Positions 1 to 64,000 of a DNA stretch of 64,000 nt are shown here, piece after piece; within the stretch, counting starts at the first letter, position 1; each line of letters opens with the position of its first letter. This stretch comes from Selenomonas sp. AB3002 (GTDB lineage: Bacteria > Bacillota > Negativicutes > Selenomonadales > Selenomonadaceae): positions 1,736,001 to 1,800,000 of the forward strand of contig NZ_JNIO01000008.1 in the NCBI RefSeq assembly GCF_000702545.1. The letters are read 5' to 3'. The notes under the pieces were generated by a model that saw nothing but the letters and a program-made list of their open reading frames with translations, was not told where the DNA came from and made no database searches. The translations under genes were made by a program, and so were the position numbers.

Positions 1-1373
1 CATCTGCTATCAATACTCTTATTGCCATTTGCTTCTTCCTCTATTCTTTCTGCATCAGTTACTATCATATCCTTATCATCCAGTATACGGGCTTTGAGGA
101 AAATCAGCAACTCCGATTCTGTATGACTTCTGGAAGTATGCCTGAAAAAATGTCCCAACACGGGCAAATCCCCCAGGAAAGGTATCTTGGAAAGCCTTTG
201 GGCTTCCTCGCTGCCAATGAGTCCCCCTATGACCATGGTCTCCCCGTCCTTCAGGCGCACATTGGTATCAGCACTGCGGGTCTGGAAGCGGTAGGCCTTT
301 ATATCCTCCACGTATAATGGGGAGCTGACCTCCGTATGCACAGAGGCCGTGATATCGCCATCATCATTGACCCGCGGCGTGTAGCGCAGGATGATGCCTG
401 CCTTGCGGTACTTGATGGAATTGGTGGTGATATCGTTGGCAGTGGTCTGCTCCGGCACCGGCACTTCCCCGCCAATCTCAATCACCGCTTCATGGCCCTG
501 CAGGGTGGTGATATTGGGGCGGGACAATAGTTTCGCCTTGCCCGAAGTTACCAGGGCATCTATCTTGGCATCAAGATAAACATTATACCCCAAAACTCCC
601 GGTCCTATGCCGTAGCGGATGGTGCTGCCACCGGGGTCCTTGATATAGCTTTCCTGCTCCCAGCGCTGGCGCCAGCTGCGCTCAAGAGGCTGACGATGGG
701 ACTGCCAGCTCCATTCCACCCCCAAATCCCTGGAGGCGTCCTTGGAGATAGCCACGATCTTGGCCTCAAGGGAAACCTGTCTGGCAGGCACATCAAGGCG
801 TTTCAGGATTTCTTCCATGGCCCGTGCCTCGGCAGGCGTGCCGTAAAGCACGACAGAATTAGTAGCCGGGTCTGCCATGACCCTCAACCCTTCTGCATCA
901 TTTGCCTTAGGTTCCGGGTCTTTTTGACTACTTTTCCCTTTGCCCTCATTTTTATCATTCGCTGTACTTGCCGTTTCTCCTTTTTCTTCTAAAGAGATTT
1001 TTGCCATGCGGGCAATTACCCTGGGGTCGGCATGGCGCAGGGTATAAACATGAATGCTGCGGCTGCCCCTGCCAGGCAGGGTGATGAGGTAGACCCCCTG
1101 CTCCTTCAGGAGCACCAGTCCCTTGGCAGCAGCGATATGCTCGATGATTTCCTCCGGCTCGGCAGTGATGCTTAAGGTAACCGTGCCCCCTACAGCATCG
1201 TCCATCACCAGGTCAAGCCCGCCCATGCGGGCCGCCCCCAGCAGCAGGGAGCGGACACTGCCCTCGGCAGCCTGTATGGTCATAGGGGAAGCAGACACCA
1301 GCTTCACACTGCTTGACCAAAAGGAAAAGACCAGCAAAAATCCCAGCATGAATCTCCATAATGGTCTTCCCAT
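1..1373 (-). CDS. pilQ: Secretin (PilQ/GspD family), C-terminus cut by window edge
   Basis: Outer-membrane secretin channel of a type IV pilus or type II secretion system. My translation from ATG 1373 gives a signal-like N-terminus (basic, then LGFLLVFSFW). An STN-like region with the SVRSLLLGAARMGGLDLV stretch follows. Near the window edge comes the secretin hallmark IPFLGDLPVLGHFFR followed by ESELLIFLKARIL. That hallmark normally sits close to the C-terminus, so only a few tens of residues can be missing. An AGAGGG ribosome site precedes the start. The gene lies 19 nt after the pilP-like gene and is probably co-transcribed with it. PilQ versus GspD cannot be decided without the genes to the left. 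Confidence 0.85.
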   Translation of the reverse strand, partial: MGRPLWRFMLGFLLVFSFWSSSVKLVSASPMTIQAAEGSVRSLLLGAARMGGLDLVMDDAVGGTVTLSITAEPEEIIEHIAAAKGLVLLKEQGVYLITLPGRGSRSIHVYTLRHADPRVIARMAKISLEEKGETASTANDKNEGKGKSSQKDPEPKANDAEGLRVMADPATNSVVLYGTPAEARAMEEILKRLDVPARQVSLEAKIVAISKDASRDLGVEWSWQSHRQPLERSWRQRWEQESYIKDPGGSTIRYGIGPGVLGYNVYLDAKIDALVTSGKAKLLSRPNITTLQGHEAVIEIGGEVPVPEQTTANDITTNSIKYRKAGIILRYTPRVNDDGDITASVHTEVSSPLYVEDIKAYRFQTRSADTNVRLKDGETMVIGGLIGSEEAQRLSKIPFLGDLPVLGHFFRHTSRSHTESELLIFLKARILDDKDMIVTDAERIEEEANGNKSIDSR

Positions 1374-1392
1374 ATTTCATCATCCCTCTTTG

Positions 1393-1920
1393 TCATGGCA
1401 ATTCCAGCCATTTTTCTCCCTGGGGAGTGCTTACCAGCACCCGCCTGGCTTCAATGGCTGTCACCGTCAGCCCTTCTGTTCCCTCGCCTGCAGCCAGAGT
1501 CAGTGACTTGCCCCCGTACTCCACCAGCGCCAACTGTCCCGAAGCTCCTGAAATTATCCCCGTAAGTTTCGGTTCCTGCACTGACGGCGGTTTGAGTGCC
1601 GGCACAGGTGGAGGGGCCGGCAGCGCAGCAGGCCTTGCCTCCTGCCCGCCCCTTGGCACAGCAGGCTTTTTTCCCTCCGCAGACTTGCTCCTTTCCGCCC
1701 GTGTCTCATGAGTCAGCGTAAAGGGGTCTTTCAGTCCCTCTGAGGCTGCCGCCTGTTCACTGCCCCTTATGGCCTGGTGGGCAGGCCTTTCCTCTGGAAG
1801 TGCCGCCTTTTCCGGCAATGCCAGGGACGCTTCTTCCTCAGGCTCCGAAGCAAAGATGCCTCCTGCCAAAACTATTATCAGCAACAGGGCTGCCAGTCCG
1901 GATTTTTTCCAATCTTGCAA
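1393..1920 (-). CDS. pilP: PilP-like pilus assembly protein
   Basis: Predicted 175-residue inner-membrane-anchored periplasmic protein. It has an N-terminal hydrophobic segment (about residues 9-24), a long Ala/Pro/Glu-rich linker (about 25-110), and a small C-terminal beta domain reading PKLTGIISGASGQLALVEYG and ending GEKWLELP. This architecture and its place directly before a secretin match PilP, which docks PilMNO to PilQ. The start is a TTG at 1920 with GGAGG seven bases upstream. pilM, pilN and pilO are not upstream; pgi is. The assignment rests on architecture and neighbour, not on strong sequence recognition. Confidence 0.6.
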   Translation of the reverse strand: MQDWKKSGLAALLLIIVLAGGIFASEPEEEASLALPEKAALPEERPAHQAIRGSEQAAASEGLKDPFTLTHETRAERSKSAEGKKPAVPRGGQEARPAALPAPPPVPALKPPSVQEPKLTGIISGASGQLALVEYGGKSLTLAAGEGTEGLTVTAIEARRVLVSTPQGEKWLELP

Positions 1921-1946
1921 GGCCCCACCTCCATTTCCTGCATAGG

Positions 1947-1992
1947 AAAAGGGATGTCCCTAAGCCTTTTGGCAGCTTAGAGGCATCCCTTG
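1947..1992 (-). terminator. Intrinsic terminator after pgi
   Basis: Reading the minus strand, AAGGGATG and CTAAGC arms pair with GCTTAG and CATCCCTT around a loop, followed by TTTTCC. It lies 46 nt past the pgi stop and before the pilP-like gene, so the pilus genes probably have their own promoter. Confidence 0.7.
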
Positions 1993-2037
1993 AGATTTCT
2001 GCACTAATGAAGCTTTGTGAGTCTCCCCTAAAGCGCC

Positions 2038-3501
2038 TTAGCCCTTCTGGTTGGCAGCCTTGACCTCAGCCAGTTTCGGGCCCATGATGCGCTTGTAAGC
2101 CTCGACACCGGGCTGGTCGAATGCGTCCACATTGGCAAGCTCGCCCTCGTAAGCCACGCTCATAGCCAGCATGTAAAGAAGCTCGCCCAAATGATAGGCA
2201 TTGAGAGTAGGCAGAGTGAAGCAAGCGTTGTAGCGCTTGTTGGAAGCCAATGCATCCTCGTTGGACTTGCGGGCCACTTCCAAAGCCTGGCCCATGGTCA
2301 CGCCAGAGATATCAGAAAGCTTCTTCACATCCGGGAAGATATCCGGGATGGTCAGGTCTTTCTCCCAGTTTTCCAGGCGGATGAACTGCACCACCTTGTT
2401 CAGCTTGCCTTCCTGATGCTGCTGGGTCTGAGAATGCATATCCGTGGTGCCCACAGCCACCAGCGGAGTACGGCCGTAGCACACTTCCTTGCCATCCTTG
2501 TTGAACTGCTTGCCCAGGGACTCAGCCAGCAGCTGGATGTACCACTCGGACACAGACTTCAGGTAATCGCCATAAGGCATCATGACCTCGATATCACGGC
2601 CGTGCTTCTCGGAAGCAGCGAACTTCAGGGCAGCGTTCAGCATAGCCGGGTTCTGCCACAGGTCCTCGTTCTGGCAGGCCTTGTCCATATCACGGGCGCC
2701 TTCCAGGAACTTCTCGATGTCGAAGCCCACACAGGCAGCCAGGGTGAGGCCCACCTCGCAGAAGATGGAGAAGCGTCCGCCCACCCCATCGGGTACTGCA
2801 TACTGAGGCCAACCTTTCTCGATGGCCAACTTCTTCAGCAGGGTCTGCTTTTCCATGTTGGGGTCGGTGACAGCCACCACTTCCACATCGATATTGTCGA
2901 ACTTCTGCAGGGCATCGTAGATGACCATGAAGTTGGACATAGTGTCCAAGGTGCCGCCGGACTTGGAGATGACCAGCAGGAGCACCTTCAGGTTGCGCTT
3001 CTCATGGGAAGTGGTGACCTTGGCGCTGTTCTCCAGATAATGGATGATATCGCCGGTGCGGCGGGGGTCGATATTCTGACCGCTGAAAATGATCTTCGGG
3101 AAGCCCTTGCGCTCCTCCTTCGGCAGCTCATTCCAGAACTCGCCGCAGTGCACATCAAAGATAACCTTGTCACCCAGGAAGGAACCGCCGATACCCAGAG
3201 AAACAACGAAGTCCACATTGTCCTTCACATGGTCAGTGAGCTCCTGCAGGTGCTTCAAGGAGCTGGGGCTGTTGAGATGGCCCTCTTCGATGTACGGAAG
3301 CTGGGAGAAAAGGACCTTCTCCGGCTCACCGTCCTTGGAAAGATGAGCGCGGATAAAGCCCTTCTCGCGCATGACCTTCATGGCCTCATGAGCCTTCTTC
3401 AGGTCTTCCTCATAGCTCTTCAGATCAGCCTCGGTGACCTTGCCTTCACCGTACAGGTTATCATAGTCGAAAGTAAAGCCAGACTTCAGCTTCAAACTCA
3501 T
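2038..3501 (-). CDS. pgi: Glucose-6-phosphate isomerase
   Basis: Interconverts glucose 6-phosphate and fructose 6-phosphate in glycolysis/gluconeogenesis; cytoplasmic. The 487-residue product carries the PGI signatures: GIGGSFLGDKVIFD, the sugar-phosphate loop SKSGGTLDT, GGRFSIF, AESLGK with the catalytic glutamate, QHQEG with the catalytic histidine, and QPGVEAYK with the C-terminal lysine. ATG 3501 is preferred over a GTG at 3513 because AAGGAG (3513-3518) overlaps the GTG but is well spaced from the ATG. The gene is monocistronic by appearance, with a terminator downstream and the bioY terminator upstream. Confidence 0.95.
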   Translation of the reverse strand: MSLKLKSGFTFDYDNLYGEGKVTEADLKSYEEDLKKAHEAMKVMREKGFIRAHLSKDGEPEKVLFSQLPYIEEGHLNSPSSLKHLQELTDHVKDNVDFVVSLGIGGSFLGDKVIFDVHCGEFWNELPKEERKGFPKIIFSGQNIDPRRTGDIIHYLENSAKVTTSHEKRNLKVLLLVISKSGGTLDTMSNFMVIYDALQKFDNIDVEVVAVTDPNMEKQTLLKKLAIEKGWPQYAVPDGVGGRFSIFCEVGLTLAACVGFDIEKFLEGARDMDKACQNEDLWQNPAMLNAALKFAASEKHGRDIEVMMPYGDYLKSVSEWYIQLLAESLGKQFNKDGKEVCYGRTPLVAVGTTDMHSQTQQHQEGKLNKVVQFIRLENWEKDLTIPDIFPDVKKLSDISGVTMGQALEVARKSNEDALASNKRYNACFTLPTLNAYHLGELLYMLAMSVAYEGELANVDAFDQPGVEAYKRIMGPKLAEVKAANQKG

Positions 3502-3621
3502 CTTGCTCAACACTCCTTAGCTTATATAACACAAAACAACATATCTGCAAGTTATCATTCTATAACCTTTATCAGTATAACGCATTTTCTCCTATTTTGC
3601 CATAGGGAGTAACCGTTTAAC

Positions 3622-3666
3622 ACAAAAAAGCCTCATTGCGTCTGATTTTTTGCCACAATGAAGCTT
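3622..3666 (-). terminator. Intrinsic terminator after bioY
   Basis: On the minus strand AAGCTTCATTG pairs with CAATGAGGCTT (one G-T wobble) and is followed at once by TTTTTTG. It starts nine bases past the bioY stop. Confidence 0.85.
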
Positions 3667-3674
3667 GTATCTTC

Positions 3675-4235
3675 TCAATTCCTATTCACAGAAACAGTAT
3701 AACCGCCCTGCTTTGCCAACATCTTGTTGACTTTCACGCCTAAAAAAGCTGCCCCCAGAGACTTCATTATGTCCCCAGGAATAAAGGGCAGCACTGCCAT
3801 GGCCAGACCGGCCATGAGATCAACATCCATCAGCATCATCATGGATATGAGGCCGCCAAGGTAGGTGAGGGGAATGCCTATGACGATATTCATCACAGCG
3901 TAGCGCTTGAAGCTGATGTCCCTGCCCTTCAGCAGGCTCACCAGATAATAAGCCACAGGCCAGGCCAGATAAAAACCTCCCGTGGGCCCCAAGATCCTGC
4001 CCAGCCCTGCCGTTCCTCCCGGCAGGACCGGTATGCCTATGGCACCCAGGGCCAGATAGAGGCAGATGGCCAGAGCCGTTTCCTTGGGCGGCAGCACGAA
4101 AGCGGTGACACCGAAGGCCAGAGTCACCGCTGTAACCATTCCCGGCGTGAAAGGCAGCGGAAACGTGATATAAGCTGAAATGCAGCAAAAGGCCACGCAC
4201 ATGGCCACCATAGTTATCTTCTTCGTAGATTCCAT
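3675..4235 (-). CDS. bioY: Biotin transporter S component BioY
   Basis: Substrate-binding membrane subunit of an ECF-type biotin importer. The 186 residues are almost wholly hydrophobic with about six membrane segments. They include the family stretch ITFPLPFTPGMVTAVTLA near the N-terminus, LYLALGAIGIPVL, and the GPTGGFYLAWP block. The start ATG 4235 follows GGGGG with good spacing. It stands alone: no bioMN energising genes, biotin synthesis genes or visible BirA operator lie nearby, so it probably shares a general ECF module encoded elsewhere or acts solo. Confidence 0.92.
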   Translation of the reverse strand: MESTKKITMVAMCVAFCCISAYITFPLPFTPGMVTAVTLAFGVTAFVLPPKETALAICLYLALGAIGIPVLPGGTAGLGRILGPTGGFYLAWPVAYYLVSLLKGRDISFKRYAVMNIVIGIPLTYLGGLISMMMLMDVDLMAGLAMAVLPFIPGDIMKSLGAAFLGVKVNKMLAKQGGYTVSVNRN

Positions 4236-4269
4236 CCCGATACCCCCATAGAAAGGTCTTCCCTGAATA

Positions 4270-4320
4270 TAAAAAACGCTTTGCTTACAGTTCGATTATA
4301 CCCAACTGCAAGCAAAGCGT
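4270..4320 (-). terminator. Intrinsic terminator after the folate operon
   Basis: A 15-base arm ACGCTTTGCTTGCAG pairs with CTGTAAGCAAAGCGT (one wobble), followed by TTTTTTA on the minus strand. It lies just downstream of the folK/DHFR stop. Confidence 0.9.
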
Positions 4321-4342
4321 CAACCTTATATTTTAAAGAGGT

Positions 4343-5326
4343 TTACCGTATATACTTTTCTCTGACGTAACGCTCAAAGAGACAGCCTTCCCCTGTCGCC
4401 TGCTCCTTCAGGGCAAAGCCCTCCAGGACCGGCAGGAAGGCATCTGCTCCATAAGTTCCCTTCACTCTGGTTATATAAGCTTCTCCCGTGTATGGCAGCA
4501 AGAGTTGGTAAACCTCCGCCCCGCCTATGCACCAGAACTCCTTCTCCCCCTGCAGCTGCAATTCCCCAAGGCGATGCCAAAGGTCTTCAAGGCCTCCTGT
4601 CAGTTCAAAGCCTTCCCTGGCCGCTCCCGTCAAAGAACGGGACAGCACAAGATTCCTCCTGCCTGGCAAAGGCCCCGGCAGTGACTCCATGGTCTTCCTG
4701 CCCATGATGAGCACGCCCCCCATGGTCAGCTGGCGGAAGCGGGCCATATCTTCAGGCAGGCTGACAAGAAGCCTGCCCTCCCGGCCCAGGCCCCGCTCTT
4801 CATCAATGCAGGCAATAAGCTTCAAGGGAAAGGGATCAGAGCACTCTGCCGCGGGAAAAACTTCCTGACCTTCCCTGGGAAGAAGCTTCAGCCATTCCCC
4901 CACGAAACGCCCCTTGATCACCAGTTCAGAAGCGATATCTGCCAGGGGCACCAGCACAAAGGCCCGCTCTGTCAGATAAGGATGCGGCAGGCACAATTCC
5001 TCAGTGCAGGACTCCACGCCCTCCATGCAGAGCATATCTATGTCTATGGTGCGGGCTCCCCAATGCTCATGGCGCACCCGTCCCAGGTTCCTCTCTATCC
5101 TTTGGCAAAGATGCAGGAACTGCAGCGGCTCCAGTTCTGTACGAACTTCCGCGCAGGTATTGATAAAGCCAGGTTGGTCAGTCTTGCCCCAGGGAGCAGT
5201 TTCGTAAAAGGGCGCAACTTTCAGGAGTTCCGTTCCTTCCGCCAAAGCCAGCCGGCGCAGGGCCTCACGGATAGTCTCGCCCCGCTCTCCCAGATTAGCC
5301 CCCAGGCTCAAGCAGGCCTTCCTCAT
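4343..5326 (-). CDS. folK: Bifunctional HPPK (FolK) - dihydrofolate reductase fusion
   Basis: One 327-residue chain carries two folate enzymes. Residues 1-150 are hydroxymethyldihydropterin pyrophosphokinase: SLGANLGER, the FYETAPWG motif and the catalytic HWGARTIDIDML. Residues 168-327 are dihydrofolate reductase: LIACIDEERGLG, SLPEDMARFRQL with the acidic active-site pair, VLIMGRKTMESLPG, LPGRRNLVLSRS and CIGGAEVYQLLLP. The usual PWHLPED reads LVSLPED, so the conserved tryptophan is absent. The start overlaps the folB stop by four bases (ATGA), implying translational coupling. As the last gene of folE-folP-folB-folK/DHFR, it would make dihydropterin pyrophosphate and reduce dihydrofolate. 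Confidence 0.93.
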   Translation of the reverse strand: MRKACLSLGANLGERGETIREALRRLALAEGTELLKVAPFYETAPWGKTDQPGFINTCAEVRTELEPLQFLHLCQRIERNLGRVRHEHWGARTIDIDMLCMEGVESCTEELCLPHPYLTERAFVLVPLADIASELVIKGRFVGEWLKLLPREGQEVFPAAECSDPFPLKLIACIDEERGLGREGRLLVSLPEDMARFRQLTMGGVLIMGRKTMESLPGPLPGRRNLVLSRSLTGAAREGFELTGGLEDLWHRLGELQLQGEKEFWCIGGAEVYQLLLPYTGEAYITRVKGTYGADAFLPVLEGFALKEQATGEGCLFERYVREKYIR

Positions 5327-5685
5327 GCCCGTGACCTTTCAATGGACACTGCCGCATCCTTGAAGAGGCCCTTGATGGGAGCTTCCGGCTTGTGCAGGGT
5401 GATCTCCACCTTTTCCACCAGGGAAAAATCCTGCAGGATAGCGGCAGCAATGCGCTCTGCCACCGTCTCGATGAGATTCATCGGCTCTCCCTCCACGATT
5501 TCCTGCACTTTGGCAAAGACCTCGGCATAGTTCACAGTCTTGGACAAATCATCGCTTTGCCCCGCCTCCTGCAGGGAAAGGTACATCGCCGCATCCACGA
5601 TAAAGGGCTGTCCCGTCTGCCGTTCCTCCGGCAGGCAGCCGTGATAGCCAATGAATTCCATCCCCGTCAGCACAATCTTATCCAT
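5323..5685 (-). CDS. folB: Dihydroneopterin aldolase
   Basis: Cleaves 7,8-dihydroneopterin to 6-hydroxymethyl-dihydropterin and glycolaldehyde, feeding FolK. It is 120 residues, normal for the family, with GMEFIGYHGCLPEER, the glutamate-bearing TVNYAEVF segment, LIETVAERIA and the C-terminal VEITLHKPEAPI. Start ATG 5685 has GGAGG ten bases upstream. The gene overlaps folP by eight bases upstream and folK by four downstream. Confidence 0.93.
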   Translation of the reverse strand: MDKIVLTGMEFIGYHGCLPEERQTGQPFIVDAAMYLSLQEAGQSDDLSKTVNYAEVFAKVQEIVEGEPMNLIETVAERIAAAILQDFSLVEKVEITLHKPEAPIKGLFKDAAVSIERSRA

Positions 5686-6547
5686 TGATGATCGCCTCCG
5701 CCATTCTGATGGCCCGCAGATTTTCCTTCACATCATGCACACGCACAATATCCGCCCCCTTCAGGGCGCCTATCACCGAAGTGGCCAGAGTTCCCTCCAA
5801 ACGTTCGTCCACAGGCAGGTCAAGGGTCTTGCCAATCACGCTCTTGCGGCTGGTGCCCAAAAGCAAGGGATAGGCAAAACCATCTATCTCCGTCAGTTCC
5901 TCCTGACGGTTCATGACCATGAGGTTATCCTCCACCGTCTTGCCAAAGCCCACACCGGGGTCAAGAATCAACAGCTCCCGTGGAAGTCCCGCAGCTTCCG
6001 CTATCTCGATGGTACGGCGGAAGAAATCACGCTCTGCCGCTATGACATCGCCTTCATAAGCCTGATAATCCGTGCCCTTCTGGTTGTGCATGGCGATGAC
6101 AGGCACCTGGTACTGAGCCGCCACTTTGGCCATTTCTCCCGGTTCTTCCCTGTACTGGAGCCCCCAGATATCATTGAGGATATCCGCCCCCATTTCCAGG
6201 GCCGCTTCAGCTGTCTCCGCCTTGAAGGTGTCCACGGAAATAGGCAGCCGACACTCGGCAGACAGGGCCTTCAGATAAGGCGTGAGCCTTGCTATCTCCT
6301 CCTCAGCAGGCATGGGCACGAAGCCGGGACGGCTGGACTCGGCGCCGATGTCGATGATATCCGCTCCCTCTGCCTCCATCTGCCGGGCATGGGCCAGAGC
6401 CTCCTCAATCTCCACCCACCTGCCCCCGTCGGAAAAAGAATCGGGAGTCACGTTCAGGATGCCCATGATGAGCGTACGCTTGCCTAGTTCCAATTTTTTT
6501 CCCTTGCGCAGGTCATAATGCCTTTCCACCAAAGTCCTTCTTTTCAT
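5678..6547 (-). CDS. folP: Dihydropteroate synthase
   Basis: Condenses hydroxymethyl-dihydropterin pyrophosphate with p-aminobenzoate; this is the sulfonamide target. The 289-residue TIM barrel shows MGILNVTPDSFSDGG (pterin loop 1), ADIIDIGAESSRPG (loop 2), ISVDTFKAETAEAAL, ILNDIWGLQ, LLILDPGVGFGK, and RVHDV near the C-terminus. ATG 6547 is chosen because AGGGGG lies eight bases upstream; the frame stays open back into folE, but the extra residues are unlike the family. It lies 11 nt after folE. Confidence 0.94.
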   Translation of the reverse strand: MKRRTLVERHYDLRKGKKLELGKRTLIMGILNVTPDSFSDGGRWVEIEEALAHARQMEAEGADIIDIGAESSRPGFVPMPAEEEIARLTPYLKALSAECRLPISVDTFKAETAEAALEMGADILNDIWGLQYREEPGEMAKVAAQYQVPVIAMHNQKGTDYQAYEGDVIAAERDFFRRTIEIAEAAGLPRELLILDPGVGFGKTVEDNLMVMNRQEELTEIDGFAYPLLLGTSRKSVIGKTLDLPVDERLEGTLATSVIGALKGADIVRVHDVKENLRAIRMAEAIING

Positions 6548-6558
6548 CAGAACGCCCC

Positions 6559-7128
6559 CTATTTCTTCTCTCCTCCCAGCAGCAGCCAGGCCTGCTGATA
6601 AAGCCCCTTGTCCTTCAGAAAGTTGCCGGTGCACTCTGTGGTGACAGTACGTGCACCAGGTGCCAGATCACCCCGCATCATCATGCAGAGCTGCTGTGCT
6701 TCCACTGTCACCAGCACACCTTCCGCGCCTACTCCCTCGGCCACAGCCCCGGCAATCTGTCGGGTGAAACGCTCCTGCAGCTGGGGGCGGCGGGACAGGT
6801 GCTCCACCACTTTAGTGAACTTGCTGAAGCCTGCCACCAAACCCTTATGGGGCTGGTAGACAATGTCCACTTCCCCGAAGAAGGGCACCAGATGATGCTC
6901 GCACATGGAGTAAAAGGGAATATGCCTTACCGCCACCAGCCCTGCGGCATCAGACTCAAAGAGCTCCCCCCATTCTTCCTGCTCTACCGGTCCCAGTCCG
7001 CTGAACAACTGCCCATACATTTTGGCAACCCGCTCCGGCGTCTTTTCCATGCCCAAGCTTGTCAAATCAAGGCCCACATTATCCAAAAAATTTTCCATGG
7101 CTTTAGCTGCTGGATTATTATTTTCCAT
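6559..7128 (-). CDS. folE: GTP cyclohydrolase I
   Basis: First committed step of the pterin branch: GTP to dihydroneopterin triphosphate. The 189-residue protein has the zinc-binding MCEHHLVPFFG motif, KTPERVAKMY near the N-terminus, GLVAGFSKFTKVVEHLSRR, and EAQQLCMMMRG with the third zinc-ligand cysteine. ATG 7128 follows GGAGAG; a start at 7155 would lie inside the T-run of the preceding terminator. It leads the folate operon, yet the tatA terminator sits immediately upstream with little room for a promoter between. Confidence 0.94.
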   Translation of the reverse strand: MENNNPAAKAMENFLDNVGLDLTSLGMEKTPERVAKMYGQLFSGLGPVEQEEWGELFESDAAGLVAVRHIPFYSMCEHHLVPFFGEVDIVYQPHKGLVAGFSKFTKVVEHLSRRPQLQERFTRQIAGAVAEGVGAEGVLVTVEAQQLCMMMRGDLAPGARTVTTECTGNFLKDKGLYQQAWLLLGGEKK

Positions 7129-7153
7129 TGGCCAATCTCTCCATTCGTCTATC

Positions 7154-7178
7154 AAAAAAGCCTTCTCCTCCGGAGAAG
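7154..7178 (-). terminator. Intrinsic terminator between tatA and folE
   Basis: On the minus strand CTTCTCC-GGA-GGAGAAG forms a seven-base-pair stem followed by GC and TTTTTT. It separates tatA from folE by only a few tens of bases, so it may attenuate rather than fully end transcription. Confidence 0.8.
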
Positions 7179-7193
7179 ACTCGCTAGATTTAT

Positions 7194-7571
7194 CTACGCC
7201 TTATCAATTTTCTCCTGAGCTGCTGCCTGGCTGGCGGCAATCTGCTCCCGTACGGACTCCTGAGTAGGAGGCTGATAGGTAGGTACAGCCGGCTTTTCAG
7301 CCTCTGCCGTCTGGGCAGGAGCAGCCTGCTCAGTTGCTGCCGGGGCAGGCTGGGAAGCTACGGGCTGAGCTGCCGCATTCTGCACAGGGGGCTGGCTCTG
7401 ACTGGGGGATGGCTCGGCATTCAGAGCCTGGGTCAGGGCATTGGAAGCCTTCTTGAACTCACGCAGTCCCTTGCCCAGGGCGCGGCCTGCTTCCGGCAGC
7501 TTGCCGGGACCAAAGACTATGAGTCCCACTATCAGTATAAGAATAAGTTCTGGTACGCCGATACCAAACAT
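7194..7571 (-). CDS. tatA: Sec-independent translocase protein TatA/E type
   Basis: Pore-forming component of twin-arginine protein export. The N-terminus [20 protein letters not shown] is a single membrane helix. It is followed by the hallmark hinge [14 protein letters not shown] and an amphipathic helix (GLREFKKA). The remaining about 80 residues are a low-complexity Pro/Ala/Gln tail. ATG 7571 is favoured over a GTG at 7577 by the GGAG spacing. No tatC is nearby. The tail is longer than in minimal TatA proteins, so TatB-like function cannot be excluded. Confidence 0.88.
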
Positions 7572-7596
7572 CTGCACTCACTCCATTTGCTCTTAC

Positions 7597-8574
7597 TCAG
7601 TAATCACGGTCACCGATAAAATCTGCCACCATGATATATGCTTCCTTCACTTCTTTGGGCAGGGTGTCCGGCAGCACTGCCTTAGCCCGCTCCAGATATT
7701 CGTCAGCCTTTTCCTTGGCCTTGTCGATGCCATCAGTGGCCTTGACGATTTCCAGCGCCCTTTCCACATCTGCGGTACCCATTTCCGGGTCAGTGACAAT
7801 CTGCCGCAGGACTTCAGCCTCGGGGCTGACTTCCAGGGCACGGATCACCGGCAGGGTCACAATGCCCTGGCGGATATCATTGCCCGCAGGCTTGCCCATG
7901 GTTTCTTCAGTCTGAAGAATATCCAGCAAATCGTCGGTGATCTGGAAAGCCATGCCTATGCAGTGGCCATATTCAGCCAGCTTTGCCCCTTCCTCGGGGG
8001 TAAGGCCGCCCACTTCTGCGCCCAAATCACAGCAGATTTCCAGGAAGTCAGCTGTCTTTTTCTGGATGCGGCAGAAGTAATCCTCATAGCCCCGGGAGGC
8101 CTGGTACACTGCATTGTCCTGAATGATCTCACCTACACTGAGATTGCAGACCAGCTCTGCCAGACGCACAGATACCCTGTTGCTGTAGCCGGCAGCAGCG
8201 ATGAGGCTGAAAGCCCGGGCGAAAATATAGTCACCGGACAAAATTGCCACCTGATTGCCCCACTTGGCATTGGCAGTAGGCTCTCCTCTGCGGGTATCGG
8301 AAGAATCTATCACATCATCATGCACCAGGGAAGCCGTATGGATAAGCTCCAAAGCCACCGCCAGGGGCAAAGTGCGCTTGAGGTCAAATTCCTTCCCCCC
8401 CCGGGCAGACAGCAGGCACAAAGCAGGCCGCAGCCGCTTGCCCCCGGAAGTCACCAGATGGGTGCCCACCTCATTGACCAGTTCCTCCTCAGAAGAAACA
8501 GCCTGCAAAAGCTCCTCTTCCAGTACCTCCAAATCCTTTTTTATCACATCAAACATAGCGTTTGGCAAATCCAT
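7597..8574 (-). CDS. Polyprenyl diphosphate synthase (heptaprenyl/octaprenyl type)
   Basis: Long-chain trans-prenyltransferase making the side chain for menaquinone-type quinones or related lipids. The 325-residue product has GGKRLRPALCLL, the first aspartate-rich motif LVHDDVIDSSDTRRG, and the second aspartate-rich region FQITDDLLDI, both intact. Chain length cannot be read from sequence. The start is uncertain: ATG 8574 has its AGG very close, and an internal ATG at about 8553 (MFDVIKKD) fits the family equally well. It is 25 nt upstream of tatA. Confidence 0.9.
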   Translation of the reverse strand: MDLPNAMFDVIKKDLEVLEEELLQAVSSEEELVNEVGTHLVTSGGKRLRPALCLLSARGGKEFDLKRTLPLAVALELIHTASLVHDDVIDSSDTRRGEPTANAKWGNQVAILSGDYIFARAFSLIAAAGYSNRVSVRLAELVCNLSVGEIIQDNAVYQASRGYEDYFCRIQKKTADFLEICCDLGAEVGGLTPEEGAKLAEYGHCIGMAFQITDDLLDILQTEETMGKPAGNDIRQGIVTLPVIRALEVSPEAEVLRQIVTDPEMGTADVERALEIVKATDGIDKAKEKADEYLERAKAVLPDTLPKEVKEAYIMVADFIGDRDY

Positions 8575-8619
8575 CACCTACAACAATCATAATTGCTTGA
8601 CACATTCTATTATTTTACT

Positions 8620-8669
8620 ATGAATTCTTATTGAACGCAAGCTGAGCGCGGCGTGAGATTAGAATTCAT
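8620..8669. repeat. Inverted repeat with 9-bp arms
   Basis: ATGAATTCT at 8620-8628 is mirrored by AGAATTCAT at 8661-8669. The interior resembles that of the larger palindrome at 10256-10389: both share CTTA-TGAA--CAAGC and GGCG--GA----TTAGA spacing. A second hairpin, GGACACC-GAA-GGTGTCC, follows within about 25 bases. It may be a degenerate member of an intergenic repeat family. Confidence 0.45.
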
Positions 8670-8733
8670 GTAAGGGCGTGTGGACACCGAAGGTGTCCAG
8701 TAAGTTTACTACATTGTGCAAATTCAGTCCAGC

Positions 8734-8759
8734 AAAAAAGCACCCGCCAGGGGTGCTTT
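8734..8759 (-). terminator. Intrinsic terminator of the nfeD-floA unit
   Basis: AAGCACCC pairs with GGGTGCTT, followed by TTTTTTGC on the minus strand, 14 nt past the stop of the preceding gene. Confidence 0.88.
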
Positions 8760-8772
8760 CACTTAATTGTGC

Positions 8773-9192
8773 TTACTTGCGAAACGGGCCATTCTTGTAC
8801 GCCTTAGGCTTGCCCAATATCTCCGACCAGGCCAGGGCCGAAATGGCCTGCTCTGGCGTCAGGCCCAGATTAGAGGTCTTGGTCTGAATCGGCGCCAGTC
8901 GCTCTTCTGCCCTGTGCTCCGGCTCCCTTTCTGCTACCTCTGCCCTTCTGAGCACAGGCTGCTTCAGCACCGGCAACTCAGGCTCAGGCTCCGGCTCGGC
9001 ATAGATTTCAGGCTCCTGTGTCTCTGGCACAGGCGGCTTGATATCAGGCCAGGGCATAGGCAGTTTCTGCCTGCCCTGCCTCTGTCCCGGCTGGGGCAGA
9101 GGTCTTTGGGGGACTTTTTTCTTCTTGCCCCCCAGCTGGTCGGAGATGACAACGATGGCCACCAGAACTAGTATTGACCAAAAGGAATCCAT
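8773..9192 (-). CDS. Membrane-anchored proline-rich protein, unknown
   Basis: I do not recognise this 139-residue protein. It starts with a short hydrophobic helix (residues 4-17, FWSILVLVAIVVIS), then a lysine cluster and a long Pro/Glu/Gln-rich stretch rich in PEPEPE. The C-terminal block GLTPEQAISALAWSEILGKP looks folded. Start ATG 9192 has an excellent AAGGAGG site. It lies 12 nt after floA with a terminator behind it, so it is the last gene of nfeD-floA-orf and may act with the flotillin at the membrane. Confidence 0.75.
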   Translation of the reverse strand: MDSFWSILVLVAIVVISDQLGGKKKKVPQRPLPQPGQRQGRQKLPMPWPDIKPPVPETQEPEIYAEPEPEPELPVLKQPVLRRAEVAEREPEHRAEERLAPIQTKTSNLGLTPEQAISALAWSEILGKPKAYKNGPFRK

Positions 9193-9204
9193 GCGAATCC
9201 CTCC

Positions 9205-10221
9205 TTACGCCTCTCCCTGAGGTGCCCGGGGAGCCTTGGGCGCAGTCAGCTGGCCGGCTTCCCCTGCAGTACTGATGGCCTTGCGCATCTCCGTATCGGC
9301 CTGCACATTGTTGAGGTTATAGTAATCCATCACACCCAGACGGCCCTGACGCAGGGCATCTGCCATGGCATGAGGCACCTCTGCCTGAGCTTCCACCACC
9401 TTGGCCTCCATCTCCTGGGTATAAGCCTTCATTTCCTGCTCCTTGGCTACAGCCATGGCGCGGCGCTCCTCAGCCTTGGCCTGGGCAATGCGCTTGTCGG
9501 CCTCAGCCTGGTCAGTCTGCAGCTCAGCGCCGATATTGCGCCCAACATCCACATCCGCAATGTCAATGGAGAGAATCTCAAAGGCAGTACCTGCATCCAG
9601 CCCCTTGCCCAGCACGGTCTTGGAAATATCATCGGGGTTGGCCAGCACGTCATTGTGGCTCTCAGAGGAACCGACCGTAGTGACAATGCCCTCGCCTACG
9701 CGTGCGATGATGGTAGGCTCGCCAGCACCACCCACCAGCCGGTCAATATTGGCCCGGACAGTAACACGGGCCTTGATCTTCAACTCGATGCCGTTCTTGG
9801 CCACGGCAGAAACCACCGGGGTCTCAATGACCTTGGGGTTGACGCTCATCTGCACAGCTTCAAGCACATTGCGGCCTGCCAAGTCGATGGCAGCGGAGCG
9901 CTCGAAGGGCAGGGGAATCTGAGCGCGGTGGGCAGCAATCAGGGCATCCACCACCTTATCCACGTTGCCGCCAGCCAGATAATGGGCCTCCAGCTGGTTG
10001 ACATTCACATCAAGACCTGCCTTGTTGGCTTTGATAAGGGGCAGGATAATCTTGGAGGGCGTAACCCGGCGCATGCCCATGCCCACCAGCGTGATGATAC
10101 TAACCCGCACATCAGCCGCCATAGCAGAAATCCACAGCCCTATGGGTACGAAGTGCAGGAAGATGCCCGCAAAAATCAGTACAACCAGAAACAAAATGCC
10201 AGAACCAAAAATTGCTTCCAT
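9205..10221 (-). CDS. floA: Flotillin-like protein FloA
   Basis: Scaffold of flotillin-type membrane microdomains. It is 338 residues: an N-terminal membrane hairpin region ([24 protein letters not shown]), the SPFH-like domain ([54 protein letters not shown]), then an Ala/Glu/Lys-rich coiled coil (about 230-290, [16 protein letters not shown]). This matches the Firmicutes FloA (YqfA) family throughout. AAGGAGG precedes the ATG. It follows a short nfeD gene, the usual partner. Confidence 0.93.
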
Positions 10222-10255
10222 GATGATGCCTCCTTAGTATTCAACCATTAAGTGA

Positions 10256-10389
10256 GGGGTACAGGCATAGCATAAGCGGAACGTTCGGGATTTTTCCAAG
10301 AATCTTAGTGAATCAAGCCCTCAAGGGCGCAGATGAACTTAGATTCCTTGGTAAAATACCGAGTGGAGCGTTGCTATGCCTGTGCCCCG
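10256..10389. repeat. Large imperfect palindrome between nfeD and floA
   Basis: The outer arm GGGGTACAGGCATAGCA is mirrored about 115 bases on by TGCTATGCCTGTGCCCC. Inside it, CCAAGAATCT and AGATTCCTTGG form a second nested stem, and GCCCTCAAGGGC caps the centre. The whole fills the 185-nt nfeD-floA spacer. Transcribed, it would fold into a long branched hairpin. It could be an intergenic repeat element or an mRNA-processing structure; I see no transposase or target duplication. Confidence 0.7.
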
Positions 10390-10406
10390 AACGCCTTAGC
10401 ATGCTA

Positions 10407-10712
10407 TCAGTTCTCATCAATCCTGCGAACCACAACTCTCATGCCTTCCACGGCGATTACCCTGACCATCTCCCCCTTTTTCAGGAAAACCCCTTCGGCC
10501 ACCACATCCACAGGCCGCCCCTCTATCCAAGCAGTGCCCGCAGGTCTGAGATCCGTGGTAGTCTTGCCGGTCTTGCCCACCAGACCTTCCTGGGGCGTGG
10601 CACTCACATAGCCCTGATTCGTGGTGAGCTGATCTTTCAGTATCATCTTATCCCACAGGGAGTCCCAGTAATCCTCCTGGGACCGCTGCGGGTCCTTGGG
10701 ACGCTGGCTCAT
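10407..10712 (-). CDS. nfeD: Short NfeD-family protein (OB-fold domain only)
   Basis: The 101-residue protein contains only the C-terminal NfeD OB-like domain: GLVGKTGKTTTDLRPAGTAW, then EGRPVDVVAEGVFLKKGEMVRVIAVEGMRVVVR. It lacks the serine-protease and membrane domains of long NfeD proteins. ATG 10712 is fixed by AAGGAGG eight bases upstream. NfeD proteins pair with flotillins, and floA is next in the same direction. The N-terminus is charged and has no membrane helix, so attachment would need FloA or the 139-residue anchored protein. Confidence 0.8.
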   Translation of the reverse strand: MSQRPKDPQRSQEDYWDSLWDKMILKDQLTTNQGYVSATPQEGLVGKTGKTTTDLRPAGTAWIEGRPVDVVAEGVFLKKGEMVRVIAVEGMRVVVRRIDEN

Positions 10713-10759
10713 GTATGCCGCCTCCTTTATATCTAAAGCCCTTGAGGGCACTTACTTGT

Positions 10760-10800
10760 AAAAAAAGACGCCTGTGAATCCATAGACTCACAGACGCCTC
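10760..10800 (-). terminator. Intrinsic terminator after rpsU
   Basis: A stem of about 14 base pairs with a few G-T wobbles (AGGCGTCTGTGAG with TTCACAGGCGTCT) is followed by TTTTTTT on the minus strand. Confidence 0.9.
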
Positions 10801-10809
10801 GCTCATTCA

Positions 10810-10989
10810 TTATCTGAACTTGCGCTTACGAGCTGCCTCAGACTTCTTCTTGCGGCGAACGCTCGGTTTCTCGTAATGTTCACGTTTCCTTACTTCAGCC
10901 AGAGTACCAGCCTTCTGGGACATACGCTTGAAGCGGCGGAGAGCACTATCGATTGATTCGTTTTTACCAACTTTGATTTCGTTTGCCAT
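10810..10989 (-). CDS. rpsU: 30S ribosomal protein S21
   Basis: A 59-residue ribosomal protein translated by hand from ATG 10989. It begins [20 protein letters not shown], continues [20 protein letters not shown], and ends in the basic tail [19 protein letters not shown]; this is S21 over its full length. A GGAGGGGGGG purine run lies upstream. A near-consensus promoter stands about 70 bases further upstream and a strong terminator follows, so it is probably expressed as a single gene. Confidence 0.96.
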
Positions 10990-11062
10990 CTATTTTCCCC
11001 CCCTCCACTTGACTTGGGAGTTTCGTACTGTATAATCATGATTTTCACAATCACACCATGAT

Positions 11063-11092
11063 ATTATAACGCCATTGTTCAGATTTTGTCAA
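11063..11092 (-). promoter_or_regulatory. Sigma-A-type promoter of rpsU
   Basis: On the minus strand a perfect TTGACA (11087-11092) is separated by 18 bases from a perfect TATAAT (11063-11068). It is about 75 nt upstream of the rpsU start. Confidence 0.85.
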
Positions 11093-11118
11093 CAGACAAA
11101 ATCTCCTTTTAGCGTTTC

Positions 11119-11138
11119 GTCGAGGCCAAGGCCTCGAC
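11119..11138. repeat. Perfect 20-bp palindrome between hit and rpsU
   Basis: GTCGAGGCC-AA-GGCCTCGAC is a nine-base-pair perfect inverted repeat about 90 bases past the hit stop and just upstream of the rpsU -35. No T-run follows on either strand, so it is a poor intrinsic terminator. An operator or a Rho-type/processing hairpin is possible. Confidence 0.5.
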
Positions 11139-11225
11139 ATACAGTAAGGGTCTTGCCCCATGTCAACATGTCATTCTGGGAAAGATGGAAACTTTCACGC
11201 CCCATCAAATGCCTTCAGGACAGAA

Positions 11226-11573
11226 TCAGCCCGGCGGCCACTGCATGGAGCGTCCTCCCAGCAAATGGAAATGCAGGTGCTTCACGGTCTGCCCGCCTTC
11301 GTCACCCGTATTGGCCACCACCCGGAAGCCCTTCTCAGCTACCCCCAGTTCCTGGGCCAGCTGCGGGATCACATCCACCAGGATATGAGCTGCCAGCTCC
11401 TTGTCCTCTGCCTTGAGCGCCGCCACGCTTTCCACATGCTTCTTGGGAATCACCAGCACATGCACCGGCGCCTGAGGCTCCAAATCCTTGAAAGCCACTA
11501 CCTGCTCATCTTCATAGACCACGGTGGAGGGAATCTCCTTGGCAGCTATTTTGCAAAAAATACAATCTGACAT
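11226..11573 (-). CDS. HIT-family nucleotide hydrolase/transferase
   Basis: A 115-residue histidine-triad protein that acts on nucleoside phosphoramidates or dinucleoside polyphosphates. CIFCKIAAKEIPSTVVYED and the DLEPQAPVHVLVIPKKH block are typical of the Hint group, and the catalytic triad is HLHFHLL. ATG 11573 has GAGGTG at proper spacing. It ends with GRSMQWPPG, the normal Hint C-terminus. It is unlinked in function to the PBP gene upstream. Confidence 0.93.
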   Translation of the reverse strand: MSDCIFCKIAAKEIPSTVVYEDEQVVAFKDLEPQAPVHVLVIPKKHVESVAALKAEDKELAAHILVDVIPQLAQELGVAEKGFRVVANTGDEGGQTVKHLHFHLLGGRSMQWPPG

Positions 11574-11642
11574 ATATACATGCACCTCGCTTCTATGTGT
11601 TATTTATACAACACAAAAGGAAAAAATCCTGCTTGATATGAT

Positions 11643-13622
11643 TTAGGGCTGGAAGTGTACGGTAATCGCCGTACCTGCATCCACCAGCGTATTGGGCTCT
11701 ATGCTCTGATATGCAGCCACACCAGAACCTTCTCCCTCAAAAGTGAGGCCGCTTTCTGCCGCCTTGCGGGCAGCCTCACGGAGACTCAGCCCTATGAAGT
11801 CAGGCACGACCACCTTGCCGTTGGGCACCTCACCCTGGAAGACCTTCTTCGGCTTGGGCCGCTCCTGAGCATGGGGAACAGTCTCCACCTCCAGCAGAGT
11901 TTCGCTGGTAGGTTCGATGTGCAGGTAACGCATGAGCTGGGCAAAAATCCTGCCCGCCACAGGAGCTGCAATCTGGCCGCCATAGTAACTGCCCAAAGTG
12001 GGGTCGTCTATGATTACCAGCACAGTCACCTGGGGGTCTTCCACAGGGGCAAAGCCGCAAAAAGAAGCGATATAACGCCCATCCATATAGCCGGCCCCGT
12101 CCTCCCGGATCTTCTGGGCAGTACCGGTCTTGCCCGCAATGCGGTAGCCCTTCACTGCCGCCTTGTGACCGCCGCCGGTGGCAACCACCTGCTCCAGGAG
12201 GCCCATGAGAGTCTTGTCCGTGGAGGACTCAATGACCCGCCGCACCTCCGTGCGCTGATTCTCCAGATACACGGAGCCATCGGCATTGCGAATCTCCTTG
12301 ACGATATGGGGCTTCAAGAGCACCCCGTCATTGGCCACCGCCGACATGGCTGTCACCAGCTGCAGGGGAGTCACAGCAATACTCTGGCCGATGGACATGG
12401 TGGCGATATCAGAATCCCTCATGTCATCTGGATTGAAGAGTATGCCGTACTCCTCGCCGGGCAGGTCAATGCCTGTCTGCTCGCCAAAGCCAAAGCGCTT
12501 GGCATATTCCGTGAGCTTTTCCGCCCCCAAAGACAGTCCCACCTGGGCAAAGCCTGTATTCAGGGACTGCTTCACCACATCGGTGAAGGTGACGGTGCCG
12601 AAACTCTCACCGCTCCAGTTCTGAATGCGGCGTCCGGACACCATGACATAGCCCGGGTCCACGAAGACCTGGTTGGGGCTCACTACATTTTCCTGCAGGG
12701 CCGCCCCGGCCACCATGGCTTTGAAGGTAGAGCCCGGCTCATAGATGAAGGACACAGCCCGGTTCTTCCAGCTCTCCGGCGAATAATCCCAGAACTTGTT
12801 GGGATTGTAAGAAGGGCGTCCCGCCATAGCCAGCACTTCCCCATTCTTGGGGTCCATGACTATGCAGGTGATGGCCTGAGGGCCATTTTCTGCCATAGCC
12901 CTGTCCAGCTCCTGCTCCACCATGAACTGAATGGAGCTGTCAATAGTCAGGGTAACAGTCTTGCAATAGTCCCCCTTGTAGCGCTTCTGACGGCTGAAGA
13001 TAGAACTAAGTATGGGACGTGAGCTGCGGTCTGTCTGAAGGTATTCCTCCTCCACTTCTCCTTTGAGCAGTCCGTCCAAGGCCTGTTCCACCCCGTCCAG
13101 GCCCTTGTCTTCAGTACCAACAAAACCCAGCACATTGGCTGCCAGCACATCATTGGGATAATATCGTTTTGCTTCATCAACGAAGTTCAGGCAGTCCGTA
13201 TACTCTTTTTCCTTCATAAGGTGGCGCACAGCCTCGTACTCATCCTGCGCCAGGTGATGCTTCACCCACTGGAAGCCGCCCCCCTCAGCAATATCATCCA
13301 GGATCTGCTGCTCAGAGAGGCCAATCAGGGGTGCCAGCTCGCTGGCCAGCACCTCCGGTTCCTTCACATGATTGGGGTCCACATAGAGGGACTTGGTCAT
13401 GGTGCTCACAGCCAGTTCCCTGCCGCTCCTGTCCAGGATAGCCCCCCGGGTGGACTGGGCCAGATAGCTCTGCCCCACCTGGGCCTTCATGCGTTCGGAA
13501 AGTTCACTGCCCTGCACCAATTGGAGCCAGGCATAGCGGAAAACTACCAGGGCCAGTACCCCCAGCATGGCAAGGCCCAACAAACCAATATTCCTTTGGG
13601 CCTTATGCCTATCCATCTTCAT
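11643..13622 (-). CDS. Class B penicillin-binding protein with PASTA domain (FtsI/SpoVD type)
   Basis: Peptidoglycan DD-transpeptidase for septum or spore-cortex wall synthesis. It is 659 residues: a membrane helix (about 13-33), the PBP dimer/pedestal domain with RGAILDRSGRELA, and the transpeptidase with STFK (Ser298, Lys301), SLN (353-355) and KTGT (498-501). One C-terminal PASTA domain (about 600-659) reads VVPDFIGLSLREAARKAAES. Start ATG 13622 has GGGGG nine bases upstream. It follows telA by 19 nt. SpoVD and FtsI cannot be told apart without mraY/murE context, which is absent here. Confidence 0.9.
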   Translation of the reverse strand: MKMDRHKAQRNIGLLGLAMLGVLALVVFRYAWLQLVQGSELSERMKAQVGQSYLAQSTRGAILDRSGRELAVSTMTKSLYVDPNHVKEPEVLASELAPLIGLSEQQILDDIAEGGGFQWVKHHLAQDEYEAVRHLMKEKEYTDCLNFVDEAKRYYPNDVLAANVLGFVGTEDKGLDGVEQALDGLLKGEVEEEYLQTDRSSRPILSSIFSRQKRYKGDYCKTVTLTIDSSIQFMVEQELDRAMAENGPQAITCIVMDPKNGEVLAMAGRPSYNPNKFWDYSPESWKNRAVSFIYEPGSTFKAMVAGAALQENVVSPNQVFVDPGYVMVSGRRIQNWSGESFGTVTFTDVVKQSLNTGFAQVGLSLGAEKLTEYAKRFGFGEQTGIDLPGEEYGILFNPDDMRDSDIATMSIGQSIAVTPLQLVTAMSAVANDGVLLKPHIVKEIRNADGSVYLENQRTEVRRVIESSTDKTLMGLLEQVVATGGGHKAAVKGYRIAGKTGTAQKIREDGAGYMDGRYIASFCGFAPVEDPQVTVLVIIDDPTLGSYYGGQIAAPVAGRIFAQLMRYLHIEPTSETLLEVETVPHAQERPKPKKVFQGEVPNGKVVVPDFIGLSLREAARKAAESGLTFEGEGSGVAAYQSIEPNTLVDAGTAITVHFQP

Positions 13623-13641
13623 TGCTTAAATGCCCCCAAAT

Positions 13642-14802
13642 TCACTCCGTGCGTCCGCTGTGCTTCAAAAGCGTATCTCTCAGCCTGCCCTCAATCTGCA
13701 CCAGCTCCTGCTCGGCAGCGGCACGCTTCTGACGTCCCTCCTGCTGAATGCGCAGGGTTTCCTCGATGGTGGAGATGAGCTTGTCGTTCACCTCGCGCAC
13801 GGTTTCAACATCCACGATGCTGCGTTCATTTTCCTTGGCTACTTCCACCGTATTCTGCTTCAGAAGTTCTGCATTGCGCTTCAGAAGTTCGTTGGTAGTA
13901 TTGGTAACCGCCTGCTGCAGCCGCAGGGTATCCTGCTGGGCCTTGAGCCCCAGGGCAATGACCATCTGGTTCTTCCACAGGGGAATGGTGTTGTAGATAG
14001 CCGTCTGCACCCTGTCCACCAGAGCCTTGTCATTGTTCTGGATCAGGCGGATCTGGGGTGCGGTCTGAATGGCAATGGTCTTGCTGACCTTCAGGTCATG
14101 GACCTTCTTTTCAAAGCGCTGGACGCTGCCCTCGAAATCTGCCACCACCTGCACTGCCATGGGGTCGCCGCTGGCCTGGGCCTGGGCCCGGAGCTTGGGC
14201 AGGGTCACTTCCTGCATCTCCTTGAGCTTTTCCTCACCAGCCTGGATATAAAGCTGGAGGTTCTTGAAATACTCCAAATTCTGCTCATAGAGGTTGTCGA
14301 AAAGAGCGATGTCCTTCATCATCTTCAGCTTGGCCTGTTCCAGGCCCCCCTGAATGCGGTCCACCTGCACGGAGAGCTTGGTGTAGCCTTCCTTCACATC
14401 CTCAGCCTTTTCCACCAGGCTGCCCACAATGGGAATCTTCTTCAGGAAACTGCCAGATGATGAGCCGCCTTCAGGATTGTAGCCCTTCACCTGGGCCACC
14501 AGTCCCTGCAGGAGCTCTCCTACCTGGCCGCTGTCCTTGGTACGCACCTGGGATAGCACGTTGTTGGAAAACTCTGCAATGCGCTTCTGGGCAGGCGCAC
14601 CATAGGAAAGCACCGCCGTGGAATCCGTCAGGTCCAGCTCGTCCTTGATCTTCACAATCTGTGCCCGCTCCTCTGGGCTGATGGTCTCCACTGCCGCAGT
14701 CACCTGCTCCACCGTCACCATTTCCTTGCCCGTTTCGGCAGATGCCGCCCCTTCCTGGGCCTTTTTTGCCTTCAGCAAATCATCAAGATTTATCTCTGCC
14801 AT
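13642..14802 (-). CDS. telA: TelA-family (toxic anion resistance) protein
   Basis: The 386-residue, mainly helical cytoplasmic protein belongs to the TelA/YaaN family, linked to tellurite and cell-envelope stress tolerance. Family stretches include ILSYGAPAQKRIAEFSNNVLSQVRTKD, FLKKIPIVGSL, and LKVSKTIAIQTAPQIRLIQNNDKALVDRVQTAIYNTIPLWKNQM, each seen only in part here. The AGGAGG site supports ATG 14802. Upstream lies the xpaC-like gene, the same pairing as xpaC-yaaN in Bacillus. The biochemical role of the family is not established. Confidence 0.9.
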   Translation of the reverse strand: MAEINLDDLLKAKKAQEGAASAETGKEMVTVEQVTAAVETISPEERAQIVKIKDELDLTDSTAVLSYGAPAQKRIAEFSNNVLSQVRTKDSGQVGELLQGLVAQVKGYNPEGGSSSGSFLKKIPIVGSLVEKAEDVKEGYTKLSVQVDRIQGGLEQAKLKMMKDIALFDNLYEQNLEYFKNLQLYIQAGEEKLKEMQEVTLPKLRAQAQASGDPMAVQVVADFEGSVQRFEKKVHDLKVSKTIAIQTAPQIRLIQNNDKALVDRVQTAIYNTIPLWKNQMVIALGLKAQQDTLRLQQAVTNTTNELLKRNAELLKQNTVEVAKENERSIVDVETVREVNDKLISTIEETLRIQQEGRQKRAAAEQELVQIEGRLRDTLLKHSGRTE

Positions 14803-14836
14803 GATAAAGCCTCCTCTTCCCTGCCATCCTTAATAG

Positions 14837-15880
14837 TCAATCCCTAAAATACTGCTTATAGAAATCATCCATGGGCATCACCGCGTAGCGGATAGCTTCC
14901 ACCCAGCTGATCAGCGTGGGCAGGGCCGTCCAGCAGAAAACAGCATACATGACCCCCTGGAAAGTCTTGCCTTGGTAGAATTTATGAGCACCTACAGTCC
15001 CCAGGACAGCAGCCAGTCCCGCATTGATGACCTTCTGCTTGATGACCTCGCCCCTCACAGCCTCCGGCATGCGCATGGATTTGGCTACAGCTCTTTCCCT
15101 TTCAATATCCTCGCGCTTCCTGAGCCGTGCCTTGCCACGACCTGCCCGGTTCACAGGGCGCTCCCGCTTCTCGGGCAGGTTTCCTGCATTGGCCTCAGCT
15201 CTGGCCGCGTCCATGGCCGAAAGCGTCTCGGAGGAGATGACCTCCCCCTCCACATCCTGTATGCCCTCGGCCTTCATGTTCTGCCTGAGCACCGCCAGCT
15301 CCGCTTCCATATCCATCAGCTGGTCGGACAGGACCTTCTCGAACTCTGCCTCATAGGCCTCGTCAAAGGTCATGAGGGTCTGGCGCACCTTCTGCTTGGT
15401 TTCCGTAACCTGGGCTGTTTCAAGGCCGGTTTTCTCAAGGTCGCAAAACTGCTTTGTGAGCGTCAGGGCCCTGTCCTGATAGTAGTCCACAAACCGCCTG
15501 GCAGGAATCACCTTCATGGGGTTCTCCTCCAGATATTTCAAGAGGCGGTAAGCCGTCACCTGCATGGTGGCCAGCTGGGTGCCCAGGGCCTCGTCCTTCA
15601 GCGTATCCCGCAAGGCTTCGATAGCGTTATAATCTGCCACTGCCTTGTCAAAAAGCTCCGCAGCCAGGGCCTGCTGTTCCTCGGACAGAGCCGCCAAATC
15701 AAAAGCAGGCGCCTTGTCCTTTCCCAGCTTGTAGCGCTTATAGCCATAGGAAGCCGCCGCCATGGCCATGGCCCCTCCTATAATCCATTCATAATTCTCA
15801 ACCAAAAACACAACCAAATCCACCCCCAGCAAGAATATCAGATTCGCAAACACCTCAAAGAAAAAATCCACACCGTGCAT
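14837..15880 (-). CDS. XpaC-like protein with C-terminal TM2 domain
   Basis: A 347-residue membrane protein. Residues about 10-45 hold two hydrophobic segments. The middle (60-230) is a helical XpaC-type domain with VIPARRFVDYYQDRALTL. A Lys/Arg-rich linker (about 240-275) leads to a TM2-type hairpin, beginning GTVGAHKFYQGKTFQGVMYA and ending in WVEAIRYAVM. XpaC proteins sit beside TelA proteins in many Firmicutes, and the gene ends 34 nt before telA. XpaC was named from indolyl-phosphate hydrolysis, but no catalytic motif is visible. The start codon is uncertain (ATG 15880 or GTG 15871). Confidence 0.78.
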   Translation of the reverse strand: MHGVDFFFEVFANLIFLLGVDLVVFLVENYEWIIGGAMAMAAASYGYKRYKLGKDKAPAFDLAALSEEQQALAAELFDKAVADYNAIEALRDTLKDEALGTQLATMQVTAYRLLKYLEENPMKVIPARRFVDYYQDRALTLTKQFCDLEKTGLETAQVTETKQKVRQTLMTFDEAYEAEFEKVLSDQLMDMEAELAVLRQNMKAEGIQDVEGEVISSETLSAMDAARAEANAGNLPEKRERPVNRAGRGKARLRKREDIERERAVAKSMRMPEAVRGEVIKQKVINAGLAAVLGTVGAHKFYQGKTFQGVMYAVFCWTALPTLISWVEAIRYAVMPMDDFYKQYFRD

Positions 15881-15945
15881 CCCTTTGTACGAATAATTTC
15901 ACATATATATCATATCACATTGCAGGAGGAAAGAAAAAGCGTGCC

Positions 15946-16422
15946 CTACTTTAATTTCTCCCCATCCAGTACTGCTTCCACCAGTTCCTCTCCCACATAC
16001 CTGAGTTTCAGTGAAAAATAAGGGTGCTCCTCTTCCAGCAGACGGAAGAAGATCTTGTCTCCTTCCCAAAGTGGCAGGTCGTAGACCTTATCCTTGGCAA
16101 TCCACTCCAATGTCCCCTCATTGCATTCCGATAACTTACCTTCCCACTCGGTTGCGGTATAGAGAAACATATACTCCGTCTGCCACCTGTCGGAGATAAA
16201 GGTGACAATGCCCCTTAGTTTATAATTCGCAAGGGTGAGGCCCGTTTCCTCCCGGGCCTCCCGCAAAAGGCATTCCTCCGGGGACTCGTCAGCCTCAAAG
16301 TGACCGCCGATGCCCACCCATTTATCCTTGTTTATGTCATTTTCCTTCTTCACCCTGTGCATCATCAGATACTTGCCGTCTTTTTCCAGATAGCAGAGGG
16401 TAGTGAGATTCGATTTCGTCAT
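15946..16422 (-). CDS. Nudix hydrolase (MutT/8-oxo-dGTP type)
   Basis: A 158-residue Nudix protein with the complete box GGHFEADESPEECLLREAREETGL (given as its 20-plus-residue motif: G..., REA-EETGL), which supplies the metal-binding glutamates. The N-terminal LTTLCYLEKDGKYLMMHRVKKEND and the following VGIGGH match 8-oxo-dGTP diphosphatases of Firmicutes. The substrate is inferred only. AAAGG precedes ATG 16422. It is between an MFS gene and xpaC; no operon logic is obvious. Confidence 0.88.
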   Translation of the reverse strand: MTKSNLTTLCYLEKDGKYLMMHRVKKENDINKDKWVGIGGHFEADESPEECLLREAREETGLTLANYKLRGIVTFISDRWQTEYMFLYTATEWEGKLSECNEGTLEWIAKDKVYDLPLWEGDKIFFRLLEEEHPYFSLKLRYVGEELVEAVLDGEKLK

Positions 16423-16445
16423 CGCTTATTCCTTTCTCTTTCACC

Positions 16446-17645
16446 TCAGCGCACCCGGGCCGCCCATACCCCCAGCAGGCAGATAAAGCTCAGCACTCCA
16501 AAAGATATCTGCATATTCAGGGACAGGAGCTCTGCTCCTGCCAGGCTGCCATGGCTCAGAGACAGCAGGGCCGTCACGATGAGAATGCTGACTACCTGGC
16601 CCGAAAGCCGCACCATGCCCAGCCAGGAGGAAGCAAAGCTGTAAAATTTCTTTGGCACGCTGCCCATGACGGCGTTGTTGTTGGGCGCCGCAAAGAGGGC
16701 AAAGCCCACCCCCAAAAGCAGCAGACAGGGAAAGAGCCCGTAGAAGCCCCCAAAGTGCACCAGAACCCCCAGCCCCAACAGGCCAGCAGCAATCAAGGTC
16801 ATGCCCCAGGCCGCCAAAGTCTGGGGATGTATCCTGTCGGATAATGCCCCCATGGCAGGAGACAAAAGCGCCATCATCACGGGCTGCAACAGCAGGAAAA
16901 GCCCCGACTCATGGGACGGGTAGCCCAAAATATCCTGCAAATAGAAGGACAGCAGGAAACTTACGGCAAAAGTAGCCATATAATTGAGCAGGGCCGCCAG
17001 GGAAGAATAAGTGAACGTGCGTTCCTTGAAAGCCTCCAAAGGCAGCAGCCCAGCCCTGCCTCCCCGCTCATCAGCTCCCGGCACCTCCCTGAGCACTACA
17101 GGCGCCGCCAGGAAGACTCCCAGAGCTATGAAGCCGATAAAGACAAAGATGCTCTGCCAGCCCAGATAGTGGTTGAGGCCGCCCCCCACCACGGGGCCCA
17201 GGGACAGCCCTACATATACCATGGCAATCATCCAGCCCATGGCGCTCCCCCGCTTTTCCTTAGGATAAGCCAGCATCAGCAAGGCATTGTTGGTGGCAAA
17301 GTTCATGGCCGAACCCATGCCCTGCACTACCCGCACCCCGATGAGGAAAGAGAGGGAGTCGGCAAAAATACAGGTGAAGGACGTCAGGGCGAAAATCCCC
17401 GCTCCCAGCATGAACAATCGGGCCTTCCCCCACCTCTCTGCCAGCCGCCCCATGGGCAGCAGGAACACAAAGGCGGAGATGAGAAAACTCCCCAGTACCC
17501 AGGACAGGGACTCCGGCCCCTGACCGTACTGCCTGCCTATATCCGGCAGGGAAAGGGACAGGGCGCTGCCCGTAAAAGGCGTGAGAAAAGATGCCGCCAT
17601 GATCAGCCAAAGGAGCCTGTGCTCCCGGATAAAATCCCCGTTCAC
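16446..17645 (-). CDS. Major facilitator superfamily transporter (drug efflux type)
   Basis: A 399-residue, about twelve-helix inner-membrane carrier. It opens with LLWLIMAASFLTPFTGSALS and has a motif-A-like loop (MGRLAERWGKARLFMLGAGIF) and motif-C-like GLSLGPVVGGGL, the latter typical of proton antiporters for drugs. A second motif-A repeat (GALSDRIHPQTLAAWG) lies mid-chain. The start is GTG 17645 behind a GGGGCGG stretch. The substrate is unknown; it ends 23 nt before the Nudix gene. Confidence 0.85.
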   Translation of the reverse strand: MNGDFIREHRLLWLIMAASFLTPFTGSALSLSLPDIGRQYGQGPESLSWVLGSFLISAFVFLLPMGRLAERWGKARLFMLGAGIFALTSFTCIFADSLSFLIGVRVVQGMGSAMNFATNNALLMLAYPKEKRGSAMGWMIAMVYVGLSLGPVVGGGLNHYLGWQSIFVFIGFIALGVFLAAPVVLREVPGADERGGRAGLLPLEAFKERTFTYSSLAALLNYMATFAVSFLLSFYLQDILGYPSHESGLFLLLQPVMMALLSPAMGALSDRIHPQTLAAWGMTLIAAGLLGLGVLVHFGGFYGLFPCLLLLGVGFALFAAPNNNAVMGSVPKKFYSFASSWLGMVRLSGQVVSILIVTALLSLSHGSLAGAELLSLNMQISFGVLSFICLLGVWAARVR

Positions 17646-17682
17646 TCAATCACCGCCCCGTTCTCTCTAAATCTATATCCTA

Positions 17683-17711
17683 ATCTTATCACAGGGATAG
17701 TGCAAACTCAA
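17683..17711 (-). promoter_or_regulatory. Possible promoter of the MFS gene
   Basis: On the minus strand TTGAGT (17706-17711) is 17 bases from TAAGAT (17683-17688), about 38 nt upstream of the GTG start. Confidence 0.45.
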
Positions 17712-17722
17712 TTTTGCCCGGC

Positions 17723-17767
17723 AAAAAAGCCCTGTCCCCACGCATTTTCTGCACAGGGACAGGACTT
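17723..17767 (-). terminator. Intrinsic terminator after rlmH
   Basis: AAGTCCTGTCCC pairs with GGGACAGGGCTT on the minus strand, then TTTTTTGCC. It begins just past the rlmH stop. Confidence 0.9.
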
Positions 17768-17770
17768 CAT

Positions 17771-18250
17771 TTACCAGTGATACTTTTCGCCGCGGTTGAT
17801 CTTGAAGGCCCGGTAAATCTGCTCCACCAGCAGGAGCCTCACCATCTGATGGGTGAAGGTCATGCGGGAGAAGGAGAGCTTCATATCCGCAGCCTGCCGC
17901 ACTTCCTGCGAAAGGCCAAAGGCACCGCCGATCAGGAAGGTCAGATTGCTCTTGCCGCTGAGGCCCAGCTTGTCGATTTTGGCCGCCAGCTCCTCAGAGG
18001 ACAGCTCCTCCCCGTACACATCCAGCACGAAGAGGTACGAACCAGATGGCACCAGCTTCAGGAGTTTTTCCCCTTCTTTCTGGAGCACCAGTTCTTTCTC
18101 TGCCTCAGAAGGATTATCAGGCATCTTTTCCTCGTGGATTTCCAGGATTTCCACCTGGGCCATGGGCTTCAGACGCTTCAGGAACTCGCTTATGCCTGCT
18201 GTCAGGTATTTTTCCTTGAGCTTGCCCGCGCAAACTATATTTATCTTCAT
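17771..18250 (-). CDS. rlmH: 23S rRNA (pseudouridine1915-N3)-methyltransferase RlmH
   Basis: SPOUT-family methyltransferase acting on helix 69 of 23S rRNA in the assembled ribosome. The 159 residues match the family end to end: MKINIVCAGKLKEKYLTAGI, LDVYGEELSSEELA, LTFLIGGAFGLS (the knot), and the C-terminus MVRLLLVEQIYRAFKINRGE followed by KYHW. The ATG overlaps the htrA stop by four bases. Gene order yycJ - htrA - rlmH mirrors the end of the walRK region in Firmicutes, although walRK is not here. Confidence 0.96.
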   Translation of the reverse strand: MKINIVCAGKLKEKYLTAGISEFLKRLKPMAQVEILEIHEEKMPDNPSEAEKELVLQKEGEKLLKLVPSGSYLFVLDVYGEELSSEELAAKIDKLGLSGKSNLTFLIGGAFGLSQEVRQAADMKLSFSRMTFTHQMVRLLLVEQIYRAFKINRGEKYHW

Positions 18251-19389
18251 CTATCCTCCTGGGGCATCTCTTCCAGAACGATATCAGCGGTGTGGGTGCT
18301 GCCGTTGCGGTCAAAGGTGATCTTCACGCTGTCGCCCACCTTGTGCTCGCCTACCTGCTGGCGCAGCTCAGAGACGGAATTCACTTCCTTGTCATCAATC
18401 TTCAATATGATGTCCCCGCGCTGGAGGCCGGCCTTATCAGCGGGGCCGCCCAGGGTCAGGCGGAAGATGTAGACACCCTTGTCAATGTTCAGCTGATAGC
18501 CATAGCGGGCAGCAGTATTGGGGTCGAAGATAGTGACGCCAAGATAGGGACGGGCCACATAACCCTTTTCCATCAGTTCCTTGATGATAGCCTGGACGGT
18601 ATTGCTGGGAATGGAGAAGCCCATGCCCTCTACGCCGTTGGCTGCCACTTTGGCGCTGTTGATGCCGATGACCTGGCCGTCAGCGTTCACCAGAGCGCCG
18701 CCAGAGTTGCCGGGATTGATGGCTGCATCAGTCTGCAGGAGCTTCACCCGCTTGTCGCTGATATCCAGAGTCCTGTTCAAGGCGCTGATGACACCGCTGG
18801 TGACACTGCCCTGGAATTCCAGCCCCAGAGGGTTGCCGATGGCAATGGCAGGCTCACCCACCACGATCTCATCAGAATCGCCAAAGGAAGCAACCGGCAG
18901 GTCGCTTGCCTCCACCTTCACCACGGCCAGGTCTGTCACCTCATCGGCACCGATGAGCTTGCCCTTGAGGCTGCGTCCATCTGCCAGGGAGACGATGATT
19001 TCCTTGGCCCCGCTAATCACATGGTTGTTGGTGACGATATAGCCGTCAGCCCTGAAGATCACGCCGGAACCTGCCCCCTCGGTTTCCACGGGATTATTGA
19101 ACCAGTCCCTGACCACTGCCTTATTAGTGATGCCCACCACGGACGGGCCTACGACCTTGGCGGCGCGCACAGCAGGAGTGTTGCGGGCAGCAGAAAGGCC
19201 TGCTGTATCTGCCTTGGCAGCAGGGGCGTTCTCAGTCTGGGCCACTGCAGCCGTGCCGGAACTGGCAGCTGCCCCGGAGCCCTCCTTGCTGGCATCGCAC
19301 CCGGAAAAGGTCAGAGCCGACAGCGCCAGCACAGAAGCTACGACAGCAGCTTTCTTCTTATGGTTCAAAAGTGACATCAGTGATTGCAT
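18247..19389 (-). CDS. HtrA/DegP-type serine protease with PDZ domain
   Basis: Envelope quality-control protease. It is 380 residues. The N-terminal basic/hydrophobic segment ends in a lipobox-like TFSG-Cys31, so a lipoprotein is possible, and an Ala-rich linker follows. The trypsin-like domain has His123 (VTNNHVIS), Asp153 (TDLAVVK) and Ser229 (NPGNSGGALVN). One PDZ domain fills about residues 280-375 (ADKAGLQRGDIILKIDDKEV). Phe at lipobox -3 is unusual, so a plain membrane anchor is an alternative. It is co-transcribed with rlmH through a four-base overlap. Confidence 0.93.
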   Translation of the reverse strand: MQSLMSLLNHKKKAAVVASVLALSALTFSGCDASKEGSGAAASSGTAAVAQTENAPAAKADTAGLSAARNTPAVRAAKVVGPSVVGITNKAVVRDWFNNPVETEGAGSGVIFRADGYIVTNNHVISGAKEIIVSLADGRSLKGKLIGADEVTDLAVVKVEASDLPVASFGDSDEIVVGEPAIAIGNPLGLEFQGSVTSGVISALNRTLDISDKRVKLLQTDAAINPGNSGGALVNADGQVIGINSAKVAANGVEGMGFSIPSNTVQAIIKELMEKGYVARPYLGVTIFDPNTAARYGYQLNIDKGVYIFRLTLGGPADKAGLQRGDIILKIDDKEVNSVSELRQQVGEHKVGDSVKITFDRNGSTHTADIVLEEMPQEDR

Positions 19390-19511
19390 GAGAATCCCTC
19401 CACTTTATAAACATAGCCAGGAAAAATAGTTTCTCTTATCAAGCTTTCCTGTCTGTATCTTAAATCTAATTTCTGAAAAATAAATGCAAGAATCAACTTT
19501 ATAATCTTTCT

Positions 19512-20294
19512 TTAAGAACACTGATACATTACATTCTCCGTGCTCAGAACCAGGGGCTCTGTCTGTCTGGCTACAGAGAGGGGCAGGTCGATGCCCTGGC
19601 GGTGCAGGATTTTCCTCACGGTTTCCTCCACCATTTCCGGCCTGTTATTTTCCTCAGAAAGATGAGCCAGCACCACTTGTCCCGGGCGATCCTTCAATCT
19701 GGCCAGGGCCCAGGCAGCATCAGCATTGGCAAGATGCCCGCGGTTGGACATGATTCTCCGCTTGAGAGGCCAGGGATAGGAGCCATCCTGCAGCATATCG
19801 GGATCGTAGTTAGCCTCCAGCACAAGGATATCCGCCCCCTCCAGCGCCTGCTGGACATTGCTGGTGACAAAGCCCAAATCCGTGGCCAGCACAAACTGCT
19901 CCGAACCGCCTATGCGCCAGCCCACAGATTCAGCCGCATCATGGGAAGTGGCAAAGCTCTCTACCTTCAGCCCCTCAAGAACGAAATCCCCTGCCACGGG
20001 ATGCAGGAGCTCCCGGGGCACCGTTACAGCACAGGAAAGGGCGGCGAGGGTGCCCCGCCGCGCAAAGATGGGCAAGTGATACCACTTGCTCAGGGTGGTA
20101 AGCCCTGCTATATGGTCACGGTGTTCATGGGTGATGAGAATGCCGGAAAGTTCCTCAGGCTCGATGCCAAAGGAGGCCAGCCCCTTCCTGATGCGGGTGG
20201 CGCTGATGCCGGCGTCTATGAGGATCTTCACCTCATCCATTTCCACCATCACCGCATTGCCTTTGCTGCCGCTGGCCAGCACCACTACCTGCAT
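19512..20294 (-). CDS. MBL-fold hydrolase, YycJ/WalJ family
   Basis: A 260-residue metallo-beta-lactamase-fold protein, with the metal motif THEHRDH (in ILITHEHRDHIAG), the N-terminal VLASGSKGNAVMVE, ATSHDAAESVG and SNRGHLANADAA. These match YycJ (WalJ), which is linked to cell-wall/DNA-replication coordination and nuclease-like activity in Firmicutes. The adjacent htrA and rlmH genes support the assignment. About 120 nt separate it from htrA; the gap shows no clear terminator. Confidence 0.9.
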   Translation of the reverse strand: MQVVVLASGSKGNAVMVEMDEVKILIDAGISATRIRKGLASFGIEPEELSGILITHEHRDHIAGLTTLSKWYHLPIFARRGTLAALSCAVTVPRELLHPVAGDFVLEGLKVESFATSHDAAESVGWRIGGSEQFVLATDLGFVTSNVQQALEGADILVLEANYDPDMLQDGSYPWPLKRRIMSNRGHLANADAAWALARLKDRPGQVVLAHLSEENNRPEMVEETVRKILHRQGIDLPLSVARQTEPLVLSTENVMYQCS

Positions 20295-20312
20295 TCCCTC
20301 TGTCTTCCCTTC

Positions 20313-20654
20313 TTAATCGTAACTGCCGTAATTTTCCTCATACTTCCGACGAAAAAAGATAGCATTGGTGTCCTTCACGTGTTCCTCCCAAAAGACGATG
20401 CACTTTTGGGCAAGCTCAAGCTTCCCCTGCATGAAGGGCACAATCTTTTCCGGGGTAACCTTGCCAATCTCCATCATCACATCCATATTGCTCCTGTTGG
20501 ACTCAGCCATCTGTGAGGCTATTTCCTCAGAACAGTTCCCCTCCATGACCGCCTTGGCAAAGGCCTGGGCCTCCTCCAGATTGCGGGCAAATTTGCGGGT
20601 CAGAAGCCATACCGTGAATTTCTTTTCCAGATTTTCCACTACAGTTACCCCCAT
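20313..20654 (-). CDS. Hypothetical helical protein
   Basis: I do not recognise this protein of up to 113 residues. It is charged and predicted all-helical (RKFARNLEEAQAFAKAVMEG, then an EIGKVTPEKIVPFMQGKLEL region), with no signal or membrane segment. The start is uncertain: ATG 20654 lacks a clear ribosome site, while a GTG at about 20636 has GGGGG eight bases upstream. It lies 18 nt before yycJ, so the two are probably co-transcribed. Confidence 0.65.
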   Translation of the reverse strand: MGVTVVENLEKKFTVWLLTRKFARNLEEAQAFAKAVMEGNCSEEIASQMAESNRSNMDVMMEIGKVTPEKIVPFMQGKLELAQKCIVFWEEHVKDTNAIFFRRKYEENYGSYD

Positions 20655-20684
20655 TCCATATTCTAGCTATCCCATCTTTTCAAG

Positions 20685-21380
20685 TCAAGTTGCAAACTGC
20701 GCCAGAAGCTCCGGCACCTTTATCTCCTCTATGCTCTCCACCACCCGGTCGGCAAGGCTCAAATCCTGCTCCCCGGAATTGGGATTGTGGAAGGCGATGC
20801 AGTACATTCCCGCCCGCTTGGCAGCCAGGATGCCGTTGGCCGTATCTTCCAGCACGCAGCAGCTTTCAGGCGCTGCTCCCAGCCGCTCTGCCGAAATCAG
20901 ATAGATGGCGGGATTGGGCTTGCTCTCCGGCAATTCTCCCCCGGAGATGACGGAAGTGAAATACTTCCTGATGTCAAAACTATCCAGTATCGTATTCATC
21001 ACCGGAGGGTGTGAGGAGGTGGCCAGCCCCAGCGGCACGCCCGCCTCGTGCAGGGCGCGGATCAGTTCCCTGGTGCCGGCCACTGGTCCAATGCCGCCGC
21101 TTTTCAGCACCTCAAGATAATGCTCATGCTTGTAATCAGTCAGCATTTCCGGAGTAATGTCCGTGCGGCCGCTCTCTGCCACCACATCACGGAAAATCAG
21201 GCCACTGGTGCCCCCCATATAATCCTTCAGCCGGGCCTCGTCAAAATCCAGCCCAAAATGGCGGAAAGTGTCCATCTTCACCCTGCTGTGAACAGGCTCG
21301 CTGTCGATAATGACCCCATCCATGTCGAAAATAAAGGCTTGCAGTTTCTTTTCACTCAATTTCTTCACCACTGTAATCAA
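20685..21380 (-). CDS. HAD-superfamily phosphatase (subfamily IA)
   Basis: A 231-residue beta-phosphoglucomutase-like or phosphoglycolate-phosphatase-like hydrolase. Motif I is FIFDMDGVIIDSEP (two aspartates), motif II GLATSS, the motif III lysine is in ESKPNPAIYL, and motif IV is VLEDTANGILAAKRAG. The four-helix cap lies between I and II. The substrate cannot be inferred. The open frame begins with a TTG at 21380, but no convincing ribosome site supports any one of TTG 21380, an internal GTG, or a TTG a little later. Confidence 0.85.
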   Translation of the reverse strand: MITVVKKLSEKKLQAFIFDMDGVIIDSEPVHSRVKMDTFRHFGLDFDEARLKDYMGGTSGLIFRDVVAESGRTDITPEMLTDYKHEHYLEVLKSGGIGPVAGTRELIRALHEAGVPLGLATSSHPPVMNTILDSFDIRKYFTSVISGGELPESKPNPAIYLISAERLGAAPESCCVLEDTANGILAAKRAGMYCIAFHNPNSGEQDLSLADRVVESIEEIKVPELLAQFAT

Positions 21381-21389
21381 AAATTCTAA

Positions 21390-23108
21390 CTAGATTTTAT
21401 CTGTTCCCAGGAAATCCTTGGTGCAGAGCTCCACAAAATTTTCCCGGGGCATGGGCTTGGCGTAATAATATCCCTGGATGAGGTTTGCCCCCATGCCGGT
21501 GACAAATTCCAGGTCCTCCTTCGTTTCCACCCCTTCAACTACCACCCTCAGCCCCAGGTCCTTCGCCGTTTCCACCAGGCCGCCCATGATGCGTGCGCCG
21601 CGGGCAGCCTGCGCTCCCCGCCTGGCAAAGCCCATGTCCAGCTTCAGCGTGTCCACCGGCAATTCCTTCAGCATACTGAGAGGAGAATAGCCCTTGCCAA
21701 AATCATCCAGGGAAACCTTGAAGCCGTTCTGGCGGAAAAGCTCCACTTCCTCTATGAGCTGATAGGAATCCTGGGTATAGGCCTCCTCCGTAATTTCCAG
21801 ATGCAGGTACTCAGGGGAAAGATTGTGCTTCCTGATAAGTCCCATCAGGAAGTCCAGCAAATCAAGATTGTAGAGATTCAGCCGGGAAACGTTGACGGAA
21901 ACCGGCAGCAAAAGCCCCGTAGCATCCCTGAGCTCAGCCATGAAATCGCAGACCATTTCCCAGACATAGCGGTCCAGGCGCACGATAAAGCCATTGCGTT
22001 CAAAGACAGGAATGAACCTGCCCGGGGAAATCAGCCCCTGGGAGGGGTGCTGCCAGCGCACCAGCGCTTCGGCGCTGACGATTTTCCCTGTTTCAGCATT
22101 GTACACAGGCTGGAGGTAAATACTGAACTGCCTTTCCTGCAGGGCAAACTCCATATCCCGCACAATCATCTGCTCTTCCAGCATGAGCTGCTTGAGCTTT
22201 TCGTCATAATAGGCATAGCGGTGCAGGTAGCTGCCCTTCACCGTATTCATGGCCAGGCGTGCCCTGTCGCACATCTGGTCCACTGCCATATAGGTGTTTT
22301 CCACCTCATAGATGCCCGCATAGAAGACGATATTGTGACTGATGCCCAATGACACCATTGTACTGTCAATGCCTTCCAGCAAATGCTCAATACGCACCTG
22401 CCCCTTGGGCACGCAGAGCACGAAGTGGTCAGACTCCACCCGGCCGCAGAGACCTCCGCTGCTAGTAAGCACATTGAAATAGTAAGCAGCTGTCTTCAGG
22501 ACCAGATTGCCCGTCTCCATGGTGAACAGATCATTGATGACCTTGAAGCAGTACACATCCAGATAGATGATCTCATACTTGACATCAACATTGTCCCTGA
22601 TAAGGCGGGAGGCCTTCCTGTAGAAAGCTTCCCTGTTGTAAAGCCCCGTGAGACTGTCATTGTCCACATAACTTGCCACCTCAGCCAGCTGCTTGTCTGC
22701 CGCCAGCTGGGCCACCCGGCGCCACTCGTTCTCCGATGAGCCCATGACATTCTTGATGCGGCTCCTGACAATAGCGGGGTTGAAAGGCTTGGTGATAAAA
22801 TCAGCCGCCCCCAGCTCCACCGCCCAGGTCTGGCCATCCTGGTCGCCGTTGGTGGTCATGGCCACCACGGGCACTCCCTTATACTGGTCATTGCTCTTGA
22901 GCACGCCCATGAACTCCAGGCCGCCCATCACCGGCATCATCAAATCCACCAGGACAATATGGGCCGCCTCCTGCTCCAGCATCTTCAAGGCTTCCTTGCC
23001 ATCCTCCGCCTCTACAATGCGGAATTCATCGTGAAAGAACTGGGCCAGCACGGTACGGTTGATATTCACATCATCAACAATGAGCATTACCGGTTTATTG
23101 TCCATCTT
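21390..23108 (-). CDS. Response regulator with degenerate GGDEF and intact EAL domain
   Basis: Cyclic-di-GMP signalling protein, 572 residues from ATG 23108. Receiver domain (1-125): acidic pair Asp11/12, phosphoacceptor Asp54 (VLVDLMMP) and Lys106. GGDEF domain (about 165-310): the active-site loop reads ESDHF instead of GGDEF, so cyclase activity is unlikely. EAL domain (about 325-565): EALVRW, NVSRLN, EITEE, DDFGKGYS, LKLDMGF, VVEGVET and QGYYYAKP, the usual catalytic residues kept. It should be a phosphodiesterase controlled by phosphorylation. No histidine kinase is adjacent. A longer frame to TTG 23159 lacks a good ribosome site. Confidence 0.9.
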   Translation of the reverse strand, partial: KMDNKPVMLIVDDVNINRTVLAQFFHDEFRIVEAEDGKEALKMLEQEAAHIVLVDLMMPVMGGLEFMGVLKSNDQYKGVPVVAMTTNGDQDGQTWAVELGAADFITKPFNPAIVRSRIKNVMGSSENEWRRVAQLAADKQLAEVASYVDNDSLTGLYNREAFYRKASRLIRDNVDVKYEIIYLDVYCFKVINDLFTMETGNLVLKTAAYYFNVLTSSGGLCGRVESDHFVLCVPKGQVRIEHLLEGIDSTMVSLGISHNIVFYAGIYEVENTYMAVDQMCDRARLAMNTVKGSYLHRYAYYDEKLKQLMLEEQMIVRDMEFALQERQFSIYLQPVYNAETGKIVSAEALVRWQHPSQGLISPGRFIPVFERNGFIVRLDRYVWEMVCDFMAELRDATGLLLPVSVNVSRLNLYNLDLLDFLMGLIRKHNLSPEYLHLEITEEAYTQDSYQLIEEVELFRQNGFKVSLDDFGKGYSPLSMLKELPVDTLKLDMGFARRGAQAARGARIMGGLVETAKDLGLRVVVEGVETKEDLEFVTGMGANLIQGYYYAKPMPRENFVELCTKDFLGTDKI

Positions 23109-23276
23109 ATCGCCTACTTCCCCCAAAATAGTACACCTATCTGTTTTCTCATTCGCCAAACAGGGGCAAAGTTCCTCTATTCCAAAATGCAGTCCTCAGA
23201 CTTTTCTTTTCCTCTGCTTCAGCCATCTATACCCAGTCTTCTCTATCGGGATGCTACAATCTTCCTATAGCTCGTA

Positions 23277-26033
23277 CTACTTCCACCCCTTCATTAAAAA
23301 CCGCCGTCTTTCCTCATCGTCCAGAACCACCGCGCAACTTTCCCAGTCAACGTGCTCAGTGGTCTGCTTTTCATACCGCAGTTCAAAGGGATGCTTTTTG
23401 GGGATGTTATCTATGATTTTCTTAGCTTGCTCTATATCATCCATGGCCACCTTTATCCATACATCCTCAAGCACATCCGGCAACTGACCGAACATACTGC
23501 TGATTTCCTTCAGCCTCTTAGACAGCAATGCGTGAACACGATCTTCTACAGAGCCTTTGTAACGCATATTGTATATATGCACCTTCTCATGCGCTTGACC
23601 GATACGCTGGATACGGCCTTTGCGCTGTTCCAGACGGGTGGGGTTCCATGGCAAGTCCAGATTTATGAGGCTTCCCAAAGTTTGCAGGTTCAATCCTTCA
23701 GAAGCAGCATCAGTGCCAGTGAGGATTTTGATTTCATGACGGCGCACCATCTGTTTGATATCGTCTTTGCTTACCTTGCGGAAAATACCGTTCTTATAGA
23801 CACCGGACTTGTTGCTGCCCGCATAAAGGCCTATGGTTTCTTGAGCAAACTGCGGTTCCTTAGAAAGTCTTTCTGCCACCCAATTGATGGAATCAAAATA
23901 CTGGGAAAAAATAATGCAGCCAAGGTCTGCAAAGCCATTCCCTGTCAAATATGACAACATATTCTCATACTTAGGATCATCTGCTATATGCTCAGACAAC
24001 AATTTCACCAAATTCTGCAGGATCTGCCGTTCCTCAGGAAGTATGGTCATCCCCTTGCTCTCTTTAATGGTTGGCATAAGAATCAATTGAAACTCAGATT
24101 CCTCATAATCCTCTTCATCAGCGATAAGCAGCTCCGGCTCTTCCTCATTCCATTGGAGCATTTTTTCAGCGGTTAACTTGCCTGCCAGCATCGTACTTCC
24201 CATGCGCTTCAAAAGCATAGTCTTGATGAAGCCGCCCCCTCTGACACGCTGCCCCAGAGACTGGCAAAATTCTTCTGCCAGTTCGTACGCCTGCTTAAGA
24301 TAACCATACAATGGCAAGGCTTCGGCATCACTTTCCCCATACAGTACCACTTCAATGCGTGGCAATTGGCCATTCCGTTCCAAAAATTCCCTGGTGCGGC
24401 GGACAATGTGACGTATGAAAGGATTGTGCTGTGTCATAAAATCCGCCTGCAACACTCGCTTCACCCGGTCAAAGTTACGGTGGCTTGCCATAAGCTCTCT
24501 GAAATTCTCAGCGCTTGCTACAAACTTCTCATCCTGCATATGTAGCTCCCTGCGAAGCTGGCCAAAGGAAATCTTATCTTCCTCCGCTGGGGGCAAAGGA
24601 TTACGCAGCCATTCAACCATCTGGTAAATATTGTCCCCTGTAAATTTCATGCTCTTCTTGCCCGTAACCAAATCTAACGCCATTTTTCTTTTGGTACGCC
24701 AGTTGCTGAAGCGGTTCCCCAATACGCCGTCATCCTTCTGGGACAATATATTCAACAAATCCCACGCCTCAATGGGATACATCTGCACCGGGGTAGCAGT
24801 GGCCAACAGCATACTCTTGGCATTAGGAGAAATAGCAAGCAAAAAGGCTTGCAGATTGTTGCTGACAGGTTTTTCCTCTTCTTTGCCCTCCCCCAGATTT
24901 GACCGTCTTGCCCTGTGGGCCTCGTCCACAATCACACACTCATAATGCTGGTTGAGCAGCTTTTCTTTCAGTTCAGTCCGCCCATTGGTGATGATGCCTT
25001 GCGAGACAATGCCGATACGACGGGGGCATTTGCATATATCTCCTTCAGGATAGCTTATGCCGTTTTCATCCTGCCAGTTCTTCCCCAACCAAACGGCTGA
25101 AGGCAGCCCCAGCAGTGTCAGCATTTCATCCTGCCATTGGCGCATCAGTGTCTTGGGTACGAGAATCAAAATCGGTTTATCTCCATAAAGGGCCATCAGC
25201 TGTGCACTCATGGCCAGCTGTACGGTTTTCCCCAGACCTACCTGGTCAGCCAGTACATAGCGTGCCCCCTGCTTCTTGTGGTCATGGAACACCTGACTGA
25301 TAAATGCCTTCTGATGCTCCCACAATCCCAATTCCCGGCGATAGACAGCCGACTCCACCGCCACCTCGGCAGGTTCCGGGGCCTTGCGCCAGTCTTCCAC
25401 ACCGCCTAAGATTTTCCTGTGGGCAATACGCTTGATATCTTCCACCACAAAATCCGCCAACGGCATGGCCTTAGGGTGGTGCCAGAAGTAATCAAATTCC
25501 GCCTGCACCCACTCCACAGCCTCCGGGGAGCTGTCCTCCCACATAAGCTCGTAGTTCAACTTCCAGGCGGAATAAGTTTCATTTACACTACCCAGGAAAG
25601 ACGTCTGGCTACCATCAGCCAAAGTTATCACCCCGGCCTTGCCATGAATCAAGCCAAAAACATCATTGGGGATAACCTTGACCTCCAGCCTGCCGATTTT
25701 GAGCAGATTATAGAGCTTTTCCAATCTTTGCGGATTCGCGCCATATCTCTTTTCCGGGTCAGTAGCGCACCATTCCCTGTGCTGGGCATTCATAGCAGCA
25801 CTAGCAGTTTCCACATCACAGGCTTCCACCGCAGCATTGCATACCACCCGCACTTTGCCGTTCACGCTTTCCAAGGCTTCTCCGGCCACTTCCAGAATCG
25901 ACGAACTAAAGTAGCCCGCAATACGGTCATAGCTTCTGGCATTTTGCAGCTTGACCGTCAAAAAGGCAGCATCCAGCTTTGAACAGCGGGAAGAATAGCG
26001 CCTAATGAAGCCTTCCCCTTTACACGCCGTCAT
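23277..26033 (-). CDS. SNF2-type helicase with N-terminal PLD-like domain (Hma-like defence module)
   Basis: A 918-residue helicase. Residues about 10-200 form a phospholipase-D-like nuclease fold with His130-Gly-Lys132 and GSVNE. Superfamily 2 motifs follow: motif I ADQVGLGKTVQ (262-272), motif II DEAH (370-373), motif III ATATP, and the C-terminal GTDAASEGLNLQ with motif VI RKGRIQRIGQ. This is the helicase of DUF1156/DUF499 anti-phage loci. The start overlaps the methylase stop by 14 bases, and GGAG supports ATG 26033. Whether the PLD site cuts DNA is unknown; only one HxK is evident. It is the last gene of the module. Confidence 0.88.
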   Translation of the reverse strand: MTACKGEGFIRRYSSRCSKLDAAFLTVKLQNARSYDRIAGYFSSSILEVAGEALESVNGKVRVVCNAAVEACDVETASAAMNAQHREWCATDPEKRYGANPQRLEKLYNLLKIGRLEVKVIPNDVFGLIHGKAGVITLADGSQTSFLGSVNETYSAWKLNYELMWEDSSPEAVEWVQAEFDYFWHHPKAMPLADFVVEDIKRIAHRKILGGVEDWRKAPEPAEVAVESAVYRRELGLWEHQKAFISQVFHDHKKQGARYVLADQVGLGKTVQLAMSAQLMALYGDKPILILVPKTLMRQWQDEMLTLLGLPSAVWLGKNWQDENGISYPEGDICKCPRRIGIVSQGIITNGRTELKEKLLNQHYECVIVDEAHRARRSNLGEGKEEEKPVSNNLQAFLLAISPNAKSMLLATATPVQMYPIEAWDLLNILSQKDDGVLGNRFSNWRTKRKMALDLVTGKKSMKFTGDNIYQMVEWLRNPLPPAEEDKISFGQLRRELHMQDEKFVASAENFRELMASHRNFDRVKRVLQADFMTQHNPFIRHIVRRTREFLERNGQLPRIEVVLYGESDAEALPLYGYLKQAYELAEEFCQSLGQRVRGGGFIKTMLLKRMGSTMLAGKLTAEKMLQWNEEEPELLIADEEDYEESEFQLILMPTIKESKGMTILPEERQILQNLVKLLSEHIADDPKYENMLSYLTGNGFADLGCIIFSQYFDSINWVAERLSKEPQFAQETIGLYAGSNKSGVYKNGIFRKVSKDDIKQMVRRHEIKILTGTDAASEGLNLQTLGSLINLDLPWNPTRLEQRKGRIQRIGQAHEKVHIYNMRYKGSVEDRVHALLSKRLKEISSMFGQLPDVLEDVWIKVAMDDIEQAKKIIDNIPKKHPFELRYEKQTTEHVDWESCAVVLDDEERRRFLMKGWK

Positions 26034-28905
26034 TTGCTATCAACTCCTTCAAGACAAAAGCTGCGGCGGCTTCCTTGTGCCAGGCCTTCATATTCTCGAT
26101 AGAACGGAAAGTGGCGATAAAGGCGAACATTTCCTGCATCAGATCACGGCGATTCCAATAATCCTGCACTTCGGTCTTGAGGTAAGCTCGCCCTTCCTGT
26201 GGCGTGCTCTCGCTAACCTTGGTAGCAATATAAAGGGCCATGAGCACTTGCCTCAGCAAACTGCCACCAAAACCGTCGCCTTCCATATTGCGCCTTGCCC
26301 ACTCACCGCCTGTACGGAGACGCGCAGAATTAGCCTTGGTATCCTTCAGCAGGTCCTTGTAATCTATCACCCCAAAGCCACGGGCCAGCTCCTGATAGGT
26401 AGAAATCTTGTAAATGCCATTCTGCTCTGCCTCCAGGCCCTTGATATAGAACCGCTCCGCCGGGGCAAGCATCCGCCAAAGGAAGTTGTCAAAGTCACGA
26501 GGAATCAGCTGGTCATAGGCAATTTTCTTGGCTTCTTCGATAATCTGCACAATGGGAGATACCTCGCCCTTGGGACGTTTGTGGGAAAGCTCATATTCCA
26601 CGTCAATATCTTCGATTTTCCTTACGGAGGTAAGAACCTTGAGAGCAGCAGCGTAGGCAGCCAGAATATAGTCTGCATCTGTGAAATTGGGGTCTTCTTT
26701 GTCATCCAGCCTCTGCATGCTCTTAATCTGCTCCTTCACCTCATCTTCAATATCTGGAGCCAGTTCGTCAAGATAGGCTGTTTCCGTGCCCTGCTGCTTG
26801 CGGAGCACCAGCAGCACTGTGCCCTTCACATAATTGCCGTTCTTAAGCCCGCTGGCATCTGTCTCCGTTATGATATTCCAAGCCGCCGTCACCTGCAAGC
26901 CCGCAGACCAGACCACCATGGCCAGATCTGCCCATACAGCCACGTCCTGGTGAGTGAACATAATAATCTGCATGCCATCGTCTGGCATATGGCTGGCAAG
27001 GTTGCGATAAATATCAATCATGGACTTATTAAAGCTTTCATCCCTCCCCCTCACAGCCAATACACGCTTGGAATCTGTATACCAATCAGGGAAAGCTTTT
27101 TTCAGCAAGTTTTTATCCCAAGCTAGGAAAAATTCCGTCAGTTCGTGATAGTTGACGGCATCAGCGTAAGGAGGATCCGTTATCCATAAATCAGCCGTAT
27201 TGTCACTAATCCTAGCATCCATCAATGATACACTACTCTTCCCTGTTACCTGTTTGTTATTTATGGGATAGAACCAATAGCTTGAATTATTTTCTAATCC
27301 TTTACTACCAAAATTATAAAATGTATTCAATGCTTGATTATAGAAAGTATGCCCTATATTTTCATTAACAGCAGCATTTATCCAACTACATAATTTTGCA
27401 TTCCAATCAGCTAGTTTATTCATTCCCAACAAACCAATGACTACTTCTTCCTCTTTTATTGCCAGCTTGTCAATATTTTTCATAAACAAACCATGAACCA
27501 GCAACTGCCTGGGCGTAAACAACTGGTGCCAATATTTCCAACCACGAACTCTTATAGGTTCATCTGTCTTTTCACCTTCCGCAATTTCTCCGCTGGGAAT
27601 ATAGCCCTTTTCCTGCCATTCATCGAAACGTTCAGCCAGCAGTTCAACGACCTTTGCTTCTCTAGCAATATCCTCCTGGCTTGGCGTTACATAATAACGA
27701 TATTTGCTCTCCTTGCCACTGGAAGACAGTTCCACATGCTCATACTTCACACAGTATAGCCGTTCCCTAAATACATCATCATGCCGAGGCAAGAAATCCT
27801 TCTTCTCCCACAAGCGCAGACCAGATTTTTCAGCTGTATCATGACGGACTGCCGCAATGGGCACCGTCTGTCGGCAATGGGGGCAGTAAACATTCGTGTC
27901 TCTCACCGTAGCAAGCTTATCGGCTTCAGCTAACTCCTTAGATGTCAAGCCACTCTTAATCTCAATATCAAAACCATCTTCGCCATTATCCTTCAGAATA
28001 GCTGCTGTCTTCGTGCCCTTGCCAATAATCCAGCTGGGTGCCAAGGGCAGACGATAGCCACATTCCGGGCAAGTTATCTCAGTACAATAAAGATAAGAAT
28101 TCGCCCTGTCTCCCGCTTCGTTGGTTTCTATGCCCCACTCTTTAAGCTGCTTATCCACAGCATCATAAACCTTATGCTGGAACTGCCGCAGTTTCGCTAC
28201 CTCTTCATCGCCGGCTCCTGCAATGTGCAAATCTGCCCAAGTCAAAAGCCCTGCAATAGGATTGAGGTCAGAAGCAAACACATCACAACCAATCCTAGCT
28301 GCTTCAAAAGGCACAGAACCGCCCCCGGCAAAGCAGTCTCCCACCGTCAGCCTATGCCCAAAGCGTTTTTTGCTCATAGCATCTACGAACTCCGGCAGAC
28401 TATGTGCCTCCACTCCGTAGTAATCATTTATCTTCGCCCAGGTACTTGGTGCCACTTCAGCTTCTTCAGGACGTAGGCAATACCCCAGCATTTCATCATA
28501 CGAAAAACGAGGCCACAATTTTTTTATAACCCGCTCTTTATCATCGGCCTTCATGGTAGTTTTCCATTTCAGGTTATAAGTATTCGCCAGATACAAAGCT
28601 TTCTCTTCCTCGGTCATCAGCTCTGCCAAGACCTTTAGGGGAGGCTTCTGCTTTTTTCTCTGCCACAAGCCATCTGCATCCATCATCATCAATCTCAGAA
28701 AATTAGCCAAGTCCTGCTTCGGCTGGTCAGTAGCAGGCAGAAGGGCCGCCAGTATTGCCGCACGCACAAGAACAAGCGGCTTCCGCCCCCACCACTTCCC
28801 TAAGCCTGTCAATGTCTGCCCCAAATTAGCTTTCCGTTCTTTATAACTCTCCTTGCTCACCTTGGATACAGGAAACTGGGCTTCGATAAATGATTGCTGC
28901 TTCAT
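26020..28905 (-). CDS. DUF1156-type adenine-specific DNA methyltransferase (Hma-like defence module)
   Basis: A 961-residue DNA methylase of the anti-phage-associated DUF1156 class. The N-terminus NLGQTLTGLGKWWGRKPLVL is the DUF1156 region. The SAM-binding motif is DCFAGGGSVPFEA (190-202) followed by SDLNP (212-216). Zinc-ribbon pairs are CPEC (279-282) and CPHC (341-344). The catalytic DPPY is at 577-580 (ITDPPYADAVNY), typical of N6-adenine methylation. It probably marks self DNA for the module. AGGAG precedes the ATG. A weak terminator-like hairpin separates it from the DUF3780 gene. Confidence 0.9.
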   Translation of the reverse strand: MKQQSFIEAQFPVSKVSKESYKERKANLGQTLTGLGKWWGRKPLVLVRAAILAALLPATDQPKQDLANFLRLMMMDADGLWQRKKQKPPLKVLAELMTEEEKALYLANTYNLKWKTTMKADDKERVIKKLWPRFSYDEMLGYCLRPEEAEVAPSTWAKINDYYGVEAHSLPEFVDAMSKKRFGHRLTVGDCFAGGGSVPFEAARIGCDVFASDLNPIAGLLTWADLHIAGAGDEEVAKLRQFQHKVYDAVDKQLKEWGIETNEAGDRANSYLYCTEITCPECGYRLPLAPSWIIGKGTKTAAILKDNGEDGFDIEIKSGLTSKELAEADKLATVRDTNVYCPHCRQTVPIAAVRHDTAEKSGLRLWEKKDFLPRHDDVFRERLYCVKYEHVELSSSGKESKYRYYVTPSQEDIAREAKVVELLAERFDEWQEKGYIPSGEIAEGEKTDEPIRVRGWKYWHQLFTPRQLLVHGLFMKNIDKLAIKEEEVVIGLLGMNKLADWNAKLCSWINAAVNENIGHTFYNQALNTFYNFGSKGLENNSSYWFYPINNKQVTGKSSVSLMDARISDNTADLWITDPPYADAVNYHELTEFFLAWDKNLLKKAFPDWYTDSKRVLAVRGRDESFNKSMIDIYRNLASHMPDDGMQIIMFTHQDVAVWADLAMVVWSAGLQVTAAWNIITETDASGLKNGNYVKGTVLLVLRKQQGTETAYLDELAPDIEDEVKEQIKSMQRLDDKEDPNFTDADYILAAYAAALKVLTSVRKIEDIDVEYELSHKRPKGEVSPIVQIIEEAKKIAYDQLIPRDFDNFLWRMLAPAERFYIKGLEAEQNGIYKISTYQELARGFGVIDYKDLLKDTKANSARLRTGGEWARRNMEGDGFGGSLLRQVLMALYIATKVSESTPQEGRAYLKTEVQDYWNRRDLMQEMFAFIATFRSIENMKAWHKEAAAAFVLKELIANDGV

Positions 28906-28936
28906 GTAATTGCACTCTCCTACTATCTATACATAA

Positions 28937-28962
28937 AGCCGTCTGCAATGTGCGGACGGCTC
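28937..28962 (-). terminator. Weak terminator-like hairpin between DUF3780 and methylase genes
   Basis: On the minus strand AGCCGTC pairs with GACGGCT over an 11-base loop, followed by TTATGTAT rather than a clean T-run. It may attenuate or process the message inside the defence operon. Confidence 0.4.
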
Positions 28963-29023
28963 ATATATTTCCCTATGCTCTTTGCTTATGCGGTTTGACA
29001 CGATGAAGCAACCTCGTCCATCC

Positions 29024-29584
29024 TTACTCTTCATCTTCCTGTCGCAGAGCATAATCAAACAGCGACTGCTGCTTCGGTTCGTTGATGGGATTTTCCGTCA
29101 AGGCATAGCGAAGCGCCTTGCGCCAGCCACGGTGGTCATCAATCCCCCCCGTGGCAGCATTGGTCATAGTGTAGAGCCACCAACGTTCCTCCGGCTGCAA
29201 GCCCAGCCAGTTCTGCATGGCTCTAGGGATATTCGTCGGGTCGCAGTCCTCGATAGCCCATATGAGCACCATCAGTTCCTTGCCGAAAAGCTCCCCAAAA
29301 ACTGTCTGACGGGTCAAAAACTTCCCTGCCGCACGCTTTTTCTTCTGCAACCTGACATTGAATTCCGTCTTGACTGTCTCCTGCACCTGCTCCCACTTCG
29401 CCAGTGAAATCTCCACCTTGGCCTTGTCACTGAATATGTCTATCTTCTGCACGGCCACCCCATCCTGCCAGCGGAAACGCTCATATATAGTAACCTTATC
29501 TTCTTTACTCTTCTTCAAAGCAAGAAAATGGTGCTGGCTCTCACCTGGCAGGAAGCCAAACCCTATGCTTTTCTCCTTAGTCAT
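29024..29584 (-). CDS. DUF3780 anti-phage-associated protein
   Basis: A 186-residue soluble protein. The N-terminal SIGFGFLPGESQHHFLAL and the WLGLQPEERWWLYTMTNAAT / RGWRKALRYALTENP blocks match the DUF3780 family, which is found almost only with DUF499, DUF1156 and helicase genes. Biochemical function is unknown. The ATG overlaps the DUF499 stop by eight bases. It ends with FDYALRQEDEE. Confidence 0.85.
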   Translation of the reverse strand: MTKEKSIGFGFLPGESQHHFLALKKSKEDKVTIYERFRWQDGVAVQKIDIFSDKAKVEISLAKWEQVQETVKTEFNVRLQKKKRAAGKFLTRQTVFGELFGKELMVLIWAIEDCDPTNIPRAMQNWLGLQPEERWWLYTMTNAATGGIDDHRGWRKALRYALTENPINEPKQQSLFDYALRQEDEE

Positions 29585-32500
29585 CTTGTCTTATTTCTCC
29601 CGGGGAATAAGTGTCTATGCCTATTTTCTTCTCTCGATTGTAATCAATGAAGTTGCGGCCAGTGCCAAAAATCTTCTTCTCAATACCCATAGAGATATTG
29701 ACATCTTTCTCCGTAGCCAGAGTGCGGCGCAACTCATTTATGGTATTTTCCAACACCTCTGCCGTCACCTTACTGCCACCGCCAATATTGAGCTCTATAT
29801 AGCCGCCGTCCCCCTCATTTTCCATGATGGAGATGACCACATTCACATCTTCCACATCAATATTGTATTTTTTCAGGTAGCCCAATTCCTCATAGCATTC
29901 TCGGGTGCTGCTATACCTGACGGACTTGGAAAGATACAGGGGAGAGGCTTCTTTTACCACAATTCCCTGCTTCTTCGCAGCCTGCTCCACCTTTATATCA
30001 TCTCTGGCGCGCACCTCCCCCTTTACCATGGCCGCAACCAGTACGTGCTGGCAGGTGTCCGGCATAGCAAAGGTACCGTCATAAAGACCGCCATTTTCCC
30101 CAGGCTCGGAGCCATCGGTGGTATAGCGAAGCTCTACCCCCTTCTGACTTTCCAGTGTGCACTCATAGACCGTGTTCAGTTGATTTATCTTATGTTTGAT
30201 GGTAATGGGCCGCTGCCATTTCACCGGGTCTCCAGCAGGGTGCTCACCTGTGCTGTCAACACAGAGGAAGGATATTTCCAACGCCTCCGTGACAAAATCA
30301 TTGAGGTTTTCCACAGTCAGGGAACTCTCAGTAGCCTGCGCTCCCTCATCATAAAGAACTCTGTCGCCATATTGAGGACGCAGTTTCAGATGTGCTGGCC
30401 CTGTCTCATGTTCATCGCTCTGCATAGTGACGTTAAGGCTGGTAGGCTCCTTGGGGAAAGGTCCTTTTTCTATATATTCGCCATCCTGTCGCCACAAATC
30501 ACGCTCAAAGCAATACTCCTGCAAATCGTCCAGCATACCAGGATAATACCACAGCCAGCTTGTTTCTGTAGCCGTGCGCTCCCTTATCTCGCTAATCATC
30601 ATCTGCTTGCGGGTGAAGATATTTTTTTCGCAAAGCCCCTGCACCTTTTCTGAAACCTGGTCATTGGAAAATTTATGCTTGGCTAAGAGCGTGTTTATGA
30701 CCTGCTCTTCTCCATTGTAATCATTATCCCTGAACTCCATCATGAAAGCCGCATCCCGCAGTCTCTCCTTCAAAGGATAATGGAGCAGAGTAAAAGTCTC
30801 CCGTGCCGCACTCAGGATAGCAGTCTTCTTCTTTATCTGGGTATCCTTAGCCATCTGCAACTGGGGATTGTCCTCCGCCACATTGCCTTGGGCGCGGATA
30901 TTGCTTATTATCTGCTCTATGGCCTTCAACTCCTTGGCAGAGGTATAAAGCCTCTCCATAGTATCACGATTGCCAGAGAGGAACATGACGCGGTTCTTGT
31001 AATTGGTCGCCTCATAAAAAGCCTGCAACTCAGGGTGCAGACCACCCCTATGTGGCTCAAATACTACCAAAGTAACCTCATCACGGGAAAGCTGTATTTC
31101 GTCCACTGCCGGGAATATCAGCAGCTTTTGATAGCAATTCCCCTGTTTGGGCTGAAAGCAGTTCTGCAGGAATTTCCGCAGAGTAGTTGCCTTGATGTCC
31201 TCGTTGCTATAACTGCCTGTCAGGGACTGCATCTCAGCAATCATATTGCGGGTATTCTGGAAGAAGATATGTCCCTTCTTGTCATTCTGCATATACCAAG
31301 ACTTCATGCTGAAGTCGTCCATGGCACGTTTCAGCAGAGTTATGTCACGGTCAGGAGAGCAGAGATACCCTACCACTTCCTTGGGATCAAGTCCCAAAAG
31401 GGCATTGGGCACATCAGCCAGAGAAGCTACAAGGATAAGCTTGGCGGCATCGCTGGCATTGGTATTTTGGTACTGCTGGTCAATCTCCTCCGCAAAAGCC
31501 TTGCCGCCGGAAGCTATGTCCGTAGCTATAGCCTGGGTCAGCGAACTCTTGATTCCCTGAATCTCTCCCAACATCCCCCTGTTGTTGAGGTCAAAGTCAT
31601 AAACGTGTACGAGATATTTTTTCTTAGCCCGTTCCCCATCGTTCTCATAAAGCCCTGCCACAATACGCCTCATAAAGCGAATAAGGCCTCGTGTCTGCTG
31701 AAAACCTGGGTTTTCCTTGAATCGGGCATAGAGGTTCCGCATAGCGGGGTGAAAAGGATATGCCTCTTTGATACCCGTATAGATTCTGTCGGGCTGCTCA
31801 TTAGTATAGCCCATCTGCTTGGCTTCCAGCACAGCCTTTTGATAGGCTATGGCTATTTCATTGACTTCTTCATCCACCGGAAGTTCTGCAAATAAACGCT
31901 TCCTCAATATGTGGTAAACTTCATCAGAAGCGCTGCCCACGGGCTCAATATCTCGGCTTGTGCGATTCACCTCATTGGAAAGGTTCTTGAAAGAACTGCG
32001 AATCAGTTCACTGCCACTCTCATAGGTCGCCTCCAAATCCGAGATAACCACACAGACATTGGTCAGTTTGTCCTTGCTCAGAGCCGAAAACAAATTAGAC
32101 AAGGCTGTAGCTGTAACCACCGACAAGTCAGAATTGCCCACGGTAGTAGCCTTGGCATTCTCCAAATAAGGGGGAATTTCATCCAGCAGAATCAGCAACG
32201 GCTCTCCCTGCAGCAAATTCACCCAGGCTGTTTCCCCCGGAGCCTGCAATGGTGAATAATAATCCCTGAAAACATCCTTCTTCCCCAGCTGCTCTGCTAT
32301 AGCTCCCCAAATGCCAAACTTGGCATCAGATTCACGTCCATTGAAAGCTACCACACGAACAGCCCCAAGCTTCCTGTATTCACCTGCCTCGGGCAGTACC
32401 TCAGCACGATAAGAGGGATACATAGAGAGAAGCCCCAACGCTATCATATTATGTGTCTTGCCGCCGCCCATAGCCTGCGTGAGCTTAACCAGCCCTGTAG

Positions 32501-32693
32501 CGCCAATGCCCATAAAACGCTGAAAAGCAACCGTCAGCAGTTCTTTCATGCCATCAGTCAGATAGTTCTCTGCAAAAAAATCCTCTGGGTCTATCTTCTT
32601 TTCGATGAGATTCATGAGATGAAGTACATCATCCCGTTTATTCTCGTCAAACACACTCTGACGAGGCTTGCACAGATCAAACAGCGTTCTCAT
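29577..32693 (-). CDS. DUF499 AAA-type ATPase (Hma-like defence module)
   Basis: A 1038-residue ATPase, the largest protein of the defence module. The Walker A region is QAMGGGKTH (73-81) and Walker B is LLILLDEIPPYL (166-177). A sensor-like region VCVVISDLEATYESG follows. The C-terminal third contains a chitobiase/HexA-C-like segment (VELRYTTDGSEPGENGGLYD), and residues near 900-1000 form a charged mixed fold. DUF499 proteins are likely motors coupled to the helicase and methylase. ATG 32693 is fixed by AGGGGG nine bases upstream; the frame stays open 33 nt further. Confidence 0.88.
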   Translation of the reverse strand: MRTLFDLCKPRQSVFDENKRDDVLHLMNLIEKKIDPEDFFAENYLTDGMKELLTVAFQRFMGIGATGLVKLTQAMGGGKTHNMIALGLLSMYPSYRAEVLPEAGEYRKLGAVRVVAFNGRESDAKFGIWGAIAEQLGKKDVFRDYYSPLQAPGETAWVNLLQGEPLLILLDEIPPYLENAKATTVGNSDLSVVTATALSNLFSALSKDKLTNVCVVISDLEATYESGSELIRSSFKNLSNEVNRTSRDIEPVGSASDEVYHILRKRLFAELPVDEEVNEIAIAYQKAVLEAKQMGYTNEQPDRIYTGIKEAYPFHPAMRNLYARFKENPGFQQTRGLIRFMRRIVAGLYENDGERAKKKYLVHVYDFDLNNRGMLGEIQGIKSSLTQAIATDIASGGKAFAEEIDQQYQNTNASDAAKLILVASLADVPNALLGLDPKEVVGYLCSPDRDITLLKRAMDDFSMKSWYMQNDKKGHIFFQNTRNMIAEMQSLTGSYSNEDIKATTLRKFLQNCFQPKQGNCYQKLLIFPAVDEIQLSRDEVTLVVFEPHRGGLHPELQAFYEATNYKNRVMFLSGNRDTMERLYTSAKELKAIEQIISNIRAQGNVAEDNPQLQMAKDTQIKKKTAILSAARETFTLLHYPLKERLRDAAFMMEFRDNDYNGEEQVINTLLAKHKFSNDQVSEKVQGLCEKNIFTRKQMMISEIRERTATETSWLWYYPGMLDDLQEYCFERDLWRQDGEYIEKGPFPKEPTSLNVTMQSDEHETGPAHLKLRPQYGDRVLYDEGAQATESSLTVENLNDFVTEALEISFLCVDSTGEHPAGDPVKWQRPITIKHKINQLNTVYECTLESQKGVELRYTTDGSEPGENGGLYDGTFAMPDTCQHVLVAAMVKGEVRARDDIKVEQAAKKQGIVVKEASPLYLSKSVRYSSTRECYEELGYLKKYNIDVEDVNVVISIMENEGDGGYIELNIGGGSKVTAEVLENTINELRRTLATEKDVNISMGIEKKIFGTGRNFIDYNREKKIGIDTYSPGEIRQDD

Positions 32694-32787
32694 CGCATAT
32701 CCCCCTAATATACTACATGCATCCACGTCACATATACAGCACCAGCCGTTGGCAGGGCATTGCTGTCCCCGTCAGCGGCTAGTTCAT

Positions 32788-33468
32788 TTAGGCTAATTCA
32801 TTTAACGAATCCTGGTTATTTTTTTTCCATGGAGTCTCCAAACCATCAATATGCTCAAATAAATCTGCCTTTATATCCGCTCCCATAGGGTCTAGAATAA
32901 AATCTATCCCCTCTCTTCTTGCAAGTTTTGCAGCGGGAACAAAATCACTGTCACCAGCAATTAAGATTATTTGATCAACCAGTCTTTTAAGTGCCAACGA
33001 AACTATATCTATCCCTATGCGCATGTCAACACCCTTTTGCTGGGCATTGAATTCAAAATCACCTTCAGTTAAACTTTCAAGCGTACGCTTTCCTGCCAAT
33101 AAATCCTTGGTAACGCTTGCCCGCAAATTATAATTAGGTCGTTCTGCCAAAACACCTAATCGAAGTGCGTACTTGCGTCTTCTTTTCAGTTCATCCATAA
33201 AAGAAGTTGTCCACGTACTAGTATCAGATTTTTCTAAATCTACATTCTTCTTCGTAAGTGGATGATAGACACTTCGTCTGCTTGGAGCACAATCATAATA
33301 AAAAATTCTATATAGCTGACGCTCTACATTGCCATCTTTCTTATCCAAATGTGCCAAGCAATAGGCGTTCAATTCTCTGGCACGTTCCTCAGCAGTCTTC
33401 ATTCCCCACTGATGCTTGGCTCTTTTCCTGTAAAATCCACCATCAACCAAAATCGCTGTCTTTATCAT
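32788..33468 (-). CDS. NYN-domain (LabA/DUF88-like) putative nuclease
   Basis: A 226-residue PIN-fold NYN protein, a predicted RNase or DNase. The first conserved aspartate is in TAILVDGGFYRKR (Asp9), and the acidic cluster continues at KGVDMRIGIDIV and ILIAGDSDFVPAAKLARREG. ATG 33468 is preferred over GTG 33477 by its GGGTG spacing. It is the first gene after a strong promoter and a structured leader, about 95 nt upstream of DUF499, and points into the defence operon. Its place suggests an accessory or embedded effector; this is inference. Confidence 0.85.
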   Translation of the reverse strand: MIKTAILVDGGFYRKRAKHQWGMKTAEERARELNAYCLAHLDKKDGNVERQLYRIFYYDCAPSRRSVYHPLTKKNVDLEKSDTSTWTTSFMDELKRRRKYALRLGVLAERPNYNLRASVTKDLLAGKRTLESLTEGDFEFNAQQKGVDMRIGIDIVSLALKRLVDQIILIAGDSDFVPAAKLARREGIDFILDPMGADIKADLFEHIDGLETPWKKNNQDSLNELA

Positions 33469-33489
33469 GATTATCACCCAAAATATAAG

Positions 33490-33544
33490 AGCCCCAAGGA
33501 TTCCTCCACTCCTGTATAATCGGAGGGCGTACTACCATGGGGCT
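33490..33544 (-). ncRNA. Structured 5' leader of the NYN gene
   Basis: On the minus strand AGCCCCATGG pairs with CCTTGGGGCT (one mismatch), and inside it CCTCC pairs with GGAGG around a loop containing ATTATACAGG. The element lies in the predicted 110-nt 5' UTR between the promoter at 33584-33612 and the NYN start. A modest T-rich stretch (CTTATATTTT) follows, so an attenuator or ligand- or protein-responsive leader is possible. I match it to no riboswitch class I know. Confidence 0.55.
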
Positions 33545-33583
33545 ATTAAACCATTATAAGCATAAGCACTCAAGTACACCTTC

Positions 33584-33612
33584 ATTTTATAGCACGTATT
33601 TCATTTTGTCAA
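33584..33612 (-). promoter_or_regulatory. Promoter of the NYN/defence operon
   Basis: On the minus strand TTGACA (33607-33612) is 17 bases from TAAAAT (33584-33589). It is the only strong promoter seen upstream of the five-gene defence module. Confidence 0.75.
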
Positions 33613-33642
33613 ACATTTTCCACTATATCGTTCAGCTTTTAT

Positions 33643-33674
33643 GTCGACAAGGAATGTGCATTGGCGTTATAATT
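33643..33674 (+). promoter_or_regulatory. Promoter of the UPF0756 gene
   Basis: TCGACA is followed after 18 bases by a perfect TATAAT (ending about 33674), with the AAGGAGG ribosome site 24 bases on. It diverges from the defence-operon promoter. Confidence 0.7.
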
Positions 33675-33711
33675 AGAAAATCTTAGCAAGCCATGATAAG
33701 GAGGATTTGCA

Positions 33712-34167
33712 TTGTACATAGAATATATCACCCTCATCGCTGTCCTGCTGCTTAGTTATTTCGGACACAATATGACCGTAGTCTATGCGACAGGCATCGT
33801 GCTGCTGCTGAAGGTGCTTGGCCTCACCCCGGCCCTCGAAGCCCTGGGCACCCAGGGCCTCAACTGGGGCATCATCATCCTCACCGCTGCCATACTGGTG
33901 CCCATTGCCAACGGCACCATCACCATCCACACCATGATTGATGCCTTCCGCACCCATGCGGGCATCATAGCTATTGTGGCAGGCCTCCTGGCGGCGCTGG
34001 CCGGGGGCAGCGGTGTGGAGTTACTCAAGAGCACTCCTGATGTGATTCCGGCCCTCATCATCGGCACTATGGCAGGGGTCATCTTCTTCCACGGAGTGGC
34101 CGTAGGACCGCTGATTGCCGGGGGCGTGACCTACTTTGTGCTGCAGATTATAGGAAGACTCAGCTGA
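33712..34167 (+). CDS. UPF0756 (DUF441) membrane protein
   Basis: A 151-residue integral membrane protein with about four helices. The family stretches are GLNWGIIILTAAILVPIANG, GIIAIVAGLLAALAGGSGVE and PALIIGTMAGVIFFHGVAVG. Function is unknown in all species. The start is TTG 33712, seven bases after a perfect AAGGAGG; no ATG competes. It is a single gene between its promoter and a bidirectional terminator. Confidence 0.9.
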   Translation: MYIEYITLIAVLLLSYFGHNMTVVYATGIVLLLKVLGLTPALEALGTQGLNWGIIILTAAILVPIANGTITIHTMIDAFRTHAGIIAIVAGLLAALAGGSGVELLKSTPDVIPALIIGTMAGVIFFHGVAVGPLIAGGVTYFVLQIIGRLS

Positions 34168-34216
34168 AGACTCCCTCCGTCAGCCCTTCGGGCTGCCGCC
34201 CCCCTCTCACTCATGC

Positions 34217-34250
34217 AAAAACACGTTGCCAATTCTAGCAACGTGTTTTT
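34217..34250. terminator. Bidirectional intrinsic terminator
   Basis: AAAAACACGTTGC and GCAACGTGTTTTT form a perfect stem with A/T runs on both sides. It serves the UPF0756 gene on the plus strand and the purine permease on the minus strand. Confidence 0.93.
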
Positions 34251-34280
34251 GTATATATGATGATTTTTGGGAAAGCTATA

Positions 34281-35561
34281 TCAGAACCCTGCCTGGAATA
34301 CCAGGTTCATCAGGAACAGGACCCCCAGGCCGAAGCCCAAAGAGGATACTTCCCTCCTGCTGCCATCCATCAGCTTCAGCAGGGGATAGGCAGTGAAACC
34401 AAAGGCCAGGCCCGTGGAAATGCTGCCGGACAGGGGAATCAGCACCACAATGAGAAAGGCCGGGAACCACTCAGCAAAATCCTGCAACTCCACGAACTGC
34501 AACTGCTGCATCATCATGGCGCCAGTGATGATGATCACCGGGGCAATGGCCGCCTGGGGTACATAGGAAAGGAAGGGTATGAGGAAGACTGACACGCTGA
34601 AAAGCAGAGCGCTCACCAGAGCCATCAGCCCGGTGCGCCCGCCGCTGGCAATGCCTGCGGCACTTTCCGCCGCCGCCACTGTGGGGCTGGTGCCCAGCAC
34701 ACTGGAAATGAGCGTAGTGAAAGCCGACCCCTTGTAAGTCCTGCCGAACTTCTCTTTCTCTGGCAAGATTCCCTGCAGGAGCCCCATGGTCTCAAAGATC
34801 ATGATCATGGACATGGAAAACACAGACAGCAGGAAAGGAATGCTCAGGATATGGCTGAAATCCGCCTGAAGCAGCATAGAGGGATAATCCACCAGCCCTC
34901 TCACGCTGATTTCCAAAGGCGCGCCAATGCCAATGCCCAGGATATTGCCAACTACGCTGGTAACAATAATAGCGATGAAGAAGCTGCCCATCACATTTCT
35001 GAGATAAAGGGCCAGGCTCAGCACCAGTCCGAAGATGGAAAGCAGAGCCACAGGATTAGTCAGGCTGCCCAGCTCGATGATGGAGCTGCTGCCGCGGCGG
35101 ATAAGCTCCGCTTTTTCCAGCCCGATTTCCACCAGGAACAGGCCAATGCCTGCGGTGATGGCACATTTGATGGAAGGAGGCACCGCCTCCGAAAGCCGCT
35201 TTGCCCATCTGGTGCAGGCCACATAGGCAAAGATAAGGCCGGACACCAGGGAAATGGCAATGGCTTCCTGCCAGCTAAGTCCCATGTGGGCGCAGACCGT
35301 ATAGGTGAAGAAGGCGTTGATGCCCATGCCCGGGGTAAGTATGATGGGCGCATCTGCCACAAAGGCCATGATGAGGCAGCCAATCACCGAAGAAAAGATG
35401 GTGGCAAAGACGCTCATCCCCACAGGAATGCCAGCATCTGCCAAAATCAACGGATTGACGATGATGATGTAGGAAATGGCAAAAAAAGCGGTAATGCCTG
35501 CCAGTATTTCCCTCTGCAAAATTTTCTTGTCCTTTAGTGCTCCGCCAAAGAGCTTATCCAT
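34281..35561 (-). CDS. NCS2-family purine permease (AzgA/PbuG-like)
   Basis: Proton-coupled importer for guanine/hypoxanthine or adenine, 426 residues with 12-14 membrane spans. Diagnostic segments are the N-terminal LQREILAGITAFFAISYIII with VNPLILADAG, ILTPGMGINAFFTYTVC, TAGIGLFLVEIGLEKA, and TSPTVAAAESAAGIASGGRTG. ATG 35561 is fixed by AGGGAGG eight bases upstream; the longer frame would begin inside the leader. The leader carries a terminator, so transcription may be attenuated. The exact purine cannot be read from sequence. Confidence 0.9.
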   Translation of the reverse strand: MDKLFGGALKDKKILQREILAGITAFFAISYIIIVNPLILADAGIPVGMSVFATIFSSVIGCLIMAFVADAPIILTPGMGINAFFTYTVCAHMGLSWQEAIAISLVSGLIFAYVACTRWAKRLSEAVPPSIKCAITAGIGLFLVEIGLEKAELIRRGSSSIIELGSLTNPVALLSIFGLVLSLALYLRNVMGSFFIAIIVTSVVGNILGIGIGAPLEISVRGLVDYPSMLLQADFSHILSIPFLLSVFSMSMIMIFETMGLLQGILPEKEKFGRTYKGSAFTTLISSVLGTSPTVAAAESAAGIASGGRTGLMALVSALLFSVSVFLIPFLSYVPQAAIAPVIIITGAMMMQQLQFVELQDFAEWFPAFLIVVLIPLSGSISTGLAFGFTAYPLLKLMDGSRREVSSLGFGLGVLFLMNLVFQAGF

Positions 35562-35624
35562 GGCTAACGCCTCCCTGAGTCTTTTATCCATATTGCTCCC
35601 ATATTCTATTCCTTTCTTCCGTAC

Positions 35625-35654
35625 AAAAAAAGGACATCCGTCCGTTAATGTCCC
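35625..35654 (-). terminator. Leader terminator/attenuator upstream of the purine permease
   Basis: On the minus strand GGACAT pairs with ATGTCC, extended by a G-T wobble, followed by TTTTTTT. It lies between the promoter (35713-35742) and the permease start, where no upstream gene on that strand needs terminating. This suggests regulated read-through. No purine aptamer consensus is visible. Confidence 0.6.
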
Positions 35655-35691
35655 AATTACTTTCAAAATTAAATATTCAGATTTATACAGC

Positions 35692-35720
35692 TACACAAGG
35701 CATAACCAATGTGCTATAAT
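35692..35720 (+). promoter_or_regulatory. Promoter of the Crp/Fnr regulator
   Basis: TACACA is followed after 17 bases by a perfect TATAAT (35715-35720), 40 nt upstream of the regulator start. It shares its -10 region with the divergent permease promoter. Confidence 0.6.
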
Positions 35721-35742
35721 CTCCTCATAGGATTATTGTCAA
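35713..35742 (-). promoter_or_regulatory. Promoter of the purine permease
   Basis: On the minus strand a perfect TTGACA (35737-35742) lies 18 bases from TATAGC (35713-35718). Its -10 overlaps the plus-strand TATAAT at 35715-35720. Confidence 0.65.
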
Positions 35743-35759
35743 CAGAAAGGGATATAGAT

Positions 35760-36413
35760 ATGAAACTGGACTATATGCTGGATCATATTCCGGAAAATAT
35801 CCGGCAGCATACCACCAAACGCACCTTCCAGCCAGGGGATGTGGTGGTGAGGAAAGGTGAAAAGGCCGACCATGTATACATACTGACAGCAGGCAAGCTC
35901 CGGGTCAGCAATGAGTTTGAAAGCGGCCAGCGCTATACATTTGCCTCTTTGGAAGTGCCGGATATGATTGGAGATCTGGAAGTCCTGGCAGAACAGGAAC
36001 ACTTTGCCGCCACTAATGAGGCCGTCACTGAGTGCCAGGTATTGTCACTGACAGCTGACACCTTCCTGCACTGGATGAAAACCGACAATGACTTTGCCGT
36101 AGCAGTGGCAAAGCTGCTGGCTGCCAAGATGTACCCCACTTCCAACGAGGCTGGCCGGGTAAAATTCCAGCCCAGCCAGGAGCGCTTCGAGGAATACCTG
36201 GCCAAGCGCCTGGGCGATATCGAGACAGACCTCTTCATCCTCCACACCAGCCGCCAGCAGATAGCCGATGACATCGGCACCAGCGTCAAAACCGTCAACC
36301 GCTGCGTCACCAAGATGCGGGATGACGGTGACCTCTCCCTGCTCCACGGCAAGATTACCCTGAACCGTGAGCAGCAGGCCCGTCTCAGAGCTGTGTGGAA
36401 AAACGAACCTTAA
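35760..36413 (+). CDS. Crp/Fnr-family transcriptional regulator
   Basis: A 217-residue regulator. The cyclic-nucleotide-binding-like domain fills about 15-125 (FQPGDVVVRKGEKADHVYIL, AGKLRVSNE, GDLEVLAEQEHFAATNEA). The helix-turn-helix is about 165-205 (TSRQQIADDIGTSVKTVNRCV). No N-terminal cysteine cluster is present, so it is not an FNR-type oxygen sensor, and key cAMP residues are not evident. AAGG precedes ATG 35760. It could control the divergently transcribed permease, but no target is proven. Confidence 0.9.
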   Translation: MKLDYMLDHIPENIRQHTTKRTFQPGDVVVRKGEKADHVYILTAGKLRVSNEFESGQRYTFASLEVPDMIGDLEVLAEQEHFAATNEAVTECQVLSLTADTFLHWMKTDNDFAVAVAKLLAAKMYPTSNEAGRVKFQPSQERFEEYLAKRLGDIETDLFILHTSRQQIADDIGTSVKTVNRCVTKMRDDGDLSLLHGKITLNREQQARLRAVWKNEP

Positions 36414-36437
36414 AATCATACCTGCAATACAGACGCT

Positions 36438-36473
36438 AAAAGGGCAGCCCCCCGAGGGACTGCCCTGCTTTTG
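36438..36473. terminator. Bidirectional intrinsic terminator
   Basis: AGGGCAG and CTGCCCT arms, with extra C/G pairing, are followed by TTTTG on the plus strand and TTTT on the minus. It ends both the Crp-type gene and the mini-MCP gene. Confidence 0.85.
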
Positions 36474-36482
36474 TGTCTGTTA

Positions 36483-37016
36483 TTATTTCAAGGACTCCAC
36501 ATAGCGCTTGAGTTCCTCTGCCGCCTTGGTGACGCGGGAGAGGTTGGCCGTGATTTCTTCGGTGGAAGCGGCCTGCTCCTCACTGATGGAGCCGGTGTTC
36601 TCAATGGACTTGGAGATGCCTTCAACTGCCTTGTTCATTTCAGTCAGAGTGGACTGGATTTTCTCAGTTGCCTCACGGGACTGCTCGGCAAGTTTTCTCA
36701 CTTCCTCAGCCACCACAGCGAAGCCGCGGCCCTGCTCACCGGCACGGGCTGCCTCGATGGCGGCATTGAGGCCCAGAAGGTTGGTCTGACCAGCAATATT
36801 CGTGATGAAGTCGATGACCTTGATAGTGTCAGCATTCTTCTCCTGCAGGAATTTCGCCTGCTCCACGGACTCCTGCCCGGCCTTGGCGAGGGCGCTGGCG
36901 CTTTTCGCCACCTGCTCAACAGCCTCATAGACCGTCTGTGTGGATGTTGCAATTTCCTCGATAGAAGCAGCCAGCTTGTTGGTTACCTCCTCATTTTGCT
37001 TGAATTCCTCAGCCAT
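36483..37016 (-). CDS. Soluble minimal methyl-accepting chemotaxis protein
   Basis: The 177-residue protein is just an MCP signalling domain: a coiled coil with the hairpin-tip motif [20 protein letters not shown] and [20 protein letters not shown], then [11 protein letters not shown]. It has no membrane helix, HAMP or sensory domain. It could assemble in cytoplasmic arrays with CheA/CheW and take its input from a partner or from cytoplasmic state. AGGAGG precedes ATG 37016. No other che genes are nearby. Confidence 0.88.
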
Positions 37017-37138
37017 AGATATTCCTCCTCAATCATGAATATTGTTGATTATGCCCTTCGGGTCCATTTCCCTTGATAAATTCCTTTTGTTCTTATTCCA
37101 CAAGCAAGGAAAAAAACCTGCTGCCCGGCAAAATTTTT

Positions 37139-38704
37139 CTATCTTTCAACCCTAAGCAGCGGTTCCGCTATGTAGCCGTAAGCATGACCTGCCAAAAGGG
37201 AAGCCAAAAGCTCCCTGCCCTCATATTCCTGCCATTCCTTCCCTGGAGGCCACTTCAGCGCCTCCAGCTGCCGCCTGCGGAAGATGGCGGAGGCCAGCCC
37301 ACCGGGGAAGCACTGACGGGCATCCCAGATGCTCTGGGCCGCCTGGCTGCCATCACCGGGCATAAAGATTTCCTTGCCTGTGTCAATATCGAAAACTTCC
37401 TGCCGCATGATCTTGTCTGAGAGGTAATCCCCCTCCTCCACCGCCGACACCATCAGGCTCAGTTCTTCCTGGGCAGAAAGGGCAGAGACCATCTTGATAA
37501 GCCTGTCCGGCAGCATAATGAAGCCCTCAGGCAGCCACTGCACAAACTCCCCCTTCATGCCCTCAGGCAGAAGTTCCCAGGCCTCAGGCCCTGACAGCAG
37601 GGAAATGCACTCCACAGGCTGCTGCTCCAAAAGCTCTACCAGCGCAGCTTCTCCCTCTGGCGAAATTTCCGGAGCCAGCACAATGTATTCCTTGAAAGGA
37701 TAGTCGTCAGACAGGGCAGATGCCATGGTCCTGGCAAAAAGCTCAAGATTTCCCCTGTACTGCATGACAATGCTGACAGGCTGGACAAAGAGCCTGGCTC
37801 TAAGTTCTGCACATTCCTCTGCCAGCTGCTCTGCTGCCAGCATGACAACTTCCAGCAGGCTTTCCTTGTCGTAGTCCGGCGTATAGCAAAGCCTCACCAC
37901 ATCACTGCCGGGCAGCCGTGGCGCCTTCACCGGCTGTCTGAGGTTTTCAGGCTGCAGGCTCCTGCCCTTCATAAGCTCCCTGTATCCCTCCCGCCACTGA
38001 TGGGCGGTGCGGGTGTAGCGGGTATACTTTGCCACATTGCCCAGCCAACCCACGGCGGCTTTCTTGGCAGCCTGTTCCTCACTGCGCCAGGGATAATGAG
38101 CGATGTGGACGCCTTTTACCACCTCCGGCACCACAGCCTGCCTGTCCCCCTCATTGCCAGGCAGCAGAGCCCGATGGCTCCCTTGGGAAATCTCCAGCTG
38201 GGCTTCCTTCACCGCCCCGGCTCCCAACACGGCCTTGGTAAGGCTGTCGGGCCACTTCTCCCGATATGCACGCCGGGACAGCAGGAAGCCCTGGCCGCTT
38301 CTGGGCACATACCTGACCCAGGGGATGGCATAGACTTTTCCCTCGTCCATGGCGGCAAAGACCGAGCGGCAATAATTGCCTACGCTCTGTCCTGCATTGC
38401 CACTCCCATCCGGCAGCAGAAATTCATCAGCATCAAGTGGCACCACAAAACCTGCCCCCTCAGCCACCGCCTGCCGCATCAGCGCTGTCACCACTTCGGA
38501 CTGGAGTTGGGCCGCCCCCTTAACCTCAGAAAGGACAATAGGCAAGCCATCCTGCTGGAGGGCCTGCAGGATGGACAGGGTCTCGTCACTGCTCTCGTGC
38601 ACAGCCACATAAAGCTTATCAGCCCAACCCAGATTGTGGCGCACAAAACTTTCTATTACATCCGCTTCATTGCGGACCATGGAAACTACTGCAATAAGAC
38701 TCAT
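37139..38704 (-). CDS. Glycosyltransferase (family 2-like) with C-terminal extension
   Basis: A 521-residue protein. Residues 1-110 are a GT-A domain: LIAVVSMVRNEADVIESFVR, VAVHESSDETLSILQ and the DxD-type FVVPLDADEFLLPDG. Beyond residue 250 comes a second segment with VQPVSIVMQYRGNLELFAR that also resembles a GT2 fold start, followed by YIVLAPEISPEGE, so it may be a tandem or degenerate second domain. ATG 38704 has GAGG about nine bases upstream. It lies 10 nt after the O-GlcNAc-transferase-like gene and probably acts with it. Confidence 0.8.
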   Translation of the reverse strand: MSLIAVVSMVRNEADVIESFVRHNLGWADKLYVAVHESSDETLSILQALQQDGLPIVLSEVKGAAQLQSEVVTALMRQAVAEGAGFVVPLDADEFLLPDGSGNAGQSVGNYCRSVFAAMDEGKVYAIPWVRYVPRSGQGFLLSRRAYREKWPDSLTKAVLGAGAVKEAQLEISQGSHRALLPGNEGDRQAVVPEVVKGVHIAHYPWRSEEQAAKKAAVGWLGNVAKYTRYTRTAHQWREGYRELMKGRSLQPENLRQPVKAPRLPGSDVVRLCYTPDYDKESLLEVVMLAAEQLAEECAELRARLFVQPVSIVMQYRGNLELFARTMASALSDDYPFKEYIVLAPEISPEGEAALVELLEQQPVECISLLSGPEAWELLPEGMKGEFVQWLPEGFIMLPDRLIKMVSALSAQEELSLMVSAVEEGDYLSDKIMRQEVFDIDTGKEIFMPGDGSQAAQSIWDARQCFPGGLASAIFRRRQLEALKWPPGKEWQEYEGRELLASLLAGHAYGYIAEPLLRVER

Positions 38705-38714
38705 AATAAAAACC

Positions 38715-41420
38715 TCAGCGCAGGGCAGCCAGCAGCAGGAAATCCGTCTGGGGCAGCCTGGAAGCAAACTCCTGAGCCTTTTCCTTCTCCCCCTGCTCAT
38801 GGCAGAGCACAGCCATATTCCGCAGGCTTTCTCCGTCCAGCGGATCAATCTTCAAGGCTTCCTCAAGGAAACGACGTGCCTCCCCATAATTTTTCTGGTA
38901 GAAATATCCGCCTGCAAAGACATTGTAAAGATGGATTTTCGCCTGCAGCGGCACGGGCTTTTCCGCAATGGCCTTCAGCTCTGCTTCAATATCTGCCACT
39001 GGTGCTGCCGGCGCAGGAGCCTCACAAGCCGGTACTTCCTGCGGAGCAATTTCCTGCACCACATGCGGCTCAGGAGCAGGTGCTGCCGGAGCTGCAGGCG
39101 GGGCAGTTTTCTCCACCACAGGTGTCTTTTCTTCGTCCTCCCCTGCCACAAAAGCTGCCACATGGGGATATTCAGCCCTGATGCGCTCAGGCTCGCACCT
39201 ATAATAATATTCCAAAATATCATTCAAATCCTGGGACTGTTCTTCCGTAAGCAGTTCCCTGTTGCTGGCCAGCAGGACATCTGACAGGGAAAGAGCTCCT
39301 TCCTCACGCTCATTGAGAATACAGAGACGGGCCAGAAGAATGCGGGCAGGGATATGGTAAGGAGCCAGGTCCATCACCATGTCCACCCATTTGGTAGACC
39401 TTTCGTAATCCCCCACCATGAAATAGCAGTAGGCCCCGTCATACAGAAGATCCGGGTCATAGCTGTTGTCCTTGACAAGTTCTGCCAAAGAGCCCAGTGC
39501 CTCGGCGTAGTCACCTGCCTCCATCTGTTCCTTCATCTGCTCCCGCAAACCCGCATCCCTGCGGCGGATTTCCATCTTATTGGCCTTTTCTTTCTTTTTA
39601 TTCAGCTTGCGGCTGCTCTTGCTCATATTTACCGTCCTTTCTCCCGCAGCATCACCCACAGGCTCGGCTGCCTCATTATTTTCCTTTACAGGAGTATTCA
39701 ACCAAAGAAGCCCGGATTCCTCTATGGTAAAGCCGGACTTCTCCAGCCACTTGACATAAATTTCCGCATAAGCCTGCTCCACCGCCGCCACATAAGGACC
39801 GCTTGCCATAACAGGAGAACGCTCCATCATCGGACGCAGCTTCTTATGCAGGGCCTTCAGGCACTCTTTGTCTTCTGCCAGTGACACAGCCCGCTCTGCA
39901 TATTCCCCCTCAGAAAAGGTGCACAGCTCCGCCAAGCCCATATTCATAAGCAAACTGTAACCAAAACGAGAATTGTGCCGCTCGCCTGCCAAAGTCACTA
40001 CAGGCACCCCCATGTAAAGCGCATCGCAAGTGGTGCCCCCACCGGGATAAGGCCAGGTATCAAGGGCAATATCAATCTCATGGTAGTCCTTTAAATAATC
40101 AGGTGCAAAGGGATATGCTTCCACCCGTGCCAGGTCAATCCCTGCCGCTTCTATGCGGGCAAAGGCCAGCTTCCTGCCATACTCGCTGTTGAAAATCTGA
40201 GCCCGCAGATGGAGACGGCTGCCCTGTACCTGCCGCAGAATCTTCGCCCAAACCCGCAGGACTTCGTCCGTGACCTTGGCAAAATTATTCAGACAGCCAA
40301 AGGTGACAAAGCCTTTGGCAAGGCAGGGGGCTTCCCCCACCTCTCCCGGAGCATCATGCCACATATAGCAGAAATGAGACTTGGGAAGCCTCAGAAGCTT
40401 TTCTGTAAAATAATGTTCATTTCCCCCGTCCTCCGGGTCAAGATAGTGGTCAGTCAAAAAGTAATCCACTGCCGGCAGGCCCGTGGTATCAAAATAACCA
40501 ATGCCTGAAAGCTGCACAGGAGCAGGCTTGCAGGCCAGCACAGGCAGCATATTCTGAGCAGTGTGGCCTGCAAGGTCAAAGAGTATATCTATCTCATCCT
40601 CGTACACGGCCTGGGCAATCTCCACCGGAGCCATCCCTCGCACATTGCGCCAGCCATCCACCCAGGAGGCAAACTCGGCACTGGCACTGTCCTCTATGCA
40701 GTTGGTGTAGCAATAGACCTCAAATCGTTCCCGGTTGTAATCCTTAAGCAAGGCATAGCTGAAAAAAGCTACCACATGAAAGCGTAAGTCCGGGGATATA
40801 TAGCCGATGCGCATTTTCGCACGGCCATGGGGCTTGTGGCTGTACTGCTCCACCCGAGAGAGCATTTCCCCATACTTTTGGGCTTCTGCCAGCATAAAGG
40901 ACTGAGGCTCATTCAGATAGTGCAGATTGAAGAGATAATTGCTGTAATCTGCCAGACTACCCGTGGCCAAAGTCTTGTACTCCACGGATTTCAGATAATG
41001 ACCGGCTGCCTCCCGGGGCCGGGCCAGCTTCCGTTCAAGATTGGCCAGGATGCTGTAGGCCGCCCCCCGATACCAGTCTTCCATGGGCAGGTTCAAGGCA
41101 TGGCGCACCTCCGCTTCCGCACTTTCCCAGTCCCCACTAAGCATCTTTATGCGCCCCAGAAGGAAATGACCTGTGCCATCTTCCTTCATATCAAAGAGTC
41201 CTTCGTAGTCAGCTGCAGCAGCTAAAGCCCCATCCTTATCGTTGCCGTCTATGTAAGCCGCCAATACCGTATGCCAAATTTTCCTGTCCCGGGTGCCAAT
41301 CTCCCGGATTTCCTCTGCTAGAGCCACCGCTTCCTGGTAGCGGCATCTTTCCAGAGCATCCATCAGAGCCAGATAGCACTTATGTACCTTCTGATAAGGC
41401 AAGAGTTTTTTTTCTGCCAT
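38715..41420 (-). CDS. TPR protein with GT41 (O-GlcNAc transferase/SPINDLY-like) domain
   Basis: A 901-residue cytoplasmic protein. Residues 1-200 are TPR-like helices. Residues about 205-560 are a GT41-type transferase: KMRIGYISPDLRFHVVAFFS, ILFDLAGHTAQNMLPVLACK, PAPVQLSGIGYFDTTGLPAV, DYFLTDHYLDP and TWPYPGGGTTCDALYMGVPVV. Residues 620-900 carry a Pro/Ala linker and further TPR-like repeats. Such enzymes O-glycosylate proteins; flagellin is a frequent target in Selenomonas-type bacteria, but no flagellar gene is in view. GGAGG fixes ATG 41420. Confidence 0.87.
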   Translation of the reverse strand: MAEKKLLPYQKVHKCYLALMDALERCRYQEAVALAEEIREIGTRDRKIWHTVLAAYIDGNDKDGALAAAADYEGLFDMKEDGTGHFLLGRIKMLSGDWESAEAEVRHALNLPMEDWYRGAAYSILANLERKLARPREAAGHYLKSVEYKTLATGSLADYSNYLFNLHYLNEPQSFMLAEAQKYGEMLSRVEQYSHKPHGRAKMRIGYISPDLRFHVVAFFSYALLKDYNRERFEVYCYTNCIEDSASAEFASWVDGWRNVRGMAPVEIAQAVYEDEIDILFDLAGHTAQNMLPVLACKPAPVQLSGIGYFDTTGLPAVDYFLTDHYLDPEDGGNEHYFTEKLLRLPKSHFCYMWHDAPGEVGEAPCLAKGFVTFGCLNNFAKVTDEVLRVWAKILRQVQGSRLHLRAQIFNSEYGRKLAFARIEAAGIDLARVEAYPFAPDYLKDYHEIDIALDTWPYPGGGTTCDALYMGVPVVTLAGERHNSRFGYSLLMNMGLAELCTFSEGEYAERAVSLAEDKECLKALHKKLRPMMERSPVMASGPYVAAVEQAYAEIYVKWLEKSGFTIEESGLLWLNTPVKENNEAAEPVGDAAGERTVNMSKSSRKLNKKKEKANKMEIRRRDAGLREQMKEQMEAGDYAEALGSLAELVKDNSYDPDLLYDGAYCYFMVGDYERSTKWVDMVMDLAPYHIPARILLARLCILNEREEGALSLSDVLLASNRELLTEEQSQDLNDILEYYYRCEPERIRAEYPHVAAFVAGEDEEKTPVVEKTAPPAAPAAPAPEPHVVQEIAPQEVPACEAPAPAAPVADIEAELKAIAEKPVPLQAKIHLYNVFAGGYFYQKNYGEARRFLEEALKIDPLDGESLRNMAVLCHEQGEKEKAQEFASRLPQTDFLLLAALR

Positions 41421-41497
41421 GAGCCCACCTCCCCCATTGCCTATCAAGTTGCAATTATTCTATATCCGCCCCCTCTTTTCCTTTTTAAGCAAACGAA

Positions 41498-41533
41498 AAG
41501 ACCGCACAGTCTCTTCAAAACCTGTGCGGTCTA
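41498..41533 (-). terminator. Terminator after the repeat protein gene
   Basis: AGACCGCACAG and CTGTGCGGTCT form a perfect 11-base-pair stem, followed by TTTTCG on the minus strand. Confidence 0.8.
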
Positions 41534-41542
41534 CATACACAA

Positions 41543-42178
41543 TTATGCTGCTACTTCCATAGATGATCCGGCAGCCTTCTTCTGAGCAGCATAAGCCGCA
41601 TGTGCATTGTGCTGCTTGATCTGTGCATTCACCTGCTGGAAGGCGCTGCTGCCCAATTTAGTGCTGTTGCCAAAATTAGAACCAGTGGTGCCATTCTTAC
41701 GGGCAGCGCTCATGCCCTTGCCCATGTTCTGCATGCCCTGATTGTAATCCTGGCGAATCTGCTGCTGGAATCTGCTCTTGCCAACCTTGGTCTCATTGCC
41801 AAAATTAGAAACCTCGTAATAGGAACGAGTCTTATCCATAATCTTCGAGGTCTGATGTTCACCAATCGCAGTAGTCTGCTTGTTGCCTTGCTGGAATTTG
41901 CTGGTACCTATCTTGGTCTGATTGCCAAAATTGGATACCGAATAGATAGCTTTCGCCCTGTCCATGATTTCGGCGGTCTTTTGCTCACCGATGCTCACAA
42001 TAGTACGGCTCTCCCGGGAAATAGCTCCCGTACCCACCTTGGTGTCATTGCCCAGGTTCGAAGACTCATAATAAGAACTCGCCTTGGCAAACCCCTCTGC
42101 GGCTTTTTGCTGCCCTGTAACACTTACCTGCTTGTTAAGCTCAGGGAAGCTTGGAACATTGCTGATGCTCATGCCCAT
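41543..42178 (-). CDS. Small tandem-repeat protein (SNFGN-TK-G repeats), unknown
   Basis: I do not recognise this 211-residue protein. It contains four spaced copies of the pattern S-N-(L/F)-G-N-x-T-K-(V/I/L)-G: SSNLGNDTKVGTG, VSNFGNQTKIGTSKFQQ, VSNFGNETKVGKSRFQQQ and GSNFGNSTKLGSSAFQQV. Between copies lie helical EQKTAEIMDRAKAIYS-type linkers, giving units of about 38 residues. No signal peptide, membrane helix or cysteine is present. ATG 42178 follows GGGGG, with a near-consensus promoter about 100 nt upstream and a terminator behind: a well-expressed single gene. Confidence 0.8.
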   Translation of the reverse strand: MGMSISNVPSFPELNKQVSVTGQQKAAEGFAKASSYYESSNLGNDTKVGTGAISRESRTIVSIGEQKTAEIMDRAKAIYSVSNFGNQTKIGTSKFQQGNKQTTAIGEHQTSKIMDKTRSYYEVSNFGNETKVGKSRFQQQIRQDYNQGMQNMGKGMSAARKNGTTGSNFGNSTKLGSSAFQQVNAQIKQHNAHAAYAAQKKAAGSSMEVAA

Positions 42179-42518
42179 AGTAATCCCCCACTTTCCTTAG
42201 AACTTGCGCTCACTCCATTGCTTGATTTCCTTTGGTTGACCAACTCAAATAGGTACATAGTCCTATATTAGTATTATACCTGCACCCTCCTAATTTTGCA
42301 ACAATAATATTAAAAGATTGATTATAAACTTTATCAATAAGAAACATGACATATCTGATAGGATATTTATCCTGTGAATACTTTCACCTCCCCTGTATAC
42401 AATTCTCTGATAATATAGTATACTGTAACTTGTGAAACATATATAACATTGTAAACCGGCCAAAGATGCCGTCAAATTACAAAAACGGCAGCAGGCCGCA
42501 GGCAAAGGAGAGATCCAA
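42179..42518. promoter_or_regulatory. 340-nt divergent intergenic region upstream of gdhA
   Basis: AT-rich spacer between the repeat-protein gene and gdhA. It holds the repeat-protein promoter (42273-42301). On the gdhA side it has a weak promoter candidate (TATACA, 17 bases, TATACT near 42418). A leader hairpin TGCCGT/ACGGCA lies within outer GGCC/GGCC arms (about 42457-42500), just before the AAAGGAGAG ribosome site of gdhA. No gene is seen. Confidence 0.5.
42273..42301 (-). promoter_or_regulatory. Promoter of the repeat-protein gene
   Basis: On the minus strand TTGCAA (42296-42301) is 17 bases from a perfect TATAAT (42273-42278). Confidence 0.65.
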
Positions 42519-43868
42519 ATGGCAGACAGCAAAGCGTACGTCAAAGAAGTCTTGGACCTGGTGGCAAAGCGTGACCCTGACCAGCCCCAGTTCCTCCACA
42601 CCGCAGGCAAAGTCCTGGAATCCGTCGAACCGGTGCTCTCGCAGCATCCCGAATACCAGGCAAACAAAATCCTCGAGCGCATGGTAGAACCGGAGCGCGT
42701 CATTTCCTTCCGTGTTCCCTGGACAGATGACAAGGGCGAGATCCAGATCAACCGCGGCTTCCGCGTGCAGATGTCCTCTGCCATCGGCCCCTATAAGGGC
42801 GGTCTGCGCTTCCACCCCAGCGTGAACCTGGATATCCTGAAATTCCTGGCCTTCGAACAGGTTTACAAGAACGCCCTCACGGGCCTGCCCATCGGCGGTG
42901 CCAAGGGCGGCTCCGACTTTGACCCCCACGGCAAGAGCGATGCAGAGGTCATGCGCTTCTGCCAGAGCTTCATGACTGAGCTTTACCGCCATATCGGACC
43001 GGATGTGGATGTACCGGCAGGTGATATCGGCGTAGGCGGCCGCGAGGTAGGCTATCTCTTCGGCCAGTACAAGCGCATCAGGAACTCCTACGACGCAGGC
43101 GTCCTCACGGGCAAGCGCGTGGATTACTGGGGCAGCCTGGCCCGCCCCGAAGCTACGGGCTACGGCCTCCTGTATTTCGTCAAGAACATGCTGGATGCCA
43201 AGGGCATCGACCTGAAAGACAAGGTGCTGGTAGTCTCCGGCTCCGGCAACGTGGCCACCTATGCCATCGAGAAGGCCCAGTCCTTCGGCGCCAAGGTGGT
43301 TACCTGCTCCGACTCCAACGGCTATGTCTATGACCCCAATGGCATCGACCTGGATGCTGTGAAGGAAATCAAGCAGGTGCGCCGCGGCCGCATCAAGGAA
43401 TATGTGGAGACTCATCCCAATGCCGAGTACCATGAGGGCTGCTCCGGCGTCTGGACCGTGAAGTGCGACGTGGCCCTCCCCTGCGCTACCCAGGGTGAAA
43501 TCAGCCTGGAATCCGCCAAGATTCTGGTGGAGAACGGGGTCAAGGCCGTAGGCGAAGGCGCCAACATGCCTTCCGTCATCGAGGCCATCGATTACTTCCA
43601 GAGCCACGGCGTCCTCTTCGCCCCCGCCAAGGCAGCCAACGCCGGCGGCGTGGCAGTCTCCGCCCTTGAAATGGCCCAGAACTCCGAGCGTCTCCAGTGG
43701 ACCTTCGAAGAAGTTGACGGCCGCCTCCAGGGCATCATGAAGAACATCTACGAACAGTCCAAGAAGAACGCTGAAGCATACGCAGATCCTGATGATCTCG
43801 TAGCTGGCGCCAACATCACCGCCTTCCTGAAGGTGGCCAACGTCATGCTGGCACACGGGCTGGTGTAA
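42519..43868 (+). CDS. gdhA: NADP-type glutamate dehydrogenase
   Basis: Assimilates ammonium: 2-oxoglutarate plus NH4+ plus NADPH to glutamate. It is 449 residues, the normal hexameric bacterial size. Signatures are GGLRFHPSVNLDILKFLAFEQ, the catalytic-lysine loop LPIGGAKGGSDFDP, DVPAGDIGVGGREVGYLFGQY, the Rossmann turn VVSGSGNVATYAIEKA, and GEGANMPS. AAAGGAGAG precedes the ATG. Codon use is strongly GC-biased, as expected for a highly expressed gene. It is monocistronic with a perfect terminator. Confidence 0.96.
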   Translation: MADSKAYVKEVLDLVAKRDPDQPQFLHTAGKVLESVEPVLSQHPEYQANKILERMVEPERVISFRVPWTDDKGEIQINRGFRVQMSSAIGPYKGGLRFHPSVNLDILKFLAFEQVYKNALTGLPIGGAKGGSDFDPHGKSDAEVMRFCQSFMTELYRHIGPDVDVPAGDIGVGGREVGYLFGQYKRIRNSYDAGVLTGKRVDYWGSLARPEATGYGLLYFVKNMLDAKGIDLKDKVLVVSGSGNVATYAIEKAQSFGAKVVTCSDSNGYVYDPNGIDLDAVKEIKQVRRGRIKEYVETHPNAEYHEGCSGVWTVKCDVALPCATQGEISLESAKILVENGVKAVGEGANMPSVIEAIDYFQSHGVLFAPAKAANAGGVAVSALEMAQNSERLQWTFEEVDGRLQGIMKNIYEQSKKNAEAYADPDDLVAGANITAFLKVANVMLAHGLV

Positions 43869-43888
43869 GAACAACATAAAAGGATAAA

Positions 43889-43932
43889 AATGGCCCGCCA
43901 AGGCTACGCAAAGCCTTGGCGGGCTGTTTTTA
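43889..43932. terminator. Strong bidirectional terminator after gdhA
   Basis: GCCCGCCAAGGCT and AGCCTTGGCGGGC form a perfect 13-base-pair stem, with TTTTT on the plus strand and a run of five T on the minus. It also serves the DUF1097 gene. Confidence 0.95.
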
Positions 43933-44478
43933 CGATATTTCCAAATCCCCCTGCTGGTCACGCCTGCGGAAGGAAAAACCTGCCAGTTGCTGGCTGGCCC
44001 AGCCTACAAAAAGGCCCAGGATGTTGGCGCCGGTGATGTAGACGAAAGCAACAACCAGGTTCAAAATATAGTCAGACTGAGCGGGAAAAGCGCCCAGGTA
44101 ATAGCCTGCAAAGATGCAGGAAAAGGAATTAAAACCCACCAGTGAATGCTTGATACAGGGCAGCTTCAGGGCTACCATCAAGGCCATGATCATCAGGAAC
44201 ACCGCCAGCATGGAAGCCTGCATCCCTGGCATGAACACAGCGAACGCATCCGTCAGAACCACAGCCGTCAGGGCCAGGACTGCCGCCGCCACGCAGGTGA
44301 CAGAACCTTCCCTGATGGCCGTTTTATTTGCCCCAATGGCCAGATACCACGCCCAGCCAATGAAAAGCGCCCACACCGGCATCCCTGCCAAAGTCCCCAG
44401 GCAAGCCAGCGCCGAAACACCCGCCACCACGAAATCCGTCTGATTGATATCAAGAATAGCCTTTCCCAACTGTCTCAT
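43930..44478 (-). CDS. DUF1097 membrane protein
   Basis: A 182-residue protein with about five membrane helices (VVAGVSALACLGTLAGMPVW, VTCVAAAVLALTAVVLTDAF, SMLAVFLMIMALMVALKLP and LNLVVAFVYITGANILGLF). It resembles the DUF1097 family of unknown function (YcdZ-like). A basic cytoplasmic tail, SFRRRDQQGDLEIS, ends it. AGGGG precedes the ATG. It converges on gdhA and shares its terminator. Confidence 0.8.
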   Translation of the reverse strand: MRQLGKAILDINQTDFVVAGVSALACLGTLAGMPVWALFIGWAWYLAIGANKTAIREGSVTCVAAAVLALTAVVLTDAFAVFMPGMQASMLAVFLMIMALMVALKLPCIKHSLVGFNSFSCIFAGYYLGAFPAQSDYILNLVVAFVYITGANILGLFVGWASQQLAGFSFRRRDQQGDLEIS

Positions 44479-44600
44479 ACAATCCCCTCTATCTTTATTT
44501 TAATTGTTTATTATTATTTTATGGGATTATCAGAAAAATGGAAAGGACATGTGACCTGGAATTTTACTAAACACTATAACTTTTACATTCCTCCGCCCAC

Positions 44601-44978
44601 TTAAACACGTATATTATATGTATTTACGATATAGTCTTTTAAGTATCCAGAGTAGTCGTAATCATACGTTACCCTCGAAGTTTTCCAGCCACTAGACGAA
44701 TCCCACCTTAATATCAGCCATTGGTTATTTTTATATAAAATGGTTGCATCTAAAAGACGGTATTCACTTGGATAATTTGCAGGAACAAATTTAACTTTAG
44801 CTTCATAAGCATAAGATGCAGCCGCCTCTGTAGGAGAAACTGTTTCAGTCACCACATAATAACTACCATTACCATAGGCACACAGATAATAATCAGATGC
44901 AACTGCAATTTTCTGAACAGGAAAGATTATTGCAAAGGCAACAATCATAGTACCAATATATCTTGCAATTATTCTCAT
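44601..44978 (-). CDS. Secreted small protein, unknown
   Basis: I do not recognise this 125-residue protein. It has a clear signal peptide (RIIARYIGTMIVAFAIIFPV, cleavage probably after VAS) followed by a beta-rich, tyrosine-rich mature part (YYLCAYGNGSYYVVTETVSP and the DATILYKNNQWLIL region). AGGAGG supports ATG 44978. It is AT-rich and is the last gene of the minus-strand run that includes the AAA+ cassette, about 76 nt after the preceding gene, so linkage to that cassette is possible. Confidence 0.7.
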   Translation of the reverse strand: MRIIARYIGTMIVAFAIIFPVQKIAVASDYYLCAYGNGSYYVVTETVSPTEAAASYAYEAKVKFVPANYPSEYRLLDATILYKNNQWLILRWDSSSGWKTSRVTYDYDYSGYLKDYIVNTYNIRV

Positions 44979-45054
44979 ATTAAATTCCTCCTAAATCCCA
45001 TACCAACTCACTACAATAATTTTTTCCTCTAGCATGTTCTAATGGTTGCTGATT

Positions 45055-45285
45055 TCACTTTTGTGTTAGGACTCTATGCAACAATGCTAACGGTATTGCC
45101 ACCCATCCTAATAGCAACGCCCATATTATCCTGCTTATGATGTAGTCACCAGTATTACTGTATATTTCTGCCCTGGTGTTCAAAATATGATACTTGAGAT
45201 AATATATAGCCTTGACACCAGCATATATATAAATAACAAAAATAATCAACTCAAATATGCCAGCGATTGTCTTTAGTATTTCCAT
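45055..45285 (-). CDS. Small two-helix membrane protein, unknown (AAA+ cassette)
   Basis: A 76-residue protein with two membrane segments: IAGIFELIIFVIYIYAGVKA near the N-terminus and RIIWALLLGWVAIPLALLH near the C-terminus, with a polar loop between. ATG 45285 follows GGGAGG with good spacing; the frame stays open to 45318 but overlaps the upstream stop. It lies 29 nt after the zinc-ribbon gene. No family recognised. Confidence 0.65.
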   Translation of the reverse strand: MEILKTIAGIFELIIFVIYIYAGVKAIYYLKYHILNTRAEIYSNTGDYIISRIIWALLLGWVAIPLALLHRVLTQK

Positions 45286-45314
45286 TCTCCCACCTCCCAA
45301 ACAACTAACACAAG

Positions 45315-46511
45315 TCATTTCAAGTTATGATAAAGTTTATCTATTTTCCATCCGTTTTTTGTGTTTATCACTTCAGCAGTACCGCTAAAATCTCTAGTGC
45401 CACCCGGATTATCTACAGCTCTAAGATTAAATGTTAAAATTATTTTTTTTGCCGTTTGGGAATAAATCATTACATCAGAAGGCACACTACTTACTGTCGT
45501 CTTGAAGCCAGGAACCCAACCTTCATATGACATACGCTTTTTGAAATTCTCGCTTAGACAATCATACGCCTCCCTATACTTCTTGTTAGTAATATTTGCA
45601 TGATAGTTATATAGCACCTGTATGGCAGGATTTTGTGCTTCAGCCTTGGTCGGCTTATTAGCTGATGCTTTTTCATCCATCCTGGCACTTATATACTGAA
45701 CCTTATCATCTCCTTTGTTAAAAGCAAACCTCAACAATCCATCTTTATTGTTCACTGTTGTAAATTTATACTCATAAAGCTCCAAATTTTCATATTTTGA
45801 TTTGATAAAATTATCGCCATACATCAAACGAACATCCTGCAATGTAGCACCTTCATGCAGGCCGCGCTTAGAATATGCATGAGCACTTTCCGACACCAAA
45901 CCTATAACCACATTATTATTTACCACTACTCTCACATCATCATACTGATAATATTGTTTCTCACCTTTAGCTTGGAGACTGCGTTCTTGTCCAAACAAGG
46001 CATGCATTTTCTCTATATCAGCTCCCAAATCCAGACCATTTATGGACAATTCAGAGGCTTTGGCAGCCTGTTCCTCTATCGAAAAAAAATTATTCTCCTT
46101 GTTTTCCTGAACATTTTCTTCTACTGCCTGTGGTTCATTGGCACCTTTTCCCGACATATTAGCCAAGAACACCCCTAAAGCTATACAAGCGAATAAACTA
46201 ATAACAATACCTGCAGCTATGATTGCGTTTTTTCTTGATTTAGACTTATCTTCACTTGATGTAGCTTTTGTGGGTTGTACCACTGACATTTGCTGCGTAT
46301 CCTCTATAGATAATGGTCTTTCCAATTGCGGACTATTATTCTCTTCCTTCACCTCCAAAGCTTGCTCCTCTGCCTGCTCTTGCTCAGCTGACACTACCGG
46401 CCTCGGCTTGCCACATGCAACACAAAAATTTCCAAAATTAACCCTTCCACATTCACAAAGCCAATTCGCATCCTTTCCATTGCCACCAACTGCCTTGTCC
46501 TTTGTTTCCAT
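45315..46511 (-). CDS. Zinc-ribbon, membrane-anchored protein (AAA+ cassette)
   Basis: A 398-residue protein of unknown function. Residues about 18-36 are a zinc ribbon with four cysteines (CECG and CVACG). An acidic linker leads to one membrane helix (about 95-118, AIIAAGIVISLFACIALGVF). The outside part has an SmpA/OmlA-like repeat (ELSINGLDLGADIEKMHALF, GLHEGATLQDVRLMYG) and a C-terminal domain with the NTF2-like pattern (YHANITNKKYREAYDCLSEN, then WKIDKLYHNLK). ATG 46511 has GGGGG at nine bases. It is 20 nt after the 160-residue gene. Confidence 0.75.
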   Translation of the reverse strand: METKDKAVGGNGKDANWLCECGRVNFGNFCVACGKPRPVVSAEQEQAEEQALEVKEENNSPQLERPLSIEDTQQMSVVQPTKATSSEDKSKSRKNAIIAAGIVISLFACIALGVFLANMSGKGANEPQAVEENVQENKENNFFSIEEQAAKASELSINGLDLGADIEKMHALFGQERSLQAKGEKQYYQYDDVRVVVNNNVVIGLVSESAHAYSKRGLHEGATLQDVRLMYGDNFIKSKYENLELYEYKFTTVNNKDGLLRFAFNKGDDKVQYISARMDEKASANKPTKAEAQNPAIQVLYNYHANITNKKYREAYDCLSENFKKRMSYEGWVPGFKTTVSSVPSDVMIYSQTAKKIILTFNLRAVDNPGGTRDFSGTAEVINTKNGWKIDKLYHNLK

Positions 46512-46531
46512 AACCACTGTCCCCCATTTCC

Positions 46532-47014
46532 CTAATTAGCAATCAGTGAAACAGTTCCGTCTGCACTGATTGCACGACAGCAATCAGTATAAACCTCTAT
46601 ATATTCATAACCGCCATGAATAGCAATCCCGCGTACCCTCTCCAGACCTTGTGGCAATTCTTCCCCTGTCTTATAATGTTCTATTATATTACCTACAAAA
46701 TCCAGCATATGTACTTCATATGGTTTCCCCAAATAGCATACAGCAACAACTCCTAGCAAAATTCCCGCTAATTCTACTTCAGGAAATTCTTTACTCAAGG
46801 CCTCCAGCACGCGGCTAACCTTTTCCTGATTGTGCACATGTCCACCTGCATCCAAATTGTGCAATGTCTCCATGTATTCTTTCGATCTTCTTTGGCGCAA
46901 TATTTTGGCCATTTGCATTTCCGTATATTGCTTTTTTACTGGCTCTTTTCTTTTTAGGTCCAACGTATTTATTGTCTGCTCTGCCTGCTTTTGCATAAAT
47001 AAAGGTTTCGGCAT
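46532..47014 (-). CDS. Hypothetical protein (AAA+ cassette)
   Basis: A 160-residue soluble protein. The N-terminal 60 residues are basic and helical (KYTEMQMAKILRQRR-type). The rest looks like a compact alpha/beta domain (EVELAGILLGVVAVCYLGKP and AIHGGYEYIEVYTDCCRAIS). No motif or family recognised. GGGAGG supports ATG 47014. It sits 29 nt after the AAA+ ATPase gene. Confidence 0.68.
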   Translation of the reverse strand: MPKPLFMQKQAEQTINTLDLKRKEPVKKQYTEMQMAKILRQRRSKEYMETLHNLDAGGHVHNQEKVSRVLEALSKEFPEVELAGILLGVVAVCYLGKPYEVHMLDFVGNIIEHYKTGEELPQGLERVRGIAIHGGYEYIEVYTDCCRAISADGTVSLIAN

Positions 47015-47043
47015 CTATTGTTACCTCCCTGCGAAATTAAGTA

Positions 47044-48618
47044 TCACAAAAGCACCTTTCTTGTCTTAACACCTGATGATTGCGCCAGTTTTTCACCACC
47101 GATTGGCTTGCCAGAAGCAGGTACTGCTCTCTCTTTTCCCCACTCACGTATAGATTCTATTTTTTCAGGGCTTGTCTGGGATAAAGGAACCACATTATTG
47201 AATGCTGTAATCAGTTGCTCTGGAGTCATAATAAAATTAGGATTCGCTATCGTACGATAAGCCAAATCCCTTACTGTCGACTCTAAATCAGCACCAGTAA
47301 ACCCATCAGTGAGCTGAATTATTTTATCAGCCAAATCCCCACTAAAATCCACATTCAAATATTTCTTCATGTATAATGACAAAATATCTTTTCTTTCATC
47401 TGCAGTAGGCAAGTCCACAAAAAACAGCTCATCGAAACGTCCTCTACGCAACAATTCTGACGGTAACATTGATACATCATTCGCAGTGGCTACTACAAAC
47501 ACCTGTTTTTTACATTCCTGCATCCAAAATAAGAACTGGCCTACCATTCTAGTAGATACTCCGCCATCACCTGCACCACCTGTTGCGCCAGATAATCCCT
47601 TTTCTATCTCATCAATCCACAGTATACATGGAGACACATTCTCTGCCGTTGTCAGAGCATCTTTCAACTGCTGCTCAGACTGACCAACGTAGCTCCCCTG
47701 CACCGTGGCAAAGTCCAAGCGATAGAGCGGCAAATGCCAATTAGCAGCAATTGATTTAGCAGACAATGACTTGCCGCAACCAGGCACACCTACCAATAAT
47801 ATTCCCCGCGGTGGCTGAAGCCCCTTCGCACGCAGCATATCTCGTTTTTCCGGCTTCAATAATTCTTTCTTTTCTTCCAGCCACCTGCGTAGCCCCTCTA
47901 ATCCGCCGACATTTTCCACACTGCGGTCAACGTCTATTTTTTCCAAGCCTGAAATATCTGAAAACAACCTGTTCTTGGCAAACCTTATCTCATCCATATC
48001 AGACTTTTTAATACATTTATTCGCTATTAAAACCGCAATTACATTTTCCGCTTCAATCTTACTGACTCCGGCTAAGGCCGAAGCCGCCTCTCTGATATCC
48101 GAATTATCCCACTCTATCGTAATCTCGTTTCTATAATCATCTATATATTCCTTGATAATGGAATACATCTCTTCTTCATCAGGCAAGCCTATCTTTACAA
48201 TCAACCCCTGACGCTGCAACTGATTCCAAACCGTATTATTAGTCATAATAATAACAACACCGCCAGATTCATTGGCTAGATTTACTAATGCCAAAATCTG
48301 TTTCGATTCGTTATTCTCCGAACTTAAATCCGGGGTTTCTGTCAATACAATTGTCAAGTATTGTCTGCGTTGCATCTGTTCTGTCATATAATCAATTGCC
48401 CCATAAAAGGATTTGTCTTCGTTTACAATTTTTTCTGTGACAATATCATATACACCTTTAGAAGAAGTATGCACATAAAAGGGTAATTGCAACTCTATCG
48501 CCGTTTCCTTTAATATATCTAATGTACGTCCATGCTCAATGGTATTGATTGTAATCAATGGAATTCTAGCTAGGGAATATTTTTTCAATAATTCTCTACT
48601 TTTTATTGCATCACTCAT
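47044..48618 (-). CDS. AAA+ ATPase, Ycf46/SpoVK-like
   Basis: A 524-residue ATPase. Residues 1-230 form a degenerate first AAA-like domain without Walker motifs (TIVLTETPDLSSE, VVIIMTNNTVW), as in Ycf46-type proteins. Residues 235-510 are a classical AAA module: Walker A GVPGCGKS (277-284), pore-loop-like YVGQSEQQ, Walker B ILWIDEIE (332-339), sensor 1 ATAND, arginine fingers in RRGRFDE (391-397), and sensor 2 GFTGADLES. No HEXXH, so it is not an FtsH protease. The ATG overlaps the upstream stop by four bases. It is probably the motor of this cassette. Confidence 0.88.
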   Translation of the reverse strand: MSDAIKSRELLKKYSLARIPLITINTIEHGRTLDILKETAIELQLPFYVHTSSKGVYDIVTEKIVNEDKSFYGAIDYMTEQMQRRQYLTIVLTETPDLSSENNESKQILALVNLANESGGVVIIMTNNTVWNQLQRQGLIVKIGLPDEEEMYSIIKEYIDDYRNEITIEWDNSDIREAASALAGVSKIEAENVIAVLIANKCIKKSDMDEIRFAKNRLFSDISGLEKIDVDRSVENVGGLEGLRRWLEEKKELLKPEKRDMLRAKGLQPPRGILLVGVPGCGKSLSAKSIAANWHLPLYRLDFATVQGSYVGQSEQQLKDALTTAENVSPCILWIDEIEKGLSGATGGAGDGGVSTRMVGQFLFWMQECKKQVFVVATANDVSMLPSELLRRGRFDELFFVDLPTADERKDILSLYMKKYLNVDFSGDLADKIIQLTDGFTGADLESTVRDLAYRTIANPNFIMTPEQLITAFNNVVPLSQTSPEKIESIREWGKERAVPASGKPIGGEKLAQSSGVKTRKVLL

Positions 48619-49082
48619 TTTCTTCTCTCCCTAATAATACTGTCCAATCTGTTCTTTCTTACGATACTCAGCATTTTCCCCGTGCGGTCGCTCTTAGCAG
48701 AGTCCTCCAATGATTTCTGCATGCTCACAATCTGCTCATCTATCATATCCCTAAGCGTATTGCGCTGTACCTCAGGTAGTACATTCAAATCAGACAACTT
48801 AAGAAGGAACTGCATTTCCTTTCTCAAATGCAAAATTGACTGCACAATCATACTGTCACTATTGCCTGATCGTTTCATTTCCAGCTGAAACCTGTCTGTA
48901 GCAGCATTCATACGAAAATTAATCACTTCTATAAACTTCTTCATAAATCTTTCCGCTATGCCTGGCTGCCATATCAGTTCTCCTTGATGCATTGCTTCCA
49001 GCACTTCATTATCTTCCTTTTTCTCTTTAATCATTGCCAGAAGATTTATCCATTCAGCATAGCTTTTTGGTATTGCTATCAT
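48615..49082 (-). CDS. Helical hypothetical protein (AAA+ cassette)
   Basis: A 155-residue, all-helical, charged protein (FMKKFIEVINFRMNAATDRF, SILHLRKEMQFLLKLSDLNV, LRDMIDEQIVSMQKSLEDS). Coiled coil likely; no family recognised. It overlaps both neighbours by four bases (ATGA), so it is translated in step with the zinc-ribbon protein before it and the ATPase after it, which suggests one complex. Confidence 0.7.
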   Translation of the reverse strand: MIAIPKSYAEWINLLAMIKEKKEDNEVLEAMHQGELIWQPGIAERFMKKFIEVINFRMNAATDRFQLEMKRSGNSDSMIVQSILHLRKEMQFLLKLSDLNVLPEVQRNTLRDMIDEQIVSMQKSLEDSAKSDRTGKMLSIVRKNRLDSIIRERRK

Positions 49083-49420
49083 TTGTCTCTCACCCTCCTC
49101 ACTGGTAATTGTGGTGGCTCTATACTCCAGCTTGGAAGATCCTTGGCAAAAACACTTTCTTCCTCCACCTCTATCGTAGGCACGTGTATTTCTATATGTC
49201 TCTTTAATGGCTTATACTTATTTACTGCCACTTGTGGAACAGTCATTCCTGCCATATTTATCTGTGTACCTGACTGCTCCTCATTCCCATTGGGTAATTT
49301 TGTCCCACAGGAATAACAAAAAGCCCAATCACTTTCATTCTCACTTGAACAATTAGGGCATATAATTTTATTGCTCTCTTTCAACATATCAGTTTCGTTG
49401 TCATTTAACGATTCAGCCAT
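49079..49420 (-). CDS. Small zinc-ribbon protein (AAA+ cassette)
   Basis: A 113-residue protein with one zinc ribbon at about 21-40 (CPNCSSENESDWAFCYSCG). The remainder is polar and largely extended (a NKYKPLKRHIEIHVPTIEVE stretch), without membrane segment. GGGAGAG precedes ATG 49420. It follows the 575-residue gene by 14 nt. The same zinc-ribbon type opens the membrane-anchored protein four genes downstream. Confidence 0.72.
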   Translation of the reverse strand: MAESLNDNETDMLKESNKIICPNCSSENESDWAFCYSCGTKLPNGNEEQSGTQINMAGMTVPQVAVNKYKPLKRHIEIHVPTIEVEEESVFAKDLPSWSIEPPQLPVRRVRDK

Positions 49421-49434
49421 AAATCCACTCTCCC

Positions 49435-51162
49435 TTACAACATAATCTTACGATTGCTATCTGTCAGTTTTCTGACATACTGTTCTGGTGTGATTTGATT
49501 TAAGAAATCCAATACATCCTGACTATTTTTATCTTTTTCAGTAAACTCTTCCCGAAAATCAACAACTTCTGCCATGAAGGCACGTATAACCTCCAGCCCC
49601 GTCTCTAATCTTTGGGCGAAATCTGTCTCAATCTTATTCTTCAATTCCACAATCTCATTTTTTCGACTAAAATGACGAATCACGCAACCAATGCCAGCTA
49701 TAACAGCAATTATGCCCATCCCCTTGCTGCCGGTCAACGCCATAATTCCGCCCATTGCCGCTATGGCACCGCCTCCATAAAGACAAAAAGTATCAAACCC
49801 TGTCAGCACACATTTTTCTAGAGCTTTCTTTTTTTCATCTAATAATAAATCCCGATACTTTTCTAACAGTTTCTCTTCATTTTCACCTGCTATGGTATTA
49901 TCGTCTAATACGTCCACTTGAATTAATATTTTATGAGGAATTTTCATGCGATTCTTGGCAATAACATCGTTATAGGCCTCATTTATCCAATCACGTGACA
50001 AAGCAATAGCAAATTTCTGCGTAGATACACTAGCATGTGATTCCTCTGGATTCATGGCCGCCTCTGTCAACAGTTGCGTAAAATCCTTGTGGGTTTCAAA
50101 TAACTTTTCCTCTATGTCCAAATTTTTCTTAGCCCGCTCCTTATCACCCTCAAATTGTATGACCAATTCATTATAACGTTCTCTTTTCTTTAACGGTAAT
50201 TCCTCATCATCGAAATCCGTCACTAAACTATGCAAAATATCATCTAATTGCTCCTTGAGAGAATTATTTGTTGCTTCCTGTTCAAATATGTTTGCAAAAT
50301 AATCAAAAATATGCTCATGTAGATTTGCCCCTTCTAAAATATCCTCTAATACCGGCCATGTGGGGCTATACCTCCGCAAATAAGTATACGAAGATGTATC
50401 CACAGGTTCACGTTTGGCCAAAATTGCCTTTGACCACTGCTCCCTTTGTTGTTCAACGAATCCCGTTTTTTCAGCCAAGTGCTCCAGCCACTTATCAATC
50501 TGCTTGGCAATCAAGCCTTCTGAATCTGCCCCCAATAATCCACTTGCATAAGCATCTAAGATGATAATTGCATTCCTGTCCAAACTTTCTTCATTCTGAC
50601 CTGCCAAATATCGTTGTGCCCATTTCAAACACGCATTTTTACGATTTGCCCGCCTACATACCAAGGCAAAAAATAATGATGTTTTTTCATCATTGCGTCT
50701 AAGTCCCTCTTTTACCGCCTTGTCCGCCAAATCCTGCTGATTGCTAATCCAAGCAGCAAGTGCCACCAAACAGGGAGCCAACCAATACCCTGGCGTGGCC
50801 AGCATCAACTCTTCCGTAGCTGTGCTTATGGTTTCTTTTCTAACAATTCCCAAGTCATCTGCCTGCAGAATCCCCAATGCATGTTCACGCACTGTTTTGT
50901 ATTTGCCAAATTTCTGCTCCAGCTCCAATTTTATATCAATAAGATCCGCTTTTGCTTCCTGCACATTATTTCTGCCCATTTGATAGGCAATGAAATGATG
51001 TAAGTCCTGCGTTAACCTGTCAATATGCTTATCGACCACTTTAACATGGTCATCTACAGTATCTATGCCTGCATCTATATTACCTAAACGTCCATGGATA
51101 TCTTTTAGTTTATTCTCTATACCAGTCAAATCCGCTTGTACTATACCTTTGAGTTCACTCAT
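49435..51162 (-). CDS. Large helical protein with membrane hairpin (first gene of AAA+ cassette)
   Basis: A 575-residue protein of unknown function. Residues 1-110 form a coiled coil (GIENKLKDIHGRLGNIDAGI, then DHVKVVDKHIDRLTQD). The 130-250 region is TPR-like (WLAPCLVALAAWISNQQDLA). A charged helical middle follows. A membrane hairpin lies at about 475-510 (GGGAIAAMGGIMALTGSKGM and IIAVIAGIGCVI), with a helical C-terminus. ATG 51162 has GAGAGG close upstream; the longer open frame (to 51354) reads unlike a protein. Overall layout recalls membrane-remodelling or effector-platform proteins, but no family is recognised. Confidence 0.75.
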   Translation of the reverse strand: MSELKGIVQADLTGIENKLKDIHGRLGNIDAGIDTVDDHVKVVDKHIDRLTQDLHHFIAYQMGRNNVQEAKADLIDIKLELEQKFGKYKTVREHALGILQADDLGIVRKETISTATEELMLATPGYWLAPCLVALAAWISNQQDLADKAVKEGLRRNDEKTSLFFALVCRRANRKNACLKWAQRYLAGQNEESLDRNAIIILDAYASGLLGADSEGLIAKQIDKWLEHLAEKTGFVEQQREQWSKAILAKREPVDTSSYTYLRRYSPTWPVLEDILEGANLHEHIFDYFANIFEQEATNNSLKEQLDDILHSLVTDFDDEELPLKKRERYNELVIQFEGDKERAKKNLDIEEKLFETHKDFTQLLTEAAMNPEESHASVSTQKFAIALSRDWINEAYNDVIAKNRMKIPHKILIQVDVLDDNTIAGENEEKLLEKYRDLLLDEKKKALEKCVLTGFDTFCLYGGGAIAAMGGIMALTGSKGMGIIAVIAGIGCVIRHFSRKNEIVELKNKIETDFAQRLETGLEVIRAFMAEVVDFREEFTEKDKNSQDVLDFLNQITPEQYVRKLTDSNRKIML

Positions 51163-51229
51163 TTCAACCTCTCCCACTATCACATCAGCTTGACAAACAC
51201 AGGCAATTTCTACGACAAAACTGCATAAT

Positions 51230-51282
51230 TCAAACTTCCCACACCATAAAATAGCATTGTATTTTATATGTGGGAAGTTTGA
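51230..51282 (-). terminator. Long stem-loop after the RTX gene
   Basis: TCAAACTTCCCACA and TGTGGGAAGTTTGA form a perfect 14-base-pair stem with an inner AAAAT/ATTTT stem. The trailing T-run is weak on the minus strand. It separates the RTX gene from the AAA+ cassette and is likely a terminator or mRNA stabiliser. Confidence 0.6.
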
Positions 51283-51289
51283 TTTGTTA

Positions 51290-52465
51290 TTAACCTTTAC
51301 GATAATATGTGGGGGTACCATTCTCAAAATGGATTCCCCAGACGCTGCCATCAAAAATCTGGAAACTGTTCATGCCATTTTCCGACCAGTTTTGGACAGT
51401 TAGTTTTCTGTCAGGTGCATACTGGATAACAAGGTCGTTACCTGTCTGCGATATAGACTGAAATGACAAAGAACCATATAGGACAACTCGATCAGCAGCA
51501 TTGCTATTCATAACGTAGTCTATGCCATCATTGTCACCATAAAAGAAATAATCCGATCCTGCTCCGCCAATCAGACTGTCGTCTCCGGCTACACCACCCC
51601 AAAGAGATGAGCCACCAGTCCCTGCCGTGATTGTATCACTTCTTTTGTTTCCTATCAATACTTCCAGAGAGCTATACTTACTTCCATCAATAGAACGTGA
51701 ATTTATGTAGTCACTGTCACTTTCAAGATAAACTTGAGCAATTTCATCGCCAGTACTACTTACTATTTTTACAAATTGATCATTTGTTCCCAGCAGTATA
51801 GAATCATTGCCTGAATGCAGTCCTAAATAACTTTTATAGCAACTATCATAATATCTTCCTACTGATATTCCTGTATATCCAGCCTCCCATTGTATTACAT
51901 CAACACTACCGGTTATAATATCATTACCATTTTGAGCCTCAAAAACTACAGTATTAGGATTGTTGATAGAATTTGTACTATAACACTGGATGGAGTCATT
52001 GCCTAATCCCCCACGTACAGTTCCTCCGCACACAACGATTTCATCATTGCCAGCACCTGCAAAAACCACATCGGCATATATAATCAAATCGTTACCAGCA
52101 CCACTAACTACTGTATCTTTAGTAGTATGATATGAGCTGTTACGAACAGTCCAATTTCTATCATTAGTTGTGATATATTGAGATACTTTATACTTGGGCT
52201 GCTGTTTATTATATGAGGATAAGTCGTCGTTACTTAGTCTATAATAATCATAATTCTTATAGCGTGTCATTTCTCCAGTTCTATAATAACTATTATGAGA
52301 ACTAGATGAGGGAAATGCTTCAGTTATAGACGAAGAAGAAACTGTCAATGAACTATCTTTATAATCTCCATTTGGATATTCAGAATAGAAGTTTACAGTG
52401 CTCCCGGTATCATAATTCTGTAAAAGCGAATCGCTTAATGAAACTTTTACGTATGAATCACTCAT
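51290..52465 (-). CDS. RTX-type (hemolysin-like calcium-binding repeat) secreted protein
   Basis: A 391-residue protein without N-terminal signal, consistent with type I secretion. The first 110 residues are Ser/Tyr-rich. From about 115 on come nonapeptide repeats of the GGxGxDx type: VVSGAGNDLIIY, VFAGAGNDEIVV, VRGGLGNDSIQC, and SLIGGAGSDYFFYGDNDG. The C-terminus (LTVQNWSENGMNSFQIFDGS) resembles the RTX secretion end. Calcium binding outside the cell is inferred from the family. No type I exporter is in the window. AAGGAGGGG supports ATG 52465. Confidence 0.85.
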   Translation of the reverse strand: MSDSYVKVSLSDSLLQNYDTGSTVNFYSEYPNGDYKDSSLTVSSSSITEAFPSSSSHNSYYRTGEMTRYKNYDYYRLSNDDLSSYNKQQPKYKVSQYITTNDRNWTVRNSSYHTTKDTVVSGAGNDLIIYADVVFAGAGNDEIVVCGGTVRGGLGNDSIQCYSTNSINNPNTVVFEAQNGNDIITGSVDVIQWEAGYTGISVGRYYDSCYKSYLGLHSGNDSILLGTNDQFVKIVSSTGDEIAQVYLESDSDYINSRSIDGSKYSSLEVLIGNKRSDTITAGTGGSSLWGGVAGDDSLIGGAGSDYFFYGDNDGIDYVMNSNAADRVVLYGSLSFQSISQTGNDLVIQYAPDRKLTVQNWSENGMNSFQIFDGSVWGIHFENGTPTYYRKG

Positions 52466-52661
52466 GATAAGCCCCTCCTTGATGTTACACTGCGCTTTCT
52501 AAGCACAGCTCCCTAATTCATAAAACCTCAAAGTCCTATCAACCACACTGCTTGTCAATTCACCTCGCATTGCTATATTTTTTTGAATTAGATATTTTTT
52601 CTGACTTTTATGGTTACAAAAAACAACTACAACTTCAATAACATACCTTTGGCTGGACACA

Positions 52662-52904
52662 TCAAACAAAATCCTGCTTCCTACTGAAATCCAGCAGTAA
52701 TCGCTCATCAATCTTCAAAATCTCTGCTACCTTGAAGAATTTGTCCATAGAAAGATGCTTCAATCCACGCTCAACCTGAGATAAGAAATTGCTGCTAACC
52801 TCTATCTGCTCCGCCAGTTCAGCCTGCGTCATGTTACGAGACCTACGATAGTAGCCTATATTCAGCCCTACCATAGCTTTCTTCTCGTCAACAGTTGGCT
52901 CCAT
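52662..52904 (-). CDS. XRE-family HTH regulator
   Basis: An 80-residue DNA-binding protein. Helix-turn-helix spans about residues 15-60 (GYYRRSRNMTQAELAEQIEV followed by SSNFLSQVERGLKHLSM). It has no C-terminal sensor or dimerisation domain. Start ATG 52904. It lies about 200 nt upstream of the RTX gene in the same direction, so it could regulate that gene or the AAA+ cassette. Target unknown. Confidence 0.87.
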   Translation of the reverse strand: MEPTVDEKKAMVGLNIGYYRRSRNMTQAELAEQIEVSSNFLSQVERGLKHLSMDKFFKVAEILKIDERLLLDFSRKQDFV

Positions 52905-53125
52905 CTTTCCATCCCTCCAATGTATAGATATTTACATTATAGAACATTTCAAAATATCTTGTTGTGACTTTCAGTTATAAAACTATCACTCACAGTATCA
53001 ATTTTTCATTTCCAGAAAATTTTTCCCCACCTCCACAGTTGTATTTGCTTATAGTACCACAATCCCTCCAATTTTTGGTGTCCTGCCAGGACACACCTAA
53101 AATGCAGACACAGTATACACAATCG
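52905..53125. other. AT-rich intergenic spacer
   Basis: Between the XRE gene and the terminator of the kinase unit. I see no gene, clear promoter or repeat of note. Confidence 0.5.
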
Positions 53126-53152
53126 CAAAAAAGCCGCTCCGAAGAGCGGCTG
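53126..53152 (-). terminator. Intrinsic terminator after the 34-residue gene
   Basis: AGCCGCTC-TTCG-GAGCGGCT forms an eight-base-pair stem with a UUCG tetraloop, followed by TTTTTTG on the minus strand. Confidence 0.93.
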
Positions 53153-53213
53153 CGCACGCCTGACAAGGTTAACCAGACCTGTATTCCATGCACTTGTGGG
53201 CTAGCCGTAATCC

Positions 53214-53318
53214 TCAAAGCCTGTCCAACCACTTGCAGATGTAGTAGCCGACTACGCTCGCCATGACAGACCAGAAAAAGATTTCCGCAGTAATGCCTGA
53301 TGCTTTTCCTTCTTTCAT
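53214..53318 (-). CDS. 34-residue single-helix membrane peptide
   Basis: Translated by hand: MKEGKASGITAEIFFWSVMA followed by SVVGYYICKWLDRL and a TGA stop. It has a basic N-terminus, one membrane helix (about 11-28), and a charged C-terminus. The ribosome site GGAGAGGTGAGG overlaps the stop of the kinase gene 15 nt upstream, and a strong terminator follows, so it is the last gene of the kinase unit. It resembles small membrane stress peptides or holin-like toxins only in shape; function unknown. Confidence 0.7.
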   Translation of the reverse strand: MKEGKASGITAEIFFWSVMASVVGYYICKWLDRL

Positions 53319-53333
53319 GTGTAGAAGAAAACC

Positions 53334-54692
53334 TCACCTCTCCAAATAAAACTGGAAATTCCAGTACATAGACGTTCCCCCGGCATCCTCCAGCCGCACT
53401 CCCATATTGCAGAACCTGCCGCGAATGTTTCTACCTCCCAGAGGAATGGCGATATCACGGGCTACGCCGGAAGGGATAGTAGGGAGCGTCTGGCTGGCGA
53501 CCTCTCTATCGTAAGTTATTTCCAATCTTGGGGAAACAAAATCTGCAGCGGATTCGTTCTCTATGTGCAGGTTGAGCGTCCATTCATCAGGGAAAGTTCT
53601 GCTCTCCTCATTGCCTGCCCAATTTTGCCAGATGGATGCTGGTATGCCAAGTCCTTCTTCAAAAGGACTGCCGTTCAGGTAGAAGGTGCATTGTGATCTC
53701 TGCAGGAAGGGGTAGGTGAAAGATGGCGGGTCTTTTTCCTTTGGATGTTCGGCAGGACTATCATTTGCCACCGGATTCTCTGGTTCCTTTGCCAACGGCT
53801 CTGGCTCCGGCAGATAAGGCCTGTCTGCTGTGACAGGCTGCGCTGCTTCATCTTCTTTCTGCCCGTCTTCCATCACAACGACCTCCTGCACAGGCAGCAT
53901 TTTCTCAGCAGACTGCTGCTGCCACCAAAATATCGGCAGCAGAATTGCCAATACCAGAGCTGCCGCTGCTGTCTTTCGCTGCAGTGCCCTGCCCCTCTGC
54001 CTGCGGCTCAGATCTGCCATTATTTCCTCTACGCAGCCATAACGGTCAGCAGGATCAAGGGCCGTGCATCTGGCGATTATTCCTTTTAGCACTCCCCGGT
54101 AATCCTTGCCCAGCATCCTCTGCAGGGTCACCCCCAGAGAATAGATGTCGCTTCTGGCATCTGTCTGCCCGAAGCCATACTGCTCCGGCGGCGCATAGCC
54201 TTTGGTGCCCAGAGATTCTGTATCTCTGGCGCCGCCTTCCTTCGTCTGGCGGGCAATGCCGAAGTCGATGAGCTTTACCTGCCCGGTTTTCGTCAGCATG
54301 ATATTGGCAGGCTTGATATCCCTGTGAATGATCTCTGCATCATGCAAATGGCCCAAGCAGGTACACAGCTCTTTCAGTATATACAGGGCCAGCTTTTCCT
54401 CCAGGCAGCGTTCCTGCTCCAGTTTCTCAGCCAGCGTGCTTCCCTCAATATATTCCTCTATGACCCAAAGCTTCCCATCCAGTTCCACCAAACGGTAGAT
54501 TTCCGGCAGGTGGGGATTTTTCATGTCCTTCAGCTTTTCGTAGACAGCTTTGGCAGCCAGCCCTCTTTGCTTCAGCAGGCAGACACGCTTGCCAAGCTTA
54601 TCATATATAAGCCAGTTGGCACTGCCCCCACTGGTTTCCAACTTGTCCACTGGTTCGTAAAGGCTGCCTAAAGCCAGCTCCCATCTTTCCAT
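53334..54692 (-). CDS. Membrane-bound Hanks-type serine/threonine protein kinase
   Basis: A 452-residue kinase. The cytoplasmic domain (1-230) keeps ATP-anchoring Lys41, HRDIKPAN (123-130), DFG (143-145) and the APPEQY P+1 loop. One membrane helix (about 241-257, TAAAALVLAILLPIFWW) leads to an acidic Pro/Glu linker and a C-terminal extracytoplasmic beta domain (about 330-452, FLNGSPFEEGLG, LEITYDREVASQTL, FCNMGVRLEDAGG). There are no PASTA repeats, so it is not a PrkC-type muropeptide sensor. ATG 54692 has AAGG nearby. No cognate phosphatase adjoins it. Confidence 0.9.
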   Translation of the reverse strand: MERWELALGSLYEPVDKLETSGGSANWLIYDKLGKRVCLLKQRGLAAKAVYEKLKDMKNPHLPEIYRLVELDGKLWVIEEYIEGSTLAEKLEQERCLEEKLALYILKELCTCLGHLHDAEIIHRDIKPANIMLTKTGQVKLIDFGIARQTKEGGARDTESLGTKGYAPPEQYGFGQTDARSDIYSLGVTLQRMLGKDYRGVLKGIIARCTALDPADRYGCVEEIMADLSRRQRGRALQRKTAAAALVLAILLPIFWWQQQSAEKMLPVQEVVVMEDGQKEDEAAQPVTADRPYLPEPEPLAKEPENPVANDSPAEHPKEKDPPSFTYPFLQRSQCTFYLNGSPFEEGLGIPASIWQNWAGNEESRTFPDEWTLNLHIENESAADFVSPRLEITYDREVASQTLPTIPSGVARDIAIPLGGRNIRGRFCNMGVRLEDAGGTSMYWNFQFYLER

Positions 54693-54699
54693 GATAACC

Positions 54700-54728
54700 T
54701 TGCCTTTCCCCGCACAATACACTATGAT
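54700..54728 (+). promoter_or_regulatory. Promoter of the HTH-like gene
   Basis: TTGCCT (54700-54705), 17 bases, TATGAT (54723-54728), about 33 nt upstream of the plus-strand start. Confidence 0.6.
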
Positions 54729-54729
54729 G

Positions 54730-54758
54730 ATTCTAGCAGAAAGGAAAGGTGTGGGCAA
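54730..54758 (-). promoter_or_regulatory. Promoter of the kinase gene
   Basis: On the minus strand TTGCCC (54753-54758), 17 bases, TAGAAT (54730-54735). It lies back to back with the plus-strand promoter in a 68-bp spacer. Confidence 0.6.
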
Positions 54759-54760
54759 TT

Positions 54761-55189
54761 ATGTACGAAAAAGAAACAGAAGAACTCTTTTCCCAGCTGA
54801 AGGAGGACGCAGACATCAGCCGCTTCCTGTCAGAAAACGAAGGAGAAATGGCCCAACCGCTCCATGTTTATCTGGAAGACCTGCTTACCCAAAAACAACT
54901 CAACAAGAGTGAAGTGGTGCAGGCTTCCCTTCTGGAAAGAACCTATGCCTACCATATTTTCTCTGGCGACAAGAAAAATCCCTCCCGCCCCAAGCTGCTG
55001 GCTCTAGCTATGGCCATGCACCTCAGCCTGGCAGAAACGCAATATCTCCTGCGCTATGCAGGGCTTGGCCTCCTCTATCCGCGTCATCCCTGGGATTCAA
55101 TCATCATCTCCGCTTTGGAACGCGGTCTTTCCGTGAAGGATGCCAACAACCTGCTTTACAGCCTGGGAGAAAAGGACATGCTGGGATAA
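54761..55189 (+). CDS. HTH-like (XRE-type) protein divergent from the kinase
   Basis: A 142-residue protein, probably DNA-binding. After an acidic N-terminal helix (KETEELFSQLKEDADISRFL), residues 40-110 look like a divergent XRE helix-turn-helix: LEDLLTQKQLNKSEVVQASL, then YAYHIFSGDKKNPSRPKLLA. The end (SALERGLSVKDANNLLYSLG) is a short helical domain. ATG 54761 is preferred to GTG 54749 by its AAAGG spacing. Overlapping promoters suggest that it controls, or is a target of, the kinase. Confidence 0.72.
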   Translation: MYEKETEELFSQLKEDADISRFLSENEGEMAQPLHVYLEDLLTQKQLNKSEVVQASLLERTYAYHIFSGDKKNPSRPKLLALAMAMHLSLAETQYLLRYAGLGLLYPRHPWDSIIISALERGLSVKDANNLLYSLGEKDMLG

Positions 55190-55251
55190 TCTCATTTGCC
55201 AAACGTGATATACTGTTGAAATAGCTATTACTTTCTTTGAAGGAGCATAAC

Positions 55252-55905
55252 ATGAAAAGATATTCCCTCTACCTCTTTGACTTCGACCTGACCCTGGTGG
55301 ATACCAGAGACGTCATCGTCAAATGCTTCCACAAGACCATGGAAAGCATGGGATTTCCCAGGAACAATAACAAGGCACTGGCCAGGCTCATTGGCCTGCC
55401 TATGAAAGAAGCCGTGGGCATCGCTCTTAACACTCAGGACGAAGAGCTGATTGACCGCTTCTGCCAGATTTATACCGGCATTGCCGACAAATACATGACT
55501 GCCGGCACCCACTTTTATCCTGAGTCCCTGCCCGCCCTCAGTAAACTGAAAGCGCAGGGGGCAAAAGTCGGCATTGTGTCCAGCAAGACTGCCAGCCGCA
55601 TTGAAGAAAGGCTCAAACTCTCCCAATGCGAAGACCTGATTGACCATGTGATAGGCTGTCATGAGGTGGCTGCCCACAAGCCAGACCCAGAGGGGCTGCT
55701 GAAGGCTCTGGCATATTTCGGCGTGCCCAAGGAAGACACCCTCTACACGGGGGACCATCTGGTGGATGCCAAGGCCGCCCAGGCGGCAGGGGTGGATTTT
55801 GCGGCGGTGCTGACGGGAAATACCAACAGTTATGCGTTCCAGGGACTGCCCCACAGGGTTATTGTGCCCCATGTGGGATATATTCCCCATATTCTCAGAA
55901 AATAA
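55252..55905 (+). CDS. HAD-family phosphatase (Gph/PpaX-like)
   Basis: A 217-residue haloacid-dehalogenase-fold hydrolase. Motif I LYLFDFDLTLVDT, motif II IVSSKT, the lysine of motif III in AAHKPDPEGLL, and motif IV TLYTGDHLVDAKAAQAAG. The small helical cap points to phosphoglycolate-phosphatase or pyrophosphatase-type enzymes. AAGGAG at good spacing fixes ATG 55252. It is a single gene between the HTH-like gene and a short hypothetical gene on the same strand. Confidence 0.88.
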   Translation: MKRYSLYLFDFDLTLVDTRDVIVKCFHKTMESMGFPRNNNKALARLIGLPMKEAVGIALNTQDEELIDRFCQIYTGIADKYMTAGTHFYPESLPALSKLKAQGAKVGIVSSKTASRIEERLKLSQCEDLIDHVIGCHEVAAHKPDPEGLLKALAYFGVPKEDTLYTGDHLVDAKAAQAAGVDFAAVLTGNTNSYAFQGLPHRVIVPHVGYIPHILRK

Positions 55906-55969
55906 GTTAAGCAATCCTCCTTTTCTTACGATATATCAACTAGAGATATCTTCGGAAAGGAGGATTTTC

Positions 55970-56476
55970 ATGAATATCAACTGGCCCAATCTCAAAGCTG
56001 CGGCCTCGGCTTCAGGCAACGTGCTGAATATGCCGGGCAGCAAAGAAGAAATGAAGGACTTCAAGGCCCTTTTCGCCAGCCAGCTCACACAGATGTGGCA
56101 GGATTACCGGGAAACGGGACTGACTGCCAGCGAACAGGCCCTGAAGGCTGCCGGAGGCGAGGAAGCCCTTCAGGCCAAGAAGGATCTGGAGGAAAGCGGC
56201 TCCTCCCTCTTCACCAAGGATGAGAACACCGCCGAAGAGAACAAGGCAGCCAAAAAGATGAGCACCGACACGGAAATCATCAGGAAGTATATGCCGGACG
56301 GCTCCTTCCTGGTCCTTACCTACCAGGACGGGAAAATCATCGACCAACACCGCACCAAGCCCATCATGGTGGAAAAGCCAGACCTTTCACGGCCCACCAT
56401 CATCAAGAATAATGGTCAGGAAGAGTACCAGACTAAGATGGTACCACAGAAGCCACTGTTTGGCGATATAGCGTAA
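55970..56476 (+). CDS. Hypothetical protein
   Basis: I do not recognise this 168-residue soluble protein. The first 100 residues are helical and Ala/Lys/Glu-rich (FKALFASQLTQMWQDYRETG). The rest is extended with the block IIRKYMPDGSFLVLTYQDGK, then IIKNNGQEEYQTKMVPQKPL. A perfect AAAGGAGG precedes ATG 55970, so expression is likely. It stands alone before a bidirectional terminator. Confidence 0.78.
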   Translation: MNINWPNLKAAASASGNVLNMPGSKEEMKDFKALFASQLTQMWQDYRETGLTASEQALKAAGGEEALQAKKDLEESGSSLFTKDENTAEENKAAKKMSTDTEIIRKYMPDGSFLVLTYQDGKIIDQHRTKPIMVEKPDLSRPTIIKNNGQEEYQTKMVPQKPLFGDIA

Positions 56477-56518
56477 AAGCAGGCATAGGAAGTCATGACA
56501 GCTTCCTATGCCTGCTTT
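56476..56518. terminator. Bidirectional stem-loop terminator
   Basis: AAAGCAGGCATAGGAAG is mirrored by CTTCCTATGCCTGCTTT as a perfect 17-base stem. Trailing T stretches are short. It separates the convergent hypothetical gene and mtlD. Confidence 0.82.
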
Positions 56519-56532
56519 ATGTTTGTTATCCT

Positions 56533-57678
56533 TTAAAATCCTGCTGCTTTGTTCTCCACCAGCCTCAAAAGTTCCGAATCCTCGGGGATTTCCGTGAGCT
56601 TGATAATGGCCTTGTGAAGGCCTTCGCTCTGAATGGTTTCCTGCACCTCGCAGGCTTCTTTATCTTCCTGATAGTCAAAGTGCAAGGCGGCACCGATGAC
56701 ATCAGCCAGAGCGCTGGGTTTGCGCCCTTCAGACATAAGCTGCAGGGCGGGGCTTACCAGACGGTCTTTCCTGCCCAGCTTGCGCTTGGGGCCTCTTGCC
56801 ACTCTTGTGACGGCGTCGGAGAGATGAGGGTTGTGGAAACGGCGCTCCGTGGTTGCCACGTACTCAGCATGCTTCTTGGGGTCGAAGCCGAACTTCTGCA
56901 CCAAGAGGCTCCCTGTCTCTGCCCAGACCTTCCTGGCCTGCTCCACGATTTCCTCATCCTGCATGGCGCTGTAGATGTCCGTGATGCCCTTGCGGTAGGC
57001 CAGATAGGCAATAGAGGCATGACCGGTGTTGACAGTAAAGAGTTTGCGCTCGATATAGGCCTCAAGGTTGTCCACCCAGGTCAGTCCCTCAATCCGGGGC
57101 AACTCTCCCTTGGCCCCCTTGGCGTTCACATCCCACTCCGCATAGGGCTCCACCTTCACCAGCAGGGGCTCCTCATTTTTCTGCAAAGGCACGATGCGGT
57201 CCACGGCAGCATCCGGGAAGCCAATGAAATCCTCCACCTCTGCCTTCAGATCCTCAGGCAGATGCTCATAGACAAAGCCCTTCAGCACCGTGGAGCCCCC
57301 CACCATGTTCTCGCAGGCGATGATGTTCAGAGGCTGCTTGTTAGTTTTAAGCCTTTCAGCAAGGCCCTTGGCAATGTTGGGCGCAATGAACTTGAGGATA
57401 TTGGGGCCAATGGCGGTGGTGACGATATCCGCTTCGGCAATAGCCTGGAAAAGCTCCTCCGGGTGCTCATTGCTGTTGATGGCCCGGACATGCTCCACAT
57501 GGATTTTCTTGGGCTCCTCCCCTACCACTTCAATATTATAAGATTTTTTCTCGTTGATAAGGTCTACCAGTTCCTTGTTCACATCTACAAAGGCCACTTC
57601 ATAGCCGGAGCGCACCAAAAGCTCACCGATAAAACCGCGGCCAATATTTCCTGCCCCAAAATGCACTGCTTTCTTCAT
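56533..57678 (-). CDS. mtlD: Mannitol-1-phosphate 5-dehydrogenase
   Basis: Oxidises mannitol 1-phosphate to fructose 6-phosphate with NAD. It is 381 residues, the family norm. KKAVHFGAGNIGRGFIGELL is the nucleotide-binding start, then ACENMVGGSTVLKGFV, and the active-site region ERKLFTVNTGHASIAYLAYR. GGAGG before ATG 57678 overlaps the stop of the small upstream gene. It belongs to the mtl locus but lies past a strong terminator behind mtlA, so expression may need read-through or its own promoter. Confidence 0.95.
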   Translation of the reverse strand: MKKAVHFGAGNIGRGFIGELLVRSGYEVAFVDVNKELVDLINEKKSYNIEVVGEEPKKIHVEHVRAINSNEHPEELFQAIAEADIVTTAIGPNILKFIAPNIAKGLAERLKTNKQPLNIIACENMVGGSTVLKGFVYEHLPEDLKAEVEDFIGFPDAAVDRIVPLQKNEEPLLVKVEPYAEWDVNAKGAKGELPRIEGLTWVDNLEAYIERKLFTVNTGHASIAYLAYRKGITDIYSAMQDEEIVEQARKVWAETGSLLVQKFGFDPKKHAEYVATTERRFHNPHLSDAVTRVARGPKRKLGRKDRLVSPALQLMSEGRKPSALADVIGAALHFDYQEDKEACEVQETIQSEGLHKAIIKLTEIPEDSELLRLVENKAAGF

Positions 57679-57680
57679 TG

Positions 57681-57806
57681 TCAAAACCTCCGTATATATC
57701 TGGCCAAACCAGCCATCATCAGATAAACGTTAAAGCCCAAAAACATTACCGAACCCAAGACCAATGACCCAAACCACAAAACTCGTCCTGTGATGATATG
57801 TCCCAA
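57681..57806 (-). CDS. Possible 41-residue membrane peptide in the mtl operon
   Basis: From TTG 57806, which has GGAGG eight bases upstream, the frame reads GHIITGRVLWFGSLVLGSVM, then FLGFNVYLMMAGLARYIRRF, with one long membrane helix and a basic end. Its TGA lies in the mtlD ribosome site, which would couple translation. It fills an otherwise empty stretch between mtlA and mtlD. An ATG at 57821 is possible but lacks a ribosome site. Real coding status is uncertain. Confidence 0.45.
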   Translation of the reverse strand: MGHIITGRVLWFGSLVLGSVMFLGFNVYLMMAGLARYIRRF

Positions 57807-57832
57807 GTTCAAATCCTCCATAATTTCGCAAG

Positions 57833-57888
57833 AAAAAGTCCCTCCCCGCCAAAAGACTGCCATAGAGCAGTTTTTGACGAAAAGGGAC
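57833..57888 (-). terminator. Strong terminator between mtlA and mtlD
   Basis: On the minus strand a stem of about 22 base pairs starts with GTCCCT/AGGGAC and ends with ACTGC/GCAGT around the loop TCTATG. It includes several G-T pairs that would only form in minus-strand RNA, and TTTTTC follows. It lies 24 nt past the mtlA stop. Confidence 0.85.
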
Positions 57889-57912
57889 ATTCATCAATCA
57901 AATATCAAGTTA

Positions 57913-59775
57913 TCAGGTAGTAACGAACATGCTGTAGAGCTTCTCCGGATCATCAGTAGTGTAGAGCTCTTCCAGTTCTTCATCGCTGCACTCGTCCATG
58001 GTGGAGGCGATGCCTGCCAGGATGGAGAGATGGTCATTGTCCTTGCCGGCGATGCCCACGATGATGTGAGCTGTATCCTTGCCGAACTTCACGCCCTCAG
58101 GATACTGCTGCACCACGATGCCGGAGCGGTGGATGGATTCCTTCACAGCGTTCTCGCCGTGGGGGATGGCGATGCCCTTGCCTACATAGGTGCTGATGTC
58201 CTCCTCACGGCGGAGCATGCCCTCTACATAGTCATGGTCCACACAGCCTGCAGCTACCAGAGCTTCGCCTGCGGAGCGGATAGCCTCTTCCTTGCTGACG
58301 CTCTTGAGGCCCAGCTTCACATCTTTCAGTTCCAACAGGCTGGCCTCAGCCGTCTGCACAGCGCCCCCCTGCAGGCGGGCCATAATCTGTTCGAAGACAT
58401 CGTTCTGGGTGAAGTTGCTCACCAGGATATGCTCGGCCTGAGGTGCGTCCTCACGGGCACGCTCAGCCAATTTCTCATGAGTAACCACAATCTGGGCATC
58501 CTTGGGGATATTCCCGATGGCGAAGTTGGCCACGGTGATGCCCTCTACGCCAGCCTTCTTCAGCTTCTTGCGCAGGGAAGCGGCCCCCAAGGCGCTGGAG
58601 CCCATGCCTGCATCGCAGGCGTAGACGATGGTGCGAAGCTCGCTGCCCACAATCTGTGGCTGGGGAACAACCTTGCCACGATTCTTCATGCTCTTCATCT
58701 CAGCCTGAGCCTTTTCCAGCTCCTCGGCCCCTTCCTCAGCAGAAGCCTTCACGAAGACGGAAGCCACAGCGCAGGAAACGCAGGTGGAAACGATAACATC
58801 AGCTATATTGGCCAGGAAAGCGCCTTTCGGAGTCATGGCCAGAACTGCCAGAATGGAACCGGGAGAGGAGGGAGCAATGAGGCCGCCTCCCAGGAGATTC
58901 AGAGTGAAGACACCTGCCATGCCGCCGGCGATGACAGCCAGCAGCAGCACGGGCTTCATGAGCACATAGGGGAAGTAAATCTCATGGATGCCTCCCAGGA
59001 AGTGGATGATGATGGCGCCGGGAGTGGATTCCTTGGCTGCGCCCTTGCCGAAGAACCAGTAAGCCAGGAGAATGCCCAGACCGGGGCCGGGATTTGCTTC
59101 CAGCAGGAAGAACATGGACTTGCCGAATTCCTCAGCCTGCTGGATGCCCAAGGGGCTCAGCACCCCGTGGTTGATGGCGTTGTTCAGGAAGAGGATCTTG
59201 GCAGGCTCGATGATGATGGAGGCCAAGGGCAGCAGGCCTACGCCCACAATGCCCTCAACCCCTGCCCGGAGCACGCCATTGGCAGCCAGCACCACAGGGC
59301 CTACGGCTACGAAAGCCAGCACTGAAAGAATGCCGCCGATGATGCCGGCGGAGAAATTGTTCACCAGCATCTCAAAGCCTGTGGGAATCTTGTCCTCAAT
59401 GAAAGCATCAAACTTCTTGATGACAAAACCTCCCAGCGGGCCCATGATCATGGCTCCCAGGAACATGGGAATGTCTGCGCCAGCGATGACACCGGAGGTG
59501 GCAATGGCCCCCAGCACGCCGCCGCGATGGCCGTAGACAGCCGCGCCGCCGCTGTAGCCCAGCAGCAGGGGGATGAGCCACTTGCTCATGGGCCCGCCCA
59601 CCTGGGCCAGGTATTCATTGGGCAGCCAGCCCGTGGGAATGAAGAGGGCCGTGAGCAGGCCCCAGGCTATGAAGGCACCGATATTGGGCAGCACCATGCC
59701 GGACAGGAAACGTCCGAATTTCTGCATGGCTTCCTGAAAGCCGCCGCTGGCAGCCGTTGCTGCGTTTGCGCTCAT
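57913..59775 (-). CDS. mtlA: Mannitol PTS permease, EIICBA
   Basis: Imports and phosphorylates mannitol. Its 620 residues hold all three domains in one chain. IIC (1-345): FLSGMVLPNIGAFIAWGLLT, and GGIHEIYFPYV with the substrate-site glutamate. IIB (380-470): VYACDAGMGSS with phospho-Cys387. IIA (478-620): GIAIPHGEN with phospho-His539. The full fusion is the enterobacterial-type order; many Firmicutes split IIA off. AGG supports ATG 59775. It follows mtlR by 22 nt and precedes the terminator before mtlD. Confidence 0.95.
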   Translation of the reverse strand: MSANAATAASGGFQEAMQKFGRFLSGMVLPNIGAFIAWGLLTALFIPTGWLPNEYLAQVGGPMSKWLIPLLLGYSGGAAVYGHRGGVLGAIATSGVIAGADIPMFLGAMIMGPLGGFVIKKFDAFIEDKIPTGFEMLVNNFSAGIIGGILSVLAFVAVGPVVLAANGVLRAGVEGIVGVGLLPLASIIIEPAKILFLNNAINHGVLSPLGIQQAEEFGKSMFFLLEANPGPGLGILLAYWFFGKGAAKESTPGAIIIHFLGGIHEIYFPYVLMKPVLLLAVIAGGMAGVFTLNLLGGGLIAPSSPGSILAVLAMTPKGAFLANIADVIVSTCVSCAVASVFVKASAEEGAEELEKAQAEMKSMKNRGKVVPQPQIVGSELRTIVYACDAGMGSSALGAASLRKKLKKAGVEGITVANFAIGNIPKDAQIVVTHEKLAERAREDAPQAEHILVSNFTQNDVFEQIMARLQGGAVQTAEASLLELKDVKLGLKSVSKEEAIRSAGEALVAAGCVDHDYVEGMLRREEDISTYVGKGIAIPHGENAVKESIHRSGIVVQQYPEGVKFGKDTAHIIVGIAGKDNDHLSILAGIASTMDECSDEELEELYTTDDPEKLYSMFVTT

Positions 59776-59797
59776 ATGTCAAACCTCCAGTAATCAA

Positions 59798-61924
59798 CTA
59801 ACTATCTATCAATTCTCGACTCTTTTCCTCATAGAATTCCTTGAAGATACGGATAAGCTCCCCGTGGATATGCCTTTCGTCTCCCTCGTGGAGCACTTCC
59901 AGCAGTCCCCATCTTTCCAGCAGGATGGAGGAAAGATGGCCGATGGTCTCCAGCTCATAGCAGGAGCAGGACTCCGGCGCCAGCAACACGATGGCGGTGC
60001 GGATCTTCTCCCCCGGCTCTGCGGGATAGAGGAAATACTCCCCCAGGTGCACGATGCCCAACCGCAGGCTTTCCACCGCCTTGCTCCTGCAATGAAGCAT
60101 GATCATGTGGCTGCCCAGGATGGCAGTGCTGCCCTGATCCTCACGGGCCAGCAGGGCCTTTTCTATTTCCTTTGCCTGTGCATGGTCTTCCGCGACCCTC
60201 TTGCCGATGGCAGCGGCTGCTTCCTGTACGGTCATAGCCTTCTGCTCATCCAGGAAAAAGAAATTGTCCAGCAGGCTCAGGATGGCACCGCTATAAACGG
60301 AGAGCACCCGCAGGGCAGACTGGAAATCCACCTGCACCTTCTTGTGCTGAGCCTTCTTCTCCACCTGCTTCTCGCCGATAAGGCGCACAGCCTCGTCAAT
60401 CTCCCGGCGGTCAGCCTCTGTCAGCAGGGCATTCACTGTCACCACTGGCAGCGGCACCTCAGGCACCGGCACGGTGGAGATAATGAAGTCTGCCTTGTGC
60501 AGCTCGAAATAGCCGGGCGCCAGCTGCAAGGCAGCTGCCTGGTCCACGATAACCAGGCTTTCGGCATAATACTTCTTCAGCTGGCCCGCCAGCAGGCGGC
60601 TGGTGCCCATCCCCGTGGGGCAGGCCACGATGACTCTCGCGGTGAGTTTTTCCAAAAGATTGGTGCCCATAAGGGCGGCAGAAAGATGCATGGCGATGTA
60701 GGCAATCTCCGCTTCGGGAAATTCCAGTTCCAGTTCCTTTTCCACTTCCCGGACACTGTATCTGGCCAGCTCCATAAGCTCAGGGAACTTTTCCTTCATT
60801 TCCGAAAGCAAGGGATTCCTGATGGCCATATGCAGCTCCATGCGGCTGATGGAAGGGCCCAGATGATTAACCAGCCCTGCCAGCAGTTCGCCATTGCGGT
60901 AGAGCGGTTCCCCGCTCCTTTCCTCTGCAGCCTTCATGATTGACTTTGAAAGACGTACCAGATGGAAGTTGTCCAGCACCGTGCCCGCCATGCTTTCTTC
61001 CTGATAGCGGCTGCGGGCGCCTAAGAGATGCATGGCAATATAGCCAACTTCATCTTCGCTGACGGTGAGGCCGAACTCCCCGCTGATGGCCTCTCCCATG
61101 CGGGAAGCCACAGCAAATTCCTGCTTCTTGCTAAGTTTTTCCAGATACTCCGGCTGCAGGGCGATGCGCTCCCCCTTGCGGAGGCGCTGCACAGCCAGGG
61201 CCAGGTGTACCAGCACGCCGATGAAAGCCTGGTCCGACAGGCGCCGGTCCATCTCTCTTTCAGCTTTTCTGATGATTATTTCTAACGAATGAATTATTTC
61301 CTTATCTACCAGGTCCAGCAGGTAGGCTCCCGCCCGGCTGACATGCCGTGCGCTTTCGTCCTCCTGCAGGCTCTCCTGTACTAATTCCAAGAGTTCTTCT
61401 TCTGTGACGTGATCGTAGATGAAAGCTACGATAGCCTGGCGAATCCTTCTCTCTTCCCCTGCCACGTAGACGCCCAGCCCGGGCTTCCTGATGAGCTTCA
61501 GGCCGTGTCCCTTAAACCAGCCCTCAAGCTTATCAAGGTCGTTGCTGACGGTGCTGTCCGTCACGCCCAGCAGGGAGGAAAGATAGAAGAGTTTCACAGG
61601 CTCACTTTCCGGCAGGAGGCGGCTGACGATGATGGCAAGCCTCTCCTCCGGGGTGTAGTTGTGATTTTTCACCTTCCCAAGTTTTGCCAGGAGCTCCTCA
61701 AGTGCTTCGGGACTTCCCTCGAGCCTGAGACCTGCTCCCTTTTTCTTTTCCAGTCGAAGGTTCCGGCTGAAAGATGCCAGGAACTCTTCGGCCTCCGGCA
61801 GGTCCCGGGTCACGGTCTTGGCGCTGACCCGGAGCCTGTCGGCTACTTCCCCCACCGGCAGATAAGCCTTGGCCTCTGCCAGCAGGGAAAGGATAGATGC
61901 TGTGCGTTCTTTGATAGCTATCAT
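59798..61924 (-). CDS. mtlR: PRD-containing transcriptional activator MtlR
   Basis: PTS-regulated activator of mannitol genes, 708 residues. An N-terminal winged helix (LPVGEVADRLRVSAKTVTRD) and a second HTH (DSTVSNDLDKLEGWF) precede two PTS regulation domains, whose histidines lie near GVLVHLALAVQRL, YIAMHLLGA, NHLGPSISRMELH and YIAMHLSAAL. A GatB-like IIB domain follows (IVACPTGMGTSRLLAGQ) and then a MtlA-like IIA domain (GSHMIMLHCRSKAVESL). AGGAGG precedes the ATG. It heads the operon and is expected to respond to phosphorylation by HPr and MtlA. Confidence 0.92.
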   Translation of the reverse strand: MIAIKERTASILSLLAEAKAYLPVGEVADRLRVSAKTVTRDLPEAEEFLASFSRNLRLEKKKGAGLRLEGSPEALEELLAKLGKVKNHNYTPEERLAIIVSRLLPESEPVKLFYLSSLLGVTDSTVSNDLDKLEGWFKGHGLKLIRKPGLGVYVAGEERRIRQAIVAFIYDHVTEEELLELVQESLQEDESARHVSRAGAYLLDLVDKEIIHSLEIIIRKAEREMDRRLSDQAFIGVLVHLALAVQRLRKGERIALQPEYLEKLSKKQEFAVASRMGEAISGEFGLTVSEDEVGYIAMHLLGARSRYQEESMAGTVLDNFHLVRLSKSIMKAAEERSGEPLYRNGELLAGLVNHLGPSISRMELHMAIRNPLLSEMKEKFPELMELARYSVREVEKELELEFPEAEIAYIAMHLSAALMGTNLLEKLTARVIVACPTGMGTSRLLAGQLKKYYAESLVIVDQAAALQLAPGYFELHKADFIISTVPVPEVPLPVVTVNALLTEADRREIDEAVRLIGEKQVEKKAQHKKVQVDFQSALRVLSVYSGAILSLLDNFFFLDEQKAMTVQEAAAAIGKRVAEDHAQAKEIEKALLAREDQGSTAILGSHMIMLHCRSKAVESLRLGIVHLGEYFLYPAEPGEKIRTAIVLLAPESCSCYELETIGHLSSILLERWGLLEVLHEGDERHIHGELIRIFKEFYEEKSRELIDS

Positions 61925-61993
61925 GGCTGCCTCCTATGATCACTCAGAAGCAATATCTAATCGCAAGTCTTTCTTCTTGCTTTCGATGAATTC

Positions 61994-62022
61994 ATTATAG
62001 ATTGAGCATAAACTTAAAGCAA
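61994..62022 (-). promoter_or_regulatory. Promoter of the mtlR-mtlA operon
   Basis: On the minus strand TTGCTT (62017-62022), 17 bases, perfect TATAAT (61994-61999), about 70 nt upstream of mtlR. Confidence 0.65.
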
Positions 62023-62060
62023 GCGGAAGAAATACGCCTTTGTCCACTTCCAAACAGGAC

Positions 62061-62109
62061 AAAATTAAAGGGAGTTGCAAACACTTGGCTGCAGCGTCTG
62101 CGACTCCCT
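62061..62109 (-). terminator. Terminator after the FIST-GGDEF gene
   Basis: GGGAGTCGCA pairs with TGCAACTCCC (one mismatch), followed by TTTAATTTTG on the minus strand. Confidence 0.7.
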
Positions 62110-62114
62110 GAAAT

Positions 62115-63980
62115 TCATGCATCTTTGTTCTTTCTTGCTGTCTCCTTCCGGCCTGCTTTCTTGGGCTTGTCTTCCGCCCCGGCCTCCTTTTTGGCAGCCT
62201 TCTTCTTTGGCACCCACTTCAGCCCCGTTTCGTCCAAGGCCGTCGTGCAGTCCTTGCCCTTCTTGCGCTTGGCCATATGGAGGGCCTTGTCTGCCCGCTT
62301 GAAGACATCTGTCTCATCATCCTCCTGGCCGGACACCGTCAGCCCCAGGCTGACAGTGAGTTTTTCACCCCCGGCGACAATCTCCAGGCTGCTTATCTCC
62401 TGCCTGATTTCCTCAGCCAGGGCATAGGCCTTTTCCACCGTGGTGCCAATGAGGATGGCGAAGAACTCATCGCCGCCCCAGCGGCCTGGACTGTCTACCT
62501 TCCTCATCTTGGAGCGGAGAATGGCAGCCACCTGCTGCAGGATCTGATCTCCCACGTCATGCCCATATTTATCGTTGAGGGCCTTGAAATCATCCATATC
62601 CAGCATGATGACAGCCAGCTGCTGGCCAGAGGACTGGACATAGGACAGGCCTTTCTTGATGGCCTTTTCCATCTCATTCCTGTTCATGAGATTGGTGAAC
62701 CAGTCGGTAGTGGCAAGATTCTTCAGCCGCGCCGTGGTCTTCTCTGTCTCATAGGACATGGCATTGACGAAATACACCAAATGACGCATGATGCTGGTTT
62801 GGCTGGTGAGCTGGCGTTCCTCTCCCAGCTCCTCATACTCCCGGGGCTCTCCAGCCTCACCTTCACGTAGGCATACAACAGCCAGATTCATATTGGCCAG
62901 CACCAGTTCCTTGCCCTTGCGCACGAATTCTCCATAGCCATAGAAGCCAAAGTCTGGTGCCACACCCCGGCAGGCTTCCAGCTCAAAGGCCACATCATGC
63001 TGCAGCAGCAGCCAGCGGGCCACACAGGAAATAATGAAGATGCCCTGGGGCTGGAAAGCCTGGATTTCCTTTCTCAGAACCCGGGCATACTTGATGATGC
63101 CCTCCGGATCGCCATAAGTCAGGCGCACCTGCTCCCCCAGGCGGAAATCCGCACCAAAAACCAAAGCACCATCGCTCCGGGCACTGCGGGGATGCCGGGC
63201 CATCATTTCCCCGTCACGCTGGGCACAGATGGGGAAAGTAAGGGCATCCCAGAAGAGATTATCGCTATTGTGGATATCCAGATATTTCTCATAGACCTCC
63301 ACGGCAGGCCGCCGGTCTATTTCCTGCACAATATAGGGCGTCTCCAGTTTCGTGATGGTCATGGCCCGTCCCAAAGGACGCCAGCCGAAACTGTAGAAAG
63401 TATCCACATGCAGGTTCTCGCCGGAGTATATCACCAGGGCCAGCCCCGAAGAAAAAGAGCCATCCGTCAGGAAAAACTTTCCCTTGGTACCCATCCGCCC
63501 CTCATCGGAAATCCCGCCGAAAAACTTGATTTCCGGGCTGCACTTGCTGGCCTCTGCCAGAAAATCAGTGATATCCAGGGTCACATCGGAAAGCAGCACC
63601 CACACGGCCTTGGGGTGCTCTATCTCATCCAGTCGGGCAAGCAGCTTCTGTCCCATTTCCTTGGGCGTCATTTTATCTGCGGGCATCCCCAGGATTTCCA
63701 CCTGGGCACTTTCAAAAGCAGAAAAGCCCACGAGAATCCCGTCACAGGCCACGCTGCCCTCCATCACCGCTTCCGCCGCCATGCAGGCCAGGATTTCCGC
63801 ATTGGGAAAATCCCTGTGAAGCCGCCGCATGATGACTTCCGTGCTCTCCTCATCACGCTCCGTGCCAAAGACGGAGATGAGCAGCTGGCTGACCTCCATC
63901 TCCCCCAGGGCCACCCGAACTTCCCACTGCATGGCCAGATAATCAGCTTCCTCATGTATAAGATATGGCATTTGTTTCAT
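62115..63980 (-). CDS. FIST-domain diguanylate cyclase
   Basis: Cytoplasmic c-di-GMP synthase with a predicted small-ligand sensor, 621 residues. FIST N domain (about 30-215): ILACMAAEAVMEGSVACDGI, FFGGISDEGRMGTKGKFFL. FIST C domain (about 230-380): EVYEKYLDI, GIFIISCVARWLLL, FGFYGYGEFVRKGKEL. GGDEF domain (425-580): DDFKALNDKYGHDVGDQIL and an intact WGGDEF (502-506), with the inhibitory RKVD site placed five residues before it. The last 45 residues are an unusual Lys/Ala-rich basic tail. FIST domains are thought to bind amino-acid-like ligands. The start is ATG 63980. Confidence 0.92.
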   Translation of the reverse strand: MKQMPYLIHEEADYLAMQWEVRVALGEMEVSQLLISVFGTERDEESTEVIMRRLHRDFPNAEILACMAAEAVMEGSVACDGILVGFSAFESAQVEILGMPADKMTPKEMGQKLLARLDEIEHPKAVWVLLSDVTLDITDFLAEASKCSPEIKFFGGISDEGRMGTKGKFFLTDGSFSSGLALVIYSGENLHVDTFYSFGWRPLGRAMTITKLETPYIVQEIDRRPAVEVYEKYLDIHNSDNLFWDALTFPICAQRDGEMMARHPRSARSDGALVFGADFRLGEQVRLTYGDPEGIIKYARVLRKEIQAFQPQGIFIISCVARWLLLQHDVAFELEACRGVAPDFGFYGYGEFVRKGKELVLANMNLAVVCLREGEAGEPREYEELGEERQLTSQTSIMRHLVYFVNAMSYETEKTTARLKNLATTDWFTNLMNRNEMEKAIKKGLSYVQSSGQQLAVIMLDMDDFKALNDKYGHDVGDQILQQVAAILRSKMRKVDSPGRWGGDEFFAILIGTTVEKAYALAEEIRQEISSLEIVAGGEKLTVSLGLTVSGQEDDETDVFKRADKALHMAKRKKGKDCTTALDETGLKWVPKKKAAKKEAGAEDKPKKAGRKETARKNKDA

Positions 63981-64000
63981 ATTTATCCCACCCTAACCAA

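Follow-up and report, generated by a model that had tools for sequence, protein, structure and literature searches.

A Conserved Hairpin RNA Related to TEG147 Ahead of Predicted NYN-Domain Ribonuclease Genes in Bacteria and Their Mobile Elements

What does a small RNA hairpin do directly ahead of the gene for a predicted ribonuclease, and does it belong with that gene or with the defence genes that follow? The question is raised by a 64,000-nucleotide stretch of Selenomonas sp. AB3002 (contig NZ_JNIO01000008.1; hereafter the window). Here an NYN-domain RNase gene (minus strand, 32788–33468, 226 aa from ATG; Pfam PF01936; PHROG 5783, of unknown function) is followed on the same strand by genes for a DUF499 ATPase, a DUF3780 protein, a DUF1156 methyltransferase and a PLD-SNF2 helicase (23277–32726; BREX-related, type-2 BR), which are neighbours lying outside the conserved RNA-NYN unit described below. 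The ATG at 33468 is a more likely start for NYN than the GTG at 33477. The original prediction saw in the NYN leader a possible cis-regulatory RNA at the head of a defence operon, a reading of the hairpin that is, overall, partly supported.

The hairpin itself is real: the minus strand from 33544 to 33490 has a minimum-energy fold of -25.2 kcal/mol, which matches the two-tier shape that had been described for the 5' UTR. The arms of its outer stem, P1 (33535–33544 and 33490–33499), form nine pairs and one U-U mismatch, and enclose an internal loop with the strands UAGUA (33530–33534) and GAAU (33500–33503). The inner stem is rich in G+C, with CUCC/GGAG followed by CC/GG across a bulged U in the minimum-energy fold; its distal part, P3 (CUCC/GGAG, 33509–33525), carries a nine-base apical loop, GAUUAUACA, which has seven or eight bases in most aligned relatives, the covariance model setting the window's P3 one base off register. 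The hairpin alone (a 59-nt stretch) has a z of -2.67, with 4 of 200 dinucleotide shuffles folding equally well or better, and the entire 100-nt leader is unremarkable by itself (z -1.28; 22 of 200 shuffles). Taken alone, then, the hairpin is moderately unusual, and it is the comparison with relatives that lifts it above chance. The predicted U-rich stretch follows directly as an interrupted U-run, CUUAUAUUUU (about 33489–33480), which is terminator-like. A simple terminator scan found none at the hairpin; its loop limit of 8 bases leaves this hairpin out. The near-consensus promoter was likewise found where expected, as a sigma-70-type TTGACA-17-TAAAAT on the minus strand (33612–33584; 11 of 12 matches), and, given this position, its predicted transcription start at about 33577 lies upstream of the element, which is thus part of the predicted transcript; nothing points to transcription beginning below it. 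There are no tandem copies within 33400–33720, and relatives likewise appear by eye to have a single hairpin.

Homologues of NYN were taken from GTDB species genomes (the best 80 of 220 loci) and from 150 relatives. The family count of 72 GTDB loci leaves out the near-duplicates L028, L029, L030, L032, L078, L087, L092 and L104, keeps some near-identical pairs such as L085/L088, and does not extend to the distant NYN loci L015–L027. A covariance model, R1, with the window among its 22 training sequences, matches the window at 33547–33480 with 64 bits (E 3.7e-14), the whole structured RNA, hairpin and U-run, being placed at 33478–33548. In the source genome the element is single-copy, the next match having an E of 0.27. 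R1 matched just upstream of NYN, at E <= 1, in 68 of the 72 loci; 18 of the 72 had served in training, and 50 of the remaining 54 matched, including L031, whose leader is identical to that of a training locus. On R1's four misses a further model, R2, recovered L066 and gave a marginal match at L090 (E 0.07), leaving L040 and L079 as NYN genes with neither an R1 nor an R2 match in the leader; the sources of R2 omitted L040, L060, L066, L074, L075, L079, L081, L088 and L090, some of them weak or non-scoring, and rows above E 5e-4 were lost.

Covariation upstream of NYN homologues, which had been proposed as a check, is found at 16 pairs, all of them, including the nine pairs of P1, changed on both sides among 71 distinct sequences. 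Aligning 22 leaders with plain MAFFT, with no structure fitting, leads to the same result: there are 16 consensus pairs, 13 of them with both-side changes, standard pairs fill 94.9% of the pair cells (84.6% in shuffles), and covariation scores 0.439 vs 0.228 (0 of 500 shuffles reaching either value; slid controls 0.06–0.21). In the 72-row alignment, which was fitted to the model and hence is biased towards it, 92.5% of cells are standard vs 73.2%, the covariation score is 0.646 vs 0.265 (0 of 500 shuffles), and both-side changes occur at 16 pairs, a count that 4 of 500 shuffles reach. G-U pairs fill 50 of the 1140 pair cells. Several unpaired positions vary less than the stems do: the apical A and U, and the A that closes the 5' internal strand, are present in 72 of 72, the A at the second position of the 3' internal strand in 71, and the U preceding the 5' A in 68, and in the outer stem the sequence varies and pairing is kept. 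Such variable stems with constant loops suggest an RNA that is recognised via its loops. The internal loop presumably resembles a loop E or bulged-G motif, and we mention only as an idea that the hairpin might mimic an anticodon loop or the 23S sarcin-ricin loop. The element occurs in Bacillota, Actinomycetota, Spirochaetota, Pseudomonadota, Verrucomicrobiota and Fibrobacterota, in many cases in MAGs. On this comparative evidence, the hairpin belongs to a widespread, conserved predicted RNA ahead of one particular family of NYN RNases.

The flanks of the hairpin are conserved in kind. A sense-strand U-run (at least 5 T in the 8 positions right after the stem) is present in 66 of the 72 relatives, vs 14 and 11 of 72 at two upstream control sites and 18 of 72 on the opposite strand. 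One group of leaders, mostly from Lachnospiraceae or Clostridia, has UUUACUCGUUU after the stem in place of a clean U-run, which makes termination doubtful in that group. In 46 of 72 relatives, the 120 nt that precede the element contain a promoter-like pair with at least 10 of 12 matches, vs 6% of shuffles. The distance from the end of the model to the NYN start codon has a median of 12 nt (58 loci). Sequestration of the ribosome-binding site by the hairpin was considered and looks rather unlikely, since by eye the Shine-Dalgarno (SD) sequence lies 3' of the hairpin; a 5/6 SD match is present in 23 of the 58.

That the NYN product is an RNase is the natural expectation; NYN relatives are RNases (PMC11346440, in part). 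An AF2 model of the protein has a mean pLDDT of 91.4, and the nearest solved folds are the NYN domain of MARF1 (Z 16.5) and VPA0982 (Z 16.3), the next row standing at 10.5. The aspartates D9, D154, D173 and D175 do not vary among 71 NYN sequences and are putative metal ligands, as expected from the family.

The linkage of RNA and NYN was followed across further genomes; the surveys of more than 40 genomes used stricter filters, with which weak matches were lost, and those of the relatives and of Clostridia include the model's training loci among their matches. Among the 150 relatives, the RNA directly precedes every one of the 13 strong NYN genes (E < 1e-50); 10 of these elements are in R2's own alignment, and those of G032, G044 and G088 were not. 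The 391 Clostridia genomes contain 10 NYN genes and 17 RNA matches, of which 9 are paired (3 of them training elements) and 8 are solo (none of them training elements), the NYN of G575 having no match. By eye, the leader of this last gene (L253, about 1390–1490) seems to have a hairpin and then a U-run. In 299 Bacilli genomes, 5 NYN genes and 3 RNA matches were found: one intact pair (G150), one RNA with a broken NYN (G191) and one short hairpin that looks like chance (G255); the NYN genes of G277, G257 and G350 have no model match. In viral contigs, the RNA is strong in 35, weak in 3 and absent in 9 of the 47 loci that were found by NYN and had upstream DNA. Three loose RNA patterns picked out 51 viral stretches, 10 of which passed R2; 8 of the 10 adjoin NYN, 1 is an edge-cut locus with NYN on the contig (L134) and 1 is solo, and several of these contigs had also been found by the NYN search. 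The stem is thus conserved upstream of other NYN genes, as the original prediction had required. Solo RNAs with an intact core and no NYN by tblastn occur in Clostridia and Negativicutes; several NYN-less units carry a promoter-like site and a U-run by eye. Going by gene names read by eye, solo RNAs occur in the vicinity of integrase and toxin-antitoxin genes. Weak or degenerate examples exist among the solo copies, and that of G136 is a likely chance match.

A riboswitch or another known Rfam family at the leader was considered and rejected, since the gathering-level scan of the window gave no family and TEG147 (RF03535) was the sole recurrent family in relaxed scans of eight loci. The TEG147 model matches the window at 33547–33486 with 30.4 bits (E 4.6e-4), which is below its gathering score of 56.1. 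The alignment runs end to end over model positions 1–60 of 60 with two non-standard pairs, so that the consensus structure is retained, and the stem, the AGUA/GAA internal loop and the apical AUA are the same. In a relaxed scan of eight loci, TEG147 fell on the leaders of four (L062, L064, L032 and L036; best 43.4 bits), and the other matches lay outside the leaders, save for a weak mir-1 overlap at the leader of L064. When four genomes were searched with TEG147, the model passed its cut-off ahead of NYN in S. borealis (82.3 bits) and S. hominis (63.9), fell just short of it in S. azizii (52.6) and gave no match in Lactococcus. As the S. borealis and S. hominis leaders pass the cut-off, staphylococcal TEG147 and the NYN leaders make up one continuous family. 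In Rfam, TEG147 is a staphylococcal RNA, whereas the family found here spans several phyla and stands mostly ahead of NYN; judged by its sequence, the window's RNA is a distant relative of TEG147 and no formal member.

Among the bona fide sRNAs reported for S. aureus HG003 is Teg147, 60 nt long (PMC5826253, in part). It is expressed from a genomic island (PMC3053349, in part), and its Rfam family originated in a student course (PMC7779021, in part). In a genus sample of 81 Staphylococcus genomes, TEG147 was found in 18 at E <= 0.01, 14 of them above the cut-off, with 21 matches in total. Behind it lies an intact NYN in six (L110, L111, L114, L117, L123 and L124), a broken NYN in three (L118, L119 and L122), and a short, stop-interrupted trace of the first codons and their ribosome-binding region in five (L113, L115, L116, L120 and L121); the remaining seven matches (L125–L131) are weak or ambiguous. 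High TEG147 scores in L113, L115, L116 and L121, and the position of the match in L113 (390,012 on the contig vs 386,294 reported for HG003), suggest the S. aureus group for these four. In these S. aureus-like genomes the RNA is retained beside a dead NYN remnant. Its mean identity among the four is 0.92 vs 0.66 on the promoter side, and the 160 nt behind it, beginning with the dead remnant, reach 0.89–0.94 (60-nt windows, to position 1720; 0.85 over 240 nt). Since the RNA is conserved no better than the 160 nt that follow, these four genomes give no sign of purifying selection on the solo RNA. Two Staphylococcus-group genomes (L129 and L130, 1494–1557) contain a second, AT-rich and degenerate TEG147-like copy with no NYN match.

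Phage records with an NYN homologue number 15 among 50,697, and plasmid records 163 among 72,556. Streptococcus phage Javan85 carries, in this order, a repressor, the RNA, NYN and an integrase, and the RNA also precedes NYN in Dorea phage DO134P1 (47.4 bits) and Moraxella phage Mcat4 (37.1 bits). Downstream neighbours (n=55) include 18 tyrosine integrases and 5 resolvases, and upstream neighbours (n=60) include 12 HTH_3 proteins and 8 with the S24 peptidase domain of phage repressors; the genes were picked by a naive ORF caller, and the counts cover 55 of its 66 on the downstream side and 60 of its 65 on the upstream side. The predicted promoter-RNA-NYN assembly is, by its gene contexts, a separate mobile unit that often adjoins a phage repressor or integrase. 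The lambdoid Escherichia phage ev099 (L182, 4877–5861) has a 41%-identical NYN between the cI-type repressor and N, and at least 80% of this segment is present in 73 of 5,426 E. coli genomes. R2 finds no match in its leader, which has a different, layered hairpin and U-run (z -5.5). The interval between the repressor and N is, by position alone, the place of the rexAB exclusion locus in lambda. Of seven such diverged NYN leaders that were folded, five beat shuffles (z from -3.3 to -5.5); for L168 (10 of 200, z -1.8) and L185 (13 of 200, z -1.5) an advantage over shuffles is not evident.

Several single cases may be recorded beside these counts. On a Thermus thermophilus plasmid (L184, 1–8681), a hairpin-led NYN lies within a BREX locus, between the helicase and the N6-methylase gene, and a Campylobacter pTet-type plasmid (L183, 3692–3775) has an NYN of 44% identity, preceded by a hairpin that looks unrelated. 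Viral contig L160 carries the RNA twice (5928–5993 and 6940–7006), of which the copy ahead of NYN is weak and the other is strong (62.9 bits), standing before what by eye is an integrase-like start. In L310 (also L206), a 105-nt promoter-plus-RNA-like unit with a degenerate RNA core is duplicated (8490–8594 and 9689–9793; 90% identical), each copy standing directly ahead of a type II toxin-antitoxin-like operon (MqsRA-like, HicAB-like); no integron array or integrase was seen by eye in 20 kb.

Covarying structure, near-invariant loops, a strand-specific U-run, promoter-like sites, linkage to NYN and carriage by phages and plasmids together show that a predicted promoter, the RNA and NYN make up one unit. 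What such a unit may do follows from its order: a promoter, an RNA hairpin of about 60–70 nt that doubles as a terminator-like signal, and then the RNase gene. Most transcripts would end at the hairpin and yield a small RNA, and a minority would read through into NYN, giving much RNA and little NYN. The small RNA might then bind its NYN partner via the conserved loops and keep it quiet until phage infection or loss of the element upset transcription, whereupon the short-lived RNA would drop and the RNase act; these last two steps are the least certain. As a whole, we regard an RNA that acts like an antitoxin on an RNase in lysogeny cassettes as the best explanation, with a confidence somewhat short of even. 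In its favour are the covarying structure, the NYN linkage, the terminator-like tail, the promoter-like sites, the discrete Teg147 and the NYN leaders that pass the TEG147 cut-off, the lysogeny setting and the invariant aspartates, as well as the diverged hairpin and U-run leaders of NYN in lambdoid phages and on the Thermus plasmid. Against it stand the solo RNA that is no better conserved than its flank, the leaders with UUUACUCGUUU, the degenerate solo copies, the NYN genes with no model match (L040, L079, G277, G575, G257, G350 and 9 of 47 viral loci), the two diverged leaders that do not clearly beat shuffles, and the training loci among the survey matches. The solo RNA units fit a trans-acting product, but leftovers of broken units also explain them.

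Nearly as likely as this antitoxin-like RNA is a leader that acts in cis only, by feedback in which NYN binds or cuts the hairpin of its own mRNA, or by a hairpin that fixes a low level of read-through, the released RNA then having no job. The place of the element right before the ribosome-binding region and ahead of most NYN genes of the family suits such a leader, as does the RNase nature of the NYN relatives (PMC11346440, in part), and solo copies may simply be leftovers, as the dead remnants and flank-like RNA conservation of the S. aureus-like genomes suggest; the intact-core solo copies of Clostridia and Negativicutes, which lack a tblastn NYN match, and the observation of Teg147 as a discrete sRNA (PMC5826253, in part) argue the other way. 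An attenuator that senses infection or a ligand, in which a phage factor, an antiterminator, a ribosome or a small ligand acts on the loops and allows read-through into NYN, could account for a terminator-like hairpin with invariant loop bases ahead of an RNase in lysogeny cassettes, and for the diverged lambdoid copy between cI and N. We nevertheless consider it improbable, as neither an alternative antiterminator pairing nor a conserved leader peptide is seen by eye and the core is one small hairpin. A single small hairpin is small for a ligand riboswitch. Least of all do we expect a passive element, whether a terminator or insulator of the usual kind or a hairpin that acts as DNA, for example a recombination site: a U-run behind a strong stem and the frequent recombinase neighbours recall one, but near-invariant unpaired bases, a promoter-like site upstream, compensatory changes, G-U cells (50 among 1140) and a U-run on one strand only make it very improbable, and the duplicated unit of L310 shows no integron-like array by eye.

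The antitoxin-like reading invites comparison with the type III toxin-antitoxin systems ToxIN, CptIN and TenpIN, which are recognised by a single promoter, an RNA, a terminator and an RNase gene, and reside on mobile elements (PMC5086642, in part). By predicted features, RNA-NYN has the same layout of promoter, RNA, Rho-independent terminator and RNase gene, the window's U-run being an interrupted one. However, the type III antitoxin consists of tandem repeats and the RNA here is one hairpin; the type III toxin has the ToxN or MazF-Kid-like fold and NYN is NYN/PIN-like; and, unlike in type III systems, the RNA-NYN hairpin is itself the terminator-like signal. As the layout is shared and the repeats and fold are not, RNA-NYN may work like a type III system without being one. 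The CRISPR-associated NYN ribonuclease of Bacteroides fragilis is likewise an NYN-family RNase in a defence setting, with another gene context (PMC11346440, in part), and no comparable leader RNA is mentioned in the accessible portion of that paper. Among open-licence PMC papers we found no literature link between NYN and a TEG147-like RNA, which is no proof of novelty. The pairing gives the orphan sRNA family TEG147 a gene partner and makes phage genes labelled 'hypothetical' (PHROG 5783) part of a two-part module whose mechanism can be tested. For S. aureus Teg147 it offers a plausible origin, as the remainder of an RNA-NYN unit that broke. Should the RNA restrain the RNase, an NYN-based, RNA-controlled effector from the lysogeny region of temperate phages would be added to the kinds known from type III systems. 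The boldest form of this reading is that a single-hairpin terminator RNA inhibits its cognate NYN RNase in phage lysogeny cassettes of several phyla and that solo RNAs, including Teg147, survive as stand-alone antidotes, which together would amount to a new class of modules, made of RNA and protein, that are toxin-antitoxin-like or serve exclusion. As a whole we consider this form rather unlikely; if true, solo RNAs might shield cells or phages from NYN.

The one part of the original prediction that fails is the natural setting at the head of a defence operon. The gene set behind NYN in the window does consist of anti-phage-associated families and matches the type-2 BR system of PMC12839542 (in part), with DUF1156 and the PLD helicase above their NCBIfam cut-offs and DUF499 and DUF3780 below theirs. 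Nevertheless, DUF499, DUF3780, DUF1156 or PLD-helicase genes stand beside none of 80 GTDB NYN loci (at least 1 kb behind NYN being present in 75 and at least 3 kb in 66), and in all four other DUF499 loci of relatives the operon begins with DUF499 and NYN is absent. That setting is rejected on these loci: RNA-NYN behaves as an independent mobile unit and is no regular part of the type-2 BR operon, the window being the only case seen beside these genes. The word 'NYN' has 0 occurrences in the main text of PMC12839542, which counts PIN-endoRNases among the auxiliary effectors of BREX and related systems (in part). Within the window, a simple scan found no minus-strand promoter or terminator between NYN and DUF499, so in this one genome the defence genes, too, may be under the control of the leader. 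On the other side of the leader, a divergent promoter (TCGACA-18-TATAAT, 33644–33673, plus strand) faces a DUF441 gene at 33712, and the NYN leader and DUF441 appear to be divergently transcribed.
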